NCBI RefSeq assembly: GCF_013376105.1 | Contig: NZ_JAAMFM010000002.1 | Span: 186,001-250,000, forward strand | Direction of reading: 5' to 3' | Source of the DNA: Arthrobacter wenxiniae | GTDB taxonomy: Bacteria > Actinomycetota > Actinomycetes > Actinomycetales > Micrococcaceae | Length of the DNA: 64,000 bases | Made by a program: the position numbers and the translations under genes | In this document: positions 1 to 64,000 of the stretch, piece by piece | How the letters are laid out: the number at the start of each line of letters is the position of its first letter | How positions within the stretch are numbered: position 1 is the stretch's first letter | The notes under the pieces: generated by a model | What the model was told of the DNA's origin: nothing | The model's input: only the letters and a program-made list of their open reading frames with translations | The model's database searches: none

Positions 1-134
1 ACCCGCGTTTCCGCAGGCGCATCTCGGCCGGCGTGCCCCTGGGCATCCGCACCAGCTTGCAGGAAGAGGACGTGCTGGCCCAGCACGGGGACGCCTGCGA
101 GGAAAAGTTCCTGGAGCCGGCGCAGCCCGCCTAG
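1..134 (+). CDS. 3' end of an unidentified gene (truncated by window edge)
   Basis: An open frame enters at the window start and ends with TAG at 132-134. The last 43 codons read as a charged, soluble C-terminus (ending EEKFLEPAQPA). I do not recognise the family from this fragment. It lies 57 bp upstream of the creatinase start on the same strand, so it may belong to the creatine/sarcosine pathway, but that is only positional inference. Confidence 0.45.
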   Translation, partial: PRFRRRISAGVPLGIRTSLQEEDVLAQHGDACEEKFLEPAQPA

Positions 135-191
135 GCCACCCCAAGCCCTCCCTCCCATCAACAAAACACCACACATGCAAAGGACCCACCC

Positions 192-1448
192 ATGACCGTC
201 ACCACTTCCTCGCCCGCGTCCTCCGTTTCCGAGCTGGAGCGCCTGAAGACCCTGCACAACGGGTCGAAGCAGCCCCTGACGTTCACCGACGCCGAGTTCG
301 AACGCCGCCTGGGCGGGCTGCGCACCATCATGGCCGAAAAGAACCTCGACGCCGTGGTCCTGACCAGCTACCACAACATCAAGTACTACTCCGACTACCT
401 CTTCACCTACTTCGGCCGCTCCTACGCCCTGGTCGTCACCGCCGACGACTCCGTTTCCATCACCGCCAACATCGACGCCGGCATGCCCTGGCGCACCAGC
501 TACGGCGACAACATCGTCTACACCGACTGGCGCCGCGACAACTTCTACTTCGGCATCCAGGAAGCCCTGCGCCGCCGCGGCATCAAGGCCACCCGCCTCG
601 GCGTCGAGGACGACACCCTCCCCGTCCTGCTCCGCGACAAGCTCCAGGCCGCCTTCCCCGACGCCGCCCTCACCGACATCTCCCAGGCCGCCATGCGCCA
701 GCGCATGATCAAGTCCGCCGAGGAAATCGAAGTCATCAAGCACGGCGCCCGCATCGGGGACCTCGGCGGCGAAGCCATCAAGGCCGCCATCGCCGAAGGC
801 ATCACCGAATACGAAGTCGCCCTCATCGGCACCGAAGCCATGGTCCACGAAATCGCCCGCACCTTCCCCGACCAGGAAGTCCGCGACACCTGGGTCTGGT
901 TCCAGTCCGGCATCAACACCGACGGCGCCCACAACTGGGCCACCACCCGCAAGCTCCAGCGCGGGGACATCCTCTCCCTGAACTGCTTCCCCATGACCAG
1001 CGGCTACTACACCGCCCTGGAACGCACCCTCTTCCTCGGCGAACCCGACGCCCGCTCCCTGGAACTGTGGAACGTCAACGTCGAAGTCCACGAACGCGGC
1101 CTGGAACTCATCAAGCCCGGCGCCGTCTGCAAGGACATCGCCGCCGAACTCAACGAGATCTACATCAGCCACAACCTCCTCCCCAACCGCACCTTCGGCT
1201 ACGGACACTCCTTCGGCGTCCTCTCCCACTACTACGGCCGCGAAGCCGGACTGGAACTGCGCGAAGACATCGACACCGTCCTGGAACCAGGCATGGTCGT
1301 CTCCATGGAACCCATGATCACCGTCGCCGACGGCCAGCCCGGCGCCGGCGGCTACCGCGAACACGACATCCTCGTCATCAGCGAAAACGGCGCCGAAAAC
1401 ATCACCAAATTCGGCTACGGACCCAACAACAACATCATCAACCCCTAA
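192..1448 (+). CDS. Creatinase (creatine amidinohydrolase), copy 1
   Basis: Hydrolyses creatine to sarcosine and urea (EC 3.5.3.3) in the cytoplasm. The 418-aa protein has the creatinase layout: an N-terminal domain (about 30-170) and a C-terminal pita-bread domain of the M24 fold that lacks metal ligands. Residues matching the Pseudomonas putida active site fall at a constant offset of +15: His247 (GAHN motif), Glu277 (YYTALER), Arg350 (YYGR) and Glu373 (SMEPM). AAAGGA lies 7 nt before the ATG. Codons end almost always in C, a stronger bias than in the neighbours, which suggests high expression. The protein differs from copy 2 (3951-5207) only at residue 3 (Val versus Ala). Creatininase follows 62 bp downstream, so the two enzymes together take creatinine to sarcosine. 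Confidence 0.96.
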   Translation: MTVTTSSPASSVSELERLKTLHNGSKQPLTFTDAEFERRLGGLRTIMAEKNLDAVVLTSYHNIKYYSDYLFTYFGRSYALVVTADDSVSITANIDAGMPWRTSYGDNIVYTDWRRDNFYFGIQEALRRRGIKATRLGVEDDTLPVLLRDKLQAAFPDAALTDISQAAMRQRMIKSAEEIEVIKHGARIGDLGGEAIKAAIAEGITEYEVALIGTEAMVHEIARTFPDQEVRDTWVWFQSGINTDGAHNWATTRKLQRGDILSLNCFPMTSGYYTALERTLFLGEPDARSLELWNVNVEVHERGLELIKPGAVCKDIAAELNEIYISHNLLPNRTFGYGHSFGVLSHYYGREAGLELREDIDTVLEPGMVVSMEPMITVADGQPGAGGYREHDILVISENGAENITKFGYGPNNNIINP

Positions 1449-1494
1449 CACCCCACCCAGCAGCGGCGGCCACCCGGCCGCCGCAGCTGCACTT
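200..1494 (+). repeat. Direct repeat unit A (1295 bp, creatinase gene plus 3' hairpin)
   Basis: From position 200 (within codon 3) to 1494 (46 bp past the stop) the sequence matches 3959-5253 without a difference that I could find by eye; the offset is 3759 throughout. Identity starts inside the gene and ends after the downstream hairpin. The copied segment therefore covers nearly the whole coding region and its hairpin, but not the 5' untranslated region. Confidence 0.93.
1463..1484 (+). terminator. Hairpin after creatinase copy 1
   Basis: GCGGCGGCC, loop ACCC, GGCCGCCGC: a perfect 9-bp GC stem 15 nt after the stop codon. There is no T-tract, and creatininase begins 27 nt later. This is therefore more likely a mRNA-stabilising or attenuating hairpin than a full terminator. 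Confidence 0.5.
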
Positions 1495-1510
1495 GACGAG
1501 GAGCACCACC

Positions 1511-2308
1511 GTGGACAAGTCAGTATTTCTGGAAGACATGGACGCCTTTGCCTACCGCGAAGCCCTGGCGTCCGGGGAGGCGATGGTCCTCATCCCCGTC
1601 GGGTCGCTGGAGCAGCACGGACCGCACCTGCCGCTGGGGACGGACACCCTCCTTTCCACGCATTTCGCGGCGGCGGCGGCCAGGCGGCTGGGGGCACTTG
1701 TTGCCCAGCCCATCTCCTATGGCTACAAGTCACAGCAGAAGTCCGGCGGGGGAAACCACCTCCCCGGAACCACCAGCCTGGATGGCACCTCCCTCATTGG
1801 CATGGCGCGCAACCTGGCCAAGTCCTTCCTCAACCAGGGCGTCCGGCACGTGGTCTTCGTCAACGGGCACTTCGAGAACTACCAGTTCCTCTACGAGGGG
1901 ATCGACCTGGCACTGGAGGAACTCGGGATCAAGCCGGGGGCGGAGCAGAGCGTGTTGCTGCTGTCCTATTGGGACTTTGTCAGCCAGGACACGCTGAACC
2001 TGGTCTACCCCGACGGCTTCCCCGGGTGGGAAATCGAGCACGGAGGGGTGCTGGAGACCTCGCTCATGCTCCACCTCGAGCCCGCCCGGGTGGCCATGGA
2101 CCGGCGGGTGGACGGCCCCGCCGCCGTGCTGCCGCGCTTCGACCGGCTGCCCGTGGTGCCTGAGCGGACACCGGCGACCGGGTGCCTGTCGTCCGCGGCC
2201 GGCTCCAGTGCGGCCAAGGGCGAACTTCTATACGAACAGGTTGTGGCGGACCTTTCGCTGGACCTGGCCAGGGAACTGGACCGGGAACCAGCCCGCGTCC
2301 CCGCCTAG
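1511..2308 (+). CDS. Creatininase (creatinine amidohydrolase)
   Basis: Interconverts creatinine and creatine (EC 3.5.2.10), feeding creatinase. The GTG start at 1511 has GAGGAG about 8 nt upstream and gives 265 aa, the normal family length. The frame runs open further upstream only because of the C-rich codon use of the creatinase gene. From this start the binuclear metal ligands fall exactly at the Pseudomonas numbering: Glu34, His36, Asp45 (EQHGPHLPLGTD), His120 and Glu122 (NGHFEN). The family motifs YGYKSQQKSGGGNH and PGTTSLDG are also present. It sits between the two creatinase copies, and a hairpin at 2354-2392 closes this transcription unit. Confidence 0.96.
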   Translation: MDKSVFLEDMDAFAYREALASGEAMVLIPVGSLEQHGPHLPLGTDTLLSTHFAAAAARRLGALVAQPISYGYKSQQKSGGGNHLPGTTSLDGTSLIGMARNLAKSFLNQGVRHVVFVNGHFENYQFLYEGIDLALEELGIKPGAEQSVLLLSYWDFVSQDTLNLVYPDGFPGWEIEHGGVLETSLMLHLEPARVAMDRRVDGPAAVLPRFDRLPVVPERTPATGCLSSAAGSSAAKGELLYEQVVADLSLDLARELDREPARVPA

Positions 2309-2353
2309 CGGGCCCGAGCGCCGGGCGGCAACGCAAGTGCACGCTGTGCAACA

Positions 2354-2392
2354 AAGGCGCCATGTCGGGCAAATGCCCCGGCATGGCGCCTT
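2354..2392 (+). terminator. Terminator-like hairpin after creatininase
   Basis: AAGGCGCCATG pairs perfectly with CATGGCGCCTT (11 bp), and GGGCA/TGCCC adds a further stem inside. The hairpin lies 46 nt after the stop. It lacks a run of T, so any termination would be U-tract independent. A separate promoter follows at 2431. Confidence 0.6.
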
Positions 2393-2430
2393 CGTCCTTC
2401 CCAGGGGCAAAAGTGAGGCGCCAAAAGCCC

Positions 2431-2459
2431 TTGACAGTGATCCGAACCACACATAGTCT
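2431..2459 (+). promoter_or_regulatory. Promoter of transporter-creatinase 2 unit
   Basis: TTGACA at 2431-2436 and TAGTCT at 2454-2459 are separated by 17 bp: a perfect -35 and a fair -10. The predicted start of transcription is near 2466, a few bases before the palindrome at 2471. Confidence 0.75.
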
Positions 2460-2470
2460 AGTGCAACAGC

Positions 2471-2487
2471 GTTGCATTCAATGCAAC
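2471..2487. promoter_or_regulatory. Perfect palindrome, likely IclR operator
   Basis: GTTGCATTCAATGCAAC is an 8-1-8 perfect inverted repeat just downstream of the predicted transcription start. IclR-type repressors bind palindromes of this size, and an IclR gene ends the cassette (5277). Occupancy here would block transcription of the transporter and creatinase copy 2. A weaker half-site (AAATGCAATAT) lies at about 3925, just upstream of creatinase copy 2. Confidence 0.65.
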
Positions 2488-2525
2488 TCCAACAGATTGC
2501 AACCCAGACATCTTTGGTGGAACAC

Positions 2526-3896
2526 ATGATAAATCACAAATCCTCTAGCACGGACAGGACGGCGACGATGGCGTCCGACAGTGGGCAGTTGAGCATGAGC
2601 GGGCGGCCGCGCCCGGGCGGCATTGACGCCTCCACGCGCCGCCGCGTCATTGGCGCCAGCTTCATCGGCAACTTCGTCGAATGGTTTGACTACGCCGTCT
2701 ACGGTTACCTGGCAGCCACGATCGCCACGGCCTTCTTCCCCGAGGCGGACAAGCAGACGGGCCTGTTGCTGACATTTGGCCTGTTCGCCGTTTCCTTCTT
2801 CGTCCGTCCCCTCGGCGGGTTCATCTGGGGCCACATCGGCGACAAGGTGGGCCGCAAGAATGCGCTCTCGCTGTCCATCCTCATCATGTCCGCTGCGACC
2901 TTCGCCATAGCCCTCATCCCCGGCTACGGCACCATCGGCATCTGGGCGCCGATCTCGCTGCTGGTGGTCCGTGTGGTGCAGGGCTTCTCGGCCGCCGGCG
3001 AATACGCCGGGGCCTCGGCCTTCCTGGTCGAATATGCACCCCCGAACCGTCGCGGCATCTACGCCGCCGTGGTCCCGGCCAGCACGGCCGCCGGCCTGCT
3101 GCTTGGTTCCTTGATTGCCGCCCTCCTCTCCATCACCCTCAGCCCGGACCAGATGCACGAATGGGGCTGGCGCCTGCCGTTCCTGCTCGCCGCCCCCATG
3201 GGCCTGATTGGCCGCTACATCCGCGTCAAGCTCGAGGACACCCCGGCATTCCTGGCCCTGGAGAAGGAGGACGACGTCATCAAGGCGCCCGTCACGGCAC
3301 TTTTCCGCAATCACTGGAAGTCGCTGCTGCTGGCTGTGGGTGCCGTGCTCCTGAACGCCGTCGGATTCTACGTAATCCTCAGTTACATGCCCACATACCT
3401 CAGCGAGGAACTGGGCTTCGGCGCCACGGAATCCTTCGTGGCGACCACCATCGCGCTGCTGACCTACATCGGCTTCATTTTCCTCACCGGCCTCGCTTCG
3501 GACCGGTTTGGCCGCAAGAAGGTGCTCATCTCGGCATCGGTCCTCTTCATCTTCCTGACAGTCCCCGCGTTCATGCTCCTGGACACCGGCAACTTTGTCG
3601 TCATCCTGCTTGTCCAGGTCCTTCTCGGCGCCATGCTGACATTGAACGACGGCACGCTGCCCAGCTTCCTGGCGGAATTGTTCCCGACCAAGGTCCGGTA
3701 CAGCGGCTTTGCCGTCAGCTTCAACCTGTCCAACGCGATCTTCGGCGGCACGGCGCCGTTCGTGGCAACGCTGTTGATCGCCACCTCCGGATCCAAACTG
3801 GCGCCGGGCTTCTACCTGATGGCGGCCGCGGTGGTCTCCCTGATCGCGGTGGCCTGTGCCAAGGAAACGTCCAAGGCGCCACTCCAGTCGCACTAG
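2526..3896 (+). CDS. MFS transporter of the metabolite:H+ symporter (MHS) type, probable creatinine/creatine importer
   Basis: Integral membrane protein with about 12 helices and the MHS hallmark at the first helix (GNFVEWFDYAVYGYLA). The loop after helix 2 has GDKVGRKNAL and the half-repeat has SDRFGRKKV, both MFS motif A. The start chosen is ATG 2526 (GGTGGA 6 nt upstream; 456 aa). ATG 2568 with AGGACGG is an alternative, and an ATG inside the palindrome (2481) is unlikely because it has no ribosome site. Relatives carry small organic cations and acids. The substrate is inferred from its place between creatininase and the second creatinase, under the putative IclR operator. Confidence 0.88.
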   Translation: MINHKSSSTDRTATMASDSGQLSMSGRPRPGGIDASTRRRVIGASFIGNFVEWFDYAVYGYLAATIATAFFPEADKQTGLLLTFGLFAVSFFVRPLGGFIWGHIGDKVGRKNALSLSILIMSAATFAIALIPGYGTIGIWAPISLLVVRVVQGFSAAGEYAGASAFLVEYAPPNRRGIYAAVVPASTAAGLLLGSLIAALLSITLSPDQMHEWGWRLPFLLAAPMGLIGRYIRVKLEDTPAFLALEKEDDVIKAPVTALFRNHWKSLLLAVGAVLLNAVGFYVILSYMPTYLSEELGFGATESFVATTIALLTYIGFIFLTGLASDRFGRKKVLISASVLFIFLTVPAFMLLDTGNFVVILLVQVLLGAMLTLNDGTLPSFLAELFPTKVRYSGFAVSFNLSNAIFGGTAPFVATLLIATSGSKLAPGFYLMAAAVVSLIAVACAKETSKAPLQSH

Positions 3897-3950
3897 CTGC
3901 GCCCCTCTTCTTCCCTCAATCTGTAAATGCAATATCAACAAGGAGCAACA

Positions 3951-5207
3951 ATGACTGCCACCACTTCCTCGCCCGCGTCCTCCGTTTCCGAGCTGGAGCG
4001 CCTGAAGACCCTGCACAACGGGTCGAAGCAGCCCCTGACGTTCACCGACGCCGAGTTCGAACGCCGCCTGGGCGGGCTGCGCACCATCATGGCCGAAAAG
4101 AACCTCGACGCCGTGGTCCTGACCAGCTACCACAACATCAAGTACTACTCCGACTACCTCTTCACCTACTTCGGCCGCTCCTACGCCCTGGTCGTCACCG
4201 CCGACGACTCCGTTTCCATCACCGCCAACATCGACGCCGGCATGCCCTGGCGCACCAGCTACGGCGACAACATCGTCTACACCGACTGGCGCCGCGACAA
4301 CTTCTACTTCGGCATCCAGGAAGCCCTGCGCCGCCGCGGCATCAAGGCCACCCGCCTCGGCGTCGAGGACGACACCCTCCCCGTCCTGCTCCGCGACAAG
4401 CTCCAGGCCGCCTTCCCCGACGCCGCCCTCACCGACATCTCCCAGGCCGCCATGCGCCAGCGCATGATCAAGTCCGCCGAGGAAATCGAAGTCATCAAGC
4501 ACGGCGCCCGCATCGGGGACCTCGGCGGCGAAGCCATCAAGGCCGCCATCGCCGAAGGCATCACCGAATACGAAGTCGCCCTCATCGGCACCGAAGCCAT
4601 GGTCCACGAAATCGCCCGCACCTTCCCCGACCAGGAAGTCCGCGACACCTGGGTCTGGTTCCAGTCCGGCATCAACACCGACGGCGCCCACAACTGGGCC
4701 ACCACCCGCAAGCTCCAGCGCGGGGACATCCTCTCCCTGAACTGCTTCCCCATGACCAGCGGCTACTACACCGCCCTGGAACGCACCCTCTTCCTCGGCG
4801 AACCCGACGCCCGCTCCCTGGAACTGTGGAACGTCAACGTCGAAGTCCACGAACGCGGCCTGGAACTCATCAAGCCCGGCGCCGTCTGCAAGGACATCGC
4901 CGCCGAACTCAACGAGATCTACATCAGCCACAACCTCCTCCCCAACCGCACCTTCGGCTACGGACACTCCTTCGGCGTCCTCTCCCACTACTACGGCCGC
5001 GAAGCCGGACTGGAACTGCGCGAAGACATCGACACCGTCCTGGAACCAGGCATGGTCGTCTCCATGGAACCCATGATCACCGTCGCCGACGGCCAGCCCG
5101 GCGCCGGCGGCTACCGCGAACACGACATCCTCGTCATCAGCGAAAACGGCGCCGAAAACATCACCAAATTCGGCTACGGACCCAACAACAACATCATCAA
5201 CCCCTAA
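3951..5207 (+). CDS. Creatinase (creatine amidinohydrolase), copy 2
   Basis: Same enzyme as copy 1, with all active-site residues kept (His247, Glu277, Arg350, Glu373). ATG 3951 has AAGGAG 5 nt upstream, a better ribosome site than copy 1; an in-frame ATG at 3927 lacks one. The 5' region differs completely from copy 1, so the two copies are expressed from different leaders: this one with the transporter, copy 1 with creatininase. The protein differs from copy 1 only by Val3Ala. The lack of even silent differences over 1295 bp means very recent duplication or ongoing gene conversion, unless it is an assembly artefact. Confidence 0.95.
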   Translation: MTATTSSPASSVSELERLKTLHNGSKQPLTFTDAEFERRLGGLRTIMAEKNLDAVVLTSYHNIKYYSDYLFTYFGRSYALVVTADDSVSITANIDAGMPWRTSYGDNIVYTDWRRDNFYFGIQEALRRRGIKATRLGVEDDTLPVLLRDKLQAAFPDAALTDISQAAMRQRMIKSAEEIEVIKHGARIGDLGGEAIKAAIAEGITEYEVALIGTEAMVHEIARTFPDQEVRDTWVWFQSGINTDGAHNWATTRKLQRGDILSLNCFPMTSGYYTALERTLFLGEPDARSLELWNVNVEVHERGLELIKPGAVCKDIAAELNEIYISHNLLPNRTFGYGHSFGVLSHYYGREAGLELREDIDTVLEPGMVVSMEPMITVADGQPGAGGYREHDILVISENGAENITKFGYGPNNNIINP

Positions 5208-5253
5208 CACCCCACCCAGCAGCGGCGGCCACCCGGCCGCCGCAGCTGCACTT
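3959..5253 (+). repeat. Direct repeat unit B (1295 bp)
   Basis: Second copy of the segment at 200-1494, ending at the same base after the hairpin (5253). Its hairpin lies at 5222-5243. The two units flank creatininase and the transporter in the same orientation. Recombination between them would delete those two genes and leave one creatinase. Confidence 0.93.
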
Positions 5254-5276
5254 AACACACGGATCGGTAGGGAAAG

Positions 5277-6083
5277 ATGGTTACCATGACTCCTCCCGCA
5301 GCAAAGGCCGACGCCGGCAACGGCACCTCCGATTCGCGCGGGACGTCCGTGATTGTCAACGCCATCGCGGTACTGCGGTGCTTCTCGGCGGAGGAGCCCC
5401 TGCTGGGCGTGACGGAAATCGCCCAGCGCGTGGGCATGCACAAGAGCAGCGTGTCCCGGATCCTGGCCACCCTGGAGCAGGAGGAACTGGTGGAGCGGGA
5501 CACCGATTCCCGCCGCTTCAAGCTGGGACTCGGGATGATCGCCGTGGCCGGGCCGCTGCTGGCCGAGCTGGAGGAACGGCGCGCCGCCTATCCCCTGCTG
5601 CGCCGGCTGACCGAACAAACGGGCGAGACCAGCGCCCTCATGGTGTGGAACGGGCGCGAATCCATGTGCGTGGAGCAGATCGCCAGCCCCCAGCAGGTCA
5701 AGCACACAGCCCCGCTCGGCGCCCGCTACCACGACGCCCTCAGCTCCTCCGTGCAGGTGTTCCTGTCACTGGAACCGGAAGAGAAGGTGCGCATCCTGCT
5801 GCGCAACGGCACCATCTCCTACCCGGGACTGGACGACGCCGGGCTGGACGCCTACGTCCTCCGGCTCGGCGACGTCGCCCGGCGGGGCTACGCCACCAAC
5901 TACGGGGAGTCGGCACTGGACGAGGTGGGGGTCGCCGCACCGGTGTACGACCACCGCGGCAATCCCGTGGCGGCCGTCCTCATTCCGGCGCCGAAGTTCA
6001 GGGTGTCACAGGAACGGCTGCAGTTCCTGGGCGAGGCGTGTCTCGCCACCGCGCGGCTGGTCACGAGCCGCCTCGGCGGCTAG
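5277..6083 (+). CDS. IclR-family transcriptional regulator
   Basis: Likely regulator of the creatinine cassette. Residues about 25-90 form the IclR winged helix-turn-helix (ITEIAQRVGMHKSSVSRILATLEQ-like segment). Residues about 100-265 form the effector domain, with the conserved run GYATNYGESALDEVGVAAPVYD. AGGGA lies 4 nt before ATG 5277; ATG 5286 is possible. The gene follows creatinase copy 2 after its hairpin by 69 bp and is convergent with the LOG-like gene; the two stop codons share bases at 6080-6083. A candidate operator is the palindrome at 2471-2487. Confidence 0.92.
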   Translation: MVTMTPPAAKADAGNGTSDSRGTSVIVNAIAVLRCFSAEEPLLGVTEIAQRVGMHKSSVSRILATLEQEELVERDTDSRRFKLGLGMIAVAGPLLAELEERRAAYPLLRRLTEQTGETSALMVWNGRESMCVEQIASPQQVKHTAPLGARYHDALSSSVQVFLSLEPEEKVRILLRNGTISYPGLDDAGLDAYVLRLGDVARRGYATNYGESALDEVGVAAPVYDHRGNPVAAVLIPAPKFRVSQERLQFLGEACLATARLVTSRLGG

Positions 6084-7204
6084 GCCAGCAGCCCGCAGGC
6101 CTCCTCGACGGAATCCACCACGTGGACCTGCTCCGCCATGGCCCGGCCATTCGCCAGCGCCGAGAGCAGGCCCCGTACGGGCAGTTCCTCCTCCCAATGC
6201 CTCCGGCCCACCAGGATCATTGGCGCCACCGCCTCCGCGGCCGCGTAGTAGTTCTCGCACGCGTCCTGGAAGATTTCCTGCACCGTGCCGGCCGCCCCGG
6301 GCAGGAAAATGGAGCCACCGCCGGCGCGGGAGAGCAGCACGGCCTCCCGGATGGAGTTCGTGAAGTACTTGGCGATCCGGGTGGCGAACGGGTTGGGCGG
6401 TTCGTGGCCGTAGAACCAGGTGGGGATGCCCAGGCTGTCCGCCCCGCCGGGGAAGTCCGCGAGCACCCGGCCCGCGGCGCGGACCCACGCCGTGATGGAG
6501 GGCCGGAAGCCGGGGACGGAAGCCAAGGTGCGCAGGGCGCTGTCCAGGGCACCGGCGTCGTACGCGGAAAGGTAGGCGCCCAGGTTGGCCGCCTCCATGG
6601 TTCCGGGGCCCCCTCCGGTGGCCACCATGAAGCCGCGCCCGGCCAGGGTCCGCCCCAGCTGGGCCGCCTGGGCATACTCCGCACTGTCCCGGCCCGAGGC
6701 GTGGCCGCCCATGACGCCCACCACCGGCATGCCGTCCATGGCGCAGGCGTCGAGGAACTCGTCGAGGGCGTCGGAAATGGCGTGGTCGTGCATCGCGGTG
6801 GCGAGCGTGGCGTTCAAGGCCCGCCCGCGGCCCTCCTGCAGCGTCCACTGGTAAATCTGCGCGTCGGGGACGGCCTCATATTCGCCCCCCGCAACGCCCG
6901 CGTACAGCTCCTGGCCCGTGTACAGGTGCCCGCGGTAGGCATTGAACGGGATGTTTGGCAGCGTCGGGAAGATCAACGCCCCGCGCGCCCGCAGCAACGC
7001 CTCGATCCCTCCCGCAAAGCGGCAGCCCATGAAAATGGCGCCCGACGCCCGCAATCCCGTCAGCTCGTCCGATCTCTGCCGCAGGTCCACGGACTGGAAG
7101 TGCCATCCGTGCATGGACGTGGCACCCGCGGCGACCAGCGAATCGAAGCCGGCCAGGTCTTCGACGTCGACTGCCTTGTTGCGCGGGGCGCGGGTTGACT
7201 TCAC
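6080..7204 (-). CDS. LOG-family / Rossmann-fold nucleotide-binding protein (long form)
   Basis: 374 aa, about twice the usual LOG length. The C-terminal half has the LOG/lysine-decarboxylase-like signature: VATGGGPGTMEAANLGA near 200 and, later, LPGAAGTVQEIFQ, the equivalent of PGGxGTxxE. The canonical family frees cytokinin bases by cleaving N6-modified AMP riboside phosphates, but the long bacterial forms are mostly uncharacterised. The second motif departs from consensus (PGAAGT for PGGxGT), so activity is uncertain. The N-terminal 150 residues look like a degenerate related domain. Start ATG at 7204. Confidence 0.8.
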   Translation of the reverse strand: MKSTRAPRNKAVDVEDLAGFDSLVAAGATSMHGWHFQSVDLRQRSDELTGLRASGAIFMGCRFAGGIEALLRARGALIFPTLPNIPFNAYRGHLYTGQELYAGVAGGEYEAVPDAQIYQWTLQEGRGRALNATLATAMHDHAISDALDEFLDACAMDGMPVVGVMGGHASGRDSAEYAQAAQLGRTLAGRGFMVATGGGPGTMEAANLGAYLSAYDAGALDSALRTLASVPGFRPSITAWVRAAGRVLADFPGGADSLGIPTWFYGHEPPNPFATRIAKYFTNSIREAVLLSRAGGGSIFLPGAAGTVQEIFQDACENYYAAAEAVAPMILVGRRHWEEELPVRGLLSALANGRAMAEQVHVVDSVEEACGLLA

Positions 7205-7283
7205 GTCCCCAGCTTAGCCATGCCGCCGGGGGGCCCGGCAGCCGGTACGGTGGAGGTGGCGGTCCTCCCGCCAGTTTCCGCAC

Positions 7284-7322
7284 ACTTTTCCCCAGCACTT
7301 TTCCCCAGCACTTTTCCCCAGC
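7284..7322. repeat. Three tandem 13-bp repeats upstream of rhodanese gene
   Basis: ACTTTTCCCCAGC occurs three times in perfect tandem (7284-7296, 7297-7309, 7310-7322), in the gap between the LOG-like gene and the rhodanese gene. The core GCACTTTTCCCC also occurs at 31261-31272, and a close variant at 50840. Confidence 0.9.
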
Positions 7323-7387
7323 ACGACGCCGGCCGGCCGGCCGGGGGCACCCGCCCGCCACGCCGACGTCCCCACAGAGGAGCACCC

Positions 7388-7693
7388 ATGAAGGAAATCA
7401 CAACCGCCGACGTCCTGGCAGCCGGCCCCGGCGTCCAGATCATCGACGTCCGCGAGGCCGACGAGACCGCCGCCGGCATGATCGCCGGCGCCGTGCACCT
7501 GCCCTCCGGCTCCGTGCTGGAACGCGCCGGCGAACTGGACAAGTCGCGCCGGGTCATCGCCGTCTGCCACGGAGGCGGCCGCAGCGGCCATGTCGCCGCG
7601 GCCCTCACCGGGCTGGGCTTCGACGCCGACACCCTGGTGGGCGGCATGAGCAACTGGGAGGCCGAGGGCCTGCCGATGGTCACGCCGGCGTAA
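7388..7693 (+). CDS. Single-domain rhodanese-like protein
   Basis: 101 aa, one rhodanese domain: IIDVREADE near the start and the active-site loop CHGGGRSGHVA with the catalytic Cys in the persulfide-forming position, followed by the usual GG(M)xxW end (VGGMSNWEAEGLP). ATG 7388 has AGAGGAG 5 nt upstream. Members carry sulfane sulfur in thiosulfate or persulfide metabolism. The neighbours give no specific partner. Confidence 0.93.
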   Translation: MKEITTADVLAAGPGVQIIDVREADETAAGMIAGAVHLPSGSVLERAGELDKSRRVIAVCHGGGRSGHVAAALTGLGFDADTLVGGMSNWEAEGLPMVTPA

Positions 7694-7851
7694 GCGTCCG
7701 CCGGTGGTCGAGGCTGCCGCGGCCCAGGAGCTGTTGTGCACACCCGCCGATGCGGGCAAGGGCGGGGCAGTGTGGTGCGCATCCGTCGTTCGCCGCGCGG
7801 CGCAGAACAGTCCAACGGCCGGCCGCGAGGGACAAGTTTGACCCCGGGGCC

Positions 7852-8622
7852 CTACTCCGCGGTGAACGCTGTCCGGAACGCGTCGAGGGCTGCGTCGCTG
7901 TCGCCCTTCGCCCAGGCCTCCAGGCCCACGGTGCCATGGTAGCCGGCGTCGAGCAGGGCCCGGTGGACGGCGGCGTAATTGACCTCCCCGGTGCCCGGTT
8001 CGCAGCGGCCGGGGACGTCCGCCACCTGGATTTCGCCGATGTGCGGCAGGGATTGGCGCACCAGCCCGATGAGGTTTCCCTCCCCCATTTGGGCGTGGTA
8101 GAGGTCCAGCATCATCTTCACGTTCGGGTGTCCGGCGCCTTCCACGAGGGCCCGGGTGTCCTTGGCGCGGGCCAGCGGGATGCCGGGGTGGTCAAGGATC
8201 GTGTTCAGGTTTTCCAGGCAAAACGTGATGCCGTGCTTCTCGCCGAGGCTGCCCAGCCTGTGCAGCGTCCGGGCGCCCGTGAGCCACATGGTCCCCGTGG
8301 ATCGGTGCCGGGGGCGGGCGGCCTGGCCGTCGACGAGCTCGGCCGGGTGGACCACCATCCGCGGAATCCCGAGTTCCAGCGCCGCCGGGATGAGGTCGGC
8401 GGCCGTCCGGACCACCTCGTCGCAGCTGTCCGGGTCCACCACGCTGCCCGCACTGTACCCGGTCATCGAGGAGAACACCGCCCCCGTCGCCTTGAGCTCC
8501 TTGATGTCCTTGGTGCGGGTGTCCCACAGTTCGACGTCGAACCCCGCGGCGTGGATGGCGCGCACGCGGTCGGCGAAGGGAAGCTCCGTGTAAACCATTT
8601 CCGCGCAGACGGCCAGGCGCAT
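7852..8622 (-). CDS. TIM-barrel sugar-phosphate isomerase/epimerase (hydroxypyruvate isomerase-like)
   Basis: 256 aa, AP-endonuclease-2 type TIM barrel. Likely metal ligands are in FCLENLN (Glu, middle), MMLDLYHAQM (Asp and His) and GLEAW (Glu near the C-terminus), as in Hyi and related isomerases. The start ATG at 8622 overlaps the stop of the upstream dehydrogenase (TGATG), so the two are translationally coupled. With the dehydrogenase and the LacI operators it probably takes part in catabolism of a sugar, polyol or sugar acid that I cannot name. Confidence 0.88.
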   Translation of the reverse strand: MRLAVCAEMVYTELPFADRVRAIHAAGFDVELWDTRTKDIKELKATGAVFSSMTGYSAGSVVDPDSCDEVVRTAADLIPAALELGIPRMVVHPAELVDGQAARPRHRSTGTMWLTGARTLHRLGSLGEKHGITFCLENLNTILDHPGIPLARAKDTRALVEGAGHPNVKMMLDLYHAQMGEGNLIGLVRQSLPHIGEIQVADVPGRCEPGTGEVNYAAVHRALLDAGYHGTVGLEAWAKGDSDAALDAFRTAFTAE

Positions 8623-9716
8623 CAGGCGCCTGCCCCTGCATCGGCCGGAGCGACGGCGGCGGGCAGCCCGGTCTTGACCGATTCAATGCAGGCCAGCGCC
8701 ACGGCCAGGGCCCGTCGGGCGTCCGCGCCGGTCGGCGTGGTTGCAGCGCTTTCGACTGGCCCGCCCGCCCCGGTGCGCCCGGCGACGGTGGCCGCGAAGT
8801 CGGCCAGCTCGTCCGTGTACGCCTGCCGGAACAGTTCCACGTTCAGCCGTGGGGTGTCCGCGGACATGCCGCCGGCGGTGTACCGGCGGGCCGCAGTTTC
8901 GGTGCGCCTGCCGGCCTGGACCATGCCCTTCGAGCCAAACACCTCGCCGCGGATGTCATAGCCGTAAAGTGCGCTGAAGCTGGCCTCGGCCACCGCGATG
9001 GCGCCGTTGCCGTACCGGATGGTCACCACCGCGGTGTCCAGGAAGCCCTGGTCCTTGAAGCCGGGTTCCACCAGGGCGTCGGCGACGGCGTGGACCTCCA
9101 CCGGTTCCGCGCCGGCGTTGAACCAGTTGAGGGTGTCGAAGTCATGGATCAGGGTCTCCAGGAAGATGGTCCACGGCGGGGTCCTCGCCGCGCCGGGAAT
9201 GCTGCCCGTGCCGGGGTCGCGGGTGAGCGAGCGCAGCAGCTGCGGGCGCCCCACCACGCCCGCGGCAATGTCCGCCTTGGCCGCCAGGAAGTCTTCGGCA
9301 TAGCGGCGGTTGAAGCCAACCTGGAAGTGCACTCCCGCGGCGGCGACGTCGGCCAGTGCGGCGTCAAGCTCCCCCAGCGACTGCGCGGCCGGCTTCTCGC
9401 AAAACACCTGCTTGCCGGCCGCGGCCGCCTGCGAAATCAGGCCGGCATGGAACCGGGCCGGGCTGGCGATGACGACGCCGTCGATGTCCGGGTCCGCGAA
9501 TAGGTCGGCCGCGTCGGCGCTCACCCTGGCGTCGCCCAGGCGGGCCGCGAGTGCCCGTGCGGCGTCGAGCGCCGGGTCCGCGACAGCGGCGAGTTCGACG
9601 CCGGGCAGGCGCCTTGCGATGCTCTCGGCGTGAAAGGCGCCGATCCAGCCGGCGCCGATGAGGCCCAGGCGGACCGCCGGGGCGCTGGCGGTGAACGTTT
9701 CCAACAAATAGGCCAT
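8622..9716 (-). CDS. Gfo/Idh/MocA-family NAD(P)-dependent oxidoreductase
   Basis: 364 aa from ATG 9716, which has AAGGGA upstream; the frame extends to 9752 but without a ribosome site. The N-terminal Rossmann motif is GLIGAGWIGAFHAESI. CEKPAAQSL holds the conserved Glu-Lys-Pro and HDFDTLNW the usual catalytic His/Asp region. Family members oxidise inositols or sugar-type alcohols. First gene of the unit facing away from the LacI gene, with an operator at 9754-9769 just before its start. Confidence 0.92.
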   Translation of the reverse strand: MAYLLETFTASAPAVRLGLIGAGWIGAFHAESIARRLPGVELAAVADPALDAARALAARLGDARVSADAADLFADPDIDGVVIASPARFHAGLISQAAAAGKQVFCEKPAAQSLGELDAALADVAAAGVHFQVGFNRRYAEDFLAAKADIAAGVVGRPQLLRSLTRDPGTGSIPGAARTPPWTIFLETLIHDFDTLNWFNAGAEPVEVHAVADALVEPGFKDQGFLDTAVVTIRYGNGAIAVAEASFSALYGYDIRGEVFGSKGMVQAGRRTETAARRYTAGGMSADTPRLNVELFRQAYTDELADFAATVAGRTGAGGPVESAATTPTGADARRALAVALACIESVKTGLPAAVAPADAGAGA

Positions 9717-9753
9717 GGGTCTTCCCTTCAGGGTGATGGCCGCCGAGAACAAA

Positions 9754-9769
9754 ACTAGATCGATCTAGT
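9754..9769. promoter_or_regulatory. LacI-family operator O1
   Basis: ACTAGATCGATCTAGT, a perfect 16-bp palindrome with the central CG typical of LacI-family sites. It lies 38 bp before the dehydrogenase start in the divergent promoter region. Confidence 0.85.
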
Positions 9770-9808
9770 CCGGCGTTGGAACCAGTTTTGCACGTGGCGC
9801 CCAAAAAA

Positions 9809-9824
9809 ACTAGATCGATCCAGT
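9809..9824. promoter_or_regulatory. LacI-family operator O2
   Basis: ACTAGATCGATCCAGT, one base from a perfect palindrome and one base from O1. The centres of O1 and O2 are 55 bp apart. It lies 42 bp before the LacI start, so it probably serves autoregulation as well. Confidence 0.85.
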
Positions 9825-9865
9825 AAACTTTGTTCATCAACCCCCATCGAAGAGCAGGAGTGCCC

Positions 9866-10960
9866 GTGGCCGCCGCCCCACGCACCACCATGGCCGACGT
9901 CGCGGCCGCCGCGGGCGTGTCCAGGGCGCTCGTCTCGATCGTGATCCGCGGGGCGGCGGGAGCCAGCGACGCCACCCGCCGGCACGTGCTGCAGGTCGCT
10001 GCGGATCTTGGATATCGGCCGGACACGCGGGCGCGTCTCCTGCGCAGCAGCCGGACGCGGCTGATTGGCGTGGTCTTCAACGTCACCGAGCCCTACCACG
10101 CCGAACTTGTCGAGCTGCTGTATGAGGCCGCGGATGCCGAAGGCTATGCCGTCACGCTCAGTGCCACGGGCCCCAGGCGCGGGGAGCGGGAGGCCGTTGA
10201 ATCGCTGCTGGACCTCGGCGCGGAGGCCGTCATCATCATTGCCCCGTCCGGGACGGCGGGGCAGCTGGCGGGGTTCCCGGTCCCGGTGGTCTCCCTGCTG
10301 GGGACGGTCGGGGGCGCGGAGCCAGGCACCTTCAGCAGCGTCTCCAGCGATGAAGGTGCCGGAATCCGCCTGGCCATGGGCCACCTGCGGGGGCTCGGGC
10401 ACCGGCGGATCGCCCACATCGACGGCGGTTCCGCCGTGGGGTCCGCCGCCCGCCGCGGCGCCTACGAGGCATGCATGGACGGCAGCGGCGAGGCCGCGGT
10501 GGTGCTGCCCGGCGGACCGCTGGAGTCCGACGGCTCGCGGGCCGCGGCCGCGCTGCTCACCTCGATGGGCTGGCCGCTCCCCCCGCACGACGCCGGCCCC
10601 GCCGCCCGCGGGACCGCCGCCTCCCCGGCCCGCCCCGCCACCGGCGGACGGGCATCCGGCGCGCCGACCGCCGTCGTGATTTTCAATGACCGCAGCGCCT
10701 TGGGCGCGCTGGACACCTTCCGCGCGGCGGGGCTCCGGGTCCCCGGCGGGCTGTCCGTGGTGGGGTACGACAACTCCCGCATGGCGCGGCTGGAACACAT
10801 CAACCTCACCACCATCGGGCAGGACGGGGCGGAACTGGCGGCGGCCGCCGTCCGGAGCGCCGCGGCGCGGATTGGCGGCGGGCCGGGACAGGACGTGGTG
10901 GTCGCGCCTTCCCTGGTGCGCGGCGGGACCACGGCGGCCCCTGCTCCCCCGGGAACGTGA
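9866..10960 (+). CDS. LacI-family transcriptional regulator
   Basis: 364 aa from GTG 9866, with AGGAG 5 nt upstream; the frame is open from 9830 but lacks a ribosome site there. The HTH is MADVAAAAGVSRALVSIVIRG, followed by the hinge region and a periplasmic-binding-protein-like effector domain (FNDRSALGALD and SVVGYDNSRMARL near the end). A Pro/Ala/Gly-rich insertion of about 30 residues precedes AVVIFNDRS and is unusual. Two matching operators lie between it and the divergent dehydrogenase gene. Confidence 0.94.
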   Translation: MAAAPRTTMADVAAAAGVSRALVSIVIRGAAGASDATRRHVLQVAADLGYRPDTRARLLRSSRTRLIGVVFNVTEPYHAELVELLYEAADAEGYAVTLSATGPRRGEREAVESLLDLGAEAVIIIAPSGTAGQLAGFPVPVVSLLGTVGGAEPGTFSSVSSDEGAGIRLAMGHLRGLGHRRIAHIDGGSAVGSAARRGAYEACMDGSGEAAVVLPGGPLESDGSRAAAALLTSMGWPLPPHDAGPAARGTAASPARPATGGRASGAPTAVVIFNDRSALGALDTFRAAGLRVPGGLSVVGYDNSRMARLEHINLTTIGQDGAELAAAAVRSAAARIGGGPGQDVVVAPSLVRGGTTAAPAPPGT

Positions 10961-11057
10961 TCCCGAGCGGGCCGCAGTCCAGGTCCGGGCCAAAGATCCG
11001 GTGGCGCTGACTCCCCTGGTCATGCGGCGTGGGTTCGCCTCGATGCTGGTGCGGTTG

Positions 11058-12023
11058 CTAGTGGGGCAGCTGCCCGGCGGTTTCGGCCACTTCGGCTTCG
11101 AGTTCCTGCGCGAGGTCCCCGTGGCTGCCGAGGGCTTCGAGTTCGTGGGCGAGTTCGGCCAGTTCCGCGCCGCCGGCCATTTGGGCGGTGAGTTCGTCCA
11201 GGGTGATGTCCTTCTTGTCGTAGTAGCCGATCGACTTCCCGCGCTTGAGCAGCAGGAACCTGTCCCCCACGGGGAAGGCGTGGTGGGGGTTGTGGGTGAT
11301 GAAGATGACGCCCAGGCCGCGGTCGCGGGCCTGGAGGATGTAGCGCAGCACCACGCCGGACTGCTTCACGCCCAGCGCCGCGGTGGGCTCGTCCAGGATC
11401 AGGGCCTTCGCCCCGAAGTGCACGGCCCGGGCGATGGCCACGCACTGGCGCTCGCCGCCGGAGAGCTGGCCGATGGGCTGCTCCACGTCACGAAGGTCGA
11501 TCCCCATGTCGGCCAACTCGTTCTTGGTGATCTCCTTCATGGCCTTCACGTCCAGGCGCCTGAACGGGCCCCGCCCGGTGGTGATTTCCGAGCCGAGGAA
11601 GAAGTTGCGCCAGATCGGCATCAGCCCCACCACGGCCAGGTCCTGGTACACGGCCGCGATGCCCGAGTCCAGGGCCTCCCGGGGGCTGGTCAGCTTCCGC
11701 TCCTGGCCCATGATCTTGAACGTGCCCTCGTCGTGCTGGTGCAGGCCGGCGATGATCTTGATCAGTGTCGACTTCCCCGCACCGTTGTCGCCCAGCACGC
11801 AGGTGACCCGGCCCATGTCCACGGCCATGGTCACCTCCGTCAGGGCGATGATGTTCCCGTAGTGCTTGCCCACCCCCTCCAGCTCCATCAAGTGCACGGG
11901 CGTGTGGGTCAGGGGGTCCGTCTCGTTTTGCAGCAAGGTTTCCTGGTCAATGGTGGGCCCGGTCCCGGTGGGCCCGGCGGCGTGCTTGGCGGTTTCGTTG
12001 GAATTCATGTCATTGGCAGTCAT
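11058..12023 (-). CDS. Sugar ABC importer, ATP-binding protein
   Basis: 321 aa with one nucleotide-binding domain: Walker A GDNGAGKST, signature LSGGE, Walker B ALILDEP and switch ITHN. This is the single-domain type (FrcA/IatA-like), not the double RbsA type. About 45 polar residues precede the domain, so ATG 12023 could be too early; a later start is possible. The C-terminal tail is Glu/Ala-rich (about 35 residues). Last gene of a three-gene importer transcribed from 14144 down. Confidence 0.92.
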   Translation of the reverse strand: MTANDMNSNETAKHAAGPTGTGPTIDQETLLQNETDPLTHTPVHLMELEGVGKHYGNIIALTEVTMAVDMGRVTCVLGDNGAGKSTLIKIIAGLHQHDEGTFKIMGQERKLTSPREALDSGIAAVYQDLAVVGLMPIWRNFFLGSEITTGRGPFRRLDVKAMKEITKNELADMGIDLRDVEQPIGQLSGGERQCVAIARAVHFGAKALILDEPTAALGVKQSGVVLRYILQARDRGLGVIFITHNPHHAFPVGDRFLLLKRGKSIGYYDKKDITLDELTAQMAGGAELAELAHELEALGSHGDLAQELEAEVAETAGQLPH

Positions 12024-12036
12024 GGTGTCCCGTCCT

Positions 12037-13080
12037 TTACTTGCTGTCCGCGCGGCGCTTGACGATCAGGTTGACAATGGTGGCCAGCAGCAGCATCAGG
12101 CCCAGGAAGAACTTGAACCAGTCCGGGTTCCACTGCGCGTACACGATGCCCTTGTTCGCCATGCCGAAGATGAACGCGCCGATCGCGCCGCCGATGGCGG
12201 AGCCGTAGCCGCCGGTGAGCAGGCAGCCGCCGATCACGGCCGCGATGATGTACAGGAACTCGTTGCCGATCCCCTCCCCGGACTGCACGGCGTCAAAGGC
12301 GAAGAGGTTGTGCATGCCCAAAACCCAGCCGCAGAACCCCACGCCCATGAACAGGCCGATCTTGGTCCACTTCACCGGCACGCCCACGGCGCGGGCCGCG
12401 TTCTCGTCCCCGCCCACGGCAAAGATCCAGTTGCCCACCCGGGTCCGCAACAGCAGCCAGGAGGTGATCGCGACCAGGATGATCCAGATGAACACCGGGG
12501 ACTTCAGGTCCACCCCGGCAATGGTGAAGTCGTTGGCGAACACCGCCTGGGCGGAGGCGAAGCCATCCATCGTGGCAATGGACGGGGTTGCGACGCTGCC
12601 GCCAATCAGGCGGGTCAGGGCCAGGTTCAGCCCGGTCAGCATCAGGAAGGTGGCCAGGGTGACGATGAAGCTGGGCAGCTTCGTCTTCATCAGGATCCAG
12701 CCGTTCACGAACCCGATCGCCAGGGAGACCACCAGGGCCAGGCCCACCCCGACCCACACGTTCACGGAGAAGTACCAGCTGAACAGGGACGCCGTCAGCG
12801 CCGAGCTGATCACCGCGACGCCGGCGGAAAGGTCGAACTCCCCGCCAATCATCAACAGGGCCACGCCCACGGCCATGATCCCGATGGTCGAGGACCCGTA
12901 CAGCACCGTGGCGAAGGAGTTCGCCTGGAGGAACACCGGGGCCACGATCGAGAAGAAGATGAACAGGACGATCGCACCGACCAGCGCGCCGATCTCCGGC
13001 CGTCCCAAAAGGTTTGAGACCATGCCGCGCTTGCCGACGCGTTCATCCAGGGCCGGCGGGGGCTTGAGAAGTGTTGTCAT
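12037..13080 (-). CDS. Sugar ABC importer, permease
   Basis: 347 aa, strongly hydrophobic with 8-10 predicted helices, of the RbsC/FrcC/XylH type. It has the conserved GGEFDLSAG near the third helix and GGxxLxGGxGS-like GGCLLTGGYGSAIGG near the end. It follows the binding-protein gene across a strong intercistronic hairpin and precedes the ATPase gene by 13 bp. Confidence 0.94.
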   Translation of the reverse strand: MTTLLKPPPALDERVGKRGMVSNLLGRPEIGALVGAIVLFIFFSIVAPVFLQANSFATVLYGSSTIGIMAVGVALLMIGGEFDLSAGVAVISSALTASLFSWYFSVNVWVGVGLALVVSLAIGFVNGWILMKTKLPSFIVTLATFLMLTGLNLALTRLIGGSVATPSIATMDGFASAQAVFANDFTIAGVDLKSPVFIWIILVAITSWLLLRTRVGNWIFAVGGDENAARAVGVPVKWTKIGLFMGVGFCGWVLGMHNLFAFDAVQSGEGIGNEFLYIIAAVIGGCLLTGGYGSAIGGAIGAFIFGMANKGIVYAQWNPDWFKFFLGLMLLLATIVNLIVKRRADSK

Positions 13081-13094
13081 AGGTTTCTCCTAAT

Positions 13095-13139
13095 CTTGCC
13101 CGGGCCCGCGGGGACACGCCCCGCGGGCCCGGAAGCAAG
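13095..13139 (-). other. Intercistronic GC hairpin between binding-protein and permease genes
   Basis: CCGGGCCCGCGGGG (13100-13113) pairs perfectly with 13119-13132 around the 5-nt loop ACACG, and CTTGC/GCAAG (13095-13099, 13135-13139) extends the stem past a small AA bulge. There is no T-tract. Its place right after the binding-protein gene fits a 3'-end stabiliser or attenuator that keeps the binding protein more abundant than the permease. Confidence 0.8.
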
Positions 13140-13145
13140 CCATCC

Positions 13146-14144
13146 CTAGCGGATGCCTTCCTTGGCGAACTTGAGGACGGCGGGGGCGTTGGTCTTGTCA
13201 ATGATGGCCGGGCCGGTCAGCACGGGCAGCCCGCCGCCCACCATGAACCCGCCGCGATAGTACTGCCACAGCGCGTCAATGGAGTCATACCCCTGCAGCC
13301 ACGGCTGCTGGTCAACGGTGAACTGCACCTTGCCGTCGATGATTGATTGGATCAGCTCGCCGCTGAGGTCAAACGAGGCCACCTTGACCTTGGCGGCCAG
13401 GTTCAGGGCGCCAACGGCCTTCACGATGGTTGCCGTGAACGGGGCGCCCAGGCCGATGATGGCGTCGGCGCCCGGGGTGGATTGCAGCTTCGCGGTGACG
13501 GTGGAGGCAACCTGGGTCATGTCGGTGCCCTGGACATAGAGGATCTCGGTTCCGGGCACCTTGGTCTTGACGCCGGCGCACCGGGCTTCAAGCGCCACGT
13601 TCCCCTGCTCCTGGATCACGCACAGTGGATGCGTCACGCCCTCCTCGGCCAGCCGCGTGCCGACCGCGGCGCCGGCCACGTTCTCATCCGATCCGAAGTG
13701 GGTGAACGCGCCAACGCTCTTGAAGACGTCTTCGCCGGAATTCAGGCTGACCACCGGAATGCCGGCATCCTCCGCCTTCTTCAGCACGGCCTTGAGGGCG
13801 TCAGGCTTGGCCAGCGTGACGGCGATGCCGGCCACCTTCTGGTCGATGGCCTGCTGGACCAGCTGGGCCTGCCTGCCGCCGTCGGGATCCGAAGTGTAGA
13901 GCAGGTCGACATTGTCCTTGGTGGCCGCCTCCTGGGCACCCTTGCGGACAATGTCCCAAAAGGTGTCGCCCGGGGCGGCGTGGGTGATGAGGGCGATCTT
14001 GATGCTCGGCGTGGTGGCCACCTTGCCCCCATTGCTGCCCCCGGTGTCCGCGGGCCGGCCGCCGGAACTTGAACAAGCACTCAATGCGAGCATTGGCACG
14101 ATGGCGGCAACGACGGCCAGCCTCTGCCAAGAAATCTTTTTCAC
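13146..14144 (-). CDS. Sugar ABC importer, substrate-binding lipoprotein
   Basis: 332 aa from a GTG start with AAGGAG upstream. A lipoprotein signal occupies residues 1-24 with lipobox LSAC. The rest is a periplasmic-binding fold of the ribose/inositol class (KIALITHAAPGDTFWDIVRKG, DQQPWLQGYDSIDALWQYY). First gene of the importer. Its promoter and a palindrome lie just upstream. Together with the adjacent isomerase, dehydrogenase and LacI genes it suggests uptake of a polyol or rare sugar. Confidence 0.93.
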   Translation of the reverse strand: MKKISWQRLAVVAAIVPMLALSACSSSGGRPADTGGSNGGKVATTPSIKIALITHAAPGDTFWDIVRKGAQEAATKDNVDLLYTSDPDGGRQAQLVQQAIDQKVAGIAVTLAKPDALKAVLKKAEDAGIPVVSLNSGEDVFKSVGAFTHFGSDENVAGAAVGTRLAEEGVTHPLCVIQEQGNVALEARCAGVKTKVPGTEILYVQGTDMTQVASTVTAKLQSTPGADAIIGLGAPFTATIVKAVGALNLAAKVKVASFDLSGELIQSIIDGKVQFTVDQQPWLQGYDSIDALWQYYRGGFMVGGGLPVLTGPAIIDKTNAPAVLKFAKEGIR

Positions 14145-14195
14145 TTGCGGTCTCCTTCACATTGGGACTCATGCCGGGGCATCGTCGCCCAGCCA

Positions 14196-14213
14196 CTATG
14201 TTCCGCTACATAG
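14196..14213. promoter_or_regulatory. Candidate operator of the sugar ABC operon
   Basis: CTATGTTCCGCTACATAG: 6-bp arms CTATGT/ACATAG around 6 bp, lying just downstream of the -10 box of the importer promoter. It does not resemble the ACTAGATCGATCTAGT operators, so a different regulator is likely. Confidence 0.55.
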
Positions 14214-14242
14214 ATCATCGTGACGCCAATCACTAAAGTCAA
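14214..14242 (-). promoter_or_regulatory. Promoter of the sugar ABC operon
   Basis: On the minus strand TTGACT (14242-14237) and GATGAT (14219-14214) are 17 bp apart. The leader to the GTG start is about 65 nt. Confidence 0.6.
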
Positions 14243-14383
14243 TAGTTTGTCCTGACATTAGGATGTTTTTACGTGGATCCGCATCCGATGTTCGATTGTT
14301 ACGGTCCACAACCGGCGTCGTACAGCATCGTGGTGGCTGACGTCGGGGGTGAGGTCGCGCGGGGTTTATTCGTCACGGACCCC

Positions 14384-15598
14384 TCAGGCCTTGGACGGTT
14401 GCGGCGCAGCCGCACGGTCCTGCCCGTCCGCCGGGGAAAGGGTGCTGCGCGCCTGCCGTCGGCTGTCGGTTGCGGCAAACACCATGACCGCCAGGCCCAG
14501 CACGGTCATCCCAGCGCCAGCCCAGATGGGCGAGGTGTAGCCAAGTCCGGCCGTGATGACCACCCCGCCCAGCCAGGCGCCAAGGGCGTTGCCCACGTTG
14601 AAGGCGCCAATGTTGGCCCCCGAGGCCAGCGTCGGGGCAGCCCAGGCGAACTTCATGACGCGCATCTGCAGGCCCGGGACCGTGGCAAAGCCGAAGCCGC
14701 CCATGAGGAGGAGGGCCACAATGGTCATGGGTTTGCTCGTGGCGGTCAGCGCAAATGCGGCCAGGGTGAGCGCCAGCGCCGCGATCACCACCAGCAGCGT
14801 GCTGTCGACATTGCGGTCCGCAGCCTTGCCGCCAAGGGTGTTGCCGATGAACAGGCCCACGCCGAACAGGATGAGCAGCCAGGGGACCGTGCTGGCGGCG
14901 AACCCGCCGCCGTCGGTCAGCGTGAAGGCGATGTAGGTGAACGCCCCGAACATTCCGCCATAGGCGAGGATGGTGACCGCGATCGACAACCAGACCTGAC
15001 GGGACCTGAACGCGCGCAGCTCCGCCCGGAGGCCGTGCCGGGATTCGGCCTGCGCGATGGCCGGGACAAGGACCATGATCCCGATGAGGGCAATGACGCC
15101 AATGGCAGTGATGGCCCAGAAGGTGGACCGCCAGCCGGCCTGCTGCCCAAGCAGCGTGCCCAACGGGACTCCCAGGACATTCGCGACGGTCAGCCCGGTG
15201 AACATGACGGCAATGGCGCCGGCCTTCCTGTCCGGGGCCACCATGTCAGATGCCACCACGGCGCCGATGCCAAAGAAGGCGCCATGGCACAGGGCGGCTA
15301 TGATGCGCCCGGCCATCATTAAGGCGTAGTCCGGGGACAGGGCGCAGAGCAGGTTGCCGGCAATGAACAGGACCAGCAGGCCCGCCAGCACGGGCTTGCG
15401 GGGAAGGCGGCTCACGGCGGCCGTCACCAGCAGGGCGCCCACCACCACGCTGAGGGCGTAGCCGGAAATGAACCAGCCGGCGGCGGCTTCACCGACCTGG
15501 AAGTCGGCGGCGACCTCGGGCAGCAGGCCCATGATCACGAACTCGGTGAGGCCAATGCCGAAACCTCCGACGGCGAGGGCTATCAGGCCAAGGGGCAT
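14384..15598 (-). CDS. MFS transporter, DHA1 (AraJ-like) efflux family
   Basis: 404 aa with 12 predicted helices, starting GLTEFVIMGLLPEVAADF, the usual first helix of the AraJ/drug-efflux (COG2814) group. Other marks are RIIAALCHGAFFGIGAVVASDMV and GVPLGTLLGQQAGWRSTFW. AAGGAG lies 4 nt before ATG 15598. Divergent from a marR gene with shared operators, so it is most likely a MarR-controlled efflux pump for toxic compounds. Confidence 0.93.
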   Translation of the reverse strand: MPLGLIALAVGGFGIGLTEFVIMGLLPEVAADFQVGEAAAGWFISGYALSVVVGALLVTAAVSRLPRKPVLAGLLVLFIAGNLLCALSPDYALMMAGRIIAALCHGAFFGIGAVVASDMVAPDRKAGAIAVMFTGLTVANVLGVPLGTLLGQQAGWRSTFWAITAIGVIALIGIMVLVPAIAQAESRHGLRAELRAFRSRQVWLSIAVTILAYGGMFGAFTYIAFTLTDGGGFAASTVPWLLILFGVGLFIGNTLGGKAADRNVDSTLLVVIAALALTLAAFALTATSKPMTIVALLLMGGFGFATVPGLQMRVMKFAWAAPTLASGANIGAFNVGNALGAWLGGVVITAGLGYTSPIWAGAGMTVLGLAVMVFAATDSRRQARSTLSPADGQDRAAAPQPSKA

Positions 15599-15646
15599 GA
15601 TTCTCCTTAGAAAATTTGGGGGCGGGATTTATGCGGCGTAAGCTAT

Positions 15647-15702
15647 TAGTTGCAGGCGCTGTATATATTGTTGCACAAGCAACTATAGCGCGCAAGCAAC
15701 TA
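15647..15702. promoter_or_regulatory. MarR operator cluster and marR -10 box
   Basis: TAGTTGC at 15647, GTTGCACAAGCAAC at 15670-15683 (perfect 5-bp arms) and GCAACTA at 15696-15702 are versions of one half-site. TATATT at 15664-15669 is a likely -10 for marR. Binding at the central palindrome would cover the transcription start, fitting repression of both divergent genes. Confidence 0.7.
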
Positions 15703-15745
15703 CTTTGGCGTGGGCTGCACGGCGGCGTGAACAGGAGGATTCCGG

Positions 15746-16204
15746 ATGGGCATCAGGGACGACGCCGTGGAGGTCAGGGCGCAGGGCTGGCGCACCCTCG
15801 CGGCATTGCATGGGCTGATCGAGGCGGGCTTGGAGAAGGCGCTGCAGGCGGACGCGCAGCTTTCCGTGGTGGAATTCACGGTGCTGGACGCGCTGAGCCG
15901 GCAGGACGGCTGGCACATGCGGATGCAGCAGCTGGGCCGCGCCACGGCCTTGAGCCCCAGCGCCACCACGCGGCTGGTCAACCGGCTCGAGGACCGCGGG
16001 CTCCTTACGCGCATTCTCTGCCAGGACGACCGCCGCGGCATCTACACGGAGCTCACGGCGTCCGGCTCGGAACTGCTGGTGCGCGCCCGGCCCGTCCACG
16101 ACGCCGCCCTTGAGGCGGCGCTGGCCGAGGCGGGCCAACTCCCCGAACTGGCGGCGCTGGTCCAGGCGCTCCCCCAGCTGCACGCGTCGGTCCCCGCCCG
16201 CTGA
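15746..16204 (+). CDS. MarR-family transcriptional regulator
   Basis: 152 aa. The winged-helix region includes MQQLGRATALSPSATTRLVNRLEDRGLLTR, and the wing DDRRGIYTELT. ATG 15746 has AGGAGG 7 nt upstream. Likely represses the divergent efflux gene and itself through the GTTGC palindromes. Its last 44 bases, including the stop, lie in a 65-bp segment that recurs after the inserted nuclease gene (17603-17667). Confidence 0.94.
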   Translation: MGIRDDAVEVRAQGWRTLAALHGLIEAGLEKALQADAQLSVVEFTVLDALSRQDGWHMRMQQLGRATALSPSATTRLVNRLEDRGLLTRILCQDDRRGIYTELTASGSELLVRARPVHDAALEAALAEAGQLPELAALVQALPQLHASVPAR

Positions 16205-16225
16205 GGCGCGCCTCCGGCACCGGGG
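16161..16225 (+). repeat. Direct repeat flanking the nuclease insertion, left copy
   Basis: 65 bp identical to 17603-17667 (offset 1442). It covers the last 15 codons or so of marR and 21 bp beyond the stop. One mismatch and five further matching bases extend it to the left (16155-16159). Confidence 0.93.
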
Positions 16226-16284
16226 GTCATCTCGAACGTCAACGGGCACGGCACCGGCGGTCTTCTCGAACGTCAACGAGGACG
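16217..16284. repeat. Two tandem 34-bp repeats after marR
   Basis: Two units with period 34 (16217-16250 and 16251-16284), sharing the core TCTCGAACGTCAACG with a few changes elsewhere. The core resembles the repeat GTCATCTCCAAGCTCAACGG near 34226-34245, so both may belong to one dispersed family. Confidence 0.75.
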
Positions 16285-16500
16285 GGGGGCGGCCGCACCG
16301 CCGCGCGGGCGGTGTACGGCCGCAGGAAACGGCACGCTGCGTCTATCCCTGCCCGGCTCGATCGCTCTCAGCAAGGACGGCGTATCGGCGTTGCCGTTTC
16401 ATGAAACTGCGACCCACAGCGGCTAAAGCTTGACGTACATCACCTACAAGGTAACTGTCTGATACATTCACAGTAAATAGTCAACGACGACCGGGGTGGA

Positions 16501-17595
16501 ATGATGGACTTCATTGAGAAACTTGCTGCGCTTTCTACCAAAGTCCAATCGCAGAAGAGCGTCATTGAGACCGAAGAAGCAACAAAGAATGCCTTCATTA
16601 TGCCCTTTATTTCGGCTGTTCTCGGCTATGATGTATTCAATCCATTAGAAGTTGTCCCGGAATTTACGGCCGATGTGGGGATCAAACGTGGCGAGAAAAT
16701 CGATTACGCGATCATGCGCGACGGTGATATCCAAATTCTTATCGAGTGCAAAAGAACCAATGGAGAATTAAAAGTCGAACACGCCTCTCAGCTTTTTCGC
16801 TATTTTGCTGCAACGAATGCGAGAATTGCAATTCTTACAAATGGAGAGGTCTATCAGTTTTACACTGACTTGGACGCGCCCAACCGGATGGACTCCAAAC
16901 CTTATCTCGTCTCAGACCTCAATGACGTCGATGAAACCCTGATACCGGAACTGCAAAAACTTACGAAGGCGGACTTCGATCTCGATTCAGTCATCAGCTC
17001 CGCCGAGGAGTTGAAGTATGTTGGCCAACTGAAGCGGGCCATTGGCTCCTTATTCAGGGACCCAGAGGACGACTGGGTCAAGTACTTGACGGCCAAAGTC
17101 TACGAGGGACAGTTCACGCAAAAAGTGAGGGAGCAGTTCAGAGGTCTCGTAGCCAAAGCCTCACGGCAGTATCTGACGGACCAAGTAAATGATCGGCTGA
17201 AAACCGCATTGGGACAGCCAACCGGAATCGCAAGTCCGGAACCGCAAAAATCACCTACTGTCGAGAGCGCTTCGGCAGTCGAGGCTCACCTCGAAAGTGA
17301 CGACGGTATTGTTACTACAGTGGCGGAGACGCAAGGATTCCAGATCGTTCGGGCGATTCTATGCAGTGACGTCAGGGCATCTCGCGTCTCACCCCGGGAT
17401 GCCAAGTCTTATTTTGCGATATTTCTCGATGACAACAACCGCAAGCCATTGGCACGACTCCACTTCAATCGAACCCAGAAATATCTCGGAACCTTTGATG
17501 TGGAAAAGAACGAGACACGACACCCGATCGAAGCCTTGGAAGACATCTACAACTTTGCCGACGTCCTTCGCGAGACGCTTCGAAATTACGCATAG
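16501..17595 (+). CDS. Solo restriction-endonuclease-like protein (HsdR N-terminal type, PD-(D/E)XK)
   Basis: 364 aa. Residues 60-85 hold the nuclease core: KIDYAIMRDGDIQILIECKR, with Asp68, the E-C-K motif at about 79-81, and a preceding hydrophobic strand. This is the N-terminal nuclease region of type I restriction R subunits (COG4748-like), here without helicase or methylase domains. The C-terminal 120 residues form a separate domain I do not recognise. GC content is clearly lower than the neighbours, with many A/T-ending codons, and a 65-bp duplication of the marR 3' end flanks the gene, so it was recently acquired. A start at ATG 16504 is equally possible. A role in defence against foreign DNA is inferred, not shown. 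Confidence 0.82.
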   Translation: MMDFIEKLAALSTKVQSQKSVIETEEATKNAFIMPFISAVLGYDVFNPLEVVPEFTADVGIKRGEKIDYAIMRDGDIQILIECKRTNGELKVEHASQLFRYFAATNARIAILTNGEVYQFYTDLDAPNRMDSKPYLVSDLNDVDETLIPELQKLTKADFDLDSVISSAEELKYVGQLKRAIGSLFRDPEDDWVKYLTAKVYEGQFTQKVREQFRGLVAKASRQYLTDQVNDRLKTALGQPTGIASPEPQKSPTVESASAVEAHLESDDGIVTTVAETQGFQIVRAILCSDVRASRVSPRDAKSYFAIFLDDNNRKPLARLHFNRTQKYLGTFDVEKNETRHPIEALEDIYNFADVLRETLRNYA

Positions 17596-17602
17596 TCGCT
17601 GA

Positions 17603-17667
17603 TCCAGGCGCTCCCCCAGCTGCACGCGTCGGTCCCCGCCCGCTGAGGCGCGCCTCCGGCACCGGGG
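17603..17667 (+). repeat. Direct repeat flanking the nuclease insertion, right copy
   Basis: Exact copy of 16161-16225, starting 8 nt after the nuclease stop codon. It contains the severed 3' end of a marR gene including its TGA, with no marR body in front, so it is a remnant of the insertion event. Confidence 0.93.
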
Positions 17668-17741
17668 AGGACGCGATGGACATTTGATCCCGATAAATCA
17701 GCCTCAATAATCCATTTCGACCTCCTGGCCGTCGCGGACAC

Positions 17742-17788
17742 AAAAAAGCGCGGCCACCACACGGGAAAACCCGGTGCGGCGGCCGCGC
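17742..17788 (-). terminator. Rho-independent terminator of sucCD
   Basis: On the minus strand a long GC hairpin (GCGCGGCC outer stem, CACCGGG/CCCGTG inner stem, loop TTTT) is followed directly by TTTTTT. It begins 13 nt after the sucD stop. This is the clearest intrinsic terminator in the window. Confidence 0.9.
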
Positions 17789-17800
17789 CCCTCAGACGGA

Positions 17801-18703
17801 CTACAGGGCCGCGTAGACCTCGCGCAGCAGCGTGGCGGTCTCGGACGGCGTCTTGCCGACCTTGACGCCGGCAGCCTCGAGGGCTTCCTTCTTGGCCTGT
17901 GCCGTTCCCGCGGAGCCGGAGACGATGGCGCCGGCGTGGCCCATGGTCTTGCCCTCGGGAGCGGTGAAGCCGGCCACGTAGCCGACAACCGGCTTGGTGA
18001 CGTTGGCCTTGATGTACTCGGCCGCACGCTCCTCGGCGTCCCCGCCGATCTCGCCGATCATCACGATGGCCTTCGTTTCGGGGTCGGCCTCGAAGGCGGC
18101 AAGCGCGTCGATGTGCGTGGTGCCGATGACGGGGTCGCCGCCGATGCCGATCGCGGTGGAGAAGCCGAGGTCGCGCAGTTCGTACATCATCTGGTAGGTC
18201 AGCGTCCCGGACTTGGACACCAGGCCGATGGGGCCCTTGCCGGTGATGTTGTTCGGGGTGATGCCGACCAGGGCCTCGCCGGGGGTGATGATGCCGGGGC
18301 AGTTCGGGCCGATGATGCGGGTCACCTGGTTGCCGGACGCGTCCAGCTTGGACTGGGCCAGGGCCCAGAACTCGGCGGAGTCCTGCACGGGCACGCCTTC
18401 GGTGATGACAACCACCAGCGGCACGGAGGCCTCGATGGCCTCAACCACGGCGTCCTTGGTGAAGGCGGGGGGGACGAACACGATGGAAACGTCGGCGCCG
18501 GTCTCGGCAACCGCTTCCTTCACGGTGCCGTAAACGGGCAGTTCAACGCTGCCGTGGACCACCGTGGTGCCGGCCTTGCGTGCGTTCACGCCGCCCACCA
18601 CCTGGGTGCCGGCCTTGAGCATGAGGGCGGTGTGCTTGGTGCCTTCGCCGCCGGTGATGCCCTGGACGATGACCTTGGAGTCCTTGTTCAAGAAGATAGA
18701 CAT
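17801..18703 (-). CDS. sucD: Succinyl-CoA synthetase, alpha subunit
   Basis: 300 aa. Forms succinyl-CoA ligase with SucC, making ATP or GTP in the TCA cycle. The CoA-binding Rossmann domain carries [13 protein letters not shown]; the later [13 protein letters not shown] and the phospho-His segment [15 protein letters not shown] are canonical. It starts 30 bp after sucC ends, in one operon with the terminator at 17788-17742. Confidence 0.97.
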
Positions 18704-18733
18704 ATGTTTTTCCTTAGATCTCGACGGGCTCGA

Positions 18734-19903
18734 TCAGCGGGCCGCGTGGGCGAGTTCGGCGGCCTTGTCGGCGCCCTCGTCCATCGTGGCGGCCAGGGTG
18801 ACCAGCGGGTGGTTGGCGTCGTTGAGGATACGGCGGCCTTCCTCAACGTTGTTGCCGTCGAGGCGGACAACCAGCGGCTTGTTGGCGGCTGAGCCCAGCT
18901 CGGCCAGCGCGCCGACAATGCCCTTGGCGACGGCGTCGCAGGCGGTGATGCCGCCAAAGACGTTCACGAAGACGCTCTTGACCTGCGGGTCGTTGAGGAT
19001 GACGTCCAGGCCGTTGGCCATGACCTCGGCGGAGGCGCCGCCGCCAATGTCCAGGAAGTTGGCGGGCTTGACGCCGCCGTGGTTCTCGCCCGCGTAGGCG
19101 ACAACGTCAAGGGTGGACATGACCAGGCCGGCACCGTTTCCGATGACCCCGACCGAGCCGTCCAGCTTGACGTAGTTCAGCCCCGCTTCCTTGGCCTTGG
19201 CCTCGAGCGGGTTGGCCGCGGCGGTGTCTTCAAGCTCTGCGTGGTGCGGGTGGCGGAAGTCGGCGTTCTCGTCGATGGAGACCTTGCCGTCCAGGGCCAC
19301 GATGTCGCCGGCGCCGGTGCGCACCAGCGGGTTGACCTCGACAAGCGTGGCGTCTTCCTTGACGAAGACGTCCCACAGCTTGATGATGGCGGCGGCCACC
19401 TTGGGGGCCAGCTCGGCGTTGAAGCCCGCGGCGGCGACGATCTCGTCCGCCTTGGCCGCGTCGATGCCCACGGCGGGGTCCACGGCAACCTTGGCCAGGG
19501 CCTCCGGGCGCTCCACGGCCAGCTCTTCGATCTCCATGCCGCCCTCCACCGAGCACATGGCCAGGTAGTTGCGGTTGGCGCGGTCCAGCAGGACGGAGAA
19601 GTAGAACTCCTCGGCAATGTCCGCACCCTGGGCGATCATGACCGTGTTGACGGTGTGGCCCTTGATGTCCATGCCGAGGATCGCAGTTGCATGCTCGAAC
19701 GCCTCGTCGGCGGTCTTCGCTACCTTGACTCCGCCAGCCTTGCCGCGGCCACCGACCTTTACCTGTGCCTTGACGACGGTGACGCCGCCAATCTTCTCGG
19801 CTGCTGCCTTTGCTTCTTCAGGGGTGTGCGCAATGATGCCGGCCAACACGGGAACTCCGTGAGCCTCAAACATGTCGCGCGCCTGGTATTCAAACAGGTC
19901 CAC
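18734..19903 (-). CDS. sucC: Succinyl-CoA synthetase, beta subunit
   Basis: 389 aa from GTG 19903 (reads [16 protein letters not shown], the standard SucC N-terminus), with AAGGA 9 nt upstream. The frame is open to 20080, but that extension does not match the family. ATP-grasp domain first ([15 protein letters not shown]), then the CoA-ligase domain with NFLDIGGGA and VNVFGGIT. Cytoplasmic partner of SucD. Confidence 0.97.
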
Positions 19904-20095
19904 GGGTTTGTGTCCTTCTACGTCGAAGTAGTGATCAAGGGGTGCAAAACCCCTTTTACACAGTACCGCCTTGCCGGATAAGCACATATTTTCCCTTGGC
20001 ACCACAGGAAAGGGCGTTAGTCCGCTCACAACAAACGCGCGCGCCGTCCCCTGGAAAGTCCCGCGCCGTGTCCCCGGCACGGCGGCCGGCCGGGC

Positions 20096-22717
20096 TCAGG
20101 CTTCCACCTTGGTCAGCGGCGCGTAGCGCAGCAGCAGCCGCTTCTCGCCAATGCTGAACTGGACGGTGGCCACCATTTTGTCGCCGGCGCCCTGCACGGC
20201 CGAGACGGTGCCGTCGCCAAAGGCCGTGTGGTTGACCTTGTCCCCCACCACCACCGCGACGACCTCCTTTTGCGGCTGCACCCGGCCGGCCGCGGCCCGG
20301 GCGGAGATGCTGGGCGGCAGCTGGCCGGCGTCGCGCCCGCCCACCGCGGAGCCCGCGCCCCAGAAGGAGCCGGAGTACCGGCTGCTGCCAAAGGCTCCCC
20401 CGGACGGAGGGGCCAGGCGCGCCATGCCCTCGCGCTTCCACTCGATCAGCTCCGCCGGCACTTCCTCGATGAACTGGCTGGCGGGGTTGTACTGGCTCTG
20501 CCCCCACAGGCTGCGGACCTCGGAGCGGGTCAGGTACAGGCGCTTGCGGGCGCGGGTCAGCCCCACGTAGGCCAGGCGCCGTTCCTCGGCCAGCTCCTTG
20601 GGATCGGTGGCGGAGCGTGAGTGCGGAAAGATCCCATGCTCCATGCCGGTCAGGAACACCACGGGGAATTCGAGCCCCTTGGCGGTGTGCAGCGTCATCA
20701 GCGTGACGACGCCCAGCCGCTTGGCCTCGGCCACCGCCGCCGCGGCTTCCGCCTCCGAACCGCCGGGCGCGTCGGGAATCTGGTCGGCGTCGGCCACCAG
20801 CGACACCTGTTCCAGGAACCCGCCCAGCGTCCCGTCGGGGTTGTCCTTCTCAAATTCGCGCACGACGGCGAGCAGTTCCGCCAGGTTTTCCACGCGCGAC
20901 TCGTCCTGGGGGTCCGTGGAACCGCGCAGCGCCTCCAGGTAGCCGGACTGTTCCAGCACGGCCTCCAGCGCCGTGGCCGGGCCGGAGCCGGCGGCCACCT
21001 CGGCGAGGTCCCCCATCATCTTGGCGAAGGTGGTGACCGCGTTCAGCGAGCGGGTGGCCAGGCCGGGGGCCTCGTCCGCGCGGGCCAGGGCGGCGGAAAA
21101 GGAGATCCGTTCGCGCTCGGCGAGGGACGCCAGGGCGCCTTCGGCGCGGTCCCCAATCCCGCGCTTGGGTTCGTTGAGGATCCGGCGCAGGTTGACGTCG
21201 TCGTCCGGGTTGACCAGGGCGCGCAGGTAGGCGAGGGCGTCCTTGATTTCCTTGCGCTCGTAGAAGCGGGTGCCGCCCACCACCCGGTAGGGCAGGCCGG
21301 TACGGACCAGGATGTCCTCGATGGCGCGCGACTGGGCGTTGGTGCGGTAGAAGATGGCGACGTCGCCGGGGCGGATGTCGGTCTCGTCCTGCAGCCGGTC
21401 GATCTCCTCCGCGATGAAGCGCGCTTCCTCGTGCTCGGACTCCGCCACGTAGCCGATGATCTTCTCGCCGTCGCCCTCGGCCGTCCACAGCCGTTTTTCG
21501 CGCCGGTTGGGGTTGCGGGAAATGACGGCGTTGGCGGCGCTGAGGATGTTCTGGGTGGAGCGGTAGTTTTGCTCCAGCTTGATGGTGGCGGCGCTCGGGT
21601 AGTCCTTCTCAAACTCGACGATGTTGCGGATGTCCGCGCCGCGGAAGGCGTAGATGGACTGGTCGGAGTCGCCCACCACTGTCAGCTCCGCCGCCTCCAT
21701 GCCGGCGCTCGGGGCCGCCGAGACGTCCTCCCCGACGATTTCGCGCACCAGTGCGTACTGTGCGTGGTTGGTGTCCTGGTACTCGTCCACCAGGACGTGG
21801 CGGAAGCGGCGCCGGTAGGAGTCGGCCACCCCGGGGAACGCCCGGAACATGTAGACGGTTTCGGCGATGAGGTCGTCAAAGTCCATGGCGTTGGCCTGGC
21901 GCAGGCGCTGGGTGTAGCCCTTGTAAACCTCGGCCACGGCGGCTGCGAAGGGGTCCTTGAAGTCGGTGTTCATGGAGTTTTCGTCGGCGTCGATGAGCTC
22001 GTTCTTCAGCGCCGAGATCTTGTGCATGATGGCCTTGGGCGCAAACTTCTTCGGATCCAGGTCCAGGCCCTTGGACACCAGCGTGATCAGGCGCAGGGAG
22101 TCGGCGGAGTCATAAATGGAGAAGTTGGTATTGAGCCCGATCGTCTTGGCCTCGCGGCGCAGGATGCGCACGCAGGAGGAGTGGAAGGTGGAGATCCACA
22201 TGGTCTTCGCGGCGTCGCCGATGAGCGCGTGGATGCGCTCGCGCATCTCGGCCGCGGCCTTGTTCGTGAAGGTGATGGCCAGGATCTGGCCGGGGTGCGC
22301 CCGGCCCGTGGCCAGGAGGTAGGCGATGCGGTGGCTCAGGACGCGGGTCTTGCCCGAGCCGGCGCCGGCCACGATGAGCAGCGGCGAGCCGGCATGGACC
22401 ACCGCGGCCTCCTGCTGCGGGTTCATCCCCTGCAACAGACCGGCCGCGTCGGGCCAGCGGCTCCCCGCACCGGGGTGCGCGGCCCCGCCGGCCGCACCCG
22501 GCACGGCCCCACCCGGCTCCGCACCCAACGCCGCGGGGTCCGCCAGGCCCGGTTCGGGCGCGTCGGCGCCGGGGTCGTCGGCGTCGGACGGCTCCTTCGC
22601 AGGAGCGCCCGCGGGCGCTCCTGCGAAGGAGGGCGCGGGAAAGCTCGGCAGGAGCCCGGCGGCGCGCTCGGCGGCGGACTTGGGCTTTTTGGCATACGGG
22701 TCAAACAACATGTCCAT
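20096..22717 (-). CDS. pcrA: ATP-dependent DNA helicase, UvrD/PcrA family
   Basis: 873 aa from ATG 22717 (MDMLFDPYAKKPK). SF1A helicase with Walker A VAGAGSGKTRVL, motif II VDEYQDTN, motif III GDSDQSIYAFRGA, and later TLHTAKGLEFPVVF and VGLTRARKRLY. A disordered Pro/Ala/Gly-rich linker of about 90 residues comes before the helicase core; its DNA holds a 40-bp perfect palindrome (22592-22631). The C-terminal Tudor-like region (VGDKVNHTAFGDGTVSAVQG) is the PcrA type that contacts RNA polymerase. A role in nucleotide-excision repair and replication is expected from the family. Confidence 0.95.
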   Translation of the reverse strand: MDMLFDPYAKKPKSAAERAAGLLPSFPAPSFAGAPAGAPAKEPSDADDPGADAPEPGLADPAALGAEPGGAVPGAAGGAAHPGAGSRWPDAAGLLQGMNPQQEAAVVHAGSPLLIVAGAGSGKTRVLSHRIAYLLATGRAHPGQILAITFTNKAAAEMRERIHALIGDAAKTMWISTFHSSCVRILRREAKTIGLNTNFSIYDSADSLRLITLVSKGLDLDPKKFAPKAIMHKISALKNELIDADENSMNTDFKDPFAAAVAEVYKGYTQRLRQANAMDFDDLIAETVYMFRAFPGVADSYRRRFRHVLVDEYQDTNHAQYALVREIVGEDVSAAPSAGMEAAELTVVGDSDQSIYAFRGADIRNIVEFEKDYPSAATIKLEQNYRSTQNILSAANAVISRNPNRREKRLWTAEGDGEKIIGYVAESEHEEARFIAEEIDRLQDETDIRPGDVAIFYRTNAQSRAIEDILVRTGLPYRVVGGTRFYERKEIKDALAYLRALVNPDDDVNLRRILNEPKRGIGDRAEGALASLAERERISFSAALARADEAPGLATRSLNAVTTFAKMMGDLAEVAAGSGPATALEAVLEQSGYLEALRGSTDPQDESRVENLAELLAVVREFEKDNPDGTLGGFLEQVSLVADADQIPDAPGGSEAEAAAAVAEAKRLGVVTLMTLHTAKGLEFPVVFLTGMEHGIFPHSRSATDPKELAEERRLAYVGLTRARKRLYLTRSEVRSLWGQSQYNPASQFIEEVPAELIEWKREGMARLAPPSGGAFGSSRYSGSFWGAGSAVGGRDAGQLPPSISARAAAGRVQPQKEVVAVVVGDKVNHTAFGDGTVSAVQGAGDKMVATVQFSIGEKRLLLRYAPLTKVEA
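22592..22631. repeat. 40-bp perfect palindrome inside pcrA
   Basis: Twenty bases from 22592 (CTCCTTCGCAGGAGCGCCCG) are followed at once by their exact reverse complement. It falls in the codons for the Pro/Ala/Gly linker ahead of the helicase core. It could extrude as a cruciform or form a loopless mRNA hairpin. Confidence 0.95.
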
Positions 22718-22782
22718 GGTGCCATCCAGTCTAGTTGCCCCCACCGACAGGGCCTGCGGCACCCTGTGCACAACCGGGCCTG

Positions 22783-23670
22783 CTACAGCGTGCCGGCGGC
22801 GAGCGCCTCCGTGATGTCGCGGACGGCGCCCCGCGGCCCGGCCACAAACCAGTCCAGGCCGTTGACCCGCACCACGCCCGTGTCCCCGCCCGCCGCACGG
22901 ACGATCCCCTTGCCGGGGAGCCAGTCCCAGGCCGGGCAGCTGTGCTGGAACCAGACGCCCAGCTCACCCTGGGCCACGCGGCCCAGGTCGCAGGAGCCCG
23001 ATCCGAGCATGCGCAGCGTGGCCGGGAGCCGGGCGGCACGCTGCCACGGGACGGCCGCGCGGGGTTCGTCCAGCCAGCCGGGGTGGATGTAGGTCACGCC
23101 GGCGAGCACCCCCACGTCCTGGCGGGCGTCCGCCGCAACGCGCCCCGCGTTCAGGGTGGCCGGCTGCAGCGATCCGCCCAGCCACAGCTTGTCCTCCTGG
23201 GGCTGGTAGATGGCGCCGAGCAGCACGTCCGCGTCCGCGAGCCCGCCCGCGCCGTGCCCACTGGCGCCCTGCTCCGAGGCGGGGTCCACGCCCCAGGGGG
23301 TCCCGGCGTCGTGCCCCCCGTCCGTGAGGGCGAGCGCCGAGCACCAGTAGCTGGAGCCGCTGAAGAAGTTCCAGGTGCCGTCCACGGGGTCGACCACCCA
23401 TGTGCGGCCGGAGGTGCCGGCGTGCGCGGCCCCCTCCTCGCCCACAATGGAGTCGTGCGGGCGGCAGCGCAGCAGCTGCTCAACCACGTAGCTTTCGGCC
23501 GACACGTCCGCGGCCGTGACGACGTCGGCCACATTGGTTTTCTCCGTGGCCGTGCCCCGCAGCGCGTCCAGACCGCGGTTGCGCATGTCGAGGGCGAGCC
23601 GGCCGGCGTTGCGCACCAGCGCCTCGGCGAGTGCGGCGTCGGTCAGGCGGGGGTCCAGGTTTTCGGCCAT
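22783..23670 (-). CDS. Inositol monophosphatase family protein
   Basis: 295 aa. Mg-dependent phosphatase fold: GEEGA (about 77-81), the DPVDGT motif (VVDPVDGTWNFFSG) and, late, WDWLPGKGIVRAAGG, the variant of WDxAAG. An insertion (TPWGVDPASEQGASGHGAGG) lies after the active-site strand. In actinobacteria such enzymes act on myo-inositol, histidinol or other phosphates; the substrate cannot be told from sequence. The gene stands 112 bp from the end of the helicase-coding strand and is divergent from the next gene. Confidence 0.9.
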   Translation of the reverse strand: MAENLDPRLTDAALAEALVRNAGRLALDMRNRGLDALRGTATEKTNVADVVTAADVSAESYVVEQLLRCRPHDSIVGEEGAAHAGTSGRTWVVDPVDGTWNFFSGSSYWCSALALTDGGHDAGTPWGVDPASEQGASGHGAGGLADADVLLGAIYQPQEDKLWLGGSLQPATLNAGRVAADARQDVGVLAGVTYIHPGWLDEPRAAVPWQRAARLPATLRMLGSGSCDLGRVAQGELGVWFQHSCPAWDWLPGKGIVRAAGGDTGVVRVNGLDWFVAGPRGAVRDITEALAAGTL

Positions 23671-23743
23671 GGGGCCACCCTAGCCCGGCGGCGCCGCACC
23701 GGTCACGGAAAAGGGCCCGGCCGAACTGGGCAATAATGGATGC

Positions 23744-24382
23744 ATGGCTAAAACTCCCGCCCAGCGCGCCAGGAAATACGGCGCGGCCGCCACGCCCCCG
23801 AGTGCGGCAACGGTCAATGCCAGCACGCGGCGCACGCCCGCAAAGGCCCAGGGCAACGCCAACCTGATCCTGATCGCCGGCTCCGTGGCCAGCCTGTTCC
23901 TGTTCTGGTACTTCCACCTGCTCACGCTCAACCAGATGACGGACCTCTCCGGCGGCCTGGCCATGCCCGACTCCATGGTGTTCGGCTTCCAGAGCGCCCA
24001 CGTTGAAGCCCTGCGCCACGCCATGAATTCGGATGCGATGGGCCAGCTGCAGTTTGTGCACAAGACGGCCGGCACCCTGTTCCCGCTGGTGTTTGGGCTG
24101 TCCGCCATGACGCTCATAGCCGTCAACGTGGCAAAGAAGTGGTTGAGGCGCCTGCTGTGGGTGTTCCCGGTGCTCTTCGCCGGCGCCCAGCTGTGGGCCA
24201 ACGTGGCCATCGACACCATGCTGGGCGCCAAGGCGCTCGACGCCGGACAGGTCACCCTGGCCTCGGTGCTGGTGGTGGCGTCGTGGTCGCTGCTGGTGGT
24301 TTCCCTGGCGGGGCTGGGAGTTGCGCTGTTCGCGGGGCGGAAGAAGTCCACACCCGTGCCGGACGCCCCTGCGGCCGCCTGA
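23744..24382 (+). CDS. Hypothetical membrane protein with four predicted helices
   Basis: 212 aa with about 40 polar residues first (many Ala, Arg and Thr), then helices near 42-60, 103-125, 135-150 and 170-195, and a short charged tail. I do not recognise the family. AATAAT at 23732-23737 lies six bases before the ATG and there is no ribosome-binding sequence, so the mRNA is probably leaderless. Confidence 0.75.
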   Translation: MAKTPAQRARKYGAAATPPSAATVNASTRRTPAKAQGNANLILIAGSVASLFLFWYFHLLTLNQMTDLSGGLAMPDSMVFGFQSAHVEALRHAMNSDAMGQLQFVHKTAGTLFPLVFGLSAMTLIAVNVAKKWLRRLLWVFPVLFAGAQLWANVAIDTMLGAKALDAGQVTLASVLVVASWSLLVVSLAGLGVALFAGRKKSTPVPDAPAAA

Positions 24383-24456
24383 TGTCCGGGGTCCCGCTGC
24401 CTCCCCCGCGTGCACGGTTTTTGCTTGATAACCGGTTCCGCTAGGCTGGTTGACGC

Positions 24457-24528
24457 GCCTCTGTAGTCCAATGGATAAGACAGCCCTCTCCTAAAGGGCA
24501 AATCCGGGTTCGATCCCCGGCGGGGGCA
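24457..24528 (+). tRNA. tRNA-Arg (anticodon CCU)
   Basis: 72 nt that fold as a full cloverleaf. Acceptor stem GCCTCTG/CGGGGGC (G-T pairs allowed), anticodon stem GCCCT/AGGGC with loop CTCCTAA (anticodon CCT at 24490-24492), T arm CCGGG-TTCGATC-CCCGG, discriminator A. CCA is not encoded. Reads AGG codons. Confidence 0.95.
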
Positions 24529-24605
24529 CTCATCTGCGCACCACGTGCTGCGCGCGGGCACCGGCCCACCGTATTCCGGCATTCTTCTGGGGCAGGGACC
24601 GTTCC

Positions 24606-25544
24606 ATGGGCACCAGCAACACTGCACGCGGGGCAGCGGCCTCCCTGGCCGCATCGGCCCTGTTCGCCGTCATTTTCCTCGTGGCCGGTTCCCTGACGGG
24701 CTGGGGCTCCGGGGAGATCTTCGGGTGGCGGGTGGTGTTGACCCTGGCCACCCTGGCGGTGATCCTGCCTTTGATGGCGCGCGGCCGCGCCGAAATTGCC
24801 GCGTTGGCGTCGCTGGTCCGTCGCAGGCCTTCGATGCTGCTCCCCGGCGCGCTTGCCACTGCCGTGGTGGGCGTGCAGCTGTGGCTGTTCATGTGGGCGC
24901 CGCTGAATGGGATGGCCCTGTCCGTCTCTTTTGGCTACTTCCTGCTCCCACTGACCATGGTGGTGGCCGGGCGGCTGTTTTTCGGCGAACGGCTCAGCGT
25001 GCTGCGCCGGCTTGCCGTGGCGGCCGCGGCGCTCGGGGTGGCGCACCAGGCGTTTTCCGAAGGCGGCCTCGCCTGGCCCACCCTGGCGGTGTGCCTGGCC
25101 TATCCCGTGTATTTTGTGCTGCGCCGCAAGCTGGGCACCGACACGCTCGCCGCGTTCTCCGCCGAACTGTTGGCCATGCTGCCCCTGGGCATCTACTTCA
25201 TCCTGGCCGGCCCGCATGGCATCTTGGGCCCCGGCGTGCCGGGTGCCGCTTCCGCCCCGGTCCCCTGGGGTGCCGGCTTGTGGAGTTCCGGCTATGCGGG
25301 TGTGGGCGCCATCGGCGTTCTCGGCGGGGCGGCCATGCTGTTTTACCTGCTGGCCAGCAAGTGGCTGCCGCTGTCCCTGTTTGGGCTGCTCAGCTATGTC
25401 GAGCCGGTGCTGCTGGTAGGGGTGTCGCTGCTGCTGGGCGAACACCTGGGCTGGGCCGCGCTGCTGACTTACGGGCCCATCCTGCTGGCGCTGGTGTTGC
25501 TGGCCGTCGACGGACGCCGGTCCTCGCCGCGACCTGTCACTTGA
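24606..25544 (+). CDS. RarD/EamA-family membrane transporter
   Basis: 312 aa, about ten predicted helices in two EamA-like halves. RarD-type features are LWLFMWAPLNGMALSVSFGYFLLPL (the xNxxxxSLGYFIxPL pattern) and LLSYVEPVLLVGVSLLLGE. ATG 24606 follows AGGGACC by about 8 nt. Physiological substrate unknown; RarD relatives are linked to export of small metabolites. Confidence 0.85.
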   Translation: MGTSNTARGAAASLAASALFAVIFLVAGSLTGWGSGEIFGWRVVLTLATLAVILPLMARGRAEIAALASLVRRRPSMLLPGALATAVVGVQLWLFMWAPLNGMALSVSFGYFLLPLTMVVAGRLFFGERLSVLRRLAVAAAALGVAHQAFSEGGLAWPTLAVCLAYPVYFVLRRKLGTDTLAAFSAELLAMLPLGIYFILAGPHGILGPGVPGAASAPVPWGAGLWSSGYAGVGAIGVLGGAAMLFYLLASKWLPLSLFGLLSYVEPVLLVGVSLLLGEHLGWAALLTYGPILLALVLLAVDGRRSSPRPVT

Positions 25545-25648
25545 CGGTGTTCCGGCGCATCTGCCCTTGAGTGCCCGTTGGCGCGGCGCCCGCCCGCCGG
25601 GTCCGCCGCCGTCGTGCGTGCTGGGACTGCGTGCTGGGACAATGGAAC

Positions 25649-25984
25649 ATGACCATCGCCAAGACCATCGTCCTGTTCGTCCTGGCCGCGGCCGCCGAAA
25701 TTGGCGGGGCCTGGCTGGTGTGGCAGGCGGTGCGCGAGAGCCGGCCCTGGTGGTGGGCCGGGCTCGGCATCGCTGCCCTGGGCGCCTACGGCTTCATCGC
25801 CGCGTTGCAGGCCGACGCAAATTTTGGCCGGGTCCTGGCGGCCTACGGCGGCGTCTTCATTGCCGGTTCCCTGGCGTGGGGCATGATTTTCGACAAGTTC
25901 ATGCCCGACCGCTGGGACGTCATCGGCGCCGTGGTCTGCCTGTTGGGGGTGTCCATCATCATGTTCGCCCCGCGCCCGGCCTGA
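25649..25984 (+). CDS. YnfA-family (UPF0060) small membrane protein
   Basis: 111 aa, four helices, starting [26 protein letters not shown], with the family core [19 protein letters not shown] and [18 protein letters not shown]. The longer frame from 25571 has a non-family N-terminus. GACAAT lies five bases before the ATG, so this is another probable leaderless gene. Members resemble SMR-type small exporters; function is unproven. Confidence 0.93.
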
Positions 25985-26123
25985 CCCGGCGCAATCCCCG
26001 CATTATCCGCACCACCAAAATCCGCAGTTCAGATAAGGCGGTTCTGGGCCAGTGTCCCCAATCGGCGGTGCAGGTGAGGCGGGTTCGGCGGGCGCCGAAG
26101 GCGGGTTCGCTAGGATCGAAGGC

Positions 26124-26543
26124 GTGAAGAACGTTTTGCGGGTATCGGCCGTCTGCGTCTATGACCCCGACGGGCGCATGCTGACCGTGCGCAAGTCCGG
26201 CACCAGCAAGTTCATGCACCCCGGCGGCAAGCCCGAGCCCGGCGAGAGCCCCGCGGAGGCCGCCTCCCGCGAGCTGGCGGAGGAAACCGGCATCACCGTT
26301 GCCCCGGCAGACCTTGAACCCATGGGAACCTGGACCGGCACGGCCGCCAACGAATCCGACACCGACATCGTGGCCACCGTCTTCACGGCGCCGGGAACGT
26401 GGGCCGCCGCAGGCATCGAAGCGGCGGCCGAGATCGCCGAGCTGCGCTGGCTGGATACCGCCCGCGCCGCCGATTTTGACGACCTTGCCCCGCTCCTGAC
26501 CGAGTACGTCCTTCCCCGGATTGCCCCCTGGCTCCAACTGTGA
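26124..26543 (+). CDS. Nudix hydrolase
   Basis: 139 aa from GTG 26124. The Nudix box is complete: G-x5-E-x7-RE-L-x-EE-x-G-I, beginning GGKPEPGES and ending RELAEETGI. Hydrolyses a nucleoside diphosphate linked to some moiety; the substrate is not predictable. TAGGAT at 26111-26116 sits seven bases before the GTG, in line with a leaderless mRNA. The frame extends upstream to 26052 without support. Confidence 0.93.
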   Translation: MKNVLRVSAVCVYDPDGRMLTVRKSGTSKFMHPGGKPEPGESPAEAASRELAEETGITVAPADLEPMGTWTGTAANESDTDIVATVFTAPGTWAAAGIEAAAEIAELRWLDTARAADFDDLAPLLTEYVLPRIAPWLQL

Positions 26544-26604
26544 CGCACTCGTTGCTGAAAACCCGCCTGAAAGTGGCAACAAGTGCGCCATGGTTGGGAG
26601 GCGG

Positions 26605-28506
26605 TCAGCTGTCCCCGGGAGTCGCGGCGTCCGCCACGGCCGCCACGGCCTGGGCAAACTGGGTGTCGTGGAGCTCGGCGTAGCGCCCGCCCCTGGCGAT
26701 GAGCTCGTCGTGCGTGCCCCGTTCGACGATCTGCCCGGCCTCGACCACCAGGATGGCGTCGGCCGAGCGGATGGTGGAGAGCCGGTGCGCGATGACGATG
26801 GCTGTGCGCCCCTCAAGCGCCTCCCCCAGGGCGGCCTGGACGGCGGCCTCGTTCGTGGAGTCCAGGGCCGCCGTCGCCTCGTCAAGAATGACGACGGCGG
26901 GCTGGACCAGCAGGAGCCGGGCGATGGTCAGGCGCTGGCGTTCGCCGCCGGAGAGCCGGTAGCCGCGCTCCCCCACCACGGTGTCCAGCCCGTCGGGCAG
27001 CGCCTCCGCAAAGGCGGCCAGCCGGGCCCGGCGCAGCACGTCCCAAATTTCGGCATCCGTGGCGTCCGGTTTGGCCAGGCGCAGGTTGGAGCGGATGGAT
27101 TCGTGGAACAGGTGCCCGTCCTGGGTGACCATGCCAACGGCGGCGCGGAGCCCGTCGAAGGACAGGTCCCGCACGTCGGTGCCGCCAATGCGCACGGCCC
27201 CGGAATCGACGTCGTACAGGCGCGAGAGCAGTTGGGCGATGGTGGACTTGCCGGCGCCGGAAGAGCCGACCAGGGCAATGGTCTGGCCGGGTTCGGCTCG
27301 GAAGGAGATCCCGTGCAGCACCTCCTCGCCGCCGCGGGTGTCCAGCACGGCCACGTCCTCCAGGGAGGCGAGCGAGACCTTGTCCGCGGACGGGTAGGCA
27401 AACCGGACGTCGTCGAACACCACGCCCAGCGGCCCGGGCGGGACGGGCACCGTTAATGGCTTTTCCGCGATGAGCGGCTTCAGGTCCAGGATCTCAAACA
27501 CCCGGTCAAAGCTGACCAGGGCGCTCATGATGTCCACGCGCGCGTTGGCGAGCGCCGTGAGCGGAGCGTAGAGGCGGGTCAGCAGCAGCGCCAGCACCAC
27601 CACGTCGCCGGCGTTAAGCGTGCCGCCGATGGCCAGCGCGCCGCCCAGCCCGTACACCAGGGCCAGCGCCAGGGAGGAGACCAGCATCAGGGCGGAGAAG
27701 AAGACGAACTGCATGACGGCGGTGCGCACGCCGATGTCGCGGACCCGGCTGGCGCGGGAGGCGAACTCGCGCGATTCGTCGGCGGGCCGGCCGAACAGCT
27801 TCACCAGCGTGGCGCCCGGGGCGGAAAACCGTTCGGTCATCTGCGTGCTCATGTCCGCGTTCAGGTTGGCGGCCTCGCGCCGCATGCCGGCCAGGCGGCT
27901 GCCGAAGCGGCGGGCGGGCATCAGGAAGATGGGCAGCAGCACCAGGGCCAGCAGCGTCACGAGCCACGAGGTGTTCAGCATGACGATCAACGTCAAGACC
28001 AGCTGCACGGAGTTGGACACGATCCCGGACAGCGTGCCGGAAAACGCCTGCTGGGCGCCGATGACGTCGTTGTTGAGCCGGCTGACCAGGGCGCCGGTGC
28101 GGGTGCGGGTGAAGAACGCGATGGGCATGCGCTGCACGTGGTCGAACACGGCGGTGCGCAGGTCCAGGATGACGCCTTCGCCCAGGTTCGCGGAGATCCA
28201 CCGGATCACCAGCGACAGTCCGGCGTCGAGCACGGCCACCAGGGCGATGAGCAGCGCCAGGTTGACCACCACGTCCACGGCGGCCTTGGCCACGATCGCA
28301 TTGACCACGCGTCCGGCCAGCACCGGGGTGGCCACGGCGAGCGCGGCCGACACCACGGACAGCACCACAAACACCAGCAGCTTGCGGCTGTACGGCTTGG
28401 CGAACGCCACCGTGCGGCGCAGCGTGTCCTTGGAGATGCCGCCATTGCTTTTGTCGGATCGCATGGTGCTCCACAGGGAGCTCCAGACGGCGCCTTCCAT
28501 ACTCAT
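26605..28506 (-). CDS. ABC exporter, fused membrane and ATPase domains
   Basis: 633 aa half-transporter of the MsbA/MDR type. The six-helix membrane domain spans about 40-340, including the coupling region RMPIAFFTRTRTGALVSRLNNDV. The nucleotide-binding domain has Walker A GSSGAGKST, signature LSGGE, and Walker B VVILDEATAALDS. Starts at ATG 28506 with AAGGA 7 nt upstream. Stand-alone, so presumably a homodimer that exports lipid or drug-like substrates. Confidence 0.93.
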   Translation of the reverse strand: MSMEGAVWSSLWSTMRSDKSNGGISKDTLRRTVAFAKPYSRKLLVFVVLSVVSAALAVATPVLAGRVVNAIVAKAAVDVVVNLALLIALVAVLDAGLSLVIRWISANLGEGVILDLRTAVFDHVQRMPIAFFTRTRTGALVSRLNNDVIGAQQAFSGTLSGIVSNSVQLVLTLIVMLNTSWLVTLLALVLLPIFLMPARRFGSRLAGMRREAANLNADMSTQMTERFSAPGATLVKLFGRPADESREFASRASRVRDIGVRTAVMQFVFFSALMLVSSLALALVYGLGGALAIGGTLNAGDVVVLALLLTRLYAPLTALANARVDIMSALVSFDRVFEILDLKPLIAEKPLTVPVPPGPLGVVFDDVRFAYPSADKVSLASLEDVAVLDTRGGEEVLHGISFRAEPGQTIALVGSSGAGKSTIAQLLSRLYDVDSGAVRIGGTDVRDLSFDGLRAAVGMVTQDGHLFHESIRSNLRLAKPDATDAEIWDVLRRARLAAFAEALPDGLDTVVGERGYRLSGGERQRLTIARLLLVQPAVVILDEATAALDSTNEAAVQAALGEALEGRTAIVIAHRLSTIRSADAILVVEAGQIVERGTHDELIARGGRYAELHDTQFAQAVAAVADAATPGDS

Positions 28507-28705
28507 GCGGGATTCCTTAATAGAGGGTTGGGCAAGCTACCAGCTTAAGCCACCGGCAGGCCCCAGGGAATTCCCGGTTCCCGCTTTCCCCCGGGTCGTT
28601 GCCAGGGATTTTCCCCGCGGACGACGCCGGGGCTGCCGCGGCCAGGGGCGCGGCCGCCGTCCGGGGGGCGGACAGGGGCGTCACGGCGCCTAATGCAGCC
28701 GCACC

Positions 28706-28723
28706 CCGTGAGTCAAATCACGG
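28706..28723. promoter_or_regulatory. Inverted repeat upstream of amino-acid ABC operon
   Basis: CCGTGA-GTCAAA-TCACGG: perfect 6-bp arms with a 6-bp spacer, about 150 bp before the binding-protein start. The rest of the 28507-28874 gap is GC-rich, with no gene that I can support. This could be a regulator site for the operon. Confidence 0.45.
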
Positions 28724-28874
28724 CCGCCCCGCGGGTGTAACGCGGTGACATATTCCCTCTTCCCATCCGCCGGCCCAGTGGTAACCTCCAAGGACGGGCG
28801 CCCCGCACCCCGTCCATTGCCGCGGGACAGACTTGCGGACATTTTCCGCGTTGACCTTGAAGGAACCCAGGAAC

Positions 28875-29696
28875 ATGAATCGTCGTACTTTTGGACTTGT
28901 CGGCATGCTCGCAGCGGCTTCGATTGCCCTTGCCGCGTGCGGAGGCACCTCCGGCACCGGCGGTTCCACCGGCGCGTCCGCCGGCGGTGACACCTCGCTG
29001 AGCAGCATCAAGTCCGCCGGCGAGATCACGTTTGCGACGGAGGGCACCTACAAGCCCTTCAGCTACCACCAGGGCGGCGCCGGGGAACTGACCGGCTACG
29101 ACGTCGAGGTGGCCAAGGCCGTGGCTGCCAAGCTGGGCGTCAAGGCAAAGTTTGAGGAGACCCAGTGGGACTCCATCTTTGCCGGGCTGGAGGCGAGGCG
29201 CTTTGACGCGATCGCCAACCAGGTCACGGTGAATGCGACACGCCAGGCCAAGTACGAGCTCTCCGACCCGTACACCGTCTCCCAGGGCGTCATTGTCACG
29301 AATGCGGACAACTCCTCCATCAAGACCTTTGACGACCTCAAGGGCAGGACCACTGCCCAGTCCCTGACCAGCAACTGGTACACGCTCGCGAAGGACAGCG
29401 GCGCCAACGTGGAGCCGGTGGAGGGCTGGGCCCAGTCCGTGTCGCTGCTGAAGGACGGGCGCGTCGACGCGATTGTCAACGACAAGCTGACGTTCCTTGA
29501 CTACCAGGTCACCAACCCCAACTCCGGCCTGAAGATTGCCGCCACCACCAAGGATTCCTCCGATTCCGCATTTGCCTTCCACAAGGGTGCCAAGGCCCTC
29601 GACGCGGCCGTCAACACGGCGCTGAAGGAGCTCGCCGCGGACGGCACGCTGTCCAAGCTCAGCGAAAAGTACTTCGGCCAGGACGTGTCCAAGTAG
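28875..29696 (+). CDS. Polar amino-acid ABC importer, substrate-binding lipoprotein
   Basis: 273 aa from ATG 28875 (AAGGAA 9 nt upstream; the frame is open earlier but lacks signal-peptide logic). Lipoprotein signal with lipobox LAAC at about 21-24. SBP family 3 fold: GYDVEVAKAVAAKLGVKAKFEETQWDSIFAGLEARRFD, then NQVTVNATRQAKYELSDPY, which resembles cystine/cysteine binders (TcyA/FliY). First of three genes. Confidence 0.93.
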   Translation: MNRRTFGLVGMLAAASIALAACGGTSGTGGSTGASAGGDTSLSSIKSAGEITFATEGTYKPFSYHQGGAGELTGYDVEVAKAVAAKLGVKAKFEETQWDSIFAGLEARRFDAIANQVTVNATRQAKYELSDPYTVSQGVIVTNADNSSIKTFDDLKGRTTAQSLTSNWYTLAKDSGANVEPVEGWAQSVSLLKDGRVDAIVNDKLTFLDYQVTNPNSGLKIAATTKDSSDSAFAFHKGAKALDAAVNTALKELAADGTLSKLSEKYFGQDVSK

Positions 29697-29726
29697 GGGC
29701 CGGTCCACGGGCGCTAGAGTTCACCC

Positions 29727-30386
29727 ATGGACTTTAACTTGTTTTGGAGTTCGCTTGGGCCCATGGCCCTGGGCGCCCTCCAGGGCACCATCCCGCTGGC
29801 CCTGGCGTCCTTTGCCATCGGCCTGGCCCTGGCCCTGCTCGTCGCCATGCTCCGCATCAGCCGGAACAAGGTTGCCAACGGGGTGGGCCGGTTCTACGTC
29901 TCGGTCATCCGCGGCACGCCACTGCTGGTGCAGCTGTTCGTGATCTTTTACGGGCTCCCGGCACTGGGCGTCAAGCTCGATCCCTGGCCCAGCGCCATCA
30001 TCGCCTTCTCCATGAACGTGGGCGGCTACGCGGCGGAAGTGATCCGCGCGGCAATCCTCTCCGTGCCGCAGGGCCAGTGGGAGGCCGGGCACATGATCGG
30101 CATGTCCCGCGGGCAGACCCTGCTGCGCATCATCCTCCCGCAGGCCGCGCGCGTCTCCGTCCCGCCGCTGTCCAACACCTTCATTTCGCTCGTCAAGGAC
30201 ACGTCCCTGGCGTCCCTGATCCTGGTCACGGAGATGTTCCGGGTGGCGCAGCAGGTGGCCGCGTTCAGCCAGGAATTCATGCTGCTCTACGTTGAGGCGG
30301 CGCTCATCTACTGGGTGATCTGCCTGATCCTGTCCACGGCACAATCACAGCTGGAAAAGAGGCTGGACCGCTATGTCGCCCACTGA
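29727..30386 (+). CDS. Polar amino-acid ABC importer, permease
   Basis: 219 aa, HisM/GlnP-like with five helices and the EAA-type loop IGMSRGQTLLRIILPQAAR. It starts 30 bp after the binding-protein gene. TAGAGT at 29715-29720 lies six bases before the ATG, so an internal leaderless promoter may add to operon transcription. The 3' end overlaps the ATPase gene by 14 bp. Confidence 0.94.
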   Translation: MDFNLFWSSLGPMALGALQGTIPLALASFAIGLALALLVAMLRISRNKVANGVGRFYVSVIRGTPLLVQLFVIFYGLPALGVKLDPWPSAIIAFSMNVGGYAAEVIRAAILSVPQGQWEAGHMIGMSRGQTLLRIILPQAARVSVPPLSNTFISLVKDTSLASLILVTEMFRVAQQVAAFSQEFMLLYVEAALIYWVICLILSTAQSQLEKRLDRYVAH

Positions 30387-31215
30387 CGGCCAGGGGAACG
30401 CGGTCCTGCGGGTCCGCGGCCTGAACAAGTCCTTCGGGTCCAACACGGTGCTGCGCGGCATCGACCTGGACGTCCCCCGCGGCAAGGTGGTGGCCCTGAT
30501 CGGCCCCTCCGGCTCGGGCAAGACCACCATCCTGCGCTCGCTCAACGGACTGGAGACGCCCGACGCCGGGACCGTCACCGTGGGAGCCCGCGGAACGGCC
30601 GGGAACGGCGCGAACGGCGCCGGAGGAGGGGCCGGCGCCGTGCCCCAGCTGCCGGAACTCACGCTGGACTTTGGCGCGAAAGTCACGCCCAGGGAGGTTG
30701 CGGCGCTGCGCGACCGCAGCGCCATGGTGTTCCAGCACTACAACCTGTTCCCGCACATGAGCGTGCTGCAGAACATCATCGAGGGGCCCGTCCGGGTGCA
30801 AAGGCGGCCCCGGGCCGAGGCCGTCGCGGAGGCCGAATCGCTGCTCGAGCGCGTGGGCCTGCTGGAGAAGAAGGACGCCCACCCGTTTGAGCTGTCCGGC
30901 GGGCAGCAGCAGCGCGTGGGCATTGTGCGCGCCCTGGCGCTCAAGCCGCAGCTGCTGCTTTTCGACGAGCCCACCTCCGCCCTGGACCCCGAGCTGGTGG
31001 ACGACGTCCTCGTGGTCATCAAGGAGCTTGCCGAGGAGGGCTGGACCATGGTGATCGTCACGCACGAGCTCGCCTTCGCCCGGCAGACCGCGGATGAGGT
31101 CGTGTTCATGGATGGCGGCGTGGTGGTGGAGCGCGGCCCGGCCAGCCAGGTCCTGCGCACCCCGCGGGAGGAGCGGACCCAGGCGTTCGTGCGCCGGCTG
31201 CTGCACGAGATCTAG
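30373..31215 (+). CDS. Polar amino-acid ABC importer, ATP-binding protein
   Basis: 280 aa: Walker A GPSGSGKTT, Q-loop VFQHYNLFPHMSVLQN, signature LSGGQQQRVGI, Walker B LLLFDEPTSALDPE, H-loop THE. Between the first beta strands and the Q-loop it carries an extra Gly/Ala/Asn-rich stretch (about residues 73-95, GTAGNGANGAGGGAGAV) that typical relatives (about 245-250 aa) lack. Completes the importer. Confidence 0.94.
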   Translation: MSPTDGQGNAVLRVRGLNKSFGSNTVLRGIDLDVPRGKVVALIGPSGSGKTTILRSLNGLETPDAGTVTVGARGTAGNGANGAGGGAGAVPQLPELTLDFGAKVTPREVAALRDRSAMVFQHYNLFPHMSVLQNIIEGPVRVQRRPRAEAVAEAESLLERVGLLEKKDAHPFELSGGQQQRVGIVRALALKPQLLLFDEPTSALDPELVDDVLVVIKELAEEGWTMVIVTHELAFARQTADEVVFMDGGVVVERGPASQVLRTPREERTQAFVRRLLHEI

Positions 31216-31250
31216 CCCCGCGCCTCCCCGCCTGCACCCCGATGCCTGCC

Positions 31251-31275
31251 TGCAACCGGGGCACTTTTCCCCGCC
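31251..31275. repeat. Dispersed short repeat (GCAACCGGGGCACTTT family)
   Basis: In the 84-bp gap after the ABC ATPase gene, GCAACCGGGGCACTTT is followed by TCCCC. The same 16-mer core occurs at 50830-50845, with a shorter variant at 50869-50884. The second half matches the tandem units at 7284-7322. Confidence 0.75.
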
Positions 31276-31299
31276 GCGCCCCCACGTGGCCGGCGGGCG

Positions 31300-32136
31300 T
31301 CAGTCGGCGATCCGGCCGTCGTGCGTGTACACGTTCAGGGTCTTCCCGCGGCTGAACCCGACCAGGGTCAGTCCGGACTCGCGGGCCAGCTCCACGGCCA
31401 GGGACGACGGCGCGCTCACCGCCGCGAGCACCGGCACCCCCGCCATCGCGGCCTTTTGGACGAGTTCAAACGACGCCCTGCCGGAGACCTGCAGCACGGA
31501 GTTGGCCAGGGGAAGCCGGCGCTCCCGGAATGCCGCGCCCACCACCTTGTCCACGGCATTGTGCCGGCCCACGTCTTCGCGCAGCGACAGCAGCTCGCCG
31601 TCGGGGGCGAAGAGGCCCGCCGCGTGGACGCCGCCTGTCTTCTCAAAAAGCCTTTGCTGCTCCCGCAGCGCCTCCGGCAGCGACGCCAGCACCTCGGCCT
31701 TGACCAGCGGCTGGTCCACCGGGGAGCCGATGGGGTGGTGCGAGGACTTCCGCACGGCGTCGATCGAGGCCGTGCCGCAGATCCCGCACGCGCTCGTGGT
31801 GGTCACGTTGCGCCGGGCGGCCAGGTCCGGCAGGACAACGTCGGGGCGCAGCTGCGCCTCCACCACGTTGAACGTCTGCTGCCCGTTCTCGTCCTCGCCG
31901 GCACAGAACCGCAGGGAGATGAGCTCATCGGCATCGTGGACGATCCCCTCGGACACCAGAAAGCCGGCCACCAGGTCAAAATCGTCACCCGGCGTGCGCA
32001 TCGTGACGGTAAAGGGCTCGTGGCCCAGCCTGATCTCGAGCGGCTCCTCCGCCGCCAGGGCCTCCTCGCGCACCACGCGGCGGTGCCCCGCCACGTCAAT
32101 CCTTGTTGCCTTCACTCGCTGAATCAGGCGTCCCAC
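31300..32136 (-). CDS. fdhD: FdhD, sulfur-transfer protein for formate dehydrogenase maturation
   Basis: 278 aa from GTG 32136 (GGAGG just upstream); the frame opens at 32169 but without a ribosome site. Has the redox motif CGICG preceded by TTTSA, and the family blocks EEPLEIRLG and GREDVGRHNAVDKVVG (here LREDVGRHNAVDKVVG). FdhD passes sulfur from a cysteine desulfurase to the Mo-bisMGD cofactor. Fits the moeA/mobA genes 3-5 kb downstream, although no formate dehydrogenase gene is in the window. Confidence 0.95.
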   Translation of the reverse strand: MGRLIQRVKATRIDVAGHRRVVREEALAAEEPLEIRLGHEPFTVTMRTPGDDFDLVAGFLVSEGIVHDADELISLRFCAGEDENGQQTFNVVEAQLRPDVVLPDLAARRNVTTTSACGICGTASIDAVRKSSHHPIGSPVDQPLVKAEVLASLPEALREQQRLFEKTGGVHAAGLFAPDGELLSLREDVGRHNAVDKVVGAAFRERRLPLANSVLQVSGRASFELVQKAAMAGVPVLAAVSAPSSLAVELARESGLTLVGFSRGKTLNVYTHDGRIAD

Positions 32137-32265
32137 GGGTCCTCCAATTGACTGTGCCCCTCCCCTCAAGCGTAGATCCTCCGCCGGGATGGCACAGCCA
32201 CCCGGGGGCGTCCGCGTTCGTGGGCGGCGGTGCCGTGAAAGGCTGGGCTGTCAGGAGCTGGGCTG

Positions 32266-33294
32266 TCAGGAGCTGGGGACGAGGGCCCCGATGAGGCCGA
32301 ACAGGTTCTTGGGATCGTCGGGGTTGGCCACAAGGTCGATCTCGTCGAAGAAGTCCGTGCCGGCGACGGCGTCGCGCACGTACCGCAGGGCCGAGAAGTC
32401 CTCAATGGCAAAGCCGACCGAATCAAAGATGGTCACCTGCCCGGCGGAGGTGCGCCCGGCGGACTGGCCGGTGAGTACCCGCCAGAATTCGGTGACGGGG
32501 AAATCGGCGGGCATCTGCTGGATCTCACCCTCGATGCGGGTTTGGGGGTCGAATTCGACGAAGACGTCGCCGCGGCCCAGGATGGCCGGATCAAGCTCGG
32601 TCTTGCCGGGGCAGTCCCCGCCCATGGCGTTGATGTGCACCCCGGGCTTCACCATGTCCGAGGTGAGGACGACGGCATTCGACTTGTCCGCGGTGCAGGT
32701 GGTGATGATGTCCGCGCCGCTGACGGCATCGGCGGCAGAAGAGGCGACGGCGATGTCAAAGCCGAGCGGGCCCATGTTGCGCACATACTTTTCGACAGCG
32801 GCGGGATCGGTGTCCCACACTGAAACCTTGTCGATGCCCAGCACGCCGCGGAACGCCAGTGACTGGAACTCCGACTGGCTGCCGGCACCGATGAGCGCCA
32901 GGCGCGTGGAATCGGGGCGGGCCAGCTTCCGGGCCACCATGGCCGACGTCGCCGCGGTCCGGAACGCCGTCAACAGGGTCATTTCCGAGAGGAAGGTGGG
33001 GTAACCGTTGCTGACGTCGGCCAGGACGCCGAAGGCCGTGACCGTCTGGAAGCCACGGGCGGGGTTGGACGGGTGCCCGTTGACATACTTGAAGCCGTAC
33101 GTTTCGCGGTCGCTGGCGGGCATCAGCTCAATGACGCCAAAGGGCGTGTGGCTGGCAACTCGCGGCTTCTTGTCGAACTCCTCCCAGCGGCGGAAGTCTT
33201 CCTCAACATAGCCCACCATTTCGGCAAGGATGTGTTCCGTCCCCAGGGCGGCAGCCCACCTGACCATGTTGCCTACATCCACAAAGCGCGTCAT
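32266..33294 (-). CDS. ocd: Ornithine cyclodeaminase
   Basis: 342 aa. Converts L-ornithine to L-proline and ammonia with bound NAD (EC 4.3.1.12). Rather than the general mu-crystallin pattern, it follows the true OCD sequence closely: RVASH near 45, AFKYVNGHP-like YGFKYVNGHP, the dinucleotide motif LIGAGSQSEF, and MGGDCPGKTEL with Asp227 at the catalytic position. QTRIEGEIQQ(M)PADFPV is also characteristic. Divergent from an Lrp-type regulator, the usual partner of arginine/ornithine/proline genes. Confidence 0.95.
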   Translation of the reverse strand: MTRFVDVGNMVRWAAALGTEHILAEMVGYVEEDFRRWEEFDKKPRVASHTPFGVIELMPASDRETYGFKYVNGHPSNPARGFQTVTAFGVLADVSNGYPTFLSEMTLLTAFRTAATSAMVARKLARPDSTRLALIGAGSQSEFQSLAFRGVLGIDKVSVWDTDPAAVEKYVRNMGPLGFDIAVASSAADAVSGADIITTCTADKSNAVVLTSDMVKPGVHINAMGGDCPGKTELDPAILGRGDVFVEFDPQTRIEGEIQQMPADFPVTEFWRVLTGQSAGRTSAGQVTIFDSVGFAIEDFSALRYVRDAVAGTDFFDEIDLVANPDDPKNLFGLIGALVPSS

Positions 33295-33410
33295 TGCGAC
33301 CCTTTCTCACACCATCGACACTCCCACTCTAGGGTTCGTCGAACTGCACATTCAATGGGCAGAAAACCAATATTCAGCATAGTAACTGCGCAAAGTGACC
33401 CATGCATTAG

Positions 33411-33416
33411 TACAAT
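33411..33416 (+). promoter_or_regulatory. -10 box giving a leaderless lrp-type mRNA
   Basis: TACAAT ends exactly six bases before the ATG at 33423, so transcription would begin on the A of the start codon. No Shine-Dalgarno sequence is present. The -35 region is weak, which suggests activator or autoregulatory control. Confidence 0.6.
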
Positions 33417-33422
33417 GTGTCC

Positions 33423-33854
33423 ATGGGTGTGATGGATGATCTGGACCGGCGGCTGCTGTCCGCGCTCCGCGGGAATGGCCGGGAGCCGGTGGCAGCCCTT
33501 GCCCGGCGCCTGGATGTCTCCCGGGCCACCGTCAACAGCAGGCTGGACCGTCTGGTGGCCTCGGGCACCATCGTCGGCTTCTCCGTCCGGGTCCGCGACG
33601 AGACGGATCCGCTCTCGATCCGGGCCATCTCGCTGCTGGAGGTTGAGGGACGGGCCACGGACAAGGTGATCAGGGCACTCAAGGGCCTGCCGGAGATCCG
33701 GGCCCTGCACACCACCAACGGCGCCTGGGACCTGGTGGCCGAGCTTGCCATGGCGGACCTGGCGGCCTTCGACCAGGTCCTGGGGCGGATCCGTTCCATC
33801 GAGGGGATCGTAAACAGCGAAAGCAGCCTGCTGCTCAGCTCCGTGCTGCGCTAG
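33423..33854 (+). CDS. Lrp/AsnC-family transcriptional regulator
   Basis: 143 aa from ATG 33423 (a GTG at 33417 and later in-frame starts exist). HTH: LARRLDVSRATVNSRLDRLVASGTI; the C-terminal RAM domain is about 70-140. Divergent from ornithine cyclodeaminase by 128 bp, so it probably responds to ornithine, arginine or proline and controls ocd. The TACAAT box predicts a leaderless transcript. Confidence 0.93.
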   Translation: MGVMDDLDRRLLSALRGNGREPVAALARRLDVSRATVNSRLDRLVASGTIVGFSVRVRDETDPLSIRAISLLEVEGRATDKVIRALKGLPEIRALHTTNGAWDLVAELAMADLAAFDQVLGRIRSIEGIVNSESSLLLSSVLR

Positions 33855-34163
33855 CAGCAGGCGGCGGGGCCGCGGCCGGATCCAGTCCCGCCAGGCAAGG
33901 TCGGGGCGGTGGAGGTGCCCGTCCACCCACGGTTCACGCTGACGTTCGGGCTGCGGGATGTCCCTGTCCACAATGATCGGGCGGGTCCGTGATCCTCCCG
34001 GCGACCCGCTTCCGCCGTCGAGCGCCTGGCGGACCCGTGCTGCCCCGCGCGAAGCGGGCGCGCGGGCTGGCCGCCACGGTCCCCGCGGACCAGGACGCGG
34101 ACCAGGACGACGCCGGCACCTCCCGTGCCGCTGCCCTCCCCCGGGGGCGCCCGACCCGTTGAG
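33855..34163. other. Gene-free GC-rich stretch, possible gene remnant
   Basis: No supported gene. On the minus strand one frame reads a protein-like stretch (DRDIPQPERQREPWVDGHL, then HRPDLAWRDWIRPRPRR), but it lacks a start and its flanks are low-complexity. It could be the decayed end of a gene; I cannot name the family. It is bounded on the right by the tandem repeats at 34164. Confidence 0.35.
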
Positions 34164-34250
34164 GTCGTCATCGCCAACCTCAACGACGCGGGATGTCGTC
34201 ATCGCCAACCTCAACGACGCGGGATGTCGTCATCTCCAAGCTCAACGGAT
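34164..34250. repeat. Tandem 31-bp repeats overlapping the hydrolase 3' end
   Basis: About 2.8 units with period 31 (34164, 34195, 34226), core GTCGTCATCGCCAACCTC; the third unit diverges (GTCATCTCCAAGCTCAACGG). Each unit can pair GTTGAGG with CCTCAAC around the core. The third unit lies inside the end of the minus-strand hydrolase gene. The motif resembles the 34-bp repeats at 16217-16284. Confidence 0.85.
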
Positions 34251-35131
34251 GGGTGGCCGGCGCTGTCGCCCCACTCCCAGCTGCCGTCGCGCAGCCACGC
34301 GAGGGTCTGCGGCCAGAACGAGTCGCGGTACCGGCTGTGGAACAGGGCAAAATGGCCCAGCGAGGCACGCCCATACGCTGATGGATGAAGCTGGAAGATC
34401 CGCGCGGGGCTGTGCGGCGTGTAGGCCACGGCCCGCTCCATGGCGGCGACGGTTGCGTAGGCGTCGTCGGTGGGCGCGAGGGCCAGCAGGGGCGCCGTGA
34501 CGGCGGCCTGGTGCGCCCGGAGGGCGCTGCGCACGGCACCGGCCGCCGCCGTCGTAAAGTCCTTGCGGCTGCGCGCCCAGTCCAGGGCCACGCCGGCCGG
34601 AAGGTCCTCCATGAGGCCCAGCCGCTTCGCCGGGAAATAGCCGAAGATCCCCACCAGCGGGAACATCAGGAGGGCGCGGCCCCAGTGCCCCAGCTGGTGG
34701 CGGAGCCGGAGGTCGCGCCAGTAGGCGTGCTGCGCACCAACGGTCAGGATGCGGCCCAGACCGGAGGCGTGGGCGGCCAGCCCCACGCCGTAGCCGCCGA
34801 AGCTGTGGCCCACAAAGTGCACGGGCAGCCCGTCCGCCTGCGCCAGTGCCCACGCCAGCACGGCGTCGATGTCCAGCGAGCCCCACTCGTACCAGCGCAC
34901 GCGCTGCCCGCGCAGCGAACCACCGCGGGATCCGCCGATCCCCCGGTAGTCAAAGGTGACCGCCGTGAAGCCGTTTTCCGCCAAATACTCCGCGTACCGG
35001 CGGTAGTAGCCGGCCCTGACGGCCGTGGCGCTGGCAATGACCACCGTTCCGCGCCGTTGGGCGCCGTCGGGGACGGGGAACAGCTGCCCTGCCAGCTCCC
35101 GTCCGTCCGTGCAGGCAATGCTTATTTCCAC
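34211..35131 (-). CDS. Alpha/beta hydrolase
   Basis: 306 aa from GTG 35131, which overlaps the moeA stop (GTGGAAATAA). The open frame upstream to 35323 runs inside moeA. The nucleophile elbow is GHSFGG, with TFDYRGIGGSRGG before it; a late Asp (PTDDAY) and His (GHFALFH) complete a likely triad (COG4757-like). The last residues (ELGDDDIPRR) are coded by the tandem repeat, which also supplies the stop, so the native C-terminus may have been replaced. Expressed with the Mo-cofactor genes, but its reaction is unknown. Confidence 0.85.
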   Translation of the reverse strand: MEISIACTDGRELAGQLFPVPDGAQRRGTVVIASATAVRAGYYRRYAEYLAENGFTAVTFDYRGIGGSRGGSLRGQRVRWYEWGSLDIDAVLAWALAQADGLPVHFVGHSFGGYGVGLAAHASGLGRILTVGAQHAYWRDLRLRHQLGHWGRALLMFPLVGIFGYFPAKRLGLMEDLPAGVALDWARSRKDFTTAAAGAVRSALRAHQAAVTAPLLALAPTDDAYATVAAMERAVAYTPHSPARIFQLHPSAYGRASLGHFALFHSRYRDSFWPQTLAWLRDGSWEWGDSAGHPSVELGDDDIPRR

Positions 35132-36369
35132 GGCAGTCCCAGTGCGGTCAGGGCCTCGCCCATCTTGGCCCCGTGCGGCGGCACCACCATGAGGCCGTCG
35201 GCGGCCGCCAGGCCGCGCATCATGGCGGAGTCGGTGTTGGCGCAGGGCGACGCCAGCCCGTAGACCAGCCGGTACGGCACGATCCTCGTGGGGCCGTGAT
35301 ACTCCTTGATCGGCGAGCCGCACGCCACCTCGAACGTGGGCGGCATGGGGCTGCTGCCCAGCCTGGCCAGGAGGGGCGCGCCCACGGTCAGCAGCGCGAC
35401 CATGGCGGCCAGCGGGTTGCCCGGCAGGCCCACCAGGAAGCGGCCGTCGGGGAATTCGGCGAGCAGGCTCGGGTGGCCCGGGCGCATGGCGATCCCGTCG
35501 ATGTGGAAGATGCCGCCCATCCGTTCGATGGCGGGACGCAGGAAGTCGGCGCTGGAGCGTCCCGTGGCGCCTGTGGTGACGACGACGTCGGCCGGGTTGC
35601 CTTCCGCATCCGCCAGCGCCTCGAGCGTCGCCGCCAGGTTGTCGGCGGCGCGCCGCAGCCCGACGACGGTGCCCCCCAGCAGTTCGACCACGCCGCCCAG
35701 CTGGGGCGTGAACGCGTCGCGGACCCTGCCCGGCGCGGGAATGCCGGACTGCACCACCTCATCGCCGGTCAGCACCAGCTGCACCGCCGGGCGACCCAGC
35801 ACGGACAGCGTGTCCAGCCCGCCCAGCGCGGCAAGGGAGATGTGGGCGGGGTTCAGCACCGTCCCGGCCTTGGCCAGCAGCTCCCCCTGCGCCGCCTCCT
35901 GCCCGGCGGGCCGGATGTGCTGGCCGTTTTTCGGTTCCCCGGGGCGGGCGGCGCCGCCAAGCACCAGGACGGGCAGTCCGTCGTCGTCCGTGGAGAGCAG
36001 GCCGGCCTCACTGCGCAGGACGGCCTTGGCGCCGGGCGGGAGCAGGCCGCCGGTGACGATGGGCACGGCCTGCCCGGGGGAAAGGCGGCGGCCGGGTTCG
36101 GCCAGGATCCACGGCGGGCTGCCCGCCACGGCCCAGCCGTCCATCGCGGAGGAGGCGTAGTGCGGCATGGGTTGGAGGGCAAAGACATCGGCCGCCAGCT
36201 TCCGTCCGGCCGCCTGGGCCAGCGCAAGGTCAAGGGCAGGCAGCGGCCCCGCCACCGTGAAGGCCGTGGCCCGGGCTTCCTCCCAGGTGTGCGGCAGGAC
36301 GCGCTGCCCAGGGACGGCGGCGTCCGGTTCGCCGGCGGGCCCTTGCGCATCGACTGGCACGTGCGGCAC
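35122..36369 (-). CDS. moeA: Molybdopterin molybdenumtransferase MoeA
   Basis: 415 aa. Inserts molybdate into adenylylated molybdopterin. Conserved blocks are SAMDGWAV (about 78), PIVTGG, the MoeA/MogA nucleotide segment LTGDEVV, VVTTGATG (the usual GGxS replaced by GATGRSS), GMRPGHP-like IAMRPGHP and VGLPGNPLAAM. The start is a GTG immediately after the DUF6457 stop (TAGGTG); GTG 36360 is an alternative. Operon: mobA, DUF6457, moeA, hydrolase. Confidence 0.94.
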   Translation of the reverse strand: MPHVPVDAQGPAGEPDAAVPGQRVLPHTWEEARATAFTVAGPLPALDLALAQAAGRKLAADVFALQPMPHYASSAMDGWAVAGSPPWILAEPGRRLSPGQAVPIVTGGLLPPGAKAVLRSEAGLLSTDDDGLPVLVLGGAARPGEPKNGQHIRPAGQEAAQGELLAKAGTVLNPAHISLAALGGLDTLSVLGRPAVQLVLTGDEVVQSGIPAPGRVRDAFTPQLGGVVELLGGTVVGLRRAADNLAATLEALADAEGNPADVVVTTGATGRSSADFLRPAIERMGGIFHIDGIAMRPGHPSLLAEFPDGRFLVGLPGNPLAAMVALLTVGAPLLARLGSSPMPPTFEVACGSPIKEYHGPTRIVPYRLVYGLASPCANTDSAMMRGLAAADGLMVVPPHGAKMGEALTALGLPWK

Positions 36370-36660
36370 CTATTCGGCGGCGGGGGCGGGCGCTTCAGCC
36401 CTGGCCAGCTGCTTGGCCAGGTCCAGCGCCGACGCCATCGACTGGGCGGAGCCGGCCTGGCCCGATCCCGCCGCCAGCCCCGCGGCCAGGCCTGCCACGA
36501 AGGTGGTCAGCGGCGCCGCCGGGCGCACCACCGAATGGGCGGCCACCCCGGCCAGGTTCAGCACGGCATGCATGTCCACCTCGATGTCGGCAATCTCAAA
36601 GGCCGCCAGCAGCTTGGCCAGCCATGCTTCCAGCAGCTCGTCGTTGTTTTCCATGTCCAT
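36370..36660 (-). CDS. DUF6457 small protein of molybdenum-cofactor operon
   Basis: 96 aa, mainly helical: an acidic N-terminus (MDMENNDELLEAWLAKLLAAFEI) and an Ala-rich C-terminus. It matches the short actinobacterial DUF6457 proteins that are found next to, or fused with, MobA. No catalytic motif is visible, so a regulatory or scaffold role is the guess. It lies between mobA (30 bp) and moeA (0 bp), which supports cofactor biosynthesis. Confidence 0.85.
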   Translation of the reverse strand: MDMENNDELLEAWLAKLLAAFEIADIEVDMHAVLNLAGVAAHSVVRPAAPLTTFVAGLAAGLAAGSGQAGSAQSMASALDLAKQLARAEAPAPAAE

Positions 36661-36690
36661 GGCCTTCCCGCCCCGGTCCCCCGGGGCAGC

Positions 36691-37320
36691 TCAATCCGGG
36701 GCGCCGATTCCGTGCAGGCGGGCGTCGTCCCAGGTGTCGATGTCCGCCGCCAGCCCCGCCGGCACGGCACATTCCCTGATGCTCACACTAGCAACCAGGG
36801 AGAAAACGGAGGCATTCACCAGGCGGTGCGCCGCCCGGGCGGCGTCCACCGACGCACGCAGCGGCGCCAGGGGGTAGATGGCGGCCAGGGGCTGCCGCCG
36901 CCCGCCATCCACGGCCATGACGCCCTCCGCCTCCCCGCATGCGGTTGCGGCCTCGGCCAGCAGCGCCGCCAGCCGGCCGGCGTCCGGCATGTCGCACGCC
37001 AGGACCAGCACCCGCCCCCGGGCGCCGTCCAGCGCGCCCAGGCCGGCGGCCAGGCCCGCCGCGGGACCGGAAAACGGCGGGTCTTCCTGCACCAGCGCCA
37101 GTCCGGGGGGCCGCGCGCCCGGCCCGAGCCACCGTTCCACCAGCTCCACGGGACCGACGACGGCGGTTCTCCCCCGTGCGCAGCCCGCCCCTGCGGGCGT
37201 CACGGCCTGGGCGGCACGGACGGTGCGCAGGAGCAGTGTCGCGCCGCCCACTCGCAGGCCGGCCTTGGGCACCCCGCCCAGGCGCCGGGAAAGCCCCCCG
37301 GCCAGGATCACGGCCTGCAC
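36691..37320 (-). CDS. mobA: Molybdenum cofactor guanylyltransferase MobA
   Basis: 209 aa. Attaches GMP to Mo-molybdopterin to make MGD. Nucleotidyltransferase fold with N-terminal VILAGGLSRRLGGVPKAGL (the GGxSxRxG...K signature), the metal site ACDMPD, and QPLAAIYPL. Divergent from the TetR gene downstream in coordinates. Provides the guanylylated cofactor that FdhD-dependent enzymes need. Confidence 0.93.
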   Translation of the reverse strand: MQAVILAGGLSRRLGGVPKAGLRVGGATLLLRTVRAAQAVTPAGAGCARGRTAVVGPVELVERWLGPGARPPGLALVQEDPPFSGPAAGLAAGLGALDGARGRVLVLACDMPDAGRLAALLAEAATACGEAEGVMAVDGGRRQPLAAIYPLAPLRASVDAARAAHRLVNASVFSLVASVSIRECAVPAGLAADIDTWDDARLHGIGAPD

Positions 37321-37530
37321 GGTCGCCTGCTTCCACTGTTCATGGGACCCATGCTAGCCCGCGCCACGCCGCATCCGGACAGGCGTGCCTGCCCGTGCCA
37401 GGGCATGGCCTCCTGGGCCGAAGGCATAAACTTGCATTCACTGCATATTTTCAGGAACTGCAATTATGCCGGGCGGGTGCCCGGCGGAGGGGCCCCGGAC
37501 CGACGTCGGCCACGGGCCGCAACCCGGCCG

Positions 37531-37581
37531 CCACCGCCGTCCCAGAACCACCGCCGTCACAGAACCACCGCCGTCACAGAA
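37531..37581. repeat. Three tandem 17-bp repeats before the TetR gene
   Basis: CCACCGCCGTCACAGAA at 37548-37564 and 37565-37581, with a one-mismatch copy at 37531-37547. The array ends one base before the AAGGGAG ribosome site of the TetR gene, so it forms most of the 5' leader. Confidence 0.9.
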
Positions 37582-37592
37582 AAGGGAGCCAG

Positions 37593-38246
37593 ATGCCACG
37601 CGACGTGTCGTCACCTGCCGCCCCCGGGGACACCCTCCGGGCCCGCAAGCGCGCCGCCACGCGGCTGGCCATCCGGCGCGCCGCCATCGACCTGGCCCTT
37701 GAGCACGGGTACGACAACGTCACGGTGGACATGATCTGCGAGGCCAGCCTGGTCTCCCAGCGCACCTTCTTCAACTACTTCGGCTCCAAGGAAGGCGCCT
37801 TTCTCTCCGGCGCGAAGGCCCTGCCGCCACCCGATGTGGTGCGGGCGTTCATCGACGGCACCGGCTCCAGCGTCTTCGCCGACCTCTTCACCATGATTGC
37901 CGGGACCGTGGTGGACATCGACGCAAACCTGGAATTGTTCCGGGCCCGCCACCAGCTGATCCACCAGACCCCGGAACTCCTGAACCAGGAAAAGGCACGC
38001 ATCGGCGAGACGGAAGACGCCTTCGCCGGCTTCGTCATGGACCGCTTCCATTTTCACGGCCGCACCGAGGCGGACACCCCGGACCTGGAGGACGAAGCCC
38101 GGATGGTGGTTGCCCTGGTCTTTGGCGCCATGCGTTTCGTCATGCAGAAGTGGGTGGCCGGCAATTTCACGGAAACGCGGGAGGAGCTGGTGCGGGCCGC
38201 CTCGGGGCTCATCCAGCGCATCACGGCCAACGAGCACTGGCCGTAG
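37593..38246 (+). CDS. TetR-family transcriptional regulator
   Basis: 217 aa from ATG 37593 (AAGGGAG 4-6 nt upstream); the much longer open frame is an artefact of GC-rich sequence. HTH: VTVDMICEASLVSQRTFFNYFGSKEGAF, typical TetR. The C-terminal ligand domain is helical (DUF-type MftR-like region). The efflux gene lies 96 bp downstream on the same strand, so it most likely represses its own transporter. TGCATTCACTGCA at about 37434 may be an operator. Confidence 0.92.
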   Translation: MPRDVSSPAAPGDTLRARKRAATRLAIRRAAIDLALEHGYDNVTVDMICEASLVSQRTFFNYFGSKEGAFLSGAKALPPPDVVRAFIDGTGSSVFADLFTMIAGTVVDIDANLELFRARHQLIHQTPELLNQEKARIGETEDAFAGFVMDRFHFHGRTEADTPDLEDEARMVVALVFGAMRFVMQKWVAGNFTETREELVRAASGLIQRITANEHWP

Positions 38247-38342
38247 TGGCCGCCGGCGCGCCAGGCCGGCGGCAGCAGCGCCGTCGTCCGTGCAACGCCA
38301 CACGCAAAAGAGCCCGCACCCTCCCCACGCAAGGACCACCCC

Positions 38343-40034
38343 ATGGCCACAACCACCCGATCCGCGGCACCGCCCGCCACGTCCGACCGCCGCAGCATCC
38401 TGCTGGTCTTTGCCGGGCTCATGCTGACCATGCTGCTGGCCTCGCTGGACCAGACCATCTTCAGCACGGCCCTGCCCACCATTGTTGGCGAGCTCAACGG
38501 CGTCAACCTGATGTTGTGGGTCATCACCATCTACATCCTGGCCTCCACCATCATGCTGCCCATCTACGGCAAGCTGGGCGACCTCATGGGCCGCAAGGGC
38601 CCGTTCATCACCGCCATCTCCATTTTCATCCTGGGCTCGATCATCGGCGGCTTCGCCCACGACATGACCTGGCTCATCATTGGCCGCGGCGTGCAGGGGC
38701 TGGGCGGCGGCGGGCTGATGCTGCTCTCGCAGGCCATCATCGCCGACGTGGTCCCGGCCCGGGAGCGCGGGCGGTACATGGGCATCATGGGTGGCGTCTT
38801 TGCGCTGTCCTCCGTGGCCGGCCCGCTGCTGGGCGGCTGGTTCACGGACGGGATCGGCTGGCGCTGGGGCCTGTGGATGAACATTCCGCTGGGCGTCCTG
38901 GCCATAGTCTCCGCAGTGTTCTTCCTGCGGCTGCCGGCCCACCGACGCAAAAGGGCCCGCGTCGACGTTGCCGGCATGGCGCTGCTGGGCATCACCTCAA
39001 CGCTGCTGGTGCTGGTGAGCACCTGGGGCGGCACCAAATACGACTGGAACTCCCCCCAGATACTGGGCATGGGCGCCGGAACCCTGGCGGCCGCCGCCGC
39101 CTTCATCTGGGTTGAGCACAACGCCGAGCACCCCATCATGTCGCTGCACCTGTTCAAGGACCGCAACTTCAACCTGACCACGGCGGCCGGCCTCATCACC
39201 GGGATTGCCATGTTCGGCACGCTCGCCTACCTGCCCACGTTCCTGCAGATGGTTACGGGGGCCAACGCCACGCAGGCCGGCTTCCTCATGATCCCCATGA
39301 TGGCAGGGCTGCTGGTGACTTCGATCGTCTCCGGCCAGCTGGTCAGCAGGACCGGCCGGTACAAGTGGCTGCCCCTCACCGGCATGTTCATTGTGGCGGG
39401 GGCCCTGGTGCTGCTGTCCACCATGACGGCCGCCATGCCCGTCTGGGTCATTTGCGCCTACCTGGCCATCATGGGGATCGGGCTCGGCACGTGCATGCAG
39501 ATCCTGGTGCTGATTGTCCAGAACCAGTTCCCCAATTCCGAGGTAGGGATGGCCACCGCGTCCAACAACTACTTCCGCCAGATCGGTGCCTCGCTCGGGT
39601 CGGCAGTGGTGGGCAGCCTCTTTGCCCACCGCCTGGCCCAGCTGCTCACCGAGCGCCTGTCCGATGCCGGGGCCCACGCGTCCGGCGGCATCAACTCGCT
39701 GACCCCGGCCATCGTGCGCCGGCTTCCCGAGCAGCTGCGCGGGACAGTGGTTGGCGCCTACAACGACGCACTGACGCCCATTTTCCTGTTCATGGTGCCG
39801 CTGCTGTTGCTGGCCGCGATCCTGCTGTTCTTCATCAAGGAGATCCCGCTGGCCACCACCATTGATCGGGAGCCCGCCGAACCCGGGGCAGTTGACCCGG
39901 AAGCTGCCAATCCGGGGGCCTCCGTGCAGCTTGGTGAGCGCCTGCAGCCCACCGGCGGCGGAGCCGCGGTTCCGGCCACGGTGCCTGCCGCCCACCCGGT
40001 CACGCCCCGGCATCGGGGACCGCAGCCTGGATAG
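38343..40034 (+). CDS. MFS multidrug transporter, DHA2 (14-helix) family
   Basis: 563 aa, 14 predicted helices (EmrB/QacA type). Motifs: LDQTIFSTALPTIV in helix 1, GKLGDLMGRKGPF (motif A), RGVQGLGGGGLMLLSQAIIADVVPARERGRYMG, and GPLLGGWFTDGIGWRW (motif C). The tail of about 55 residues is Pro/Glu-rich and cytoplasmic. Proton-driven export of lipophilic drugs is expected. Probably controlled by the adjacent TetR. Confidence 0.94.
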   Translation: MATTTRSAAPPATSDRRSILLVFAGLMLTMLLASLDQTIFSTALPTIVGELNGVNLMLWVITIYILASTIMLPIYGKLGDLMGRKGPFITAISIFILGSIIGGFAHDMTWLIIGRGVQGLGGGGLMLLSQAIIADVVPARERGRYMGIMGGVFALSSVAGPLLGGWFTDGIGWRWGLWMNIPLGVLAIVSAVFFLRLPAHRRKRARVDVAGMALLGITSTLLVLVSTWGGTKYDWNSPQILGMGAGTLAAAAAFIWVEHNAEHPIMSLHLFKDRNFNLTTAAGLITGIAMFGTLAYLPTFLQMVTGANATQAGFLMIPMMAGLLVTSIVSGQLVSRTGRYKWLPLTGMFIVAGALVLLSTMTAAMPVWVICAYLAIMGIGLGTCMQILVLIVQNQFPNSEVGMATASNNYFRQIGASLGSAVVGSLFAHRLAQLLTERLSDAGAHASGGINSLTPAIVRRLPEQLRGTVVGAYNDALTPIFLFMVPLLLLAAILLFFIKEIPLATTIDREPAEPGAVDPEAANPGASVQLGERLQPTGGGAAVPATVPAAHPVTPRHRGPQPG

Positions 40035-40231
40035 GACGGCGGCGGGCGGGGCACGACGGAGGCCGTGCGGGGGTTGCCGAAAGGTGGGCTTCACGCTGTG
40101 GGGCTGTCCATGCCGCTCTCGTCGTTGCGCGGCGCCCGGGTGCTTGCCGCCTCGAGGCGGCACACAGCTTCACGTGGCGGCCGGGATGCGGGCAGATGGC
40201 ACGCCGGGGCCCATCCCGGCCGCACGGGTGC

Positions 40232-40266
40232 AGGAAGGGCCCCGTCCACCGGACGGGGCCCTTCCT
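40232..40266. terminator. Strong hairpin, likely bidirectional terminator
   Basis: AGGAAGGGCCCCGTCC (40232-40247), loop ACC, and a perfect 16-nt complementary arm ending CCTTCCT at 40266. It lies 26 nt past the NlpC stop (minus strand) and 198 nt past the MFS stop (plus strand). Only a short TTATT follows on the plus strand. The rest of 40035-40292 shows no gene. Confidence 0.75.
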
Positions 40267-40292
40267 TATTGCAGTGCTTGGTGCCGGCTTGC

Positions 40293-41051
40293 TCAGTGGC
40301 CCATCGCGATGAAGACGGGGGCCGAGCCTCCGACGTTCACCGACCAGACAACCGTGCTGCCGTGGAAGCCGCCGTGGACTGCCTGGCCGTTGCCAATGTA
40401 AACGGCGATGTGGGCCATGCCCACGCCGCCGTCCGCGTAGTAGATGAGATCGCCGGGCTGTGCCTCAGCCTGGGAAACCGTGCGGCCCAGGGAGAGGTAG
40501 CCTGCCGGCCAGCCGTGGTAGTTGATGCCGGCTGCTGCCAGCGAGTTGGTGACCAGCATGGTGCAGTCCTGGGCAACGCCGAGCTGGGCCAGGGCCGCAG
40601 CGGCGATCGTGGCGCCAATGCCGCTCTTTGCCACAGGGGCGGGAGCTGCCTCGGTGGTGGTGACGGTTGCTGCAGGCGCTCCGGCAGCAGGCGTCTGGAC
40701 AACTTCATTGCTCTGGACCGCCACGGCGGGCGCCTCAACAACGGGGGCCGGGGTGGAGGTCACCTTGGGGGTTGCAAAGGAGATCTTCACGGTGGAAGCC
40801 GCAGTCACTGCGGAAGCAAGCTGCGTGTTCTGGCTGAGCGTGGTCCCGGCGTCGGAGGCACGCTCCACGGTGGGCGTGGCGGCGTTGGCTGCGATGCCGG
40901 AAGTAAGGACCAGTCCGGAAGCTGCTGCGATTACAGCGGCCTGGCGTCCGACACCACCGACATTGGAGCTGACGGCTTTCGTGATGACGGAGATCGGGCT
41001 GGTCTTAACAACCTCGGCGCGGTGGCGCCCGAGGGCAGTGTTTGAAGACAA
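40293..41051 (-). CDS. NlpC/P60 peptidoglycan endopeptidase
   Basis: 252 aa from a TTG start at 41051 (AGAGGA 6 nt upstream), right after the riboswitch. The open frame continues upstream through the riboswitch, so the longer form is rejected. An N-terminal export signal lies near residues 30-60 (VIAAASGLVLTSGIAANA). A Pro/Ala/Thr linker comes next, then the NlpC/P60 domain with Cys in QDCTMLV and His in MAHIAVYIGNG. Cuts the peptide stems of peptidoglycan outside the cell. Controlled by c-di-AMP through its leader. Confidence 0.93.
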   Translation of the reverse strand: MSSNTALGRHRAEVVKTSPISVITKAVSSNVGGVGRQAAVIAAASGLVLTSGIAANAATPTVERASDAGTTLSQNTQLASAVTAASTVKISFATPKVTSTPAPVVEAPAVAVQSNEVVQTPAAGAPAATVTTTEAAPAPVAKSGIGATIAAAALAQLGVAQDCTMLVTNSLAAAGINYHGWPAGYLSLGRTVSQAEAQPGDLIYYADGGVGMAHIAVYIGNGQAVHGGFHGSTVVWSVNVGGSAPVFIAMGH

Positions 41052-41069
41052 GAAGGATCCTCTCCCAAA

Positions 41070-41216
41070 GCCTGCGAGGTAAGCTGTCGGATTCGGATGG
41101 GAGTCACCCGGCCGCTCCACACCCCTGCAGGGAAGTTGCTTCCCTGATGGATGCTTCGCGGCTTCACCCCTAGGGCTTCAGAAACGAAGCCCGATATTGG
41201 TTCCCCCGCCCCTGCC
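41070..41216 (-). ncRNA. c-di-AMP riboswitch (ydaO/yuaA type) upstream of nlpC/p60 gene
   Basis: The minus-strand leader has the class landmarks in order: GGGGGAACCAATAT (about 41208), GGGGTGAAGCCGCGAAG (about 41170), then GGGTGACTCCCATCCGAATC and CCGACAGCTTACCTCGCAGGC (ending about 41071). It ends some 20 nt before the TTG start. Actinobacterial members sit before NlpC/P60 and resuscitation-factor genes and switch expression off when c-di-AMP is high. Confidence 0.92.
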
Positions 41217-41330
41217 AGACGATTGATACGAACGGACCGTGAGCGGTGGCAGAGCTAGGCAATCCACTCACAGGCGCCAGCTTGATTCGAAGTTGGCGCG
41301 GTTACGACGGTACAACAGATTTTTGCCAAT

Positions 41331-41368
41331 GTCACGTTCAGGTCACGGCCGTGTCTCTAAGTCGTGAC
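41331..41368. promoter_or_regulatory. GTCACG direct repeats ahead of nlpC/p60 promoter
   Basis: GTCACG occurs at 41331-41336 and 41342-41347 (period 11), with GTCGTGAC at 41361-41368. On the minus strand these lie just upstream of TTGGCA (41329-41324), a fair -35. One-turn spacing suggests an activator such as an MtrA-like response regulator; that identity is a guess. Confidence 0.45.
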
Positions 41369-41389
41369 CTGGACCCCCTTGTGGAGGGA

Positions 41390-42199
41390 CTAGAGCCAGC
41401 CCAGCGGGTCAACCGTCTCGTCATCGACGATGACCTCAAAGTGGAGGTGGCAGCCCGTGGAGGCGCCCGTGGTGCCGCTGAGCGCCACCTGGTCGCCACG
41501 CTGGACCTTCTGCCCCACTTTGACGCCGATCGAGCTTAGGTGGTTGTACGACGTCGAGAGCCCGTTTCCGTGGTCAACCACCACCCGGTTCCCTCCGCCA
41601 AAGGGATGCCACCCGGCAAAGGTCACGGTTCCCCCGGCAGCGGCGAAGACGGCGGTGGAACACTGCACGGCATAGTCCTGCCCGGTGTGCATTTCACCCA
41701 TCGAGCCCGTGAGCGGGTTGATGCGCGAGCCGAAGGGGGATGTGGGGGTGAGGACCTTCAAGGGCGCGGCCAGCGTCCCCTTGGCCGCCTGGGGCGTGAC
41801 GTTGGAGGCCTCGACCTTCAGCTTTTCCTTCAACTGGCCGTCGGGGTTCAGTGCGCTGCCAATGGCCGGCGCGGCAAAGCTGATCGGGACGTCGGAGGCG
41901 GCCGTCACCACGGTTTCCGGGCTTGGCACCGGCGCGCTGTCGACACTGGCCAGCGAAATGCCCGTGGCGGAGGGAACGGTGACGGCAAGGGCCAGGCCCG
42001 TGGCCGCCAGCGCAATGCCGACCTTCTGGCCGGCCCCGTGGGCAATCCCGGCCCGGATCAGGGCGCCCAACGTGCCATGGGGTGCAATGGCGGAGCGTTC
42101 GGCCGCGAGCACTTCGCGGCGGGTAAGCGGGACGGACGCGATGGGCTGGGCGGGCGGAGAAGCCGCCCGGCGGCGTCCGCGCTGCATGACCTCTGACAC
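41390..42199 (-). CDS. M23-family (LytM-type) peptidoglycan endopeptidase
   Basis: 269 aa from a GTG start with AGAGAGG 6 nt upstream. A hydrophobic export segment lies at about 60-85 (VGIALAATGLALAVTV). The peptidase domain carries all zinc and catalytic marks: MHTGQDYA (His, Asp) and HLHFE (HxH), with FGSRINPLTG ahead. Exported, splits peptidoglycan cross-bridges. Like the neighbouring NlpC gene it has its own c-di-AMP riboswitch. Confidence 0.94.
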   Translation of the reverse strand: MSEVMQRGRRRAASPPAQPIASVPLTRREVLAAERSAIAPHGTLGALIRAGIAHGAGQKVGIALAATGLALAVTVPSATGISLASVDSAPVPSPETVVTAASDVPISFAAPAIGSALNPDGQLKEKLKVEASNVTPQAAKGTLAAPLKVLTPTSPFGSRINPLTGSMGEMHTGQDYAVQCSTAVFAAAGGTVTFAGWHPFGGGNRVVVDHGNGLSTSYNHLSSIGVKVGQKVQRGDQVALSGTTGASTGCHLHFEVIVDDETVDPLGWL

Positions 42200-42220
42200 T
42201 AAATACCTCTCTGAGAAGCA

Positions 42221-42414
42221 CCTGCGGGGTTAGCTGTCGGATTCGGATCAGAGAGTGCAGCTTTTGATCCGGCCAGGTCCGTGGCACGCGTCAGTCTCCC
42301 CGGACAGTACCCGCCAAAGGCAGGGTGCATCGATGAGTTGCGAGTGGTTTGAATCCCGGCTTCACCCCAAGGCGGACTGGTCGGCCCGCCGCTTGTGGTT
42401 CCCCCGTCCTTGCC
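42221..42414 (-). ncRNA. c-di-AMP riboswitch (ydaO/yuaA type) upstream of M23 gene
   Basis: Same landmarks as the first copy: GGGGGAACCACAAG (about 42405), TTGGGGTGAAGCCGGGATTC (about 42368), and GATCCGAATCCGACAGCTAA then CCCCGCAGG (ending about 42222). The middle helix is longer here (about 190 nt in total). It ends about 20 nt before the GTG start. Confidence 0.9.
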
Positions 42415-42465
42415 TGAAATTGCTCATGTCCGCACGCTGAAGGCAAGGCTCGGTGTCAGGGTACG

Positions 42466-42525
42466 GTAACGCTTTGGTTACAGCGTCAAGTAGCTACTAT
42501 ACGGTAGAAATGGTGACCGTGATAA
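42466..42525 (-). promoter_or_regulatory. Promoter region of riboswitch-M23 unit
   Basis: On the minus strand TTATCA (42525-42520) and TATAGT (42501-42496) are 18 bp apart. Just downstream lies GTAAC-gctttg-GTTAC (42466-42481), a perfect 5-bp inverted repeat that may bind a regulator. A second -35-like TTGACG (42489-42484) is also present. Confidence 0.5.
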
Positions 42526-42585
42526 TTCCGTTACATTTGCGGCGGGTCGCGTCAAACGCGTGACGCGCGGCGCCCGGTTCGGCAC

Positions 42586-43281
42586 CTAGCTCATGGAGAC
42601 AAAAACGTGCGACGCCACCTCGGGCGGCAGCTCGAGCGCACCGTCAATGCCGGGAACGCGCACCGAAATGTACTCCCCGACCTGGGCCAGCGAAATGCTG
42701 GCACCGGGTCGCAGGCCGCCCTCGTCGAGCTGGGTGAGCAGCTCCGGTTCCACCTGGATGCGCTCGGAGAGCCGGTGGATGGTGACGGACTGCTCCGGGG
42801 AATAGGTGGACATGGCCTCCACCAGTGTCACCAGGCCCGCTGCGAAGTCCGGGGCCACCTGTCCGCCGAGCTCCTCCAGACCGGGGATCGGGTTGCCGTA
42901 CGGAGATTCGTGCGGCTTTCCGAGCAGCTCAAACAGGCGCTGCTCCACCCGCTCGCTCATGACATGCTCCCAGCGGCACGCCTCATCGTGGACATAGGCC
43001 CAGTCCAAGCCGATCACGTCGGCCAGCAGCCTCTCGGCCAGGCGGTGCTTGCGCATGACGCGCGTGGCCTTGTCCCGGCCGGGAGGGGTCAGCTCGAGGT
43101 GGCGGTCGCCGGAGACTATGACCAGGCCGTCCCGTTCCATGCGCCCAATGGTTTGGGAGACGGTGGGACCGGAGTGGTGCAGGCGCTCGGCGATGCGTGC
43201 CCGCAGCGCCACGATGTTCTCTTCTTCCAGCTCCAGGATGGTGCGCAGATACATTTCCGTCGTGTCAATCAAATCTGTCAC
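42586..43281 (-). CDS. DtxR-family metal-dependent regulator (IdeR/MntR type)
   Basis: 231 aa from GTG 43281 with AGGAGG upstream. N-terminal HTH: TEMYLRTILELEEE and GPTVSQTIGRMERDGLV. The metal-binding/dimerisation domain has HRLAERLLADVIGLDW and DEACRWEHVMSERVEQRL; Cys-xx-Glu-His matches the IdeR primary site. A C-terminal SH3-like domain (SISLAQVGEYISVRVPG) is present, as in DtxR and IdeR. Probably iron-responsive (Cys in the site favours iron over manganese). Confidence 0.93.
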   Translation of the reverse strand: MTDLIDTTEMYLRTILELEEENIVALRARIAERLHHSGPTVSQTIGRMERDGLVIVSGDRHLELTPPGRDKATRVMRKHRLAERLLADVIGLDWAYVHDEACRWEHVMSERVEQRLFELLGKPHESPYGNPIPGLEELGGQVAPDFAAGLVTLVEAMSTYSPEQSVTIHRLSERIQVEPELLTQLDEGGLRPGASISLAQVGEYISVRVPGIDGALELPPEVASHVFVSMS

Positions 43282-43350
43282 GTCAGATTCCTCCTGAGGT
43301 TGAGCGAGATTCCGGGCACAGGCCTTTTGCCTCTACGTTATCCTGCTTAA

Positions 43351-45109
<1,759 letters not shown>

Positions 45110-45214
45110 GCCCACAGCATGTTCCCGCGCCCGTGTTGGCGTCAACAACATCTTTTGCGGACCGGCCGCGACGGGGCCCGGCGAGCGGGACGGCCTCGGC
45201 CGGCGTGGGGCGGG

Positions 45215-45820
45215 TCAGGCCTGCGGTGCGCCGCCGGCGCCACCCGGGGACCCGGCGTCGTGCCCGGACTCCCCTGACCCACCGGAGTCCCCGGACTGCC
45301 AGGATTCCTCCTCCGCGGCGCCGCTGGCGGAATCCCCTGCGCCGGATTCCTCCGGCTCGTCCGCCTTGGCGTCCTCCGGGCGGACCCGCTCGGCCCACGG
45401 GACCCACGGCGGGGCCAGGATGGATCCGTTGGTCGGGAGCAGGCCCACTTCGTTGACGGTGGCGTCCTTGGAGCGCGAAACGCGGGTCAGCGTCGCGAAC
45501 CACTGCCACCCGGCATAGCCGGGGAGCCTGCATTCAAAGAGGTGCGTGACGGTCCGGACGCCCTCGCTGCGCACGGCGGCGTGCGGGCCGATGTTGGCGT
45601 CAGCGGCGATGTCCAGCACGGCGCTGCGGGCCACGTCCGCGGCCGCGGCAAGAAAGGCGTCGGGCTTGCCCACCCGCCAGACGGGGACCCCGGGCCGGGG
45701 CACTGCGTCAACGGCGACGGCGTCAACGGCGGAGGCACCCGCCGTCGGCTCGGCGTCGGCGTTCCGGGCGGCCGCCGTGGCGGGCTCGGTGGGAAATTCT
45801 GTCATCGTGGGCACCGTCAT
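45215..45820 (-). CDS. DUF3027 family protein
   Basis: 201 aa. The central block HLFECRLPGYAGWQWFATLTRVSRSKDATVNEVGLLPT and APPWVPWAERVRPED is the actinobacterial DUF3027 signature; both ends are low-complexity (Ala-rich, then Glu/Ser/Gly-rich). The start ATG overlaps the stop of the cold-shock gene (ATGA), so translation is coupled. Function unknown; the pairing with a cold-shock protein suggests RNA- or transcription-related work. Confidence 0.88.
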   Translation of the reverse strand: MTVPTMTEFPTEPATAAARNADAEPTAGASAVDAVAVDAVPRPGVPVWRVGKPDAFLAAAADVARSAVLDIAADANIGPHAAVRSEGVRTVTHLFECRLPGYAGWQWFATLTRVSRSKDATVNEVGLLPTNGSILAPPWVPWAERVRPEDAKADEPEESGAGDSASGAAEEESWQSGDSGGSGESGHDAGSPGGAGGAPQA

Positions 45821-46197
45821 GCGTCGAAGTTGTCGGCAACCTTGCGCAACGCCGCGGCAATCTTGCTCGCGTCGCCTTCAGGGTACTTGCCGTTGGTCAG
45901 GGATCCTATGGAGTGTTCCAGCAAGGTCGCCAGGTCCTGCACGATCGGGGCGAGGTCGCGGGCAGGCATGCGCTTGGCCTTGGCCACGGACGGGCCGCGG
46001 TCCAGGATCTTCGCAGCCATCGCCTGGGCACCCTTGCGCCCGTCCGCCACGCCGAACTCCATGCGCATTCCAGGCTTGATTTCACCGGCGTCGGGCGCGA
46101 GGGCATTGGCGCGCAGGAAGACTTCCTTGCCGTCATCGGCGGTCAGGATGCCGAAGCCTTTTTCGTTGTCGTACCACTTCACTTTGCCGATCGGCAC
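45817..46197 (-). CDS. Cold-shock domain protein with C-terminal extension
   Basis: 126 aa from GTG 46197 (reads MPIGKVKWYDNEKGFGIL); GAGG lies upstream. The first 65 residues are a cold-shock domain with the RNP1-like KGFGIL; RNP2 is weaker (VFLRAN rather than VFVHxS). About 60 further residues form a helical extension, as in the long actinobacterial CspA-like proteins. Binds single-stranded nucleic acid. Coupled to the DUF3027 gene. Confidence 0.92.
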   Translation of the reverse strand: MPIGKVKWYDNEKGFGILTADDGKEVFLRANALAPDAGEIKPGMRMEFGVADGRKGAQAMAAKILDRGPSVAKAKRMPARDLAPIVQDLATLLEHSIGSLTNGKYPEGDASKIAAALRKVADNFDA

Positions 46198-46395
46198 TTG
46201 CTTTACCTCGTTAATTCTTCTGTAGGAACCATGCCCGGCGGCTGCACGGCGGTGGGCCGGACGCACCCTGGACCGTGAAATGTGCATCCACTGCTGGCGG
46301 GGCCGGGGCGTGCCGGTCCAGTCCCTTCAAGGTTACCGCGTCCGGGAATGCGGGCGTGCTTTGTGCCGCCCCTGTCCGCTGTTAGCGTTATGGGC

Positions 46396-46635
46396 ATGAG
46401 CACCCACAACACCGCCCCCGCCCCCGACGGCCGGGGCTGGCTGGCATTCAACCTTGCGGCCGTGGTGCTGGCCCTGGCGGGCGTCGCCGCACTGGCCATT
46501 TTGCTGCTGGCGAAGTGGGCCGGCGGCGAGCCGTGGACCGGCCTCACCTGGATCGCGATGCTCTGCCTGCCCGCAGCCTTCATCATGATGGGCGGCAGCG
46601 TCATCCATGCCGTGTCCCGGCGACGGCGGCTCTAG
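46396..46635 (+). CDS. Small membrane protein, two helices
   Basis: 79 aa from ATG 46396, with helices near 17-42 and 50-70 and a basic end (SRRRRL). Not recognised. TTGTGC (46361-46366) and TAGCGT (46383-46388) form a promoter with a 16-bp spacer that ends seven bases before the ATG, so the mRNA is probably leaderless; ATG 46390 would also fit. Confidence 0.7.
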   Translation: MSTHNTAPAPDGRGWLAFNLAAVVLALAGVAALAILLLAKWAGGEPWTGLTWIAMLCLPAAFIMMGGSVIHAVSRRRRL

Positions 46636-46670
46636 TCCCAACCGCCGGTTTTCGCGGTAGCGTTGAGCTG

Positions 46671-49160
46671 ATGTCCACCCTGCAGCTCCTGATCTCCGAC
46701 CTCGCTGCCCGGCCCGATTCCTCGCTGCTGCGGCTCCTTTCGCTGCGCCCGGAGCTGATGGACCCGCCGGCAGCCGATTTCGCCGCCCTCGCCGCCCGCG
46801 CGTCGAGCCGGGCCGGGCTGTCCCGTGCGTTGGACCGGCTGAACGAGCCGCAGCTGCAACTTCTGACAGCCCTGGCGGTGGCTGCGCCTGCCGGTTCCGG
46901 GGCCACCGCCGCACAGCTTGCGGAGGCCGTGGCGGACGCCAGTGCCGCAGAGCTGGAGCCGCTCCTCGAACAGCTTCACGAGCTGGCCCTGGTCCTCCAC
47001 TCTCCCGAGGACACGGACGACGCCGGACCCCGCCGCTTCCTGCCCGTCACCTCCCTGCGCGAGGTGCTGGGCGCGCACCCGGCCGGGCTGGGCCGGGGCT
47101 ACGTTGAACTGGCCGACGCCCTGCCCGGCTGCCGGGACAGGCTGGCCGGGATCGCCGGCACCCTGGGGCTGCCGGGCGGCGATCCGGCGGCAGCGCTGCA
47201 CGCCCACGTCACGTCGTTTGCCGGGCCGGACGCGCTCCTGGCCGATGCGCCCGACGGAACAGCCGGGCTGCTGGCCAAGTTTGCGGCCGGCCCCATGGGC
47301 CGCGTGGCCCATGCGCTCCGCGACGTCGGCCGGGAGGGCCGCCCGGGCGAAGGCGCCGCGCCCGCCCAGCCCGACGCGGGCGGCGCCGTCAACTGGCTGC
47401 TGCGCCGGGGCCTGCTGATTCCCCTGGACGACGACCACGTGGAACTGCCCCGTGAGGTGGGCCTGCTGCTTCGCCACGGCCGCGTGGTGACCCACTTTTC
47501 CCCTGCACCGCCCGTCGTGGAGGTGGCCCGGGTCCGCACCTCGCTGCGGGACAACGCGGCCACGGGCGCGGTGGCCGCGCTGCTGCGCACCATGGGCCGG
47601 CTCCTGGATTCCGTGGAAAACGCGCCGCTGGCCACGCTGCGGGCAGGAGGGGTCGGCGTGCGTGCCGTGCGCGCCGTGGCCAGGGATCTCGACGTCGAAA
47701 TGGCACAGTCGTACTTTTACCTTGAGCTGGCCGCCATGGCGAAGCTCATCACGCTCGACCCCGACACGTCGCTGTGGAAGGCCACGGCGTCCGGCTGGCG
47801 TCCGCGGGACCGCGCCGAACAGTGGCTGTGGCTGGCCTCGGCCTGGCTCGACGCCGGACGGCTGCCGTCCCTGGTGGGAACAGGCTCCCCCGCCGTCAAT
47901 GTGCTGGCGGGCGAGGCCTTCCGCCCGGACGCACCGGCCCTGCGCGCCACCTCCCTGCAGGTGCTCGCCTCGCTGCACGGGGGCGCCGCGCTGCACGGGG
48001 ACGCCGCGGAGTCCGGCACGGTTCCGGCACCCACCATCGAACAGGTGCTGGACCACTACGCCTGGCACCATCCGCGCCCGGCCCGCCGCATTGCCAAGGC
48101 GCTGGCCGGCTTCCTCGCCGAGGCCGAGCTGCTGGGCCTGACCGGCGCCGCCGCCCTGACGGACCTGGGCCTGGCCGTGATCGGCCGCGACTGGGACGGC
48201 GCCCTGGCCCTCCTCGCCGGCACGCTGCCGGAACCGGTGGAACACGTCCTGCTCCAGGGCGACCTCACCGCCGTGGCGCCCGGCTACCTTTCCCCGGTCC
48301 TGTCCGAGGAGCTCGCGCTGCTCGCCGAGCCGGAGGGCCGGGGCACGGCCGGCGTGTACCGCTTCACCCGCGCATCCCTCCAGCGCGCCCTGGCGGCCGG
48401 GCGCACCGCCACCGGCATCATGGACTTCCTGGCCGCCCACTCGGCCACGCCCGTCCCGCAGCCGCTGGAGTACCTCGTGGCCGACACCGCCTCCCGCCAC
48501 GGGCGCTTCACGGTGGTCGCCGCCTCCGCCGTGGTCAGCGCCCGGGAGCCGGGGCTGCTGGCAGAACTGCTGGCCGTGGGCGCGGCCTCCGGCCTGCAGC
48601 TAACCGCGGTCTCCCCCACCGTGGCCGTGTCCGCCCTGCCGCCCGCCGAGCTCGCCAGGAAAATGCTCGACGCCGGCCACTCGCCCGCGCTGGCCGGCGG
48701 CGTCGCGGCGGAGGAACCGGGCCGGCCCGCCGGCCGGCCGCGGCGGGCAGCCCCCTCCACAACGCACCCGGCCATGGCGCCCTGGGAGGCCGCCCGCCTG
48801 TCGGCGGCCGAAGGGCAGGAGGCGGGGGACGCCGTCGTGCATCCCGCGGGACCGGCGGCGGCCCAGCTGGCCATGCTGCGCAGCCGGCCCGCCTGGACGC
48901 CGGGGCGCGGGGAGGCGGCGCCGGCCCTGGTCCGCGAGCAGCTCCAGCGTGCCATCCGCACCATGGCGGACGTGTGGCTGACCACTGTCGGCGGCGACGG
49001 CCGGCCGGAACGGCTGCGGCTGCGCCCCGTGACGGTTGCGGAGGGGCGCGTGCGGGCGTTCGACCACGAGCGGGACAGTGAACGGGTTTTCAGCATGCAC
49101 CGGATTGTGGACGTGGACTTGATTGAGGGCGGCAGCGCCGGCACGAAAGGCAGAGCATGA
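46671..49160 (+). CDS. Helicase-associated protein (helicase C-terminal type-3 domain), partner of XPB
   Basis: 829 aa from ATG 46671, preceded by TAGCGT at 46658-46663 (leaderless pattern) rather than a ribosome site. This is the conserved actinobacterial protein next to XPB: winged-helix-like N-terminal third (RALDRLNEPQLQLLTALAV) and a C-terminal third with LEYLVADTASRHGRFTVV of the Helicase_C_3 type. It has no Walker motifs of its own. It overlaps the XPB gene by four bases (ATGA), so the two are made together and probably form a DNA-repair complex. Confidence 0.88.
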   Translation: MSTLQLLISDLAARPDSSLLRLLSLRPELMDPPAADFAALAARASSRAGLSRALDRLNEPQLQLLTALAVAAPAGSGATAAQLAEAVADASAAELEPLLEQLHELALVLHSPEDTDDAGPRRFLPVTSLREVLGAHPAGLGRGYVELADALPGCRDRLAGIAGTLGLPGGDPAAALHAHVTSFAGPDALLADAPDGTAGLLAKFAAGPMGRVAHALRDVGREGRPGEGAAPAQPDAGGAVNWLLRRGLLIPLDDDHVELPREVGLLLRHGRVVTHFSPAPPVVEVARVRTSLRDNAATGAVAALLRTMGRLLDSVENAPLATLRAGGVGVRAVRAVARDLDVEMAQSYFYLELAAMAKLITLDPDTSLWKATASGWRPRDRAEQWLWLASAWLDAGRLPSLVGTGSPAVNVLAGEAFRPDAPALRATSLQVLASLHGGAALHGDAAESGTVPAPTIEQVLDHYAWHHPRPARRIAKALAGFLAEAELLGLTGAAALTDLGLAVIGRDWDGALALLAGTLPEPVEHVLLQGDLTAVAPGYLSPVLSEELALLAEPEGRGTAGVYRFTRASLQRALAAGRTATGIMDFLAAHSATPVPQPLEYLVADTASRHGRFTVVAASAVVSAREPGLLAELLAVGAASGLQLTAVSPTVAVSALPPAELARKMLDAGHSPALAGGVAAEEPGRPAGRPRRAAPSTTHPAMAPWEAARLSAAEGQEAGDAVVHPAGPAAAQLAMLRSRPAWTPGRGEAAPALVREQLQRAIRTMADVWLTTVGGDGRPERLRLRPVTVAEGRVRAFDHERDSERVFSMHRIVDVDLIEGGSAGTKGRA

Positions 49161-50815
49161 ACGACGGGCCGTTGATTGTCCAAAGCGACAAGACCATCCT
49201 GCTGGAGACGGCGCATCCGCAGGCCACCGAGGCGCGGCACGCCATCGCCGCGTTTGCCGAGCTGGAGCGGGCGCCCGAACACATGCACAGCTACCGGATC
49301 ACGCCGCTGGGCCTGTGGAATGCGCGGGCCGCCGGGCTCGACGCCGAACAGGTGCTGGACACGCTGCTGACGTTCTCGCGCTTCCCCGTGCCGCACCCCC
49401 TCCTGATCGACATAGCTGAGGTCATGTCCAGGTACGGCCGGCTCACCCTGGAAAAGGACCCCGTCCACGGGCTCGTCATGCGCACCAGCGACTTCCCCGT
49501 GCTGGAGGAGGTCATCCACGCCAGGAAGATCGGCGCGCTCCTGGGGCCGCGGATCGACCCGCTGACCGTCGTGGTGCACTCCTCCCAGCGCGGGGCGCTC
49601 AAGCAGCTGCTGCTCAAGGCCGGCTGGCCCGCGGAGGACCGGGCCGGGTACGTCGACGGCACGCCCCACCCGATTGCCCTGACCGCCGGGGACGCCGACG
49701 CCGTGGCCCCCAAGGACGGCGCGTGGTCGCTGCGCCCCTACCAGGACCTGGCCGTGGAGAACTTCTGGGCGGGAGGCTCGGGCGTGGTGGTCCTGCCGTG
49801 CGGCGCCGGGAAGACGATTGTGGGCGCCGCGGCGATGGCCGTCTCCGGCACCACCACCCTGATCCTGGTCACCAACACCGTCTCGGCCAGGCAGTGGAAG
49901 GCCGAGCTGCTGCGCCGGACCACGCTCACGGAGGCCGAGATCGGTGAATACTCCGGCGCCGCCAAGGAGGTCCGCCCCGTCACCATCGCCACCTACCAGG
50001 TGCTGACCCTGCGCCGCGGCGGCCTGCACCCGCACCTGGAGCTGCTCAACGACAACGACTGGGGGCTGATCATCTACGACGAGGTCCACCTGCTGCCCGC
50101 CCCCATCTTCCGCATGACGGCGGAGCTGCAGGCCCGCCGCCGGCTGGGGCTCACGGCCACGCTGGTCCGGGAGGACGGCCGCGAGGGCGAGGTGTTCTCG
50201 CTGATCGGGCCCAAGCGGTACGACGCCCCGTGGAAGGACATCGAGGCCCAGGGCTACATTGCGCCCGCGGACTGCGTGGAGGTGCGGATCGACCTGCCGC
50301 AGGACGAGCGCATGGCGTACGCCATGGCGGACGACGCCGACAAGTACCGCCTGTGCGCCACCTCGGAGAGCAAGTCGGCCGTGGTGGAAAAGCTGGCGGC
50401 CGAGCATGCCGGCGAACAGCTCCTGGTGATCGGGCAGTACATTGACCAGCTCGACGAGATCGCCGGGCGCCTCGGCGCGCCGCTGATCAAGGGTGAAACG
50501 CCGGTCAAGGAGCGCGAGCGGCTGTTCGGGGAGTTCCGCCGCGGGGCCGTGAAGACCCTGGTGGTGTCCAAGGTGGCGAACTTTTCCATCGACCTGCCCG
50601 AGGCCTCCGTGGCCATCCAGGTCTCGGGATCCTTTGGCTCCCGCCAGGAGGAGGCACAGCGGCTGGGCCGGCTCATGCGCCCCAAGGCCGACGGCCGCAC
50701 CGCCCGCTTTTACACCCTGGTGGCGCGCGACACCGTGGACGCCGACTTCGCGGCCAAGCGCCAGCGCTTCCTCGCCGAGCAGGGCTACGCCTACCGCATC
50801 ATCGACGCCCCCTGA
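49157..50815 (+). CDS. DNA repair helicase XPB-like
   Basis: 552 aa. SF2 helicase: Walker A LPCGAGKTIVG, DEVH box (YDEVHLLPAP), LTATLVREDGRE with the XPB-specific RED motif, and a late Arg-finger helix QRLGRLMRPK. The N-terminal damage-recognition-like domain spans about 20-180. 3'-5' unwinding in nucleotide-excision repair is known for bacterial XPB. Translationally coupled to the upstream partner. Confidence 0.95.
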   Translation: MNDGPLIVQSDKTILLETAHPQATEARHAIAAFAELERAPEHMHSYRITPLGLWNARAAGLDAEQVLDTLLTFSRFPVPHPLLIDIAEVMSRYGRLTLEKDPVHGLVMRTSDFPVLEEVIHARKIGALLGPRIDPLTVVVHSSQRGALKQLLLKAGWPAEDRAGYVDGTPHPIALTAGDADAVAPKDGAWSLRPYQDLAVENFWAGGSGVVVLPCGAGKTIVGAAAMAVSGTTTLILVTNTVSARQWKAELLRRTTLTEAEIGEYSGAAKEVRPVTIATYQVLTLRRGGLHPHLELLNDNDWGLIIYDEVHLLPAPIFRMTAELQARRRLGLTATLVREDGREGEVFSLIGPKRYDAPWKDIEAQGYIAPADCVEVRIDLPQDERMAYAMADDADKYRLCATSESKSAVVEKLAAEHAGEQLLVIGQYIDQLDEIAGRLGAPLIKGETPVKERERLFGEFRRGAVKTLVVSKVANFSIDLPEASVAIQVSGSFGSRQEEAQRLGRLMRPKADGRTARFYTLVARDTVDADFAAKRQRFLAEQGYAYRIIDAP

Positions 50816-50822
50816 CCAAACC

Positions 50823-50968
50823 CTCGGTTGCAACCGGGGCACTTTCCCCCAACCCTCCCGCCCAACCGGGGCACTTCCCCCCAACGGTATATGTCAACCT
50901 GTTTGAGAGAGGTTGACATATACCGAGGCGAGCGAGCGTTTCGAAAAAGCGCCCCGGTTGCAACCGAG
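50823..50968. repeat. Nested inverted-repeat element after xpb
   Basis: Outer arms CTCGGTTGCAACCGGGGC (50823-50840) and its exact complement at 50951-50968. Inner arms CGGTATATGTCAACCT (50885-50900) and complement at 50910-50925, around a 9-nt loop. Between the left arms is a second GCACTTCCCCCC copy. The 146-bp unit has no coding content and resembles a small REP-doublet or MITE-like element; it may also end xpb transcription. Confidence 0.85.
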
Positions 50969-51026
50969 CGTCTGGGTATGCGGAGTAGGATCATTTGCCA
51001 CAGGGTCCCGTCCGGCTGGAGGCGTC

Positions 51027-51818
51027 ATGGATTACGAAGAGTCGGTGGCCGCGCACTACGGCAGCGGCGGCGTCCTTGAACGGCTGCTTGCCGTAGTGCG
51101 CAGGGCCGGGGCCGACCCGGGGAATTTTACGCCGGAGGACCTCGGCGGCGCCGACCAGCTCCACATCGGCGGCCGCGCCGCCACCTCGCGGGTGGCTGAA
51201 CGCGCCGGGATTGGCGCCGGCACCCGCGTCCTGGACATTGGCTCCGGGCTGGGCGGAGTGGCCCGCCACCTGGCCGCCGAATTCGGGGCCACGGTCCACG
51301 GCGTGGACCTGACACCGGAGTTTGTGGCCGCCGCCACCGCGCTCACACAGCGCACCGGGCTGGCCGGCCCGGTCGAGTTCACCCAAGGCAGCGCCCTGGA
51401 CCTCCCCTTCCCCCGCGGCACTTTTGACGCCGCCGTGGTGATCCATGTGGGCATGAACGTCCGCGACAAGGACAGGCTTTTTGCCGAGGCCGCCCGCGTC
51501 CTGCGGCCCGGCGGGGTCCTGGCCGTCTACGACATCATGCTGCTCGGCGGCGACGTCGAGGCCTATCCGCTGCCGTGGGCGGCCACGGCGGAGACGTCCT
51601 TCCCGCAGCCGCCCCTGGCCTACAGCGACGCGCTGGGCCAGGCGGGCCTGGAGGTGGACCGGGAAGCCAAGCCCCTGGCCGAGGGCATTGAGTTTCTGGA
51701 ACGGGTCCGCGACGGCGCCGGCCCCGCCGGGCTGGACGGGCCGGCCATGGCCAACCTGCTGGACGCGTTCCGGGCCGGCTTGCTGGCGCCGGTGGAGATG
51801 TACGCCCGCCGCCCATGA
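51027..51818 (+). CDS. SAM-dependent methyltransferase (class I)
   Basis: 263 aa from ATG 51027 (GGAGG 6 nt upstream); the frame is open back to 50913 through the repeat element, which is not credible coding. Motif I VLDIGSGLGGVARHLA, then VDLTPEF (motif post-I) and LRPGGVLAVYDIML. The overall form resembles small-molecule methyltransferases of the UbiE/sarcosine type. Substrate unknown. Confidence 0.9.
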   Translation: MDYEESVAAHYGSGGVLERLLAVVRRAGADPGNFTPEDLGGADQLHIGGRAATSRVAERAGIGAGTRVLDIGSGLGGVARHLAAEFGATVHGVDLTPEFVAAATALTQRTGLAGPVEFTQGSALDLPFPRGTFDAAVVIHVGMNVRDKDRLFAEAARVLRPGGVLAVYDIMLLGGDVEAYPLPWAATAETSFPQPPLAYSDALGQAGLEVDREAKPLAEGIEFLERVRDGAGPAGLDGPAMANLLDAFRAGLLAPVEMYARRP

Positions 51819-51837
51819 CCTTGGATCGGCACGGGCC

Positions 51838-52674
51838 CTAGAACAGGACCCGCAGGTCCTCAAGCAGGTCCACCTGCTGCGGGTCGCCCGCCACGCAATG
51901 CAGTCCCGACTCCGGCGTTCTCCCCGAAAGCCCCCGGACAAACTCAAGTCCGACGCCGGACACCTGGGTTTGCGGACCCCGCCCGCCCAGGTGCCACGTG
52001 CCGTGGAGCTCGCCGCACAGCTCAAGCGCGACGCCGGGCGCCGGCCCCGTTGCGGATACTCCGCCGACGCTCCCGGCGCCCCTCCTGGATGCCCATTCCA
52101 CGGCGGCGTCCCGCATGATTTGTTCGAGAACGTGCCCGTCGGCTTCCGTTGCCGGGCGCGGCCGGCCCGTTGCCCGCGCCAGGTCGATGCCGTGCATCCA
52201 CGCATCGCGGAGGTAGATCACGTTGAAGAGATAGCCAAGGCGCAGTGCCGCCCCTCCGGGCGCCATGCCCGGTTGGACGGGAAGCCACGCCAGCGCAGCC
52301 GGAAACGAGGCAACCTTCCCCGCAACTTTGGGCGCGTTGGCGGCGTAGCGCTCGGAGAGTTCCACCGGGGACTGGCCGCCGTGCTCGTCGACCTGCACCT
52401 GGTTTGCGCCGTCCAACGGCGACAGGCGGGGGTACCGGCGTCGTCCCTCCCGGCGGTGGCGGAGAGTGGTGCGGACGCTGAGGATGTCCTGCTGCGCCCC
52501 GGCGAGGTGGCCGGCGAGATCGCGGACGCTCCAGCCGGCGCAGTCCGTGGCCGCGTCCCATGCCCCTTCGGGGAGCGCTGCCAGGAAGCCGGCGATGCCG
52601 GACATGACGGATTGGTACAGGGCGGCCGAGGTGGCGCGCGTGGCGGCCGGAATGGCCGTTGCGGCCGGATACAT
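51838..52674 (-). CDS. Maleylpyruvate isomerase N-terminal (DinB-fold) family protein
   Basis: 278 aa. Has the mycothiol-dependent isomerase-like N-terminal domain: TDCAGWSVRDLAGHLAGAQQD (first His) and LRDAWMHGIDLARATGR (second His and Asp), a probable metal site. The C-terminal domain (ALELCGELHGTWHLGG) is SCP2/MDMPI-C-like. Members use mycothiol in isomerisation or detoxification, but for this group the substrate is unknown. Follows the TetR gene by about 10 bp, as one operon. Confidence 0.87.
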   Translation of the reverse strand: MYPAATAIPAATRATSAALYQSVMSGIAGFLAALPEGAWDAATDCAGWSVRDLAGHLAGAQQDILSVRTTLRHRREGRRRYPRLSPLDGANQVQVDEHGGQSPVELSERYAANAPKVAGKVASFPAALAWLPVQPGMAPGGAALRLGYLFNVIYLRDAWMHGIDLARATGRPRPATEADGHVLEQIMRDAAVEWASRRGAGSVGGVSATGPAPGVALELCGELHGTWHLGGRGPQTQVSGVGLEFVRGLSGRTPESGLHCVAGDPQQVDLLEDLRVLF

Positions 52675-52683
52675 GATTACTCC

Positions 52684-53316
52684 TTAGGGTGCGTAGTGTT
52701 CCAGCCACAGGGAGACCGCGGGTCCTGCCAGGCGGGCGTAGCGCCCGGACCCCCCGCCCGCGGGTTCGTTGGCCAGTTGTTGTGAGACGACTCCCGCCAC
52801 CACCGTGGTGAAGAGCAGGACGGCTTCCTCAGTGGCTGCGGAGGCCCGCAGTTCCTTGCGCGAAACCGCCAGCACAATGTGGTCCCGGAGCAGCGCCACC
52901 ATCTCCTGGCTGGGCCTGAAGGCCTGGGGCGACGGTTCAAAGCCCGGCACGGGGCGCCAGCTGATCAGCTGGGCGACGACGGGGTTCCCGGCCGACCACG
53001 CCACAAACGCACGGGCACCTGCACGCAGGGCCTCGATGGGATGGTCCGGGTGCTGGCCGCCGGCCACGGCGACGGCGTCGCGGAGTCCGGCGGCGGCCCT
53101 TTCAAACAGGGCGTCATACAGGGCATTCTTCGACGGAAAGTACTCGTACAGCGACGGCGGGCGCATGCCCACCCTGCGGGCGACGGCCGAAAGCGACATG
53201 CCCGCGACGCCGTCGCGGGCCATCAATTCCACGGCCGCGCCCAGGATTTCCCCGATGACGGCATCCCTGCGCACCTTGCGGCGGTCCTGCACTGGTTCCA
53301 CGCCTTCATTGTCCAC
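52684..53316 (-). CDS. TetR-family transcriptional regulator
   Basis: 210 aa. HTH: MSLSAVARRVGMRPPSLYEYFPSKNALYDALF. The C-terminal TetR_C-type domain follows. Several in-frame GTG codons stand near the start (53316, 53301, 53292); I kept 53316, where an operator-like palindrome abuts the codon and no ribosome site is seen. Probably regulates itself and the DinB-fold gene behind it. Confidence 0.88.
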   Translation of the reverse strand: MDNEGVEPVQDRRKVRRDAVIGEILGAAVELMARDGVAGMSLSAVARRVGMRPPSLYEYFPSKNALYDALFERAAAGLRDAVAVAGGQHPDHPIEALRAGARAFVAWSAGNPVVAQLISWRPVPGFEPSPQAFRPSQEMVALLRDHIVLAVSRKELRASAATEEAVLLFTTVVAGVVSQQLANEPAGGGSGRYARLAGPAVSLWLEHYAP

Positions 53317-53330
53317 CTAACGCCATTAGG
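53316..53330. promoter_or_regulatory. Candidate TetR operator
   Basis: CCTAACGCCATTAGG: perfect 5-bp arms CCTAA/TTAGG around 5 bp, touching the TetR start codon. Another ATTAGGA half-site lies at 53344. Confidence 0.6.
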
Positions 53331-53373
53331 AAAACAAGGGGGCATTAGGACTTCGCGTCCATGCCCGGCGGCC

Positions 53374-54765
53374 TCACGCGGGAAGGGCCAGCCCGGCCGT
53401 CCACGTCTCATGCAGGGCCAGCAACTCGGCCAGGATTTCCGGTTCCGCCGCCTGCAGGTCGGTGGTTTCAGCAGGGTCCTGCGCCAGGTTGGCCAGGAAG
53501 TAGCCGCTGCCCGGCTCGGCGTGCTCCACCTGCCGGATGGCCTGGGCCACGGCGGAATCCGGCTCCACCCAGCTGAGCTTCCAGTCGCCGCGGCGCACGG
53601 ACCACTGCCAGCCGCAGTCCCAGTGGAGGGCCGCGTGCCCGGGCGCCAGCCCGCCGTCATCCCCCAGCAGGTTGCGCCCGTCGCAGTGGGCGTATGTCCC
53701 GGCCGGCGCCCCCGCGGCGGCCAGCGCGCTGGGGAGGATGTCCATGGAACTTGCCAGGGCCGTGGCGGTCAGCCCCTCCGGCACCCGGCCGGGCCAGCGC
53801 ACCAGGAACGGGACGCGGACGCCGCCCTCCCACAGCGTGTACTTGGTGCCGCGCAGGGGCAGGTTGACGCCATAGTTGCAGGTGGAGCCGCCGTTGTCCG
53901 TCAGGTAGAAGACCAGCGTGTCCCCGGCCAGGCCCAGTTCGTCAAGCTGGTCCAGGATCAGCCCGATCTGTGTGTCCATCAGTTCAAGCTGGGCCAGGTA
54001 GTACGCCCGGCCGTTCGCCAGGTGGGGGCTGATGGCGCCGTCGTACCAGTCAATGTATTCACCGGCCCCCGGGTTCCAGTCCTCAAAGGCGGGCAGTCCG
54101 CGCTTCTCAAGTTCCCCGGCGGGCAGCTGCCAGCAGAAGTTGTGGACCGCGTTGAAGGCCACCGTGGCCAGGAACGGCCTGTCGGCGTGGTCCGCGACGA
54201 ACTGGCGGGTGCGCTCGCCGATCGCGTCGGTGAGGAAGCCTTCGAGTTCCTGCGGTTCCTCCCCGTTCCACAGGGGCTGGACCGCCATTGGGTGAGCGGC
54301 CTTGCCATAGTCTCGGACAGCGTTTTCCGAGTGGTGCAGGTAGTTCAGCCGGCCCATGGACTCCCCGGCCAGCCCGTAGAACGATTCATCGTAGCCGTGC
54401 CGCGGCGGGGTGCCGCGGTCGCCGTGGTGCTCGCTGCCGTAGTGGACCTTGCCAAAATAGCCGGTGGCGTAGCCCTCCCCGCGCAGCAGCTCGGCAATGG
54501 TGGGCACCTCCGGCGGGCACACCTCCGAGTCGGTGAACCAGCGCGCGCCCCAGCGCTGCTGGTAGCTTCCCGCGGCCAGACCGGCCCGCGACGGCGAGCA
54601 GATGGGGGCCGTGACGTAGGCGTTGCTGTAGGAGGTTCCCTGCCGTGCCAGCCGGTCCAGCGCCGGGGTGCGGACGTCCCCCTGCACGCCCAGGATGGAC
54701 CTGTCGGCGTAGCCGTGGTCGTCGGAGACAATGACCAGGATGTTGGGCTTGCGGGCCACGGGCAT
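53374..54765 (-). CDS. Sulfatase (formylglycine type I), family member 1
   Basis: 463 aa from ATG 54765 (GAAGG 4 nt upstream); ATG 54780, which overlaps the isomerase stop as ATGA, is also possible. Alkaline-phosphatase fold: metal site NILVIVSDDHGY, FGly motif CSPSR at residues 56-60 (Cys modified), and FYLTDNGGSTCN near the second metal site. No signal peptide, so probably cytoplasmic, acting on imported sulfated sugars. Operon with the upstream isomerase; divergent from sulfatase 2. Confidence 0.93.
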   Translation of the reverse strand: MPVARKPNILVIVSDDHGYADRSILGVQGDVRTPALDRLARQGTSYSNAYVTAPICSPSRAGLAAGSYQQRWGARWFTDSEVCPPEVPTIAELLRGEGYATGYFGKVHYGSEHHGDRGTPPRHGYDESFYGLAGESMGRLNYLHHSENAVRDYGKAAHPMAVQPLWNGEEPQELEGFLTDAIGERTRQFVADHADRPFLATVAFNAVHNFCWQLPAGELEKRGLPAFEDWNPGAGEYIDWYDGAISPHLANGRAYYLAQLELMDTQIGLILDQLDELGLAGDTLVFYLTDNGGSTCNYGVNLPLRGTKYTLWEGGVRVPFLVRWPGRVPEGLTATALASSMDILPSALAAAGAPAGTYAHCDGRNLLGDDGGLAPGHAALHWDCGWQWSVRRGDWKLSWVEPDSAVAQAIRQVEHAEPGSGYFLANLAQDPAETTDLQAAEPEILAELLALHETWTAGLALPA

Positions 54766-54776
54766 GGTGCCTTCGT

Positions 54777-55637
54777 TCATTGGGTGCGGGCGGGGCATTG
54801 GTCAAGTGCGGTCTTCAGTGCGTCAAGGGCGGCGGCCAAGGGCGGCAGTTCCGGGTGCCAGGCCTTCTCCCATTCCAGCGACATCCAGGGATCCAGGTCG
54901 CCGTGGGCGGCGGCAATCCCGGACGCCAGGCGCTGCATCCGCCGCAGCGGAAGGGACCCCTTCCCCGGCAAGGCCGGCGTGGCATCGCTGGTGCCGGGAA
55001 TCCGCTCGCCGTCCTTGTACTGGGCGTAGGCCAGCCAGTCCGCCAGCAGCCCGGCCGTGCGCTCCGGCGCCTCCCCGTGCCGCCACGGGTGCATCAGGTC
55101 CCAGATCACCTTGACCGGAGCCCCCGGGTCCACGCCAGCCAGGATGCGGGCCAGGTCCGCGGCGCGCGGATGTGAATCATGGGTCTCCAGCGCGAGCGTG
55201 ACGCCGCGTTCCCGGGCCAGGCCGGCCGCCGCATTGAGACGGCGCGCGCCGCGGGCGTCGGCCGCCGCCATGTCCGCCGGCACGGGGCCTTCCAGCGCGG
55301 GCTGAAGTCCGGCCCCGGGAAACACGCGCACATTCGCTGCGCCCAAATCGGCGGCGAGGTCGACGGCGGAGGCAAGCTCGGCGTCGACCGTTCCCTCCCG
55401 CCCATCCTCGCCCGGGGCGCACACCCGGACGTAGCTGGCCAGGGCAAGGACGGCCAGCCCGGCGGCGGACAGCGCCGCCGCCACCGCCCGTCGCCCGCCC
55501 GGCGGCATGCCCGGGTGGACAATTTCGCCGTCGGCGGCGCGCAGCTCCAGGCCGGTGGCCCCCGAAACCCGTGCGAGTGCCACAACCTGCGCCAGGGAGG
55601 CGCCCGGGCAGCCAAGCGTGGAAAACGCCAACGGCAT
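54777..55637 (-). CDS. Sugar-phosphate isomerase/epimerase (TIM barrel)
   Basis: 286 aa from ATG 55637 (GAAAGGA upstream). AP-endonuclease-2 fold with VTLALETHDSH (Glu, Asp, His) and VIWDLMHPWRHGE as likely metal ligands, and a late Glu in MSLEWEK. Starts 56 bp from a LacI-type operator and is followed by sulfatase 1 with a 4-bp overlap, so it probably handles sugar products of the polysaccharide locus. Confidence 0.88.
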   Translation of the reverse strand: MPLAFSTLGCPGASLAQVVALARVSGATGLELRAADGEIVHPGMPPGGRRAVAAALSAAGLAVLALASYVRVCAPGEDGREGTVDAELASAVDLAADLGAANVRVFPGAGLQPALEGPVPADMAAADARGARRLNAAAGLARERGVTLALETHDSHPRAADLARILAGVDPGAPVKVIWDLMHPWRHGEAPERTAGLLADWLAYAQYKDGERIPGTSDATPALPGKGSLPLRRMQRLASGIAAAHGDLDPWMSLEWEKAWHPELPPLAAALDALKTALDQCPARTQ

Positions 55638-55692
55638 GGCAGTCCTTTCGTCACATGTGCCTTTGTCCCAGCGTACCCGGCCAACGCATCCA

Positions 55693-55708
55693 TGGAAACC
55701 GCTTTCCA
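55693..55708. promoter_or_regulatory. LacI-type operator in divergent sulfatase promoter region
   Basis: TGGAAACCGCTTTCCA: 6-bp perfect arms TGGAAA/TTTCCA around CCGC, close to the usual actinobacterial LacI-family site. It lies 55 bp before the isomerase start and 88 bp before sulfatase 2. The matching regulator is not in the window. Confidence 0.75.
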
Positions 55709-55796
55709 CGGAGAGTTTGCGCGGGCTTAATACGTCTTTATTCCTTCCGTGAAAAGGTGGTAATTATGGGGTCCGTCTCATCCAGAAGGAGCAGCC

Positions 55797-57251
55797 ATGG
55801 TCACCCGCTCGACGAACCGGCCCAACATCGTCTTCATCCTCAGCGACGACCAAGGTCCCTGGGCTCTGGGCTGCGCCGGCAATGGGGAGATCCGCACACC
55901 CCACCTGGACGCCCTCGCCGCCGAAGGCACGCGGCTGGAAAACTTCTTTTGCGCCTCCCCCGTCTGCTCGCCGGCCCGCGCCAGCCTCATGACCGGCCAG
56001 ATACCCTCCCGCCACGGCGTCCACGACTACCTGACCGGGGTGGAGGTCGGTCCCGGAGCCCCCGACTACCTGGCCGGGCAGCCCCTCTTCACGGATGCCC
56101 TGGCGGACAACGGCTACCGGCTGGGCCTGGCCGGCAAGTGGCACCTGGGGGCCAACGACGCCGCTCGGCGGGGCTTTGTGCACTGGTTCGGCCTTGAGGG
56201 CGGCGGCAGCCCGTACCTGCGCTCCACCATGTACCGCAACGGCGAGCGCGAGGAGGTCACTGAATACCTGACCGACGCCATCACCGCGGATGCGCACGCC
56301 TTCCTGGACCGCGAGGCCGCCCGCGAGGAGCCGTTCTTCCTGGCCGTGAACTACACGGCACCCCACAAGCCCTGGAAGGGCCAGCACCCCAAGGAATTTG
56401 AGGACCTCTACACGGACTGCGAGTTTGCCAGCTGTCCGCAGGAGGAGCCCCACCCGTGGCAGCCCACCGTGGGCGGGGTGGCCATCGGCGGGGAACCGGA
56501 CGTCCGGGCCGCCCTGGTGGGCTACTTCGCCGCCGTCAGCGCCATGGACGCCGCCATTGGCGGGATCATGGGACACCTGGGCCGCCTGGGCATCGCCGAG
56601 GACACCCTGGTCATCTTCAGCAGCGACAACGGCTTCAACTGCGGCCACCACGGTGTCTGGGGCAAGGGCAACGGCACCTTCCCGCAAAACATGTACGACT
56701 CCTCCGTGAAGGTCCCGGCCATCTTCCACTGGCCCGGGCGCATCGCCGCGGGCACAGTGCGCACCGAATTGCTCTCGGCCTACGACGTCGCCGCCACCGT
56801 CCTGGAGCTGGCAGGGCTGGATCCCACTCCCTTTGAGCATGGTCCCGGCGCCTCCTTCGCCGCCCTGCTGGCTCCCGGCGCCGGCTCCGGCGCCCCGTCC
56901 GCCCGGGCGGAGGACGCCGTGGTGGTCTACGACGAATACGGCCCCGTGCGCATGATCCGCACGCACCGCTGGAAGTACGTCCACCGCCACCCGCACGGCC
57001 CCCACGAACTGTACGACCTGGCCGCGGATCCCGGGGAACGGCACAACCTGATGGACGACGGCGGCACCCACCCCGCACTTGTCGACTTGCGTTCACGCCT
57101 GGCCGGCTGGTTCGCCCGGCACGGCGAGCCGGAATTTGATGGTGCGGCGCTGCCGGTTGCGGGGGCGGGCCAGCACAGCCCCCTCCGCCCGCCCGCGGGG
57201 AGGGCAGACCCGTTCGGGGCCTTCACGGGGCCGAACTGGGACGGGGCCTGA
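55797..57251 (+). CDS. Sulfatase (formylglycine type I), family member 2
   Basis: 484 aa. ATG 55797 has AGGAG 7 nt upstream. Metal-site strand NIVFILSDDQGPWALG, FGly motif CSPAR at residues 57-61, and SSDNGFNCGHHGVWGKGNG near the second metal ligands. No signal peptide. Different subfamily from sulfatase 1 (GPHGPHELYDLAADPGERHNL end). Likely removes sulfate from glycosaminoglycan-derived sugars inside the cell. Confidence 0.94.
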   Translation: MVTRSTNRPNIVFILSDDQGPWALGCAGNGEIRTPHLDALAAEGTRLENFFCASPVCSPARASLMTGQIPSRHGVHDYLTGVEVGPGAPDYLAGQPLFTDALADNGYRLGLAGKWHLGANDAARRGFVHWFGLEGGGSPYLRSTMYRNGEREEVTEYLTDAITADAHAFLDREAAREEPFFLAVNYTAPHKPWKGQHPKEFEDLYTDCEFASCPQEEPHPWQPTVGGVAIGGEPDVRAALVGYFAAVSAMDAAIGGIMGHLGRLGIAEDTLVIFSSDNGFNCGHHGVWGKGNGTFPQNMYDSSVKVPAIFHWPGRIAAGTVRTELLSAYDVAATVLELAGLDPTPFEHGPGASFAALLAPGAGSGAPSARAEDAVVVYDEYGPVRMIRTHRWKYVHRHPHGPHELYDLAADPGERHNLMDDGGTHPALVDLRSRLAGWFARHGEPEFDGAALPVAGAGQHSPLRPPAGRADPFGAFTGPNWDGA

Positions 57252-57268
57252 GGCCGCCCGCGTGACCA

Positions 57269-57314
57269 TTGGCCGGCCACTTCCCTTTATTTTGGCCGGC
57301 CACTTCCCTTTATT
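57269..57314. repeat. Two tandem 23-bp repeats
   Basis: TTGGCCGGCCACTTCCC followed by TTTATT, perfectly repeated (57269-57291, 57292-57314), between sulfatase 2 and the convergent lyase gene. Each unit holds the palindrome GGCCGGCC, so a terminator or small repeat element is possible. Confidence 0.9.
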
Positions 57315-57321
57315 TGGACGG

Positions 57322-60300
57322 TTACGCCTTCGTCAGGCGCAGCTCGGTCGGCAGGCCGTTGGCGCAGTTCACCGTGATCCTGGTGGTGCTGCGTCCGCAG
57401 CTTGCGGTGACTGCCCGCACACCGCTCTTCCAACGTCCCGCCAGTTCCAGCGTGATTCGGCTGCCCTGGCTGGGCGAGGCCTTCCACGGCACCCCGAACG
57501 GCGACTGCAGCGGGGAGGACTTGTCCTTTCCGTTGTAGAAGCGCAGGTCCGGATCGGTCACCGACACGGCCAGCTCGGCGCCCACGGGCTGGACGAGCAC
57601 GACTGAAGGGGTGTCCACGGCCGTCACGATTCCGCCGTTGATCCGCTTGGAGGCCTCGAACACCGCGTGGGCGGTGATCCCCGTTGCCAGGTCATGCACC
57701 ACGTGGGCGGTGTCGTCGTGCTGGAGCACCGTGTACGGAGCCGTGGACTTCCTGCCCATGGCTGTGGTGAACGCGGTCATCGAATCCGCCGTGGAACCGA
57801 CCACCATCGCGTACTCGTAGCCCGCATTGCGCGGCCGGCTTCCGTGGTCCAGCACAGCGATCGCGTAGGGCAGTGTGCCCGTGGTGGAGGCGCCCTGGTC
57901 CGGTGCCGTCTGCACCGCCCGGGTCACCTGAAGCTGCTGCCCGCCCGGGACGAAGTAGCCCACGTTCTGCGGGTCCACCAGCCACACGGGAGCATGGACC
58001 TTTTCGGCACTGCTGTAGGGCAGCTGGGCGATCGCGCCGACACGCGAATCCTGCGTCGGCACGGACGTATCGGCCAGGCTGCACTGAAACAGCGTGGTCT
58101 GCGTGCGGTGCGTGCGGTCGTTGTTTACGATTCCGCTGCCCAAGAACACCACCCGGTCATCGAACATGAACACGGACTTGCGGGCATAAAACGATCCGTC
58201 ATACTCAGCATTCTCATGCAGGCTCATCAGGAACGCACCGTTCCGGCCCCCGATCGTGCCGCCACCGCCCAGCCGCTGGTCGGTCAGCAGCATCTCCTCA
58301 CCCGTCGGGGAAATGTTGGTGATCAGCTTCTCAAACGGCAGCTGGATCGCCGTCGTGCCCGGGAACCTGTTCCAGTCCCAGCCCGGCTGGACAAAGCCGG
58401 AGCCGGCATTGCTGACCGGGGTTCCCCCGCTCATCACCTGCACCTGGCCGTAGGTGATGTACCGACCGTACTCGTTGTTCCCCGGATAGACCTCGGTCGA
58501 CCAGAGGTAGCGGTTGTGCCCGCGCACGGAGACCAGCCAGTTCTCCCGCCGGTGCGAGACCAAGGCGGCGTGGTTCATCACCTGGCAGCCAGTGGGGTCG
58601 GGCTCGGCGGTGACGCCGGCCGCGGCCAGCGCGGTTGCCAGCGACTTCTGCGCCGAATTCGGCTTGGCCGGCAGCAGCCGCAGGAACGCCGCGCCCATCA
58701 CCGGGTCCAGCGCGAACTTGCCGTCGGGGCTGCCGGCGCTGGTCATGGTCTGGTACGGGGCGATCTTCAGCGAGTCCGTCCCGGTGGGGTGCCGGTTGGC
58801 CAGGCTCAGCGGCCAGTTGCTCTGGTTGGCGTAGAAACGCATCGCCAGCAGGGCCTGGTTCCACCGCTCGTGCGCCGCCTGCGAAATGGCAAAGCCGGTG
58901 CCTGCCAGCACCGCCAGCGCCGGGGAACCGCCCGCGAAGCCGTCCCGGGCGTAGGCAGGGTAGTGCCCCATGTGGTGGAAGGTGGCGAGGTCGGGCTTGA
59001 ACCCGCCCTGAGTGCCGGGAGAGCAGGCGATGGCGTTGTTGAGCCACTGCTGCACCAGCTTCACCCGCGCCACCTTCTCGGCGTCGCTGTCCGAAAGGAG
59101 TGCGCTGGCCAGCATGCCGGCCACCGTGGTGTTGAGGATGTCGAAGACACCGTTGTAGAACAGGTTGACATCACTCGTGTCCAGCCGGGTCCGGCCCATG
59201 CCCACCAGCCAGGCCAGGGCCGCCTTCGCCTCGTCCAGCAGCCCGCGCGACGCAAGCAGCTCGCGCATCAGCCAGACCGAGGAATAGAACGGCGACGCCT
59301 GATAGCCCAGGTGGTGGATGGTGCCCTGGCAGCTGCCATCGGTCCAGCCCTGGTCCCACAGGTGCTGGAGCATCCGCACATACAGTTCGCCCAACGTGCC
59401 CTGCAATGTCGGGTCGGTCGTCGAGGCGTACGCGGAGGCAGTGGCCAGCATCTGGTTCGTGTAGGCAGGCAGCGGCGTCTCCGGGGACAGCCGCGCGTAG
59501 TCGCTGGCAATCGCATCCGGCCAGATCGCGTCCTGATGGCCCAGGATTGCGCTGCCCCCGCCTCCACTGCTGCCCGCAGCGGGCACCCCGAGGGCGTCCA
59601 CGGCGGCGGCCATCGCCGCGACCGACGCCGCGGACACAGTGACCTTCTGGACCACGGCAGCGGTGTAGGAAGACGCCACGGTTGCCAGGTCGGACAGCTC
59701 GGCGGCGGTCGGGGCCGGCGTCGGCAGGTGTTTTGCGTCCTGTTTTGAAAGCCACAGGAGGTCCAGCCAATGCTGGTTCGCGCCAGTGTGGACTTCCGGG
59801 TCCACGAACGGCACCTGCCGGTCCGGCGTGGGGAAGTTCGATCGCAGCGGCTGGTTGACAATGAGGTAGTCCAGGTGCCAGGCGCCCGCGACGGAAGGGG
59901 CCACAAAACGGAGCGTGTCCATGCCCGCCCGGGGCTTGCCGTTCATGTCCTGGTAGCGGATCCACGCCGTCCGCCAGCCGGTGAAGTTCAGGTTCATCTC
60001 ACACCACAGGTCCGTGGTCGAGCCACGTCCGGCCTCGATGCGGAGCTTTCCGGGGGACGCCTTGGCCTGGTACACCCAGAACGCCAAGGTATTCACCTCC
60101 GCGCCAATGTCCGCGCCATTGCCGCCGGCCGGGGGCGCCAGGAGCAGCGGCGCCGTCACCTGGAGCACTGACCGTGGCCTGTAGTCCCACCGCAGGCTGG
60201 CACTGCCGGCATGATGGACGCCACTGACGATGGCCATCGGCGAACCGTCGGAGGTGCTGAACTGGGACGGCACGGCTGTCTCCAGCAGGAACACCGGCGG

Positions 60301-60501
60301 TTTGAGGGCCAGCGCATTGGCTTCCAGTGCGGCCATCGTCGCCGGGGTCGTGGCTGCGGGTGCCGGTGTCGCGACAGGCAAGGGCGGGGAGGGGGTCTCG
60401 GCGAACGCAGGGGATGCCTGGACGACGGTGGCCGTGACCGCGCCTGCCGCGGCCACTGTGAGCAGACCGCGACGGCTGATTTCCGTTGATGGGCGAGGCA
60501 T
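57322..60501 (-). CDS. Exported polysaccharide lyase family 8, chondroitinase-ABC-like
   Basis: 1059 aa, the length of chondroitin ABC lyases. Tat signal with twin Arg (SRRGLLTVAAAG), cleavage near ASPAFA-ET (34/35). Then a galactose-binding-like N-terminal domain (about 60-220, Lyase_N), an alpha/alpha toroid (about 240-600) and beta-sandwich domains. Catalytic residues align with chondroitinase ABC I in spacing: His510, Tyr517 (FHHMGHYPAY region) and Arg570. STEVYPGNNEYGRY and WDWNRFPGTTAIQLP are family marks. Depolymerises chondroitin or dermatan-type chains outside the cell; exact substrate inferred. Confidence 0.92.
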   Translation of the reverse strand: MPRPSTEISRRGLLTVAAAGAVTATVVQASPAFAETPSPPLPVATPAPAATTPATMAALEANALALKPPVFLLETAVPSQFSTSDGSPMAIVSGVHHAGSASLRWDYRPRSVLQVTAPLLLAPPAGGNGADIGAEVNTLAFWVYQAKASPGKLRIEAGRGSTTDLWCEMNLNFTGWRTAWIRYQDMNGKPRAGMDTLRFVAPSVAGAWHLDYLIVNQPLRSNFPTPDRQVPFVDPEVHTGANQHWLDLLWLSKQDAKHLPTPAPTAAELSDLATVASSYTAAVVQKVTVSAASVAAMAAAVDALGVPAAGSSGGGGSAILGHQDAIWPDAIASDYARLSPETPLPAYTNQMLATASAYASTTDPTLQGTLGELYVRMLQHLWDQGWTDGSCQGTIHHLGYQASPFYSSVWLMRELLASRGLLDEAKAALAWLVGMGRTRLDTSDVNLFYNGVFDILNTTVAGMLASALLSDSDAEKVARVKLVQQWLNNAIACSPGTQGGFKPDLATFHHMGHYPAYARDGFAGGSPALAVLAGTGFAISQAAHERWNQALLAMRFYANQSNWPLSLANRHPTGTDSLKIAPYQTMTSAGSPDGKFALDPVMGAAFLRLLPAKPNSAQKSLATALAAAGVTAEPDPTGCQVMNHAALVSHRRENWLVSVRGHNRYLWSTEVYPGNNEYGRYITYGQVQVMSGGTPVSNAGSGFVQPGWDWNRFPGTTAIQLPFEKLITNISPTGEEMLLTDQRLGGGGTIGGRNGAFLMSLHENAEYDGSFYARKSVFMFDDRVVFLGSGIVNNDRTHRTQTTLFQCSLADTSVPTQDSRVGAIAQLPYSSAEKVHAPVWLVDPQNVGYFVPGGQQLQVTRAVQTAPDQGASTTGTLPYAIAVLDHGSRPRNAGYEYAMVVGSTADSMTAFTTAMGRKSTAPYTVLQHDDTAHVVHDLATGITAHAVFEASKRINGGIVTAVDTPSVVLVQPVGAELAVSVTDPDLRFYNGKDKSSPLQSPFGVPWKASPSQGSRITLELAGRWKSGVRAVTASCGRSTTRITVNCANGLPTELRLTKA

Positions 60502-60730
60502 GTGGATCTTCCTTCAGTTGAACGAATGTGATCCACAGTACATATCCGGGGCAAAGGATGAATCAAGCACCAATTCACCATCACGCCACTCATTGCCTTT
60601 TCACCTCCGCCCTGCCGACGCAAACCGATTTGTCCTTTATTCCTCCCCTGCAGGTGGCCTTGACTGCTGAAGACAGCAGCGGACCAGGTCACACGGGCCC
60701 GGCCTGCGCCAAATGCAAAGGAAGTCTGCA

Positions 60731-63106
60731 ATGACGCACGAAGTATCCCGACGACACATCCTCCAAGGCACCGCCGCGCTGACATTTGCCGGCCTGCTCA
60801 CCGGCGGTTTCGCCCCCATGGCCCAAGCCGCCGAAGCCGCCACGCCCGCTGATCTGCAGGCCCTCCGGGAACGCTGGGTCGACCAGATCACCGGCCGCCT
60901 GCTCATCGACCCCGCCGACCCCGACTTCAAGGCAGCCATCGCGTCCCAGGACCGGGCCGTCGCCAAGTCCGTGTCACTGTTGGCCCCCCGCCCCGGAAAA
61001 ATGGGCGTCTTCACGGATGCCCCGTTCTCATCCGAGGCACAAATGGTCACCAGCTACAAGCGGCTCGCACAAATGGCAACGGCCTGGGCCACCCCCGGTT
61101 CCCAATATGAAGGCAGTGCGGCCCTGCTGGCCCAAATTCTCGGCGCACTGGAGGACGGCAACACCTACATTTACAACGACGGACAGGCCGAGCACGGGAA
61201 CTGGTGGTCGTGGGAAATCGGCACCCCCAAGGCCCTGGCGGACACCCTGGCCGTCCTCGGCGGCAACGTCAGCCCCGACCTGATCGCCAGGTACTGCGCC
61301 GCGATCGACCACTTCATCCCCGACCCCACCAAGCAGTTCCCGGATTCACGGGGGAAAATCCTCTCCGAAGGGGCCAACAGGGTCGACATCTGCCAGGCCA
61401 TCATTATGCGCTCCATTGTCGGTGGCGACACTGCCAGGCTGGCAGCGGCCATCTCGGCGCTGAGCCCGGTGTGGCAGTACGTCACCTCGGGCAACGGCTT
61501 CTACGCCGACGGCTCCTTTGTCCAGCACACCACCATCCCCTACACGGGAACCTACGGCGTGGTGCTCCTGGGCGGGCTGGCCAAGCTGTTCTCGCTGCTG
61601 GGCGGTTCCGACCACGCCGTCAGCGACCCCAGCCGGACCATCCTGTTCAATACGGTGGAGGACTCCTTTGCCCCGTTCATGCACGACGGGCTGATGATGG
61701 ACTCCGTCCGCGGCCGGGCCATCTCCCGGACCCAGGAGCGCGGCTTTGACGACGGCGCCATCACCATCGAGGCCGTCCTGTGGCTGGCGCGCGGTGTGGA
61801 TGCCGCCACCTGTGACCGCTGGCGGTCGTTGTGCAAGGGCTGGGTGGCACGGAACAAGTACAGCAACCCGCTGGTCGGAGCCTCAATCCCGCGCACGGCC
61901 CTGCTGAAGGAACTTGCCACGTCCGCCCCGCGTGCCGCGGCTGAAACACCAGGACACAAGTTCTTCCCCGGCATGGACCGCTCCGTTTTCCGGGGTAAAG
62001 GCTGGGCTGCCGCCCTGGGCCTGTCCAGCCGTCGGACGACCTGGTACGAATGCGGCAACGGTGAAAACAACCGTGGCGCCCAGACAGGTTCCGGCATGAC
62101 GTATCTCTACGCCGGCGACCAGGGACATTTCGACGACGATTTCTGGCCCACCGCCAATCTCAGCCGGTTGCCGGGCATCACCGTGGACACCACGCCGCTG
62201 CCGCCGAAGGTGGAGGGCGAGTGGGGCGCGGCGACCCCGCACAATGAGTGGACCGGCGGCGTCACCCTGGACGGCATCGGCGCCGTGGGAATGCATTTGA
62301 TCGGCCCCGGCGGTACGGGCCTGCAGGCCCGGAAGGCCTGGTTCCACACCACGGACATGGTGGTGGCGCTGGGCGCCGACATCACCACCGCCAGCGGGGC
62401 AGCCGTGGAGAGTATCGTCGAGCACCGCAATCTGGGGGCCGCCGGCGGACAGGCCATCACCGTGGACGGCCGCCCGCACACCGCCGCTGCCGGAACCCAG
62501 GTGCGCTACAGCCGCCCCCGGTGGGCGCACTTGGAAGGGACGGGGGGCTACCTTCTGCTCGGCGAGGGGGACCTGACTGTGCTGCGCGAGCAGCGCACGG
62601 GCGCATGGCGTGACATCAACACCGGAGGAACCCCGGACATCGTCAGTCGACAGTACGCCACCCTGCTTTTTGAGCACGGGGCGGCCCCCTCCGGGGCCGC
62701 CTACGCCTACGCGCTGCTGCCTGGCGCCTCGGCCGGGGACACGGCCAAGGCAGCCGGCAAATCCGCCCCGAAGGTCCTGCGCAATGACAAGGCCGGCCAA
62801 GGCCTGGAACTGGACAAAAAAACGACGGCGGCCTTGTTTTGGGCCCCCGGCACGGTGGGAAACCTGACGGCGGACGGGCCCGCCTGCGTGTTGTTCCACG
62901 GCAGCCCGGGGCAGGGGGTGCTGGCGGTTTCGGACCCGACACAGACTGCCGCATCAGTCACCGTCACCATCCGGGATGTCCGCTACCGCCGCATCAACTC
63001 CACCGTCGGTGCCACGCTGTCGGTGGACCGGCAGGGCGGTGTGATCGTCACCATCCCCACCGCCGGCCTGTTGGGCCGGACGGTGGAGGTCACGCTGCAC
63101 GGCTAG
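60731..63106 (+). CDS. Exported polysaccharide lyase family 8, chondroitin-AC/hyaluronate-lyase-like
   Basis: 791 aa from ATG 60731 (AAGGAAG 6 nt upstream; 60713 is an unsupported earlier start). Tat signal SRRHILQGTAALTFAG with cleavage near AQAAEA. The toroid domain carries the catalytic set at constant offset (+41) from the Arthrobacter/Pedobacter-type AC lyase numbering: Asn216, His266, Tyr275, Arg329 and Arg333, and the aromatic patch NWWSWE at about 157. ECGNGENNRGAQTGSGMTYLY starts the beta domain. Divergent from the ABC-like lyase by 229 bp. Likely cleaves hyaluronan and/or chondroitin. Confidence 0.94.
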   Translation: MTHEVSRRHILQGTAALTFAGLLTGGFAPMAQAAEAATPADLQALRERWVDQITGRLLIDPADPDFKAAIASQDRAVAKSVSLLAPRPGKMGVFTDAPFSSEAQMVTSYKRLAQMATAWATPGSQYEGSAALLAQILGALEDGNTYIYNDGQAEHGNWWSWEIGTPKALADTLAVLGGNVSPDLIARYCAAIDHFIPDPTKQFPDSRGKILSEGANRVDICQAIIMRSIVGGDTARLAAAISALSPVWQYVTSGNGFYADGSFVQHTTIPYTGTYGVVLLGGLAKLFSLLGGSDHAVSDPSRTILFNTVEDSFAPFMHDGLMMDSVRGRAISRTQERGFDDGAITIEAVLWLARGVDAATCDRWRSLCKGWVARNKYSNPLVGASIPRTALLKELATSAPRAAAETPGHKFFPGMDRSVFRGKGWAAALGLSSRRTTWYECGNGENNRGAQTGSGMTYLYAGDQGHFDDDFWPTANLSRLPGITVDTTPLPPKVEGEWGAATPHNEWTGGVTLDGIGAVGMHLIGPGGTGLQARKAWFHTTDMVVALGADITTASGAAVESIVEHRNLGAAGGQAITVDGRPHTAAAGTQVRYSRPRWAHLEGTGGYLLLGEGDLTVLREQRTGAWRDINTGGTPDIVSRQYATLLFEHGAAPSGAAYAYALLPGASAGDTAKAAGKSAPKVLRNDKAGQGLELDKKTTAALFWAPGTVGNLTADGPACVLFHGSPGQGVLAVSDPTQTAASVTVTIRDVRYRRINSTVGATLSVDRQGGVIVTIPTAGLLGRTVEVTLHG

Positions 63107-64000
63107 GTCCTGGCAGCGCCCCAGCGGAAGACGCCTTGGTTGATTGCATCCGCGACCCACGGCGTCTTCCGCTGCCACGGCATCACCGTCGTTTGTCCGC
63201 CATGACGGACTTCCACGCCATCGGCCGTCCAGGCCCACTCGAGGGTTTCGGCGACGGCCCGAAGGGACTCGACGGGTTCGTCCAGGCCGGACAGCCAGAG
63301 GATCTGGAGCGTGTTCACTGGCAGCGGGTCCCACCCCAGGACTGGCAAGGCGCTGTGCGGCCCCAGGATCGTTGCGCCTCCGCCGGCCACCTGGCCGCCC
63401 GCGGGTTCGACGTCGCTGTCCAGCAGCATCAGTGCCGCGCCCCGGACCGGGCCGCCGTCCGCTCCCTGTCCGCGGCAGGCAACCTCCGCCGTCGTCCCGG
63501 TCACGGACACGTCCAAGGGTGCGGGGGCACTGCAGGGGTAGCCGGACACTGCCGGGCTCAGCCCCACCACGCCGGTGAGCCGCGCGGCACGCACCTCCAT
63601 CCCGTCAATGACGGCAAAGGAAGTCTGGACGGCAACATCCCGGCCTGCCGCGTCCAGGGAAAAGGTGCTCGAGCCTCCCGCCGGGCGGACGCTGCCGCCG
63701 CGCAGCCCGCGATGCCGGCTGGGGCCCGCTGCTCCGGCAAGGTACACGTCGTTGTCCCGGCAGCCGGCGTCAAACCAGGGCGCGGTGGCGGTGGAGAAGG
63801 CAAGGCGGCGGTAAAGGGGCTCGTCCTTTTGCGGATGGCCGTCGGTGCCGGCGTTGAGCACCCGGACGGTCCCGGTGCGCCGGCACCCCACAGCCAGCCA
63901 GGCAGGCCCCGCGAGTGCGAGGGTGAAGTCGGCTTCCTCCACCGGAAGCGGTTCCTCGACATCCGTCCAGGCCGCGTGGCCGGCGGGCAGCAGAAGGCCC
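63103..64000 (-). CDS. DUF2264-like protein, C-terminal part (truncated by window edge)
   Basis: The frame is open from the window edge to TAG at 63103 (about 298 codons). It reads PLPVEEADFTLALAGPAWLAVGCRRTGTVRVLNAG, then LYRRLAFSTATAPW, the form seen in the C-terminal half of DUF2264 (PF10022) proteins, which occur in polysaccharide-use loci. The stop overlaps that of the convergent lyase gene by 4 bp. No catalytic assignment is possible from this part. Confidence 0.65.
   Translation of the reverse strand, partial: GLLLPAGHAAWTDVEEPLPVEEADFTLALAGPAWLAVGCRRTGTVRVLNAGTDGHPQKDEPLYRRLAFSTATAPWFDAGCRDNDVYLAGAAGPSRHRGLRGGSVRPAGGSSTFSLDAAGRDVAVQTSFAVIDGMEVRAARLTGVVGLSPAVSGYPCSAPAPLDVSVTGTTAEVACRGQGADGGPVRGAALMLLDSDVEPAGGQVAGGGATILGPHSALPVLGWDPLPVNTLQILWLSGLDEPVESLRAVAETLEWAWTADGVEVRHGGQTTVMPWQRKTPWVADAINQGVFRWGAART

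Follow-up and report, generated by a model that had tools for sequence, protein, structure and literature searches.

The 64,000-nucleotide stretch of DNA analysed here (hereafter the window) carries an intact marR gene (15746–16204, + strand; MarR_2, 48.5 bits), followed on the same strand by a solo gene for a 364-aa HsdR_N-type nuclease (16501–17595), assigned from its open reading frame (ORF), Pfam, PHROGs and alignment, and then, on the opposite strand, by an ORF that we take to be sucD (17801–18703). The 3' end of marR is present twice on the + strand. Copy A (attL-like, 16155–16225) comprises the final 50 bp of marR, stop codon included, and 21 further bp, and copy B (attR-like, 17597–17667), which starts 1442 bp from the start of copy A and one base past the nuclease stop codon, is a remnant of the marR end with no gene body. 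The original prediction described two identical 65-bp copies, one of them such a remnant; both are confirmed, within a 71-bp repeat (70/71 identical) whose lone mismatch falls at position 6 and whose last 65 bp are identical. Given this length and identity, the repeat is not a product of chance. In a search of 23 genomes of the genus with the 121 bp around copy A, the window's own genome matched at just these two places.

The nuclease is the only plausible gene between the repeat copies; the other ORFs listed there are shorter overlapping frames. Measured in 100-base intervals, the nuclease gene has a G+C content of ~40–57% compared with ~67–79% in the flanking genes, which bears out the prediction that it is encoded in AT-richer DNA. 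The spacer between copy A and the nuclease (16226–16500, +) remains G+C-rich over its first ~165 bp, to ~16390, and then passes into an AT-rich nuclease leader; it has no match in plasmid or phage collections. Two repeats of the dispersed type sit at the junctions: X (16222–16291, +), made of two 34-bp units, and Y (17664–17732, +), an imperfect palindrome of ~62–66 nt that starts at the end of copy B.

As predicted, an integrase was not found: a tyrosine integrase HMM with 14 seeds (from 14 of 20 fetched loci), a profile that other integrases can escape, detected none in the 64-kb window, and the 11 integrase matches in the genome all lie away from the contig that holds it. The accompanying statement that methylase, specificity and helicase genes are missing nearby held for the first two, neither of which occurs in the bracket, and failed for the third, as an ORF that is presumably a UvrD/PcrA-type helicase (20096–22771) lies 2.5 kb from the nuclease with no evident link between them.

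Pfam assigns HSDR_N to the 364-aa protein at 48.4 bits (cut-off 25.1), in agreement with its original description as HsdR-N-like, along with HSDR_N_2 at 32.3 bits, and recognizes no helicase motor in it. The protein is also a full-length match to PHROG 4225, an 'endonuclease' family (415 bits, 3.7e-124), with residues 1–363 aligned to profile positions 1–354 of 357, and its homologues carry the annotation 'type I restriction endonuclease' on plasmids and 'endonuclease' in several phages. The suggestion of an undescribed system is therefore not supported: the nuclease family is already catalogued, and what recurs around it is the gene-end bracket. PADLOC 2.0.0 yielded no specific model match, only a weak partial type IIG match (19.6 bits) that is found in 45 of 69 aligned sequences, and among the titles and abstract openings of the literature searched, by terms other than PHROG 4225, there was no functional study of this nuclease.

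Across the 69 aligned sequences (the window's included), all of which match PF04313, residues E25, E26, D68, E82, K84, Q97 and Y101 are invariant. We take D68-E82-x-K84 to be the PD-(D/E)XK motif and Q97-x3-Y101 to be the QxxxY motif, so that the predicted PD-(D/E)XK core appears intact at the level of sequence. In five pairs of relatives with computable dS, dN/dS was 0.02–0.12, with dS high in two of the five, and the family is therefore under purifying selection; at the window gene itself synonymous sites are saturated and the ratio is not computable. The invariance of catalytic-type residues, together with this selection on the relatives, argues that the protein is probably an active nuclease.

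A structure model built from the 69 sequences reached a mean pLDDT of 88.3 and a pTM of 0.59, and replaced a poorer one from 24 sequences (pLDDT 73.1). In the PDB it most resembled the fold of an HsdR fragment (3h1t, E 6.6e-3) and that of the DrdV enzyme, with no E-value below 0.001, and a viral model whose annotation reads type I R protein N-terminal domain matched at 2.6e-9. The C-terminal part (residues ~274–363) is modelled as a helix, five strands and a helix. It has no Pfam match in the window protein or in the 69 aligned sequences, and the PDB fold search returned only weak matches such as YkuJ and AMPK chains, in line with the original description of this domain as unassigned.

We compared the marR site with the congeners. 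The marR gene has a match in 10 of the 23 genus genomes, its own included (E ≤ 1e-20), and sucD lies near marR in eight of the nine congeners that have it; in the ninth (G010), sucD was not found in the 5.6-kb stretch with marR. In three of the nine (G012, G003 and G013) the two genes are directly adjacent with a gap of ~150–177 bp, and by gene order among other species of the genus this arrangement is the empty site that the original prediction had proposed to look for. The nuclease is absent from the marR stretches of all nine congeners and present in one of the 23 genus genomes, the opposite of a gene fixed at this site in all relatives. With the 121-bp query, single matches were found at marR in five congeners. 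Insertion behind marR with duplication of its 3' end is well supported by the repeats and by the adjacent marR and sucD. An integrase-bearing element or phage gene at marR was found neither in the window nor in the congener matches, which weighs against an att-bracketed origin, and a 23-base piece of the 65-bp core occurred in no viral contig examined.

The marR–sucD interval (16205–17800 in the window, and its counterparts in congeners) is a variable spot. In G001, G017, G022 and G015 it holds an ORF that appears flavoprotein-like by eye, and in G011 such an ORF together with another. Other genes thus occupy the interval in five of nine congeners, so that genes come and go here, and the bracket could conceivably reflect an ordinary duplication of the marR end followed by gain of an unrelated gene between the copies. 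We consider this very unlikely: a scan for direct repeats that flank the nuclease on both sides at no more than 500 bp, with palindromic and multi-copy repeats removed, found none at 623 shifted control positions, and a comparable bracket surrounds a member of this gene family at another locus (L353/L355, described below).

The same scan found close brackets at 6 of 161 nuclease loci (5 of 160 without the window), where the 161 loci represent 150 distinct nuclease sequences, include the window that prompted the search and count L353 and L355 separately. Clean gene ends among these six are confined to the window and to L353/L355, which form one event, and the remaining three (L033, L089 and L316) are of other kinds. 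Over wider distances the counts were 9 of 161 compared with 13 of 621 control positions within 1000 bp, and 10 of 161 compared with 20 of 618 within 1500 bp; before filtering, 11 of 81 loci compared with 15 of 160 control positions had a repeat within 2000 bp. An earlier scan of 81 loci and 147 control positions gave scores of at least 40 in seven and three, respectively. The bracket signal close to the gene is real, but few clean events carry it; brackets are missing from most loci and the wider scans show little or no excess, both of which count against an att-bracketed origin.

Several candidates were set aside as gene-end cases on a reading of their ORFs and sequence. At L037 related genes stand in tandem array; the repeats at L089, L092, L071 and L069 have the look of interspersed Pseudomonas elements; L057 involves a SulP-like gene fragment; L033 an ssb-like fragment with no clean gene end; and L316 looks like a G+C-rich near-palindrome despite passing the filter.

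The clearest sister case lies in a second genus, in genomes G188 and G081 (L353 and L355, respectively). Here the nuclease stands alone between an intact gene, a SAM methyltransferase by Pfam, and a remnant of that gene's 3' end that has its own stop codon. The last codons differ between intact gene and remnant, as though the gene had received a new end. The methyltransferase is present in 24 of 27 genomes of this genus (E ≤ 1e-40), and the nuclease accompanies it at 5 of the 20 loci listed, behind the gene in G188, G081, G208 and G164 but ahead of it in G027; among these 20 loci, only those of G188 and G081 show the remnant. In the four genomes with the nuclease behind the methyltransferase gene, the two genes are convergent. 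At a further locus, L313, 486 bp at 92.8% identity and 46 bp, which we read as the 3' end of an ABC gene, are duplicated around the nuclease and a 187-aa ORF.

Other brackets involve tRNA genes. At L066, 21 bp from the 3' end of a tRNA-Ser gene are duplicated, and the resulting bracket, wider than the 1500 bp maximum tested in the scans, encloses a Fic gene and the nuclease with no intact integrase found; it is the sole tRNA-end bracket among the 160 loci checked for this feature. At L305, where again no intact integrase was found, a 28-bp duplicate covers the 3' end of tRNA-Leu, and a 92-aa ORF adjoining the tRNA matches the N-terminus of a tyrosine integrase in 46 Arthrobacter phage records (best E 1e-8), with 38–39% identity among the 15 matches listed and 49% to a fetched integrase locus; Pfam and PHROGs did not recognize this fragment. 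Loss of an integrase is therefore visible in one sister case, and together with the tRNA brackets this favours, for the nuclease family, a reading as cargo left between att sites. A 15-nt copy of a tRNA-Ser 3' end at L365 lies on the same side of the nuclease as the tRNA.

These brackets also bear on the idea that the nuclease drives its own insertion, cutting near gene 3' ends and being copied in by repair as a homing-type unit. The nuclease is indeed alone in two independent gene-end brackets (the window and L353/L355), and the 81 loci of a second set (80 family loci and the window) fall into 48 syntenic groups, a number that depends on the tblastx cut-off and may split related sites; the window is alone in its group. 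However, the targets (marR, the methyltransferase, the ABC gene, tRNA-Ser and tRNA-Leu) have no common sequence by eye, most loci lack a bracket, and L305 keeps its integrase fragment. We regard self-driven homing as highly improbable.

X directly follows copy A and Y directly follows copy B, each starting within a few bp of the point at which the copies diverge. X has five matches (75–80%) in congener G006, and three of these, inspected by eye, fall at the ends of ordinary-looking ORFs or between such ends. For Y, 19 of 20 matches in G006 fall within it (some being one place on both strands), and there are four matches in G009 and three other places in the window's own genome. Because copy B is followed by Y and then by sucD, the right flank is native. 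At two further loci, in the own genome and G006, an ORF lies between inverted copies of Y (L245, 1343–2506; L247, 1084–2550) and resembles what we assume to be an AbiEi-type antitoxin.

The position of X and Y raises a possible alternative, which we hold to be less likely than an att-bracketed origin: that the duplicated end arose by joining two alleles of the marR 3' region, with no part played by an integrase. A donor carrying marR, X and the nuclease would have recombined with the recipient by homology on the left, in marR, and by an illegitimate join on the right, inside the end of the recipient marR. Homology-facilitated illegitimate recombination is described in PMC3240628. In its favour, both dispersed repeats begin where the copies diverge, the DNA from copy A to ~16390 is host-like in G+C, copy B starts one base past the nuclease stop codon, and the long duplication at L313 would be unusual for an att site. 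The host-like, G+C-rich X fits a chromosomal donor as well as it fits an element. This account nevertheless leaves the tRNA 3'-end brackets and the L305 integrase fragment unexplained, and it requires a donor with the nuclease already behind marR, none of which exists among the 23 genus genomes.

The distribution of the nuclease is wide. It is encoded by 88 of the 395 genomes sampled from one taxonomic family, presumably Micrococcaceae to judge by 11 loci that share an identical gene with named records, and spans 22 of 32 genera; matches occur in 18 of 50,697 phage records and 47 of 72,556 plasmid records, 23 of the latter 47 covering at least 80% of the query. On genome contigs, 255 of 283 pattern stretches encode a relative, and viral contigs hold at least 404 relatives among the 600 stretches listed. 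From these we drew a genome set (the best 80 of 255) and a viral set (the best 80 of at least 404); the integrase HMM found an integrase in 24 of the 80 viral loci, in 4 of the 80 genome loci and in none of the 81 loci of the second set. Among the 47 of 80 viral contigs that are at least 25 kb long, the gene lies within 500 bp of a contig end in eight, compared with 1.1 expected, these ends being contig ends and not necessarily att sites.

In five of seven phage records that we opened (Juicebox, IPP25, ANDSL2_ph1, FNU_1P and EG-TP1), a repressor or other DNA-binding gene, the nuclease and an integrase follow one another on one strand, and in three of these five a metallo-protease gene adjoins the nuclease. 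The annotation of the sixth (P7.1) lists hypothetical proteins only, and in the seventh, a Porphyromonas phage, the nuclease lies between HicAB and neck and tail genes. This usual place near the integrase of temperate phages offers an ordinary source for an att-like bracket.

Three observations on individual loci stand apart. Seven Pseudomonas homologues (L067, L073, L076, L088, L094, L096 and L098) have a tRNA-Gly gene 1–3 kb away, which may mark an island site. At L063, the nuclease is 248 bp downstream of a tRNA-Thr (5681–5753) and an integrase (9963–11150) follows ~3 kb beyond, which makes the locus a candidate full-size relative of the tRNA-bracketed case; a duplicate of the tRNA-Thr end was not found in it. 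At L024, which carries the same gene as L304, a 22-nt repeat at 4052 and 7522 flanks the nuclease region and looks like a CRISPR repeat by eye.

We consider it somewhat more probable than all the alternatives together that the nuclease gene is att-bracketed cargo that has lost its integrase and has been kept as an anti-phage nuclease. Positions 16226–17596 would be the residual cargo of an element that had inserted itself at the marR 3' end, with the two copies corresponding to attL and attR and 65–71 bp to the core. Copy A would have restored marR upon integration, and copy B would be the displaced original end, followed by native DNA (Y and sucD). As a common passenger of temperate phages, whose lysogeny module places it next to the integrase or a short way off, the nuclease would have entered close to an att site; the integrase and the remainder may then have been lost, or the piece may have been moved by an integrase acting in trans, leaving one selected gene. 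The integrase origin of the bracket at marR itself is an inference.

What the nuclease does can be proposed along similar lines. Its occurrence in lysogeny modules, on plasmids and as a solo chromosomal gene argues that the host or resident element gains from it, most simply through the exclusion of other phages, and the protein is most likely a prophage-type anti-phage effector. The N-terminal PD-(D/E)XK domain would cut DNA, and the C-terminal domain would choose which DNA is cut (for example modified, foreign or structurally distinct), making a cognate methylase unnecessary. Since there is no methylase beside the nuclease, discrimination must lie in the protein or its expression, and we favour the C-terminal domain as a reader, possibly of modified or unusual DNA. 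A bolder version, which we think improbable, is that the gene is a one-gene mobile defence unit that inserts repeatedly behind gene 3' ends and rebuilds the gene with no integrase of its own, moved by phage integrases in trans or by its own cut and telling self from foreign through an undescribed C-terminal domain in place of a methylase.

The att-cargo reading gives a very widespread phage nuclease family a concrete route by which it could settle in chromosomes as one gene on its own. Should the protein restrict phages with no methylase to help it, the conserved domain at its C-terminus would represent a new reader of self and non-self. The locus also suggests a route to cargo genes worth testing, namely a search for solo genes between duplicated gene ends.

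Among known systems, the closest relatives of the window protein are the PHROG 4225 endonucleases of temperate phages, such as gp33 of Corynebacterium phage Juicebox and IPP25_00002 of Streptococcus phage IPP25, to which it is homologous over its full length. In contrast to the phage genes, which lie between repressor and integrase in five of seven cases, the window gene stands alone on the chromosome between gene-end copies. As an element, the locus resembles a CIME, which PMC5704250 defines as a decayed element that has lost its integration and transfer genes and kept attL and attR: the window likewise has att-like gene-end repeats around cargo and no tyrosine integrase was found in it. It differs in that its cargo is a single gene. 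No parent element at marR was found in congener matches or viral contigs.

Compared with restriction enzymes, the protein shares the HSDR_N domain, catalytic-type residues and top fold match (3h1t) with the N-terminal nuclease domain of type I HsdR, but it lacks the helicase motor and has a different C-terminal domain, and its gene has marR and sucD as neighbours with no hsdM or hsdS in the bracket. Type IV (modification-dependent) restriction offers a further possible comparison, for which a modified-base-reading domain would be expected; in the C-terminal part Pfam gave no match and the fold matches are weak. A likeness by description connects the window protein to DDV75_03095, which also has an HsdR N-terminal domain: according to PMC8713573, this HsdR_N-annotated gene is carried by a phage-resistant Campylobacter jejuni strain and absent from a phage-sensitive one, and its role is called unclear.
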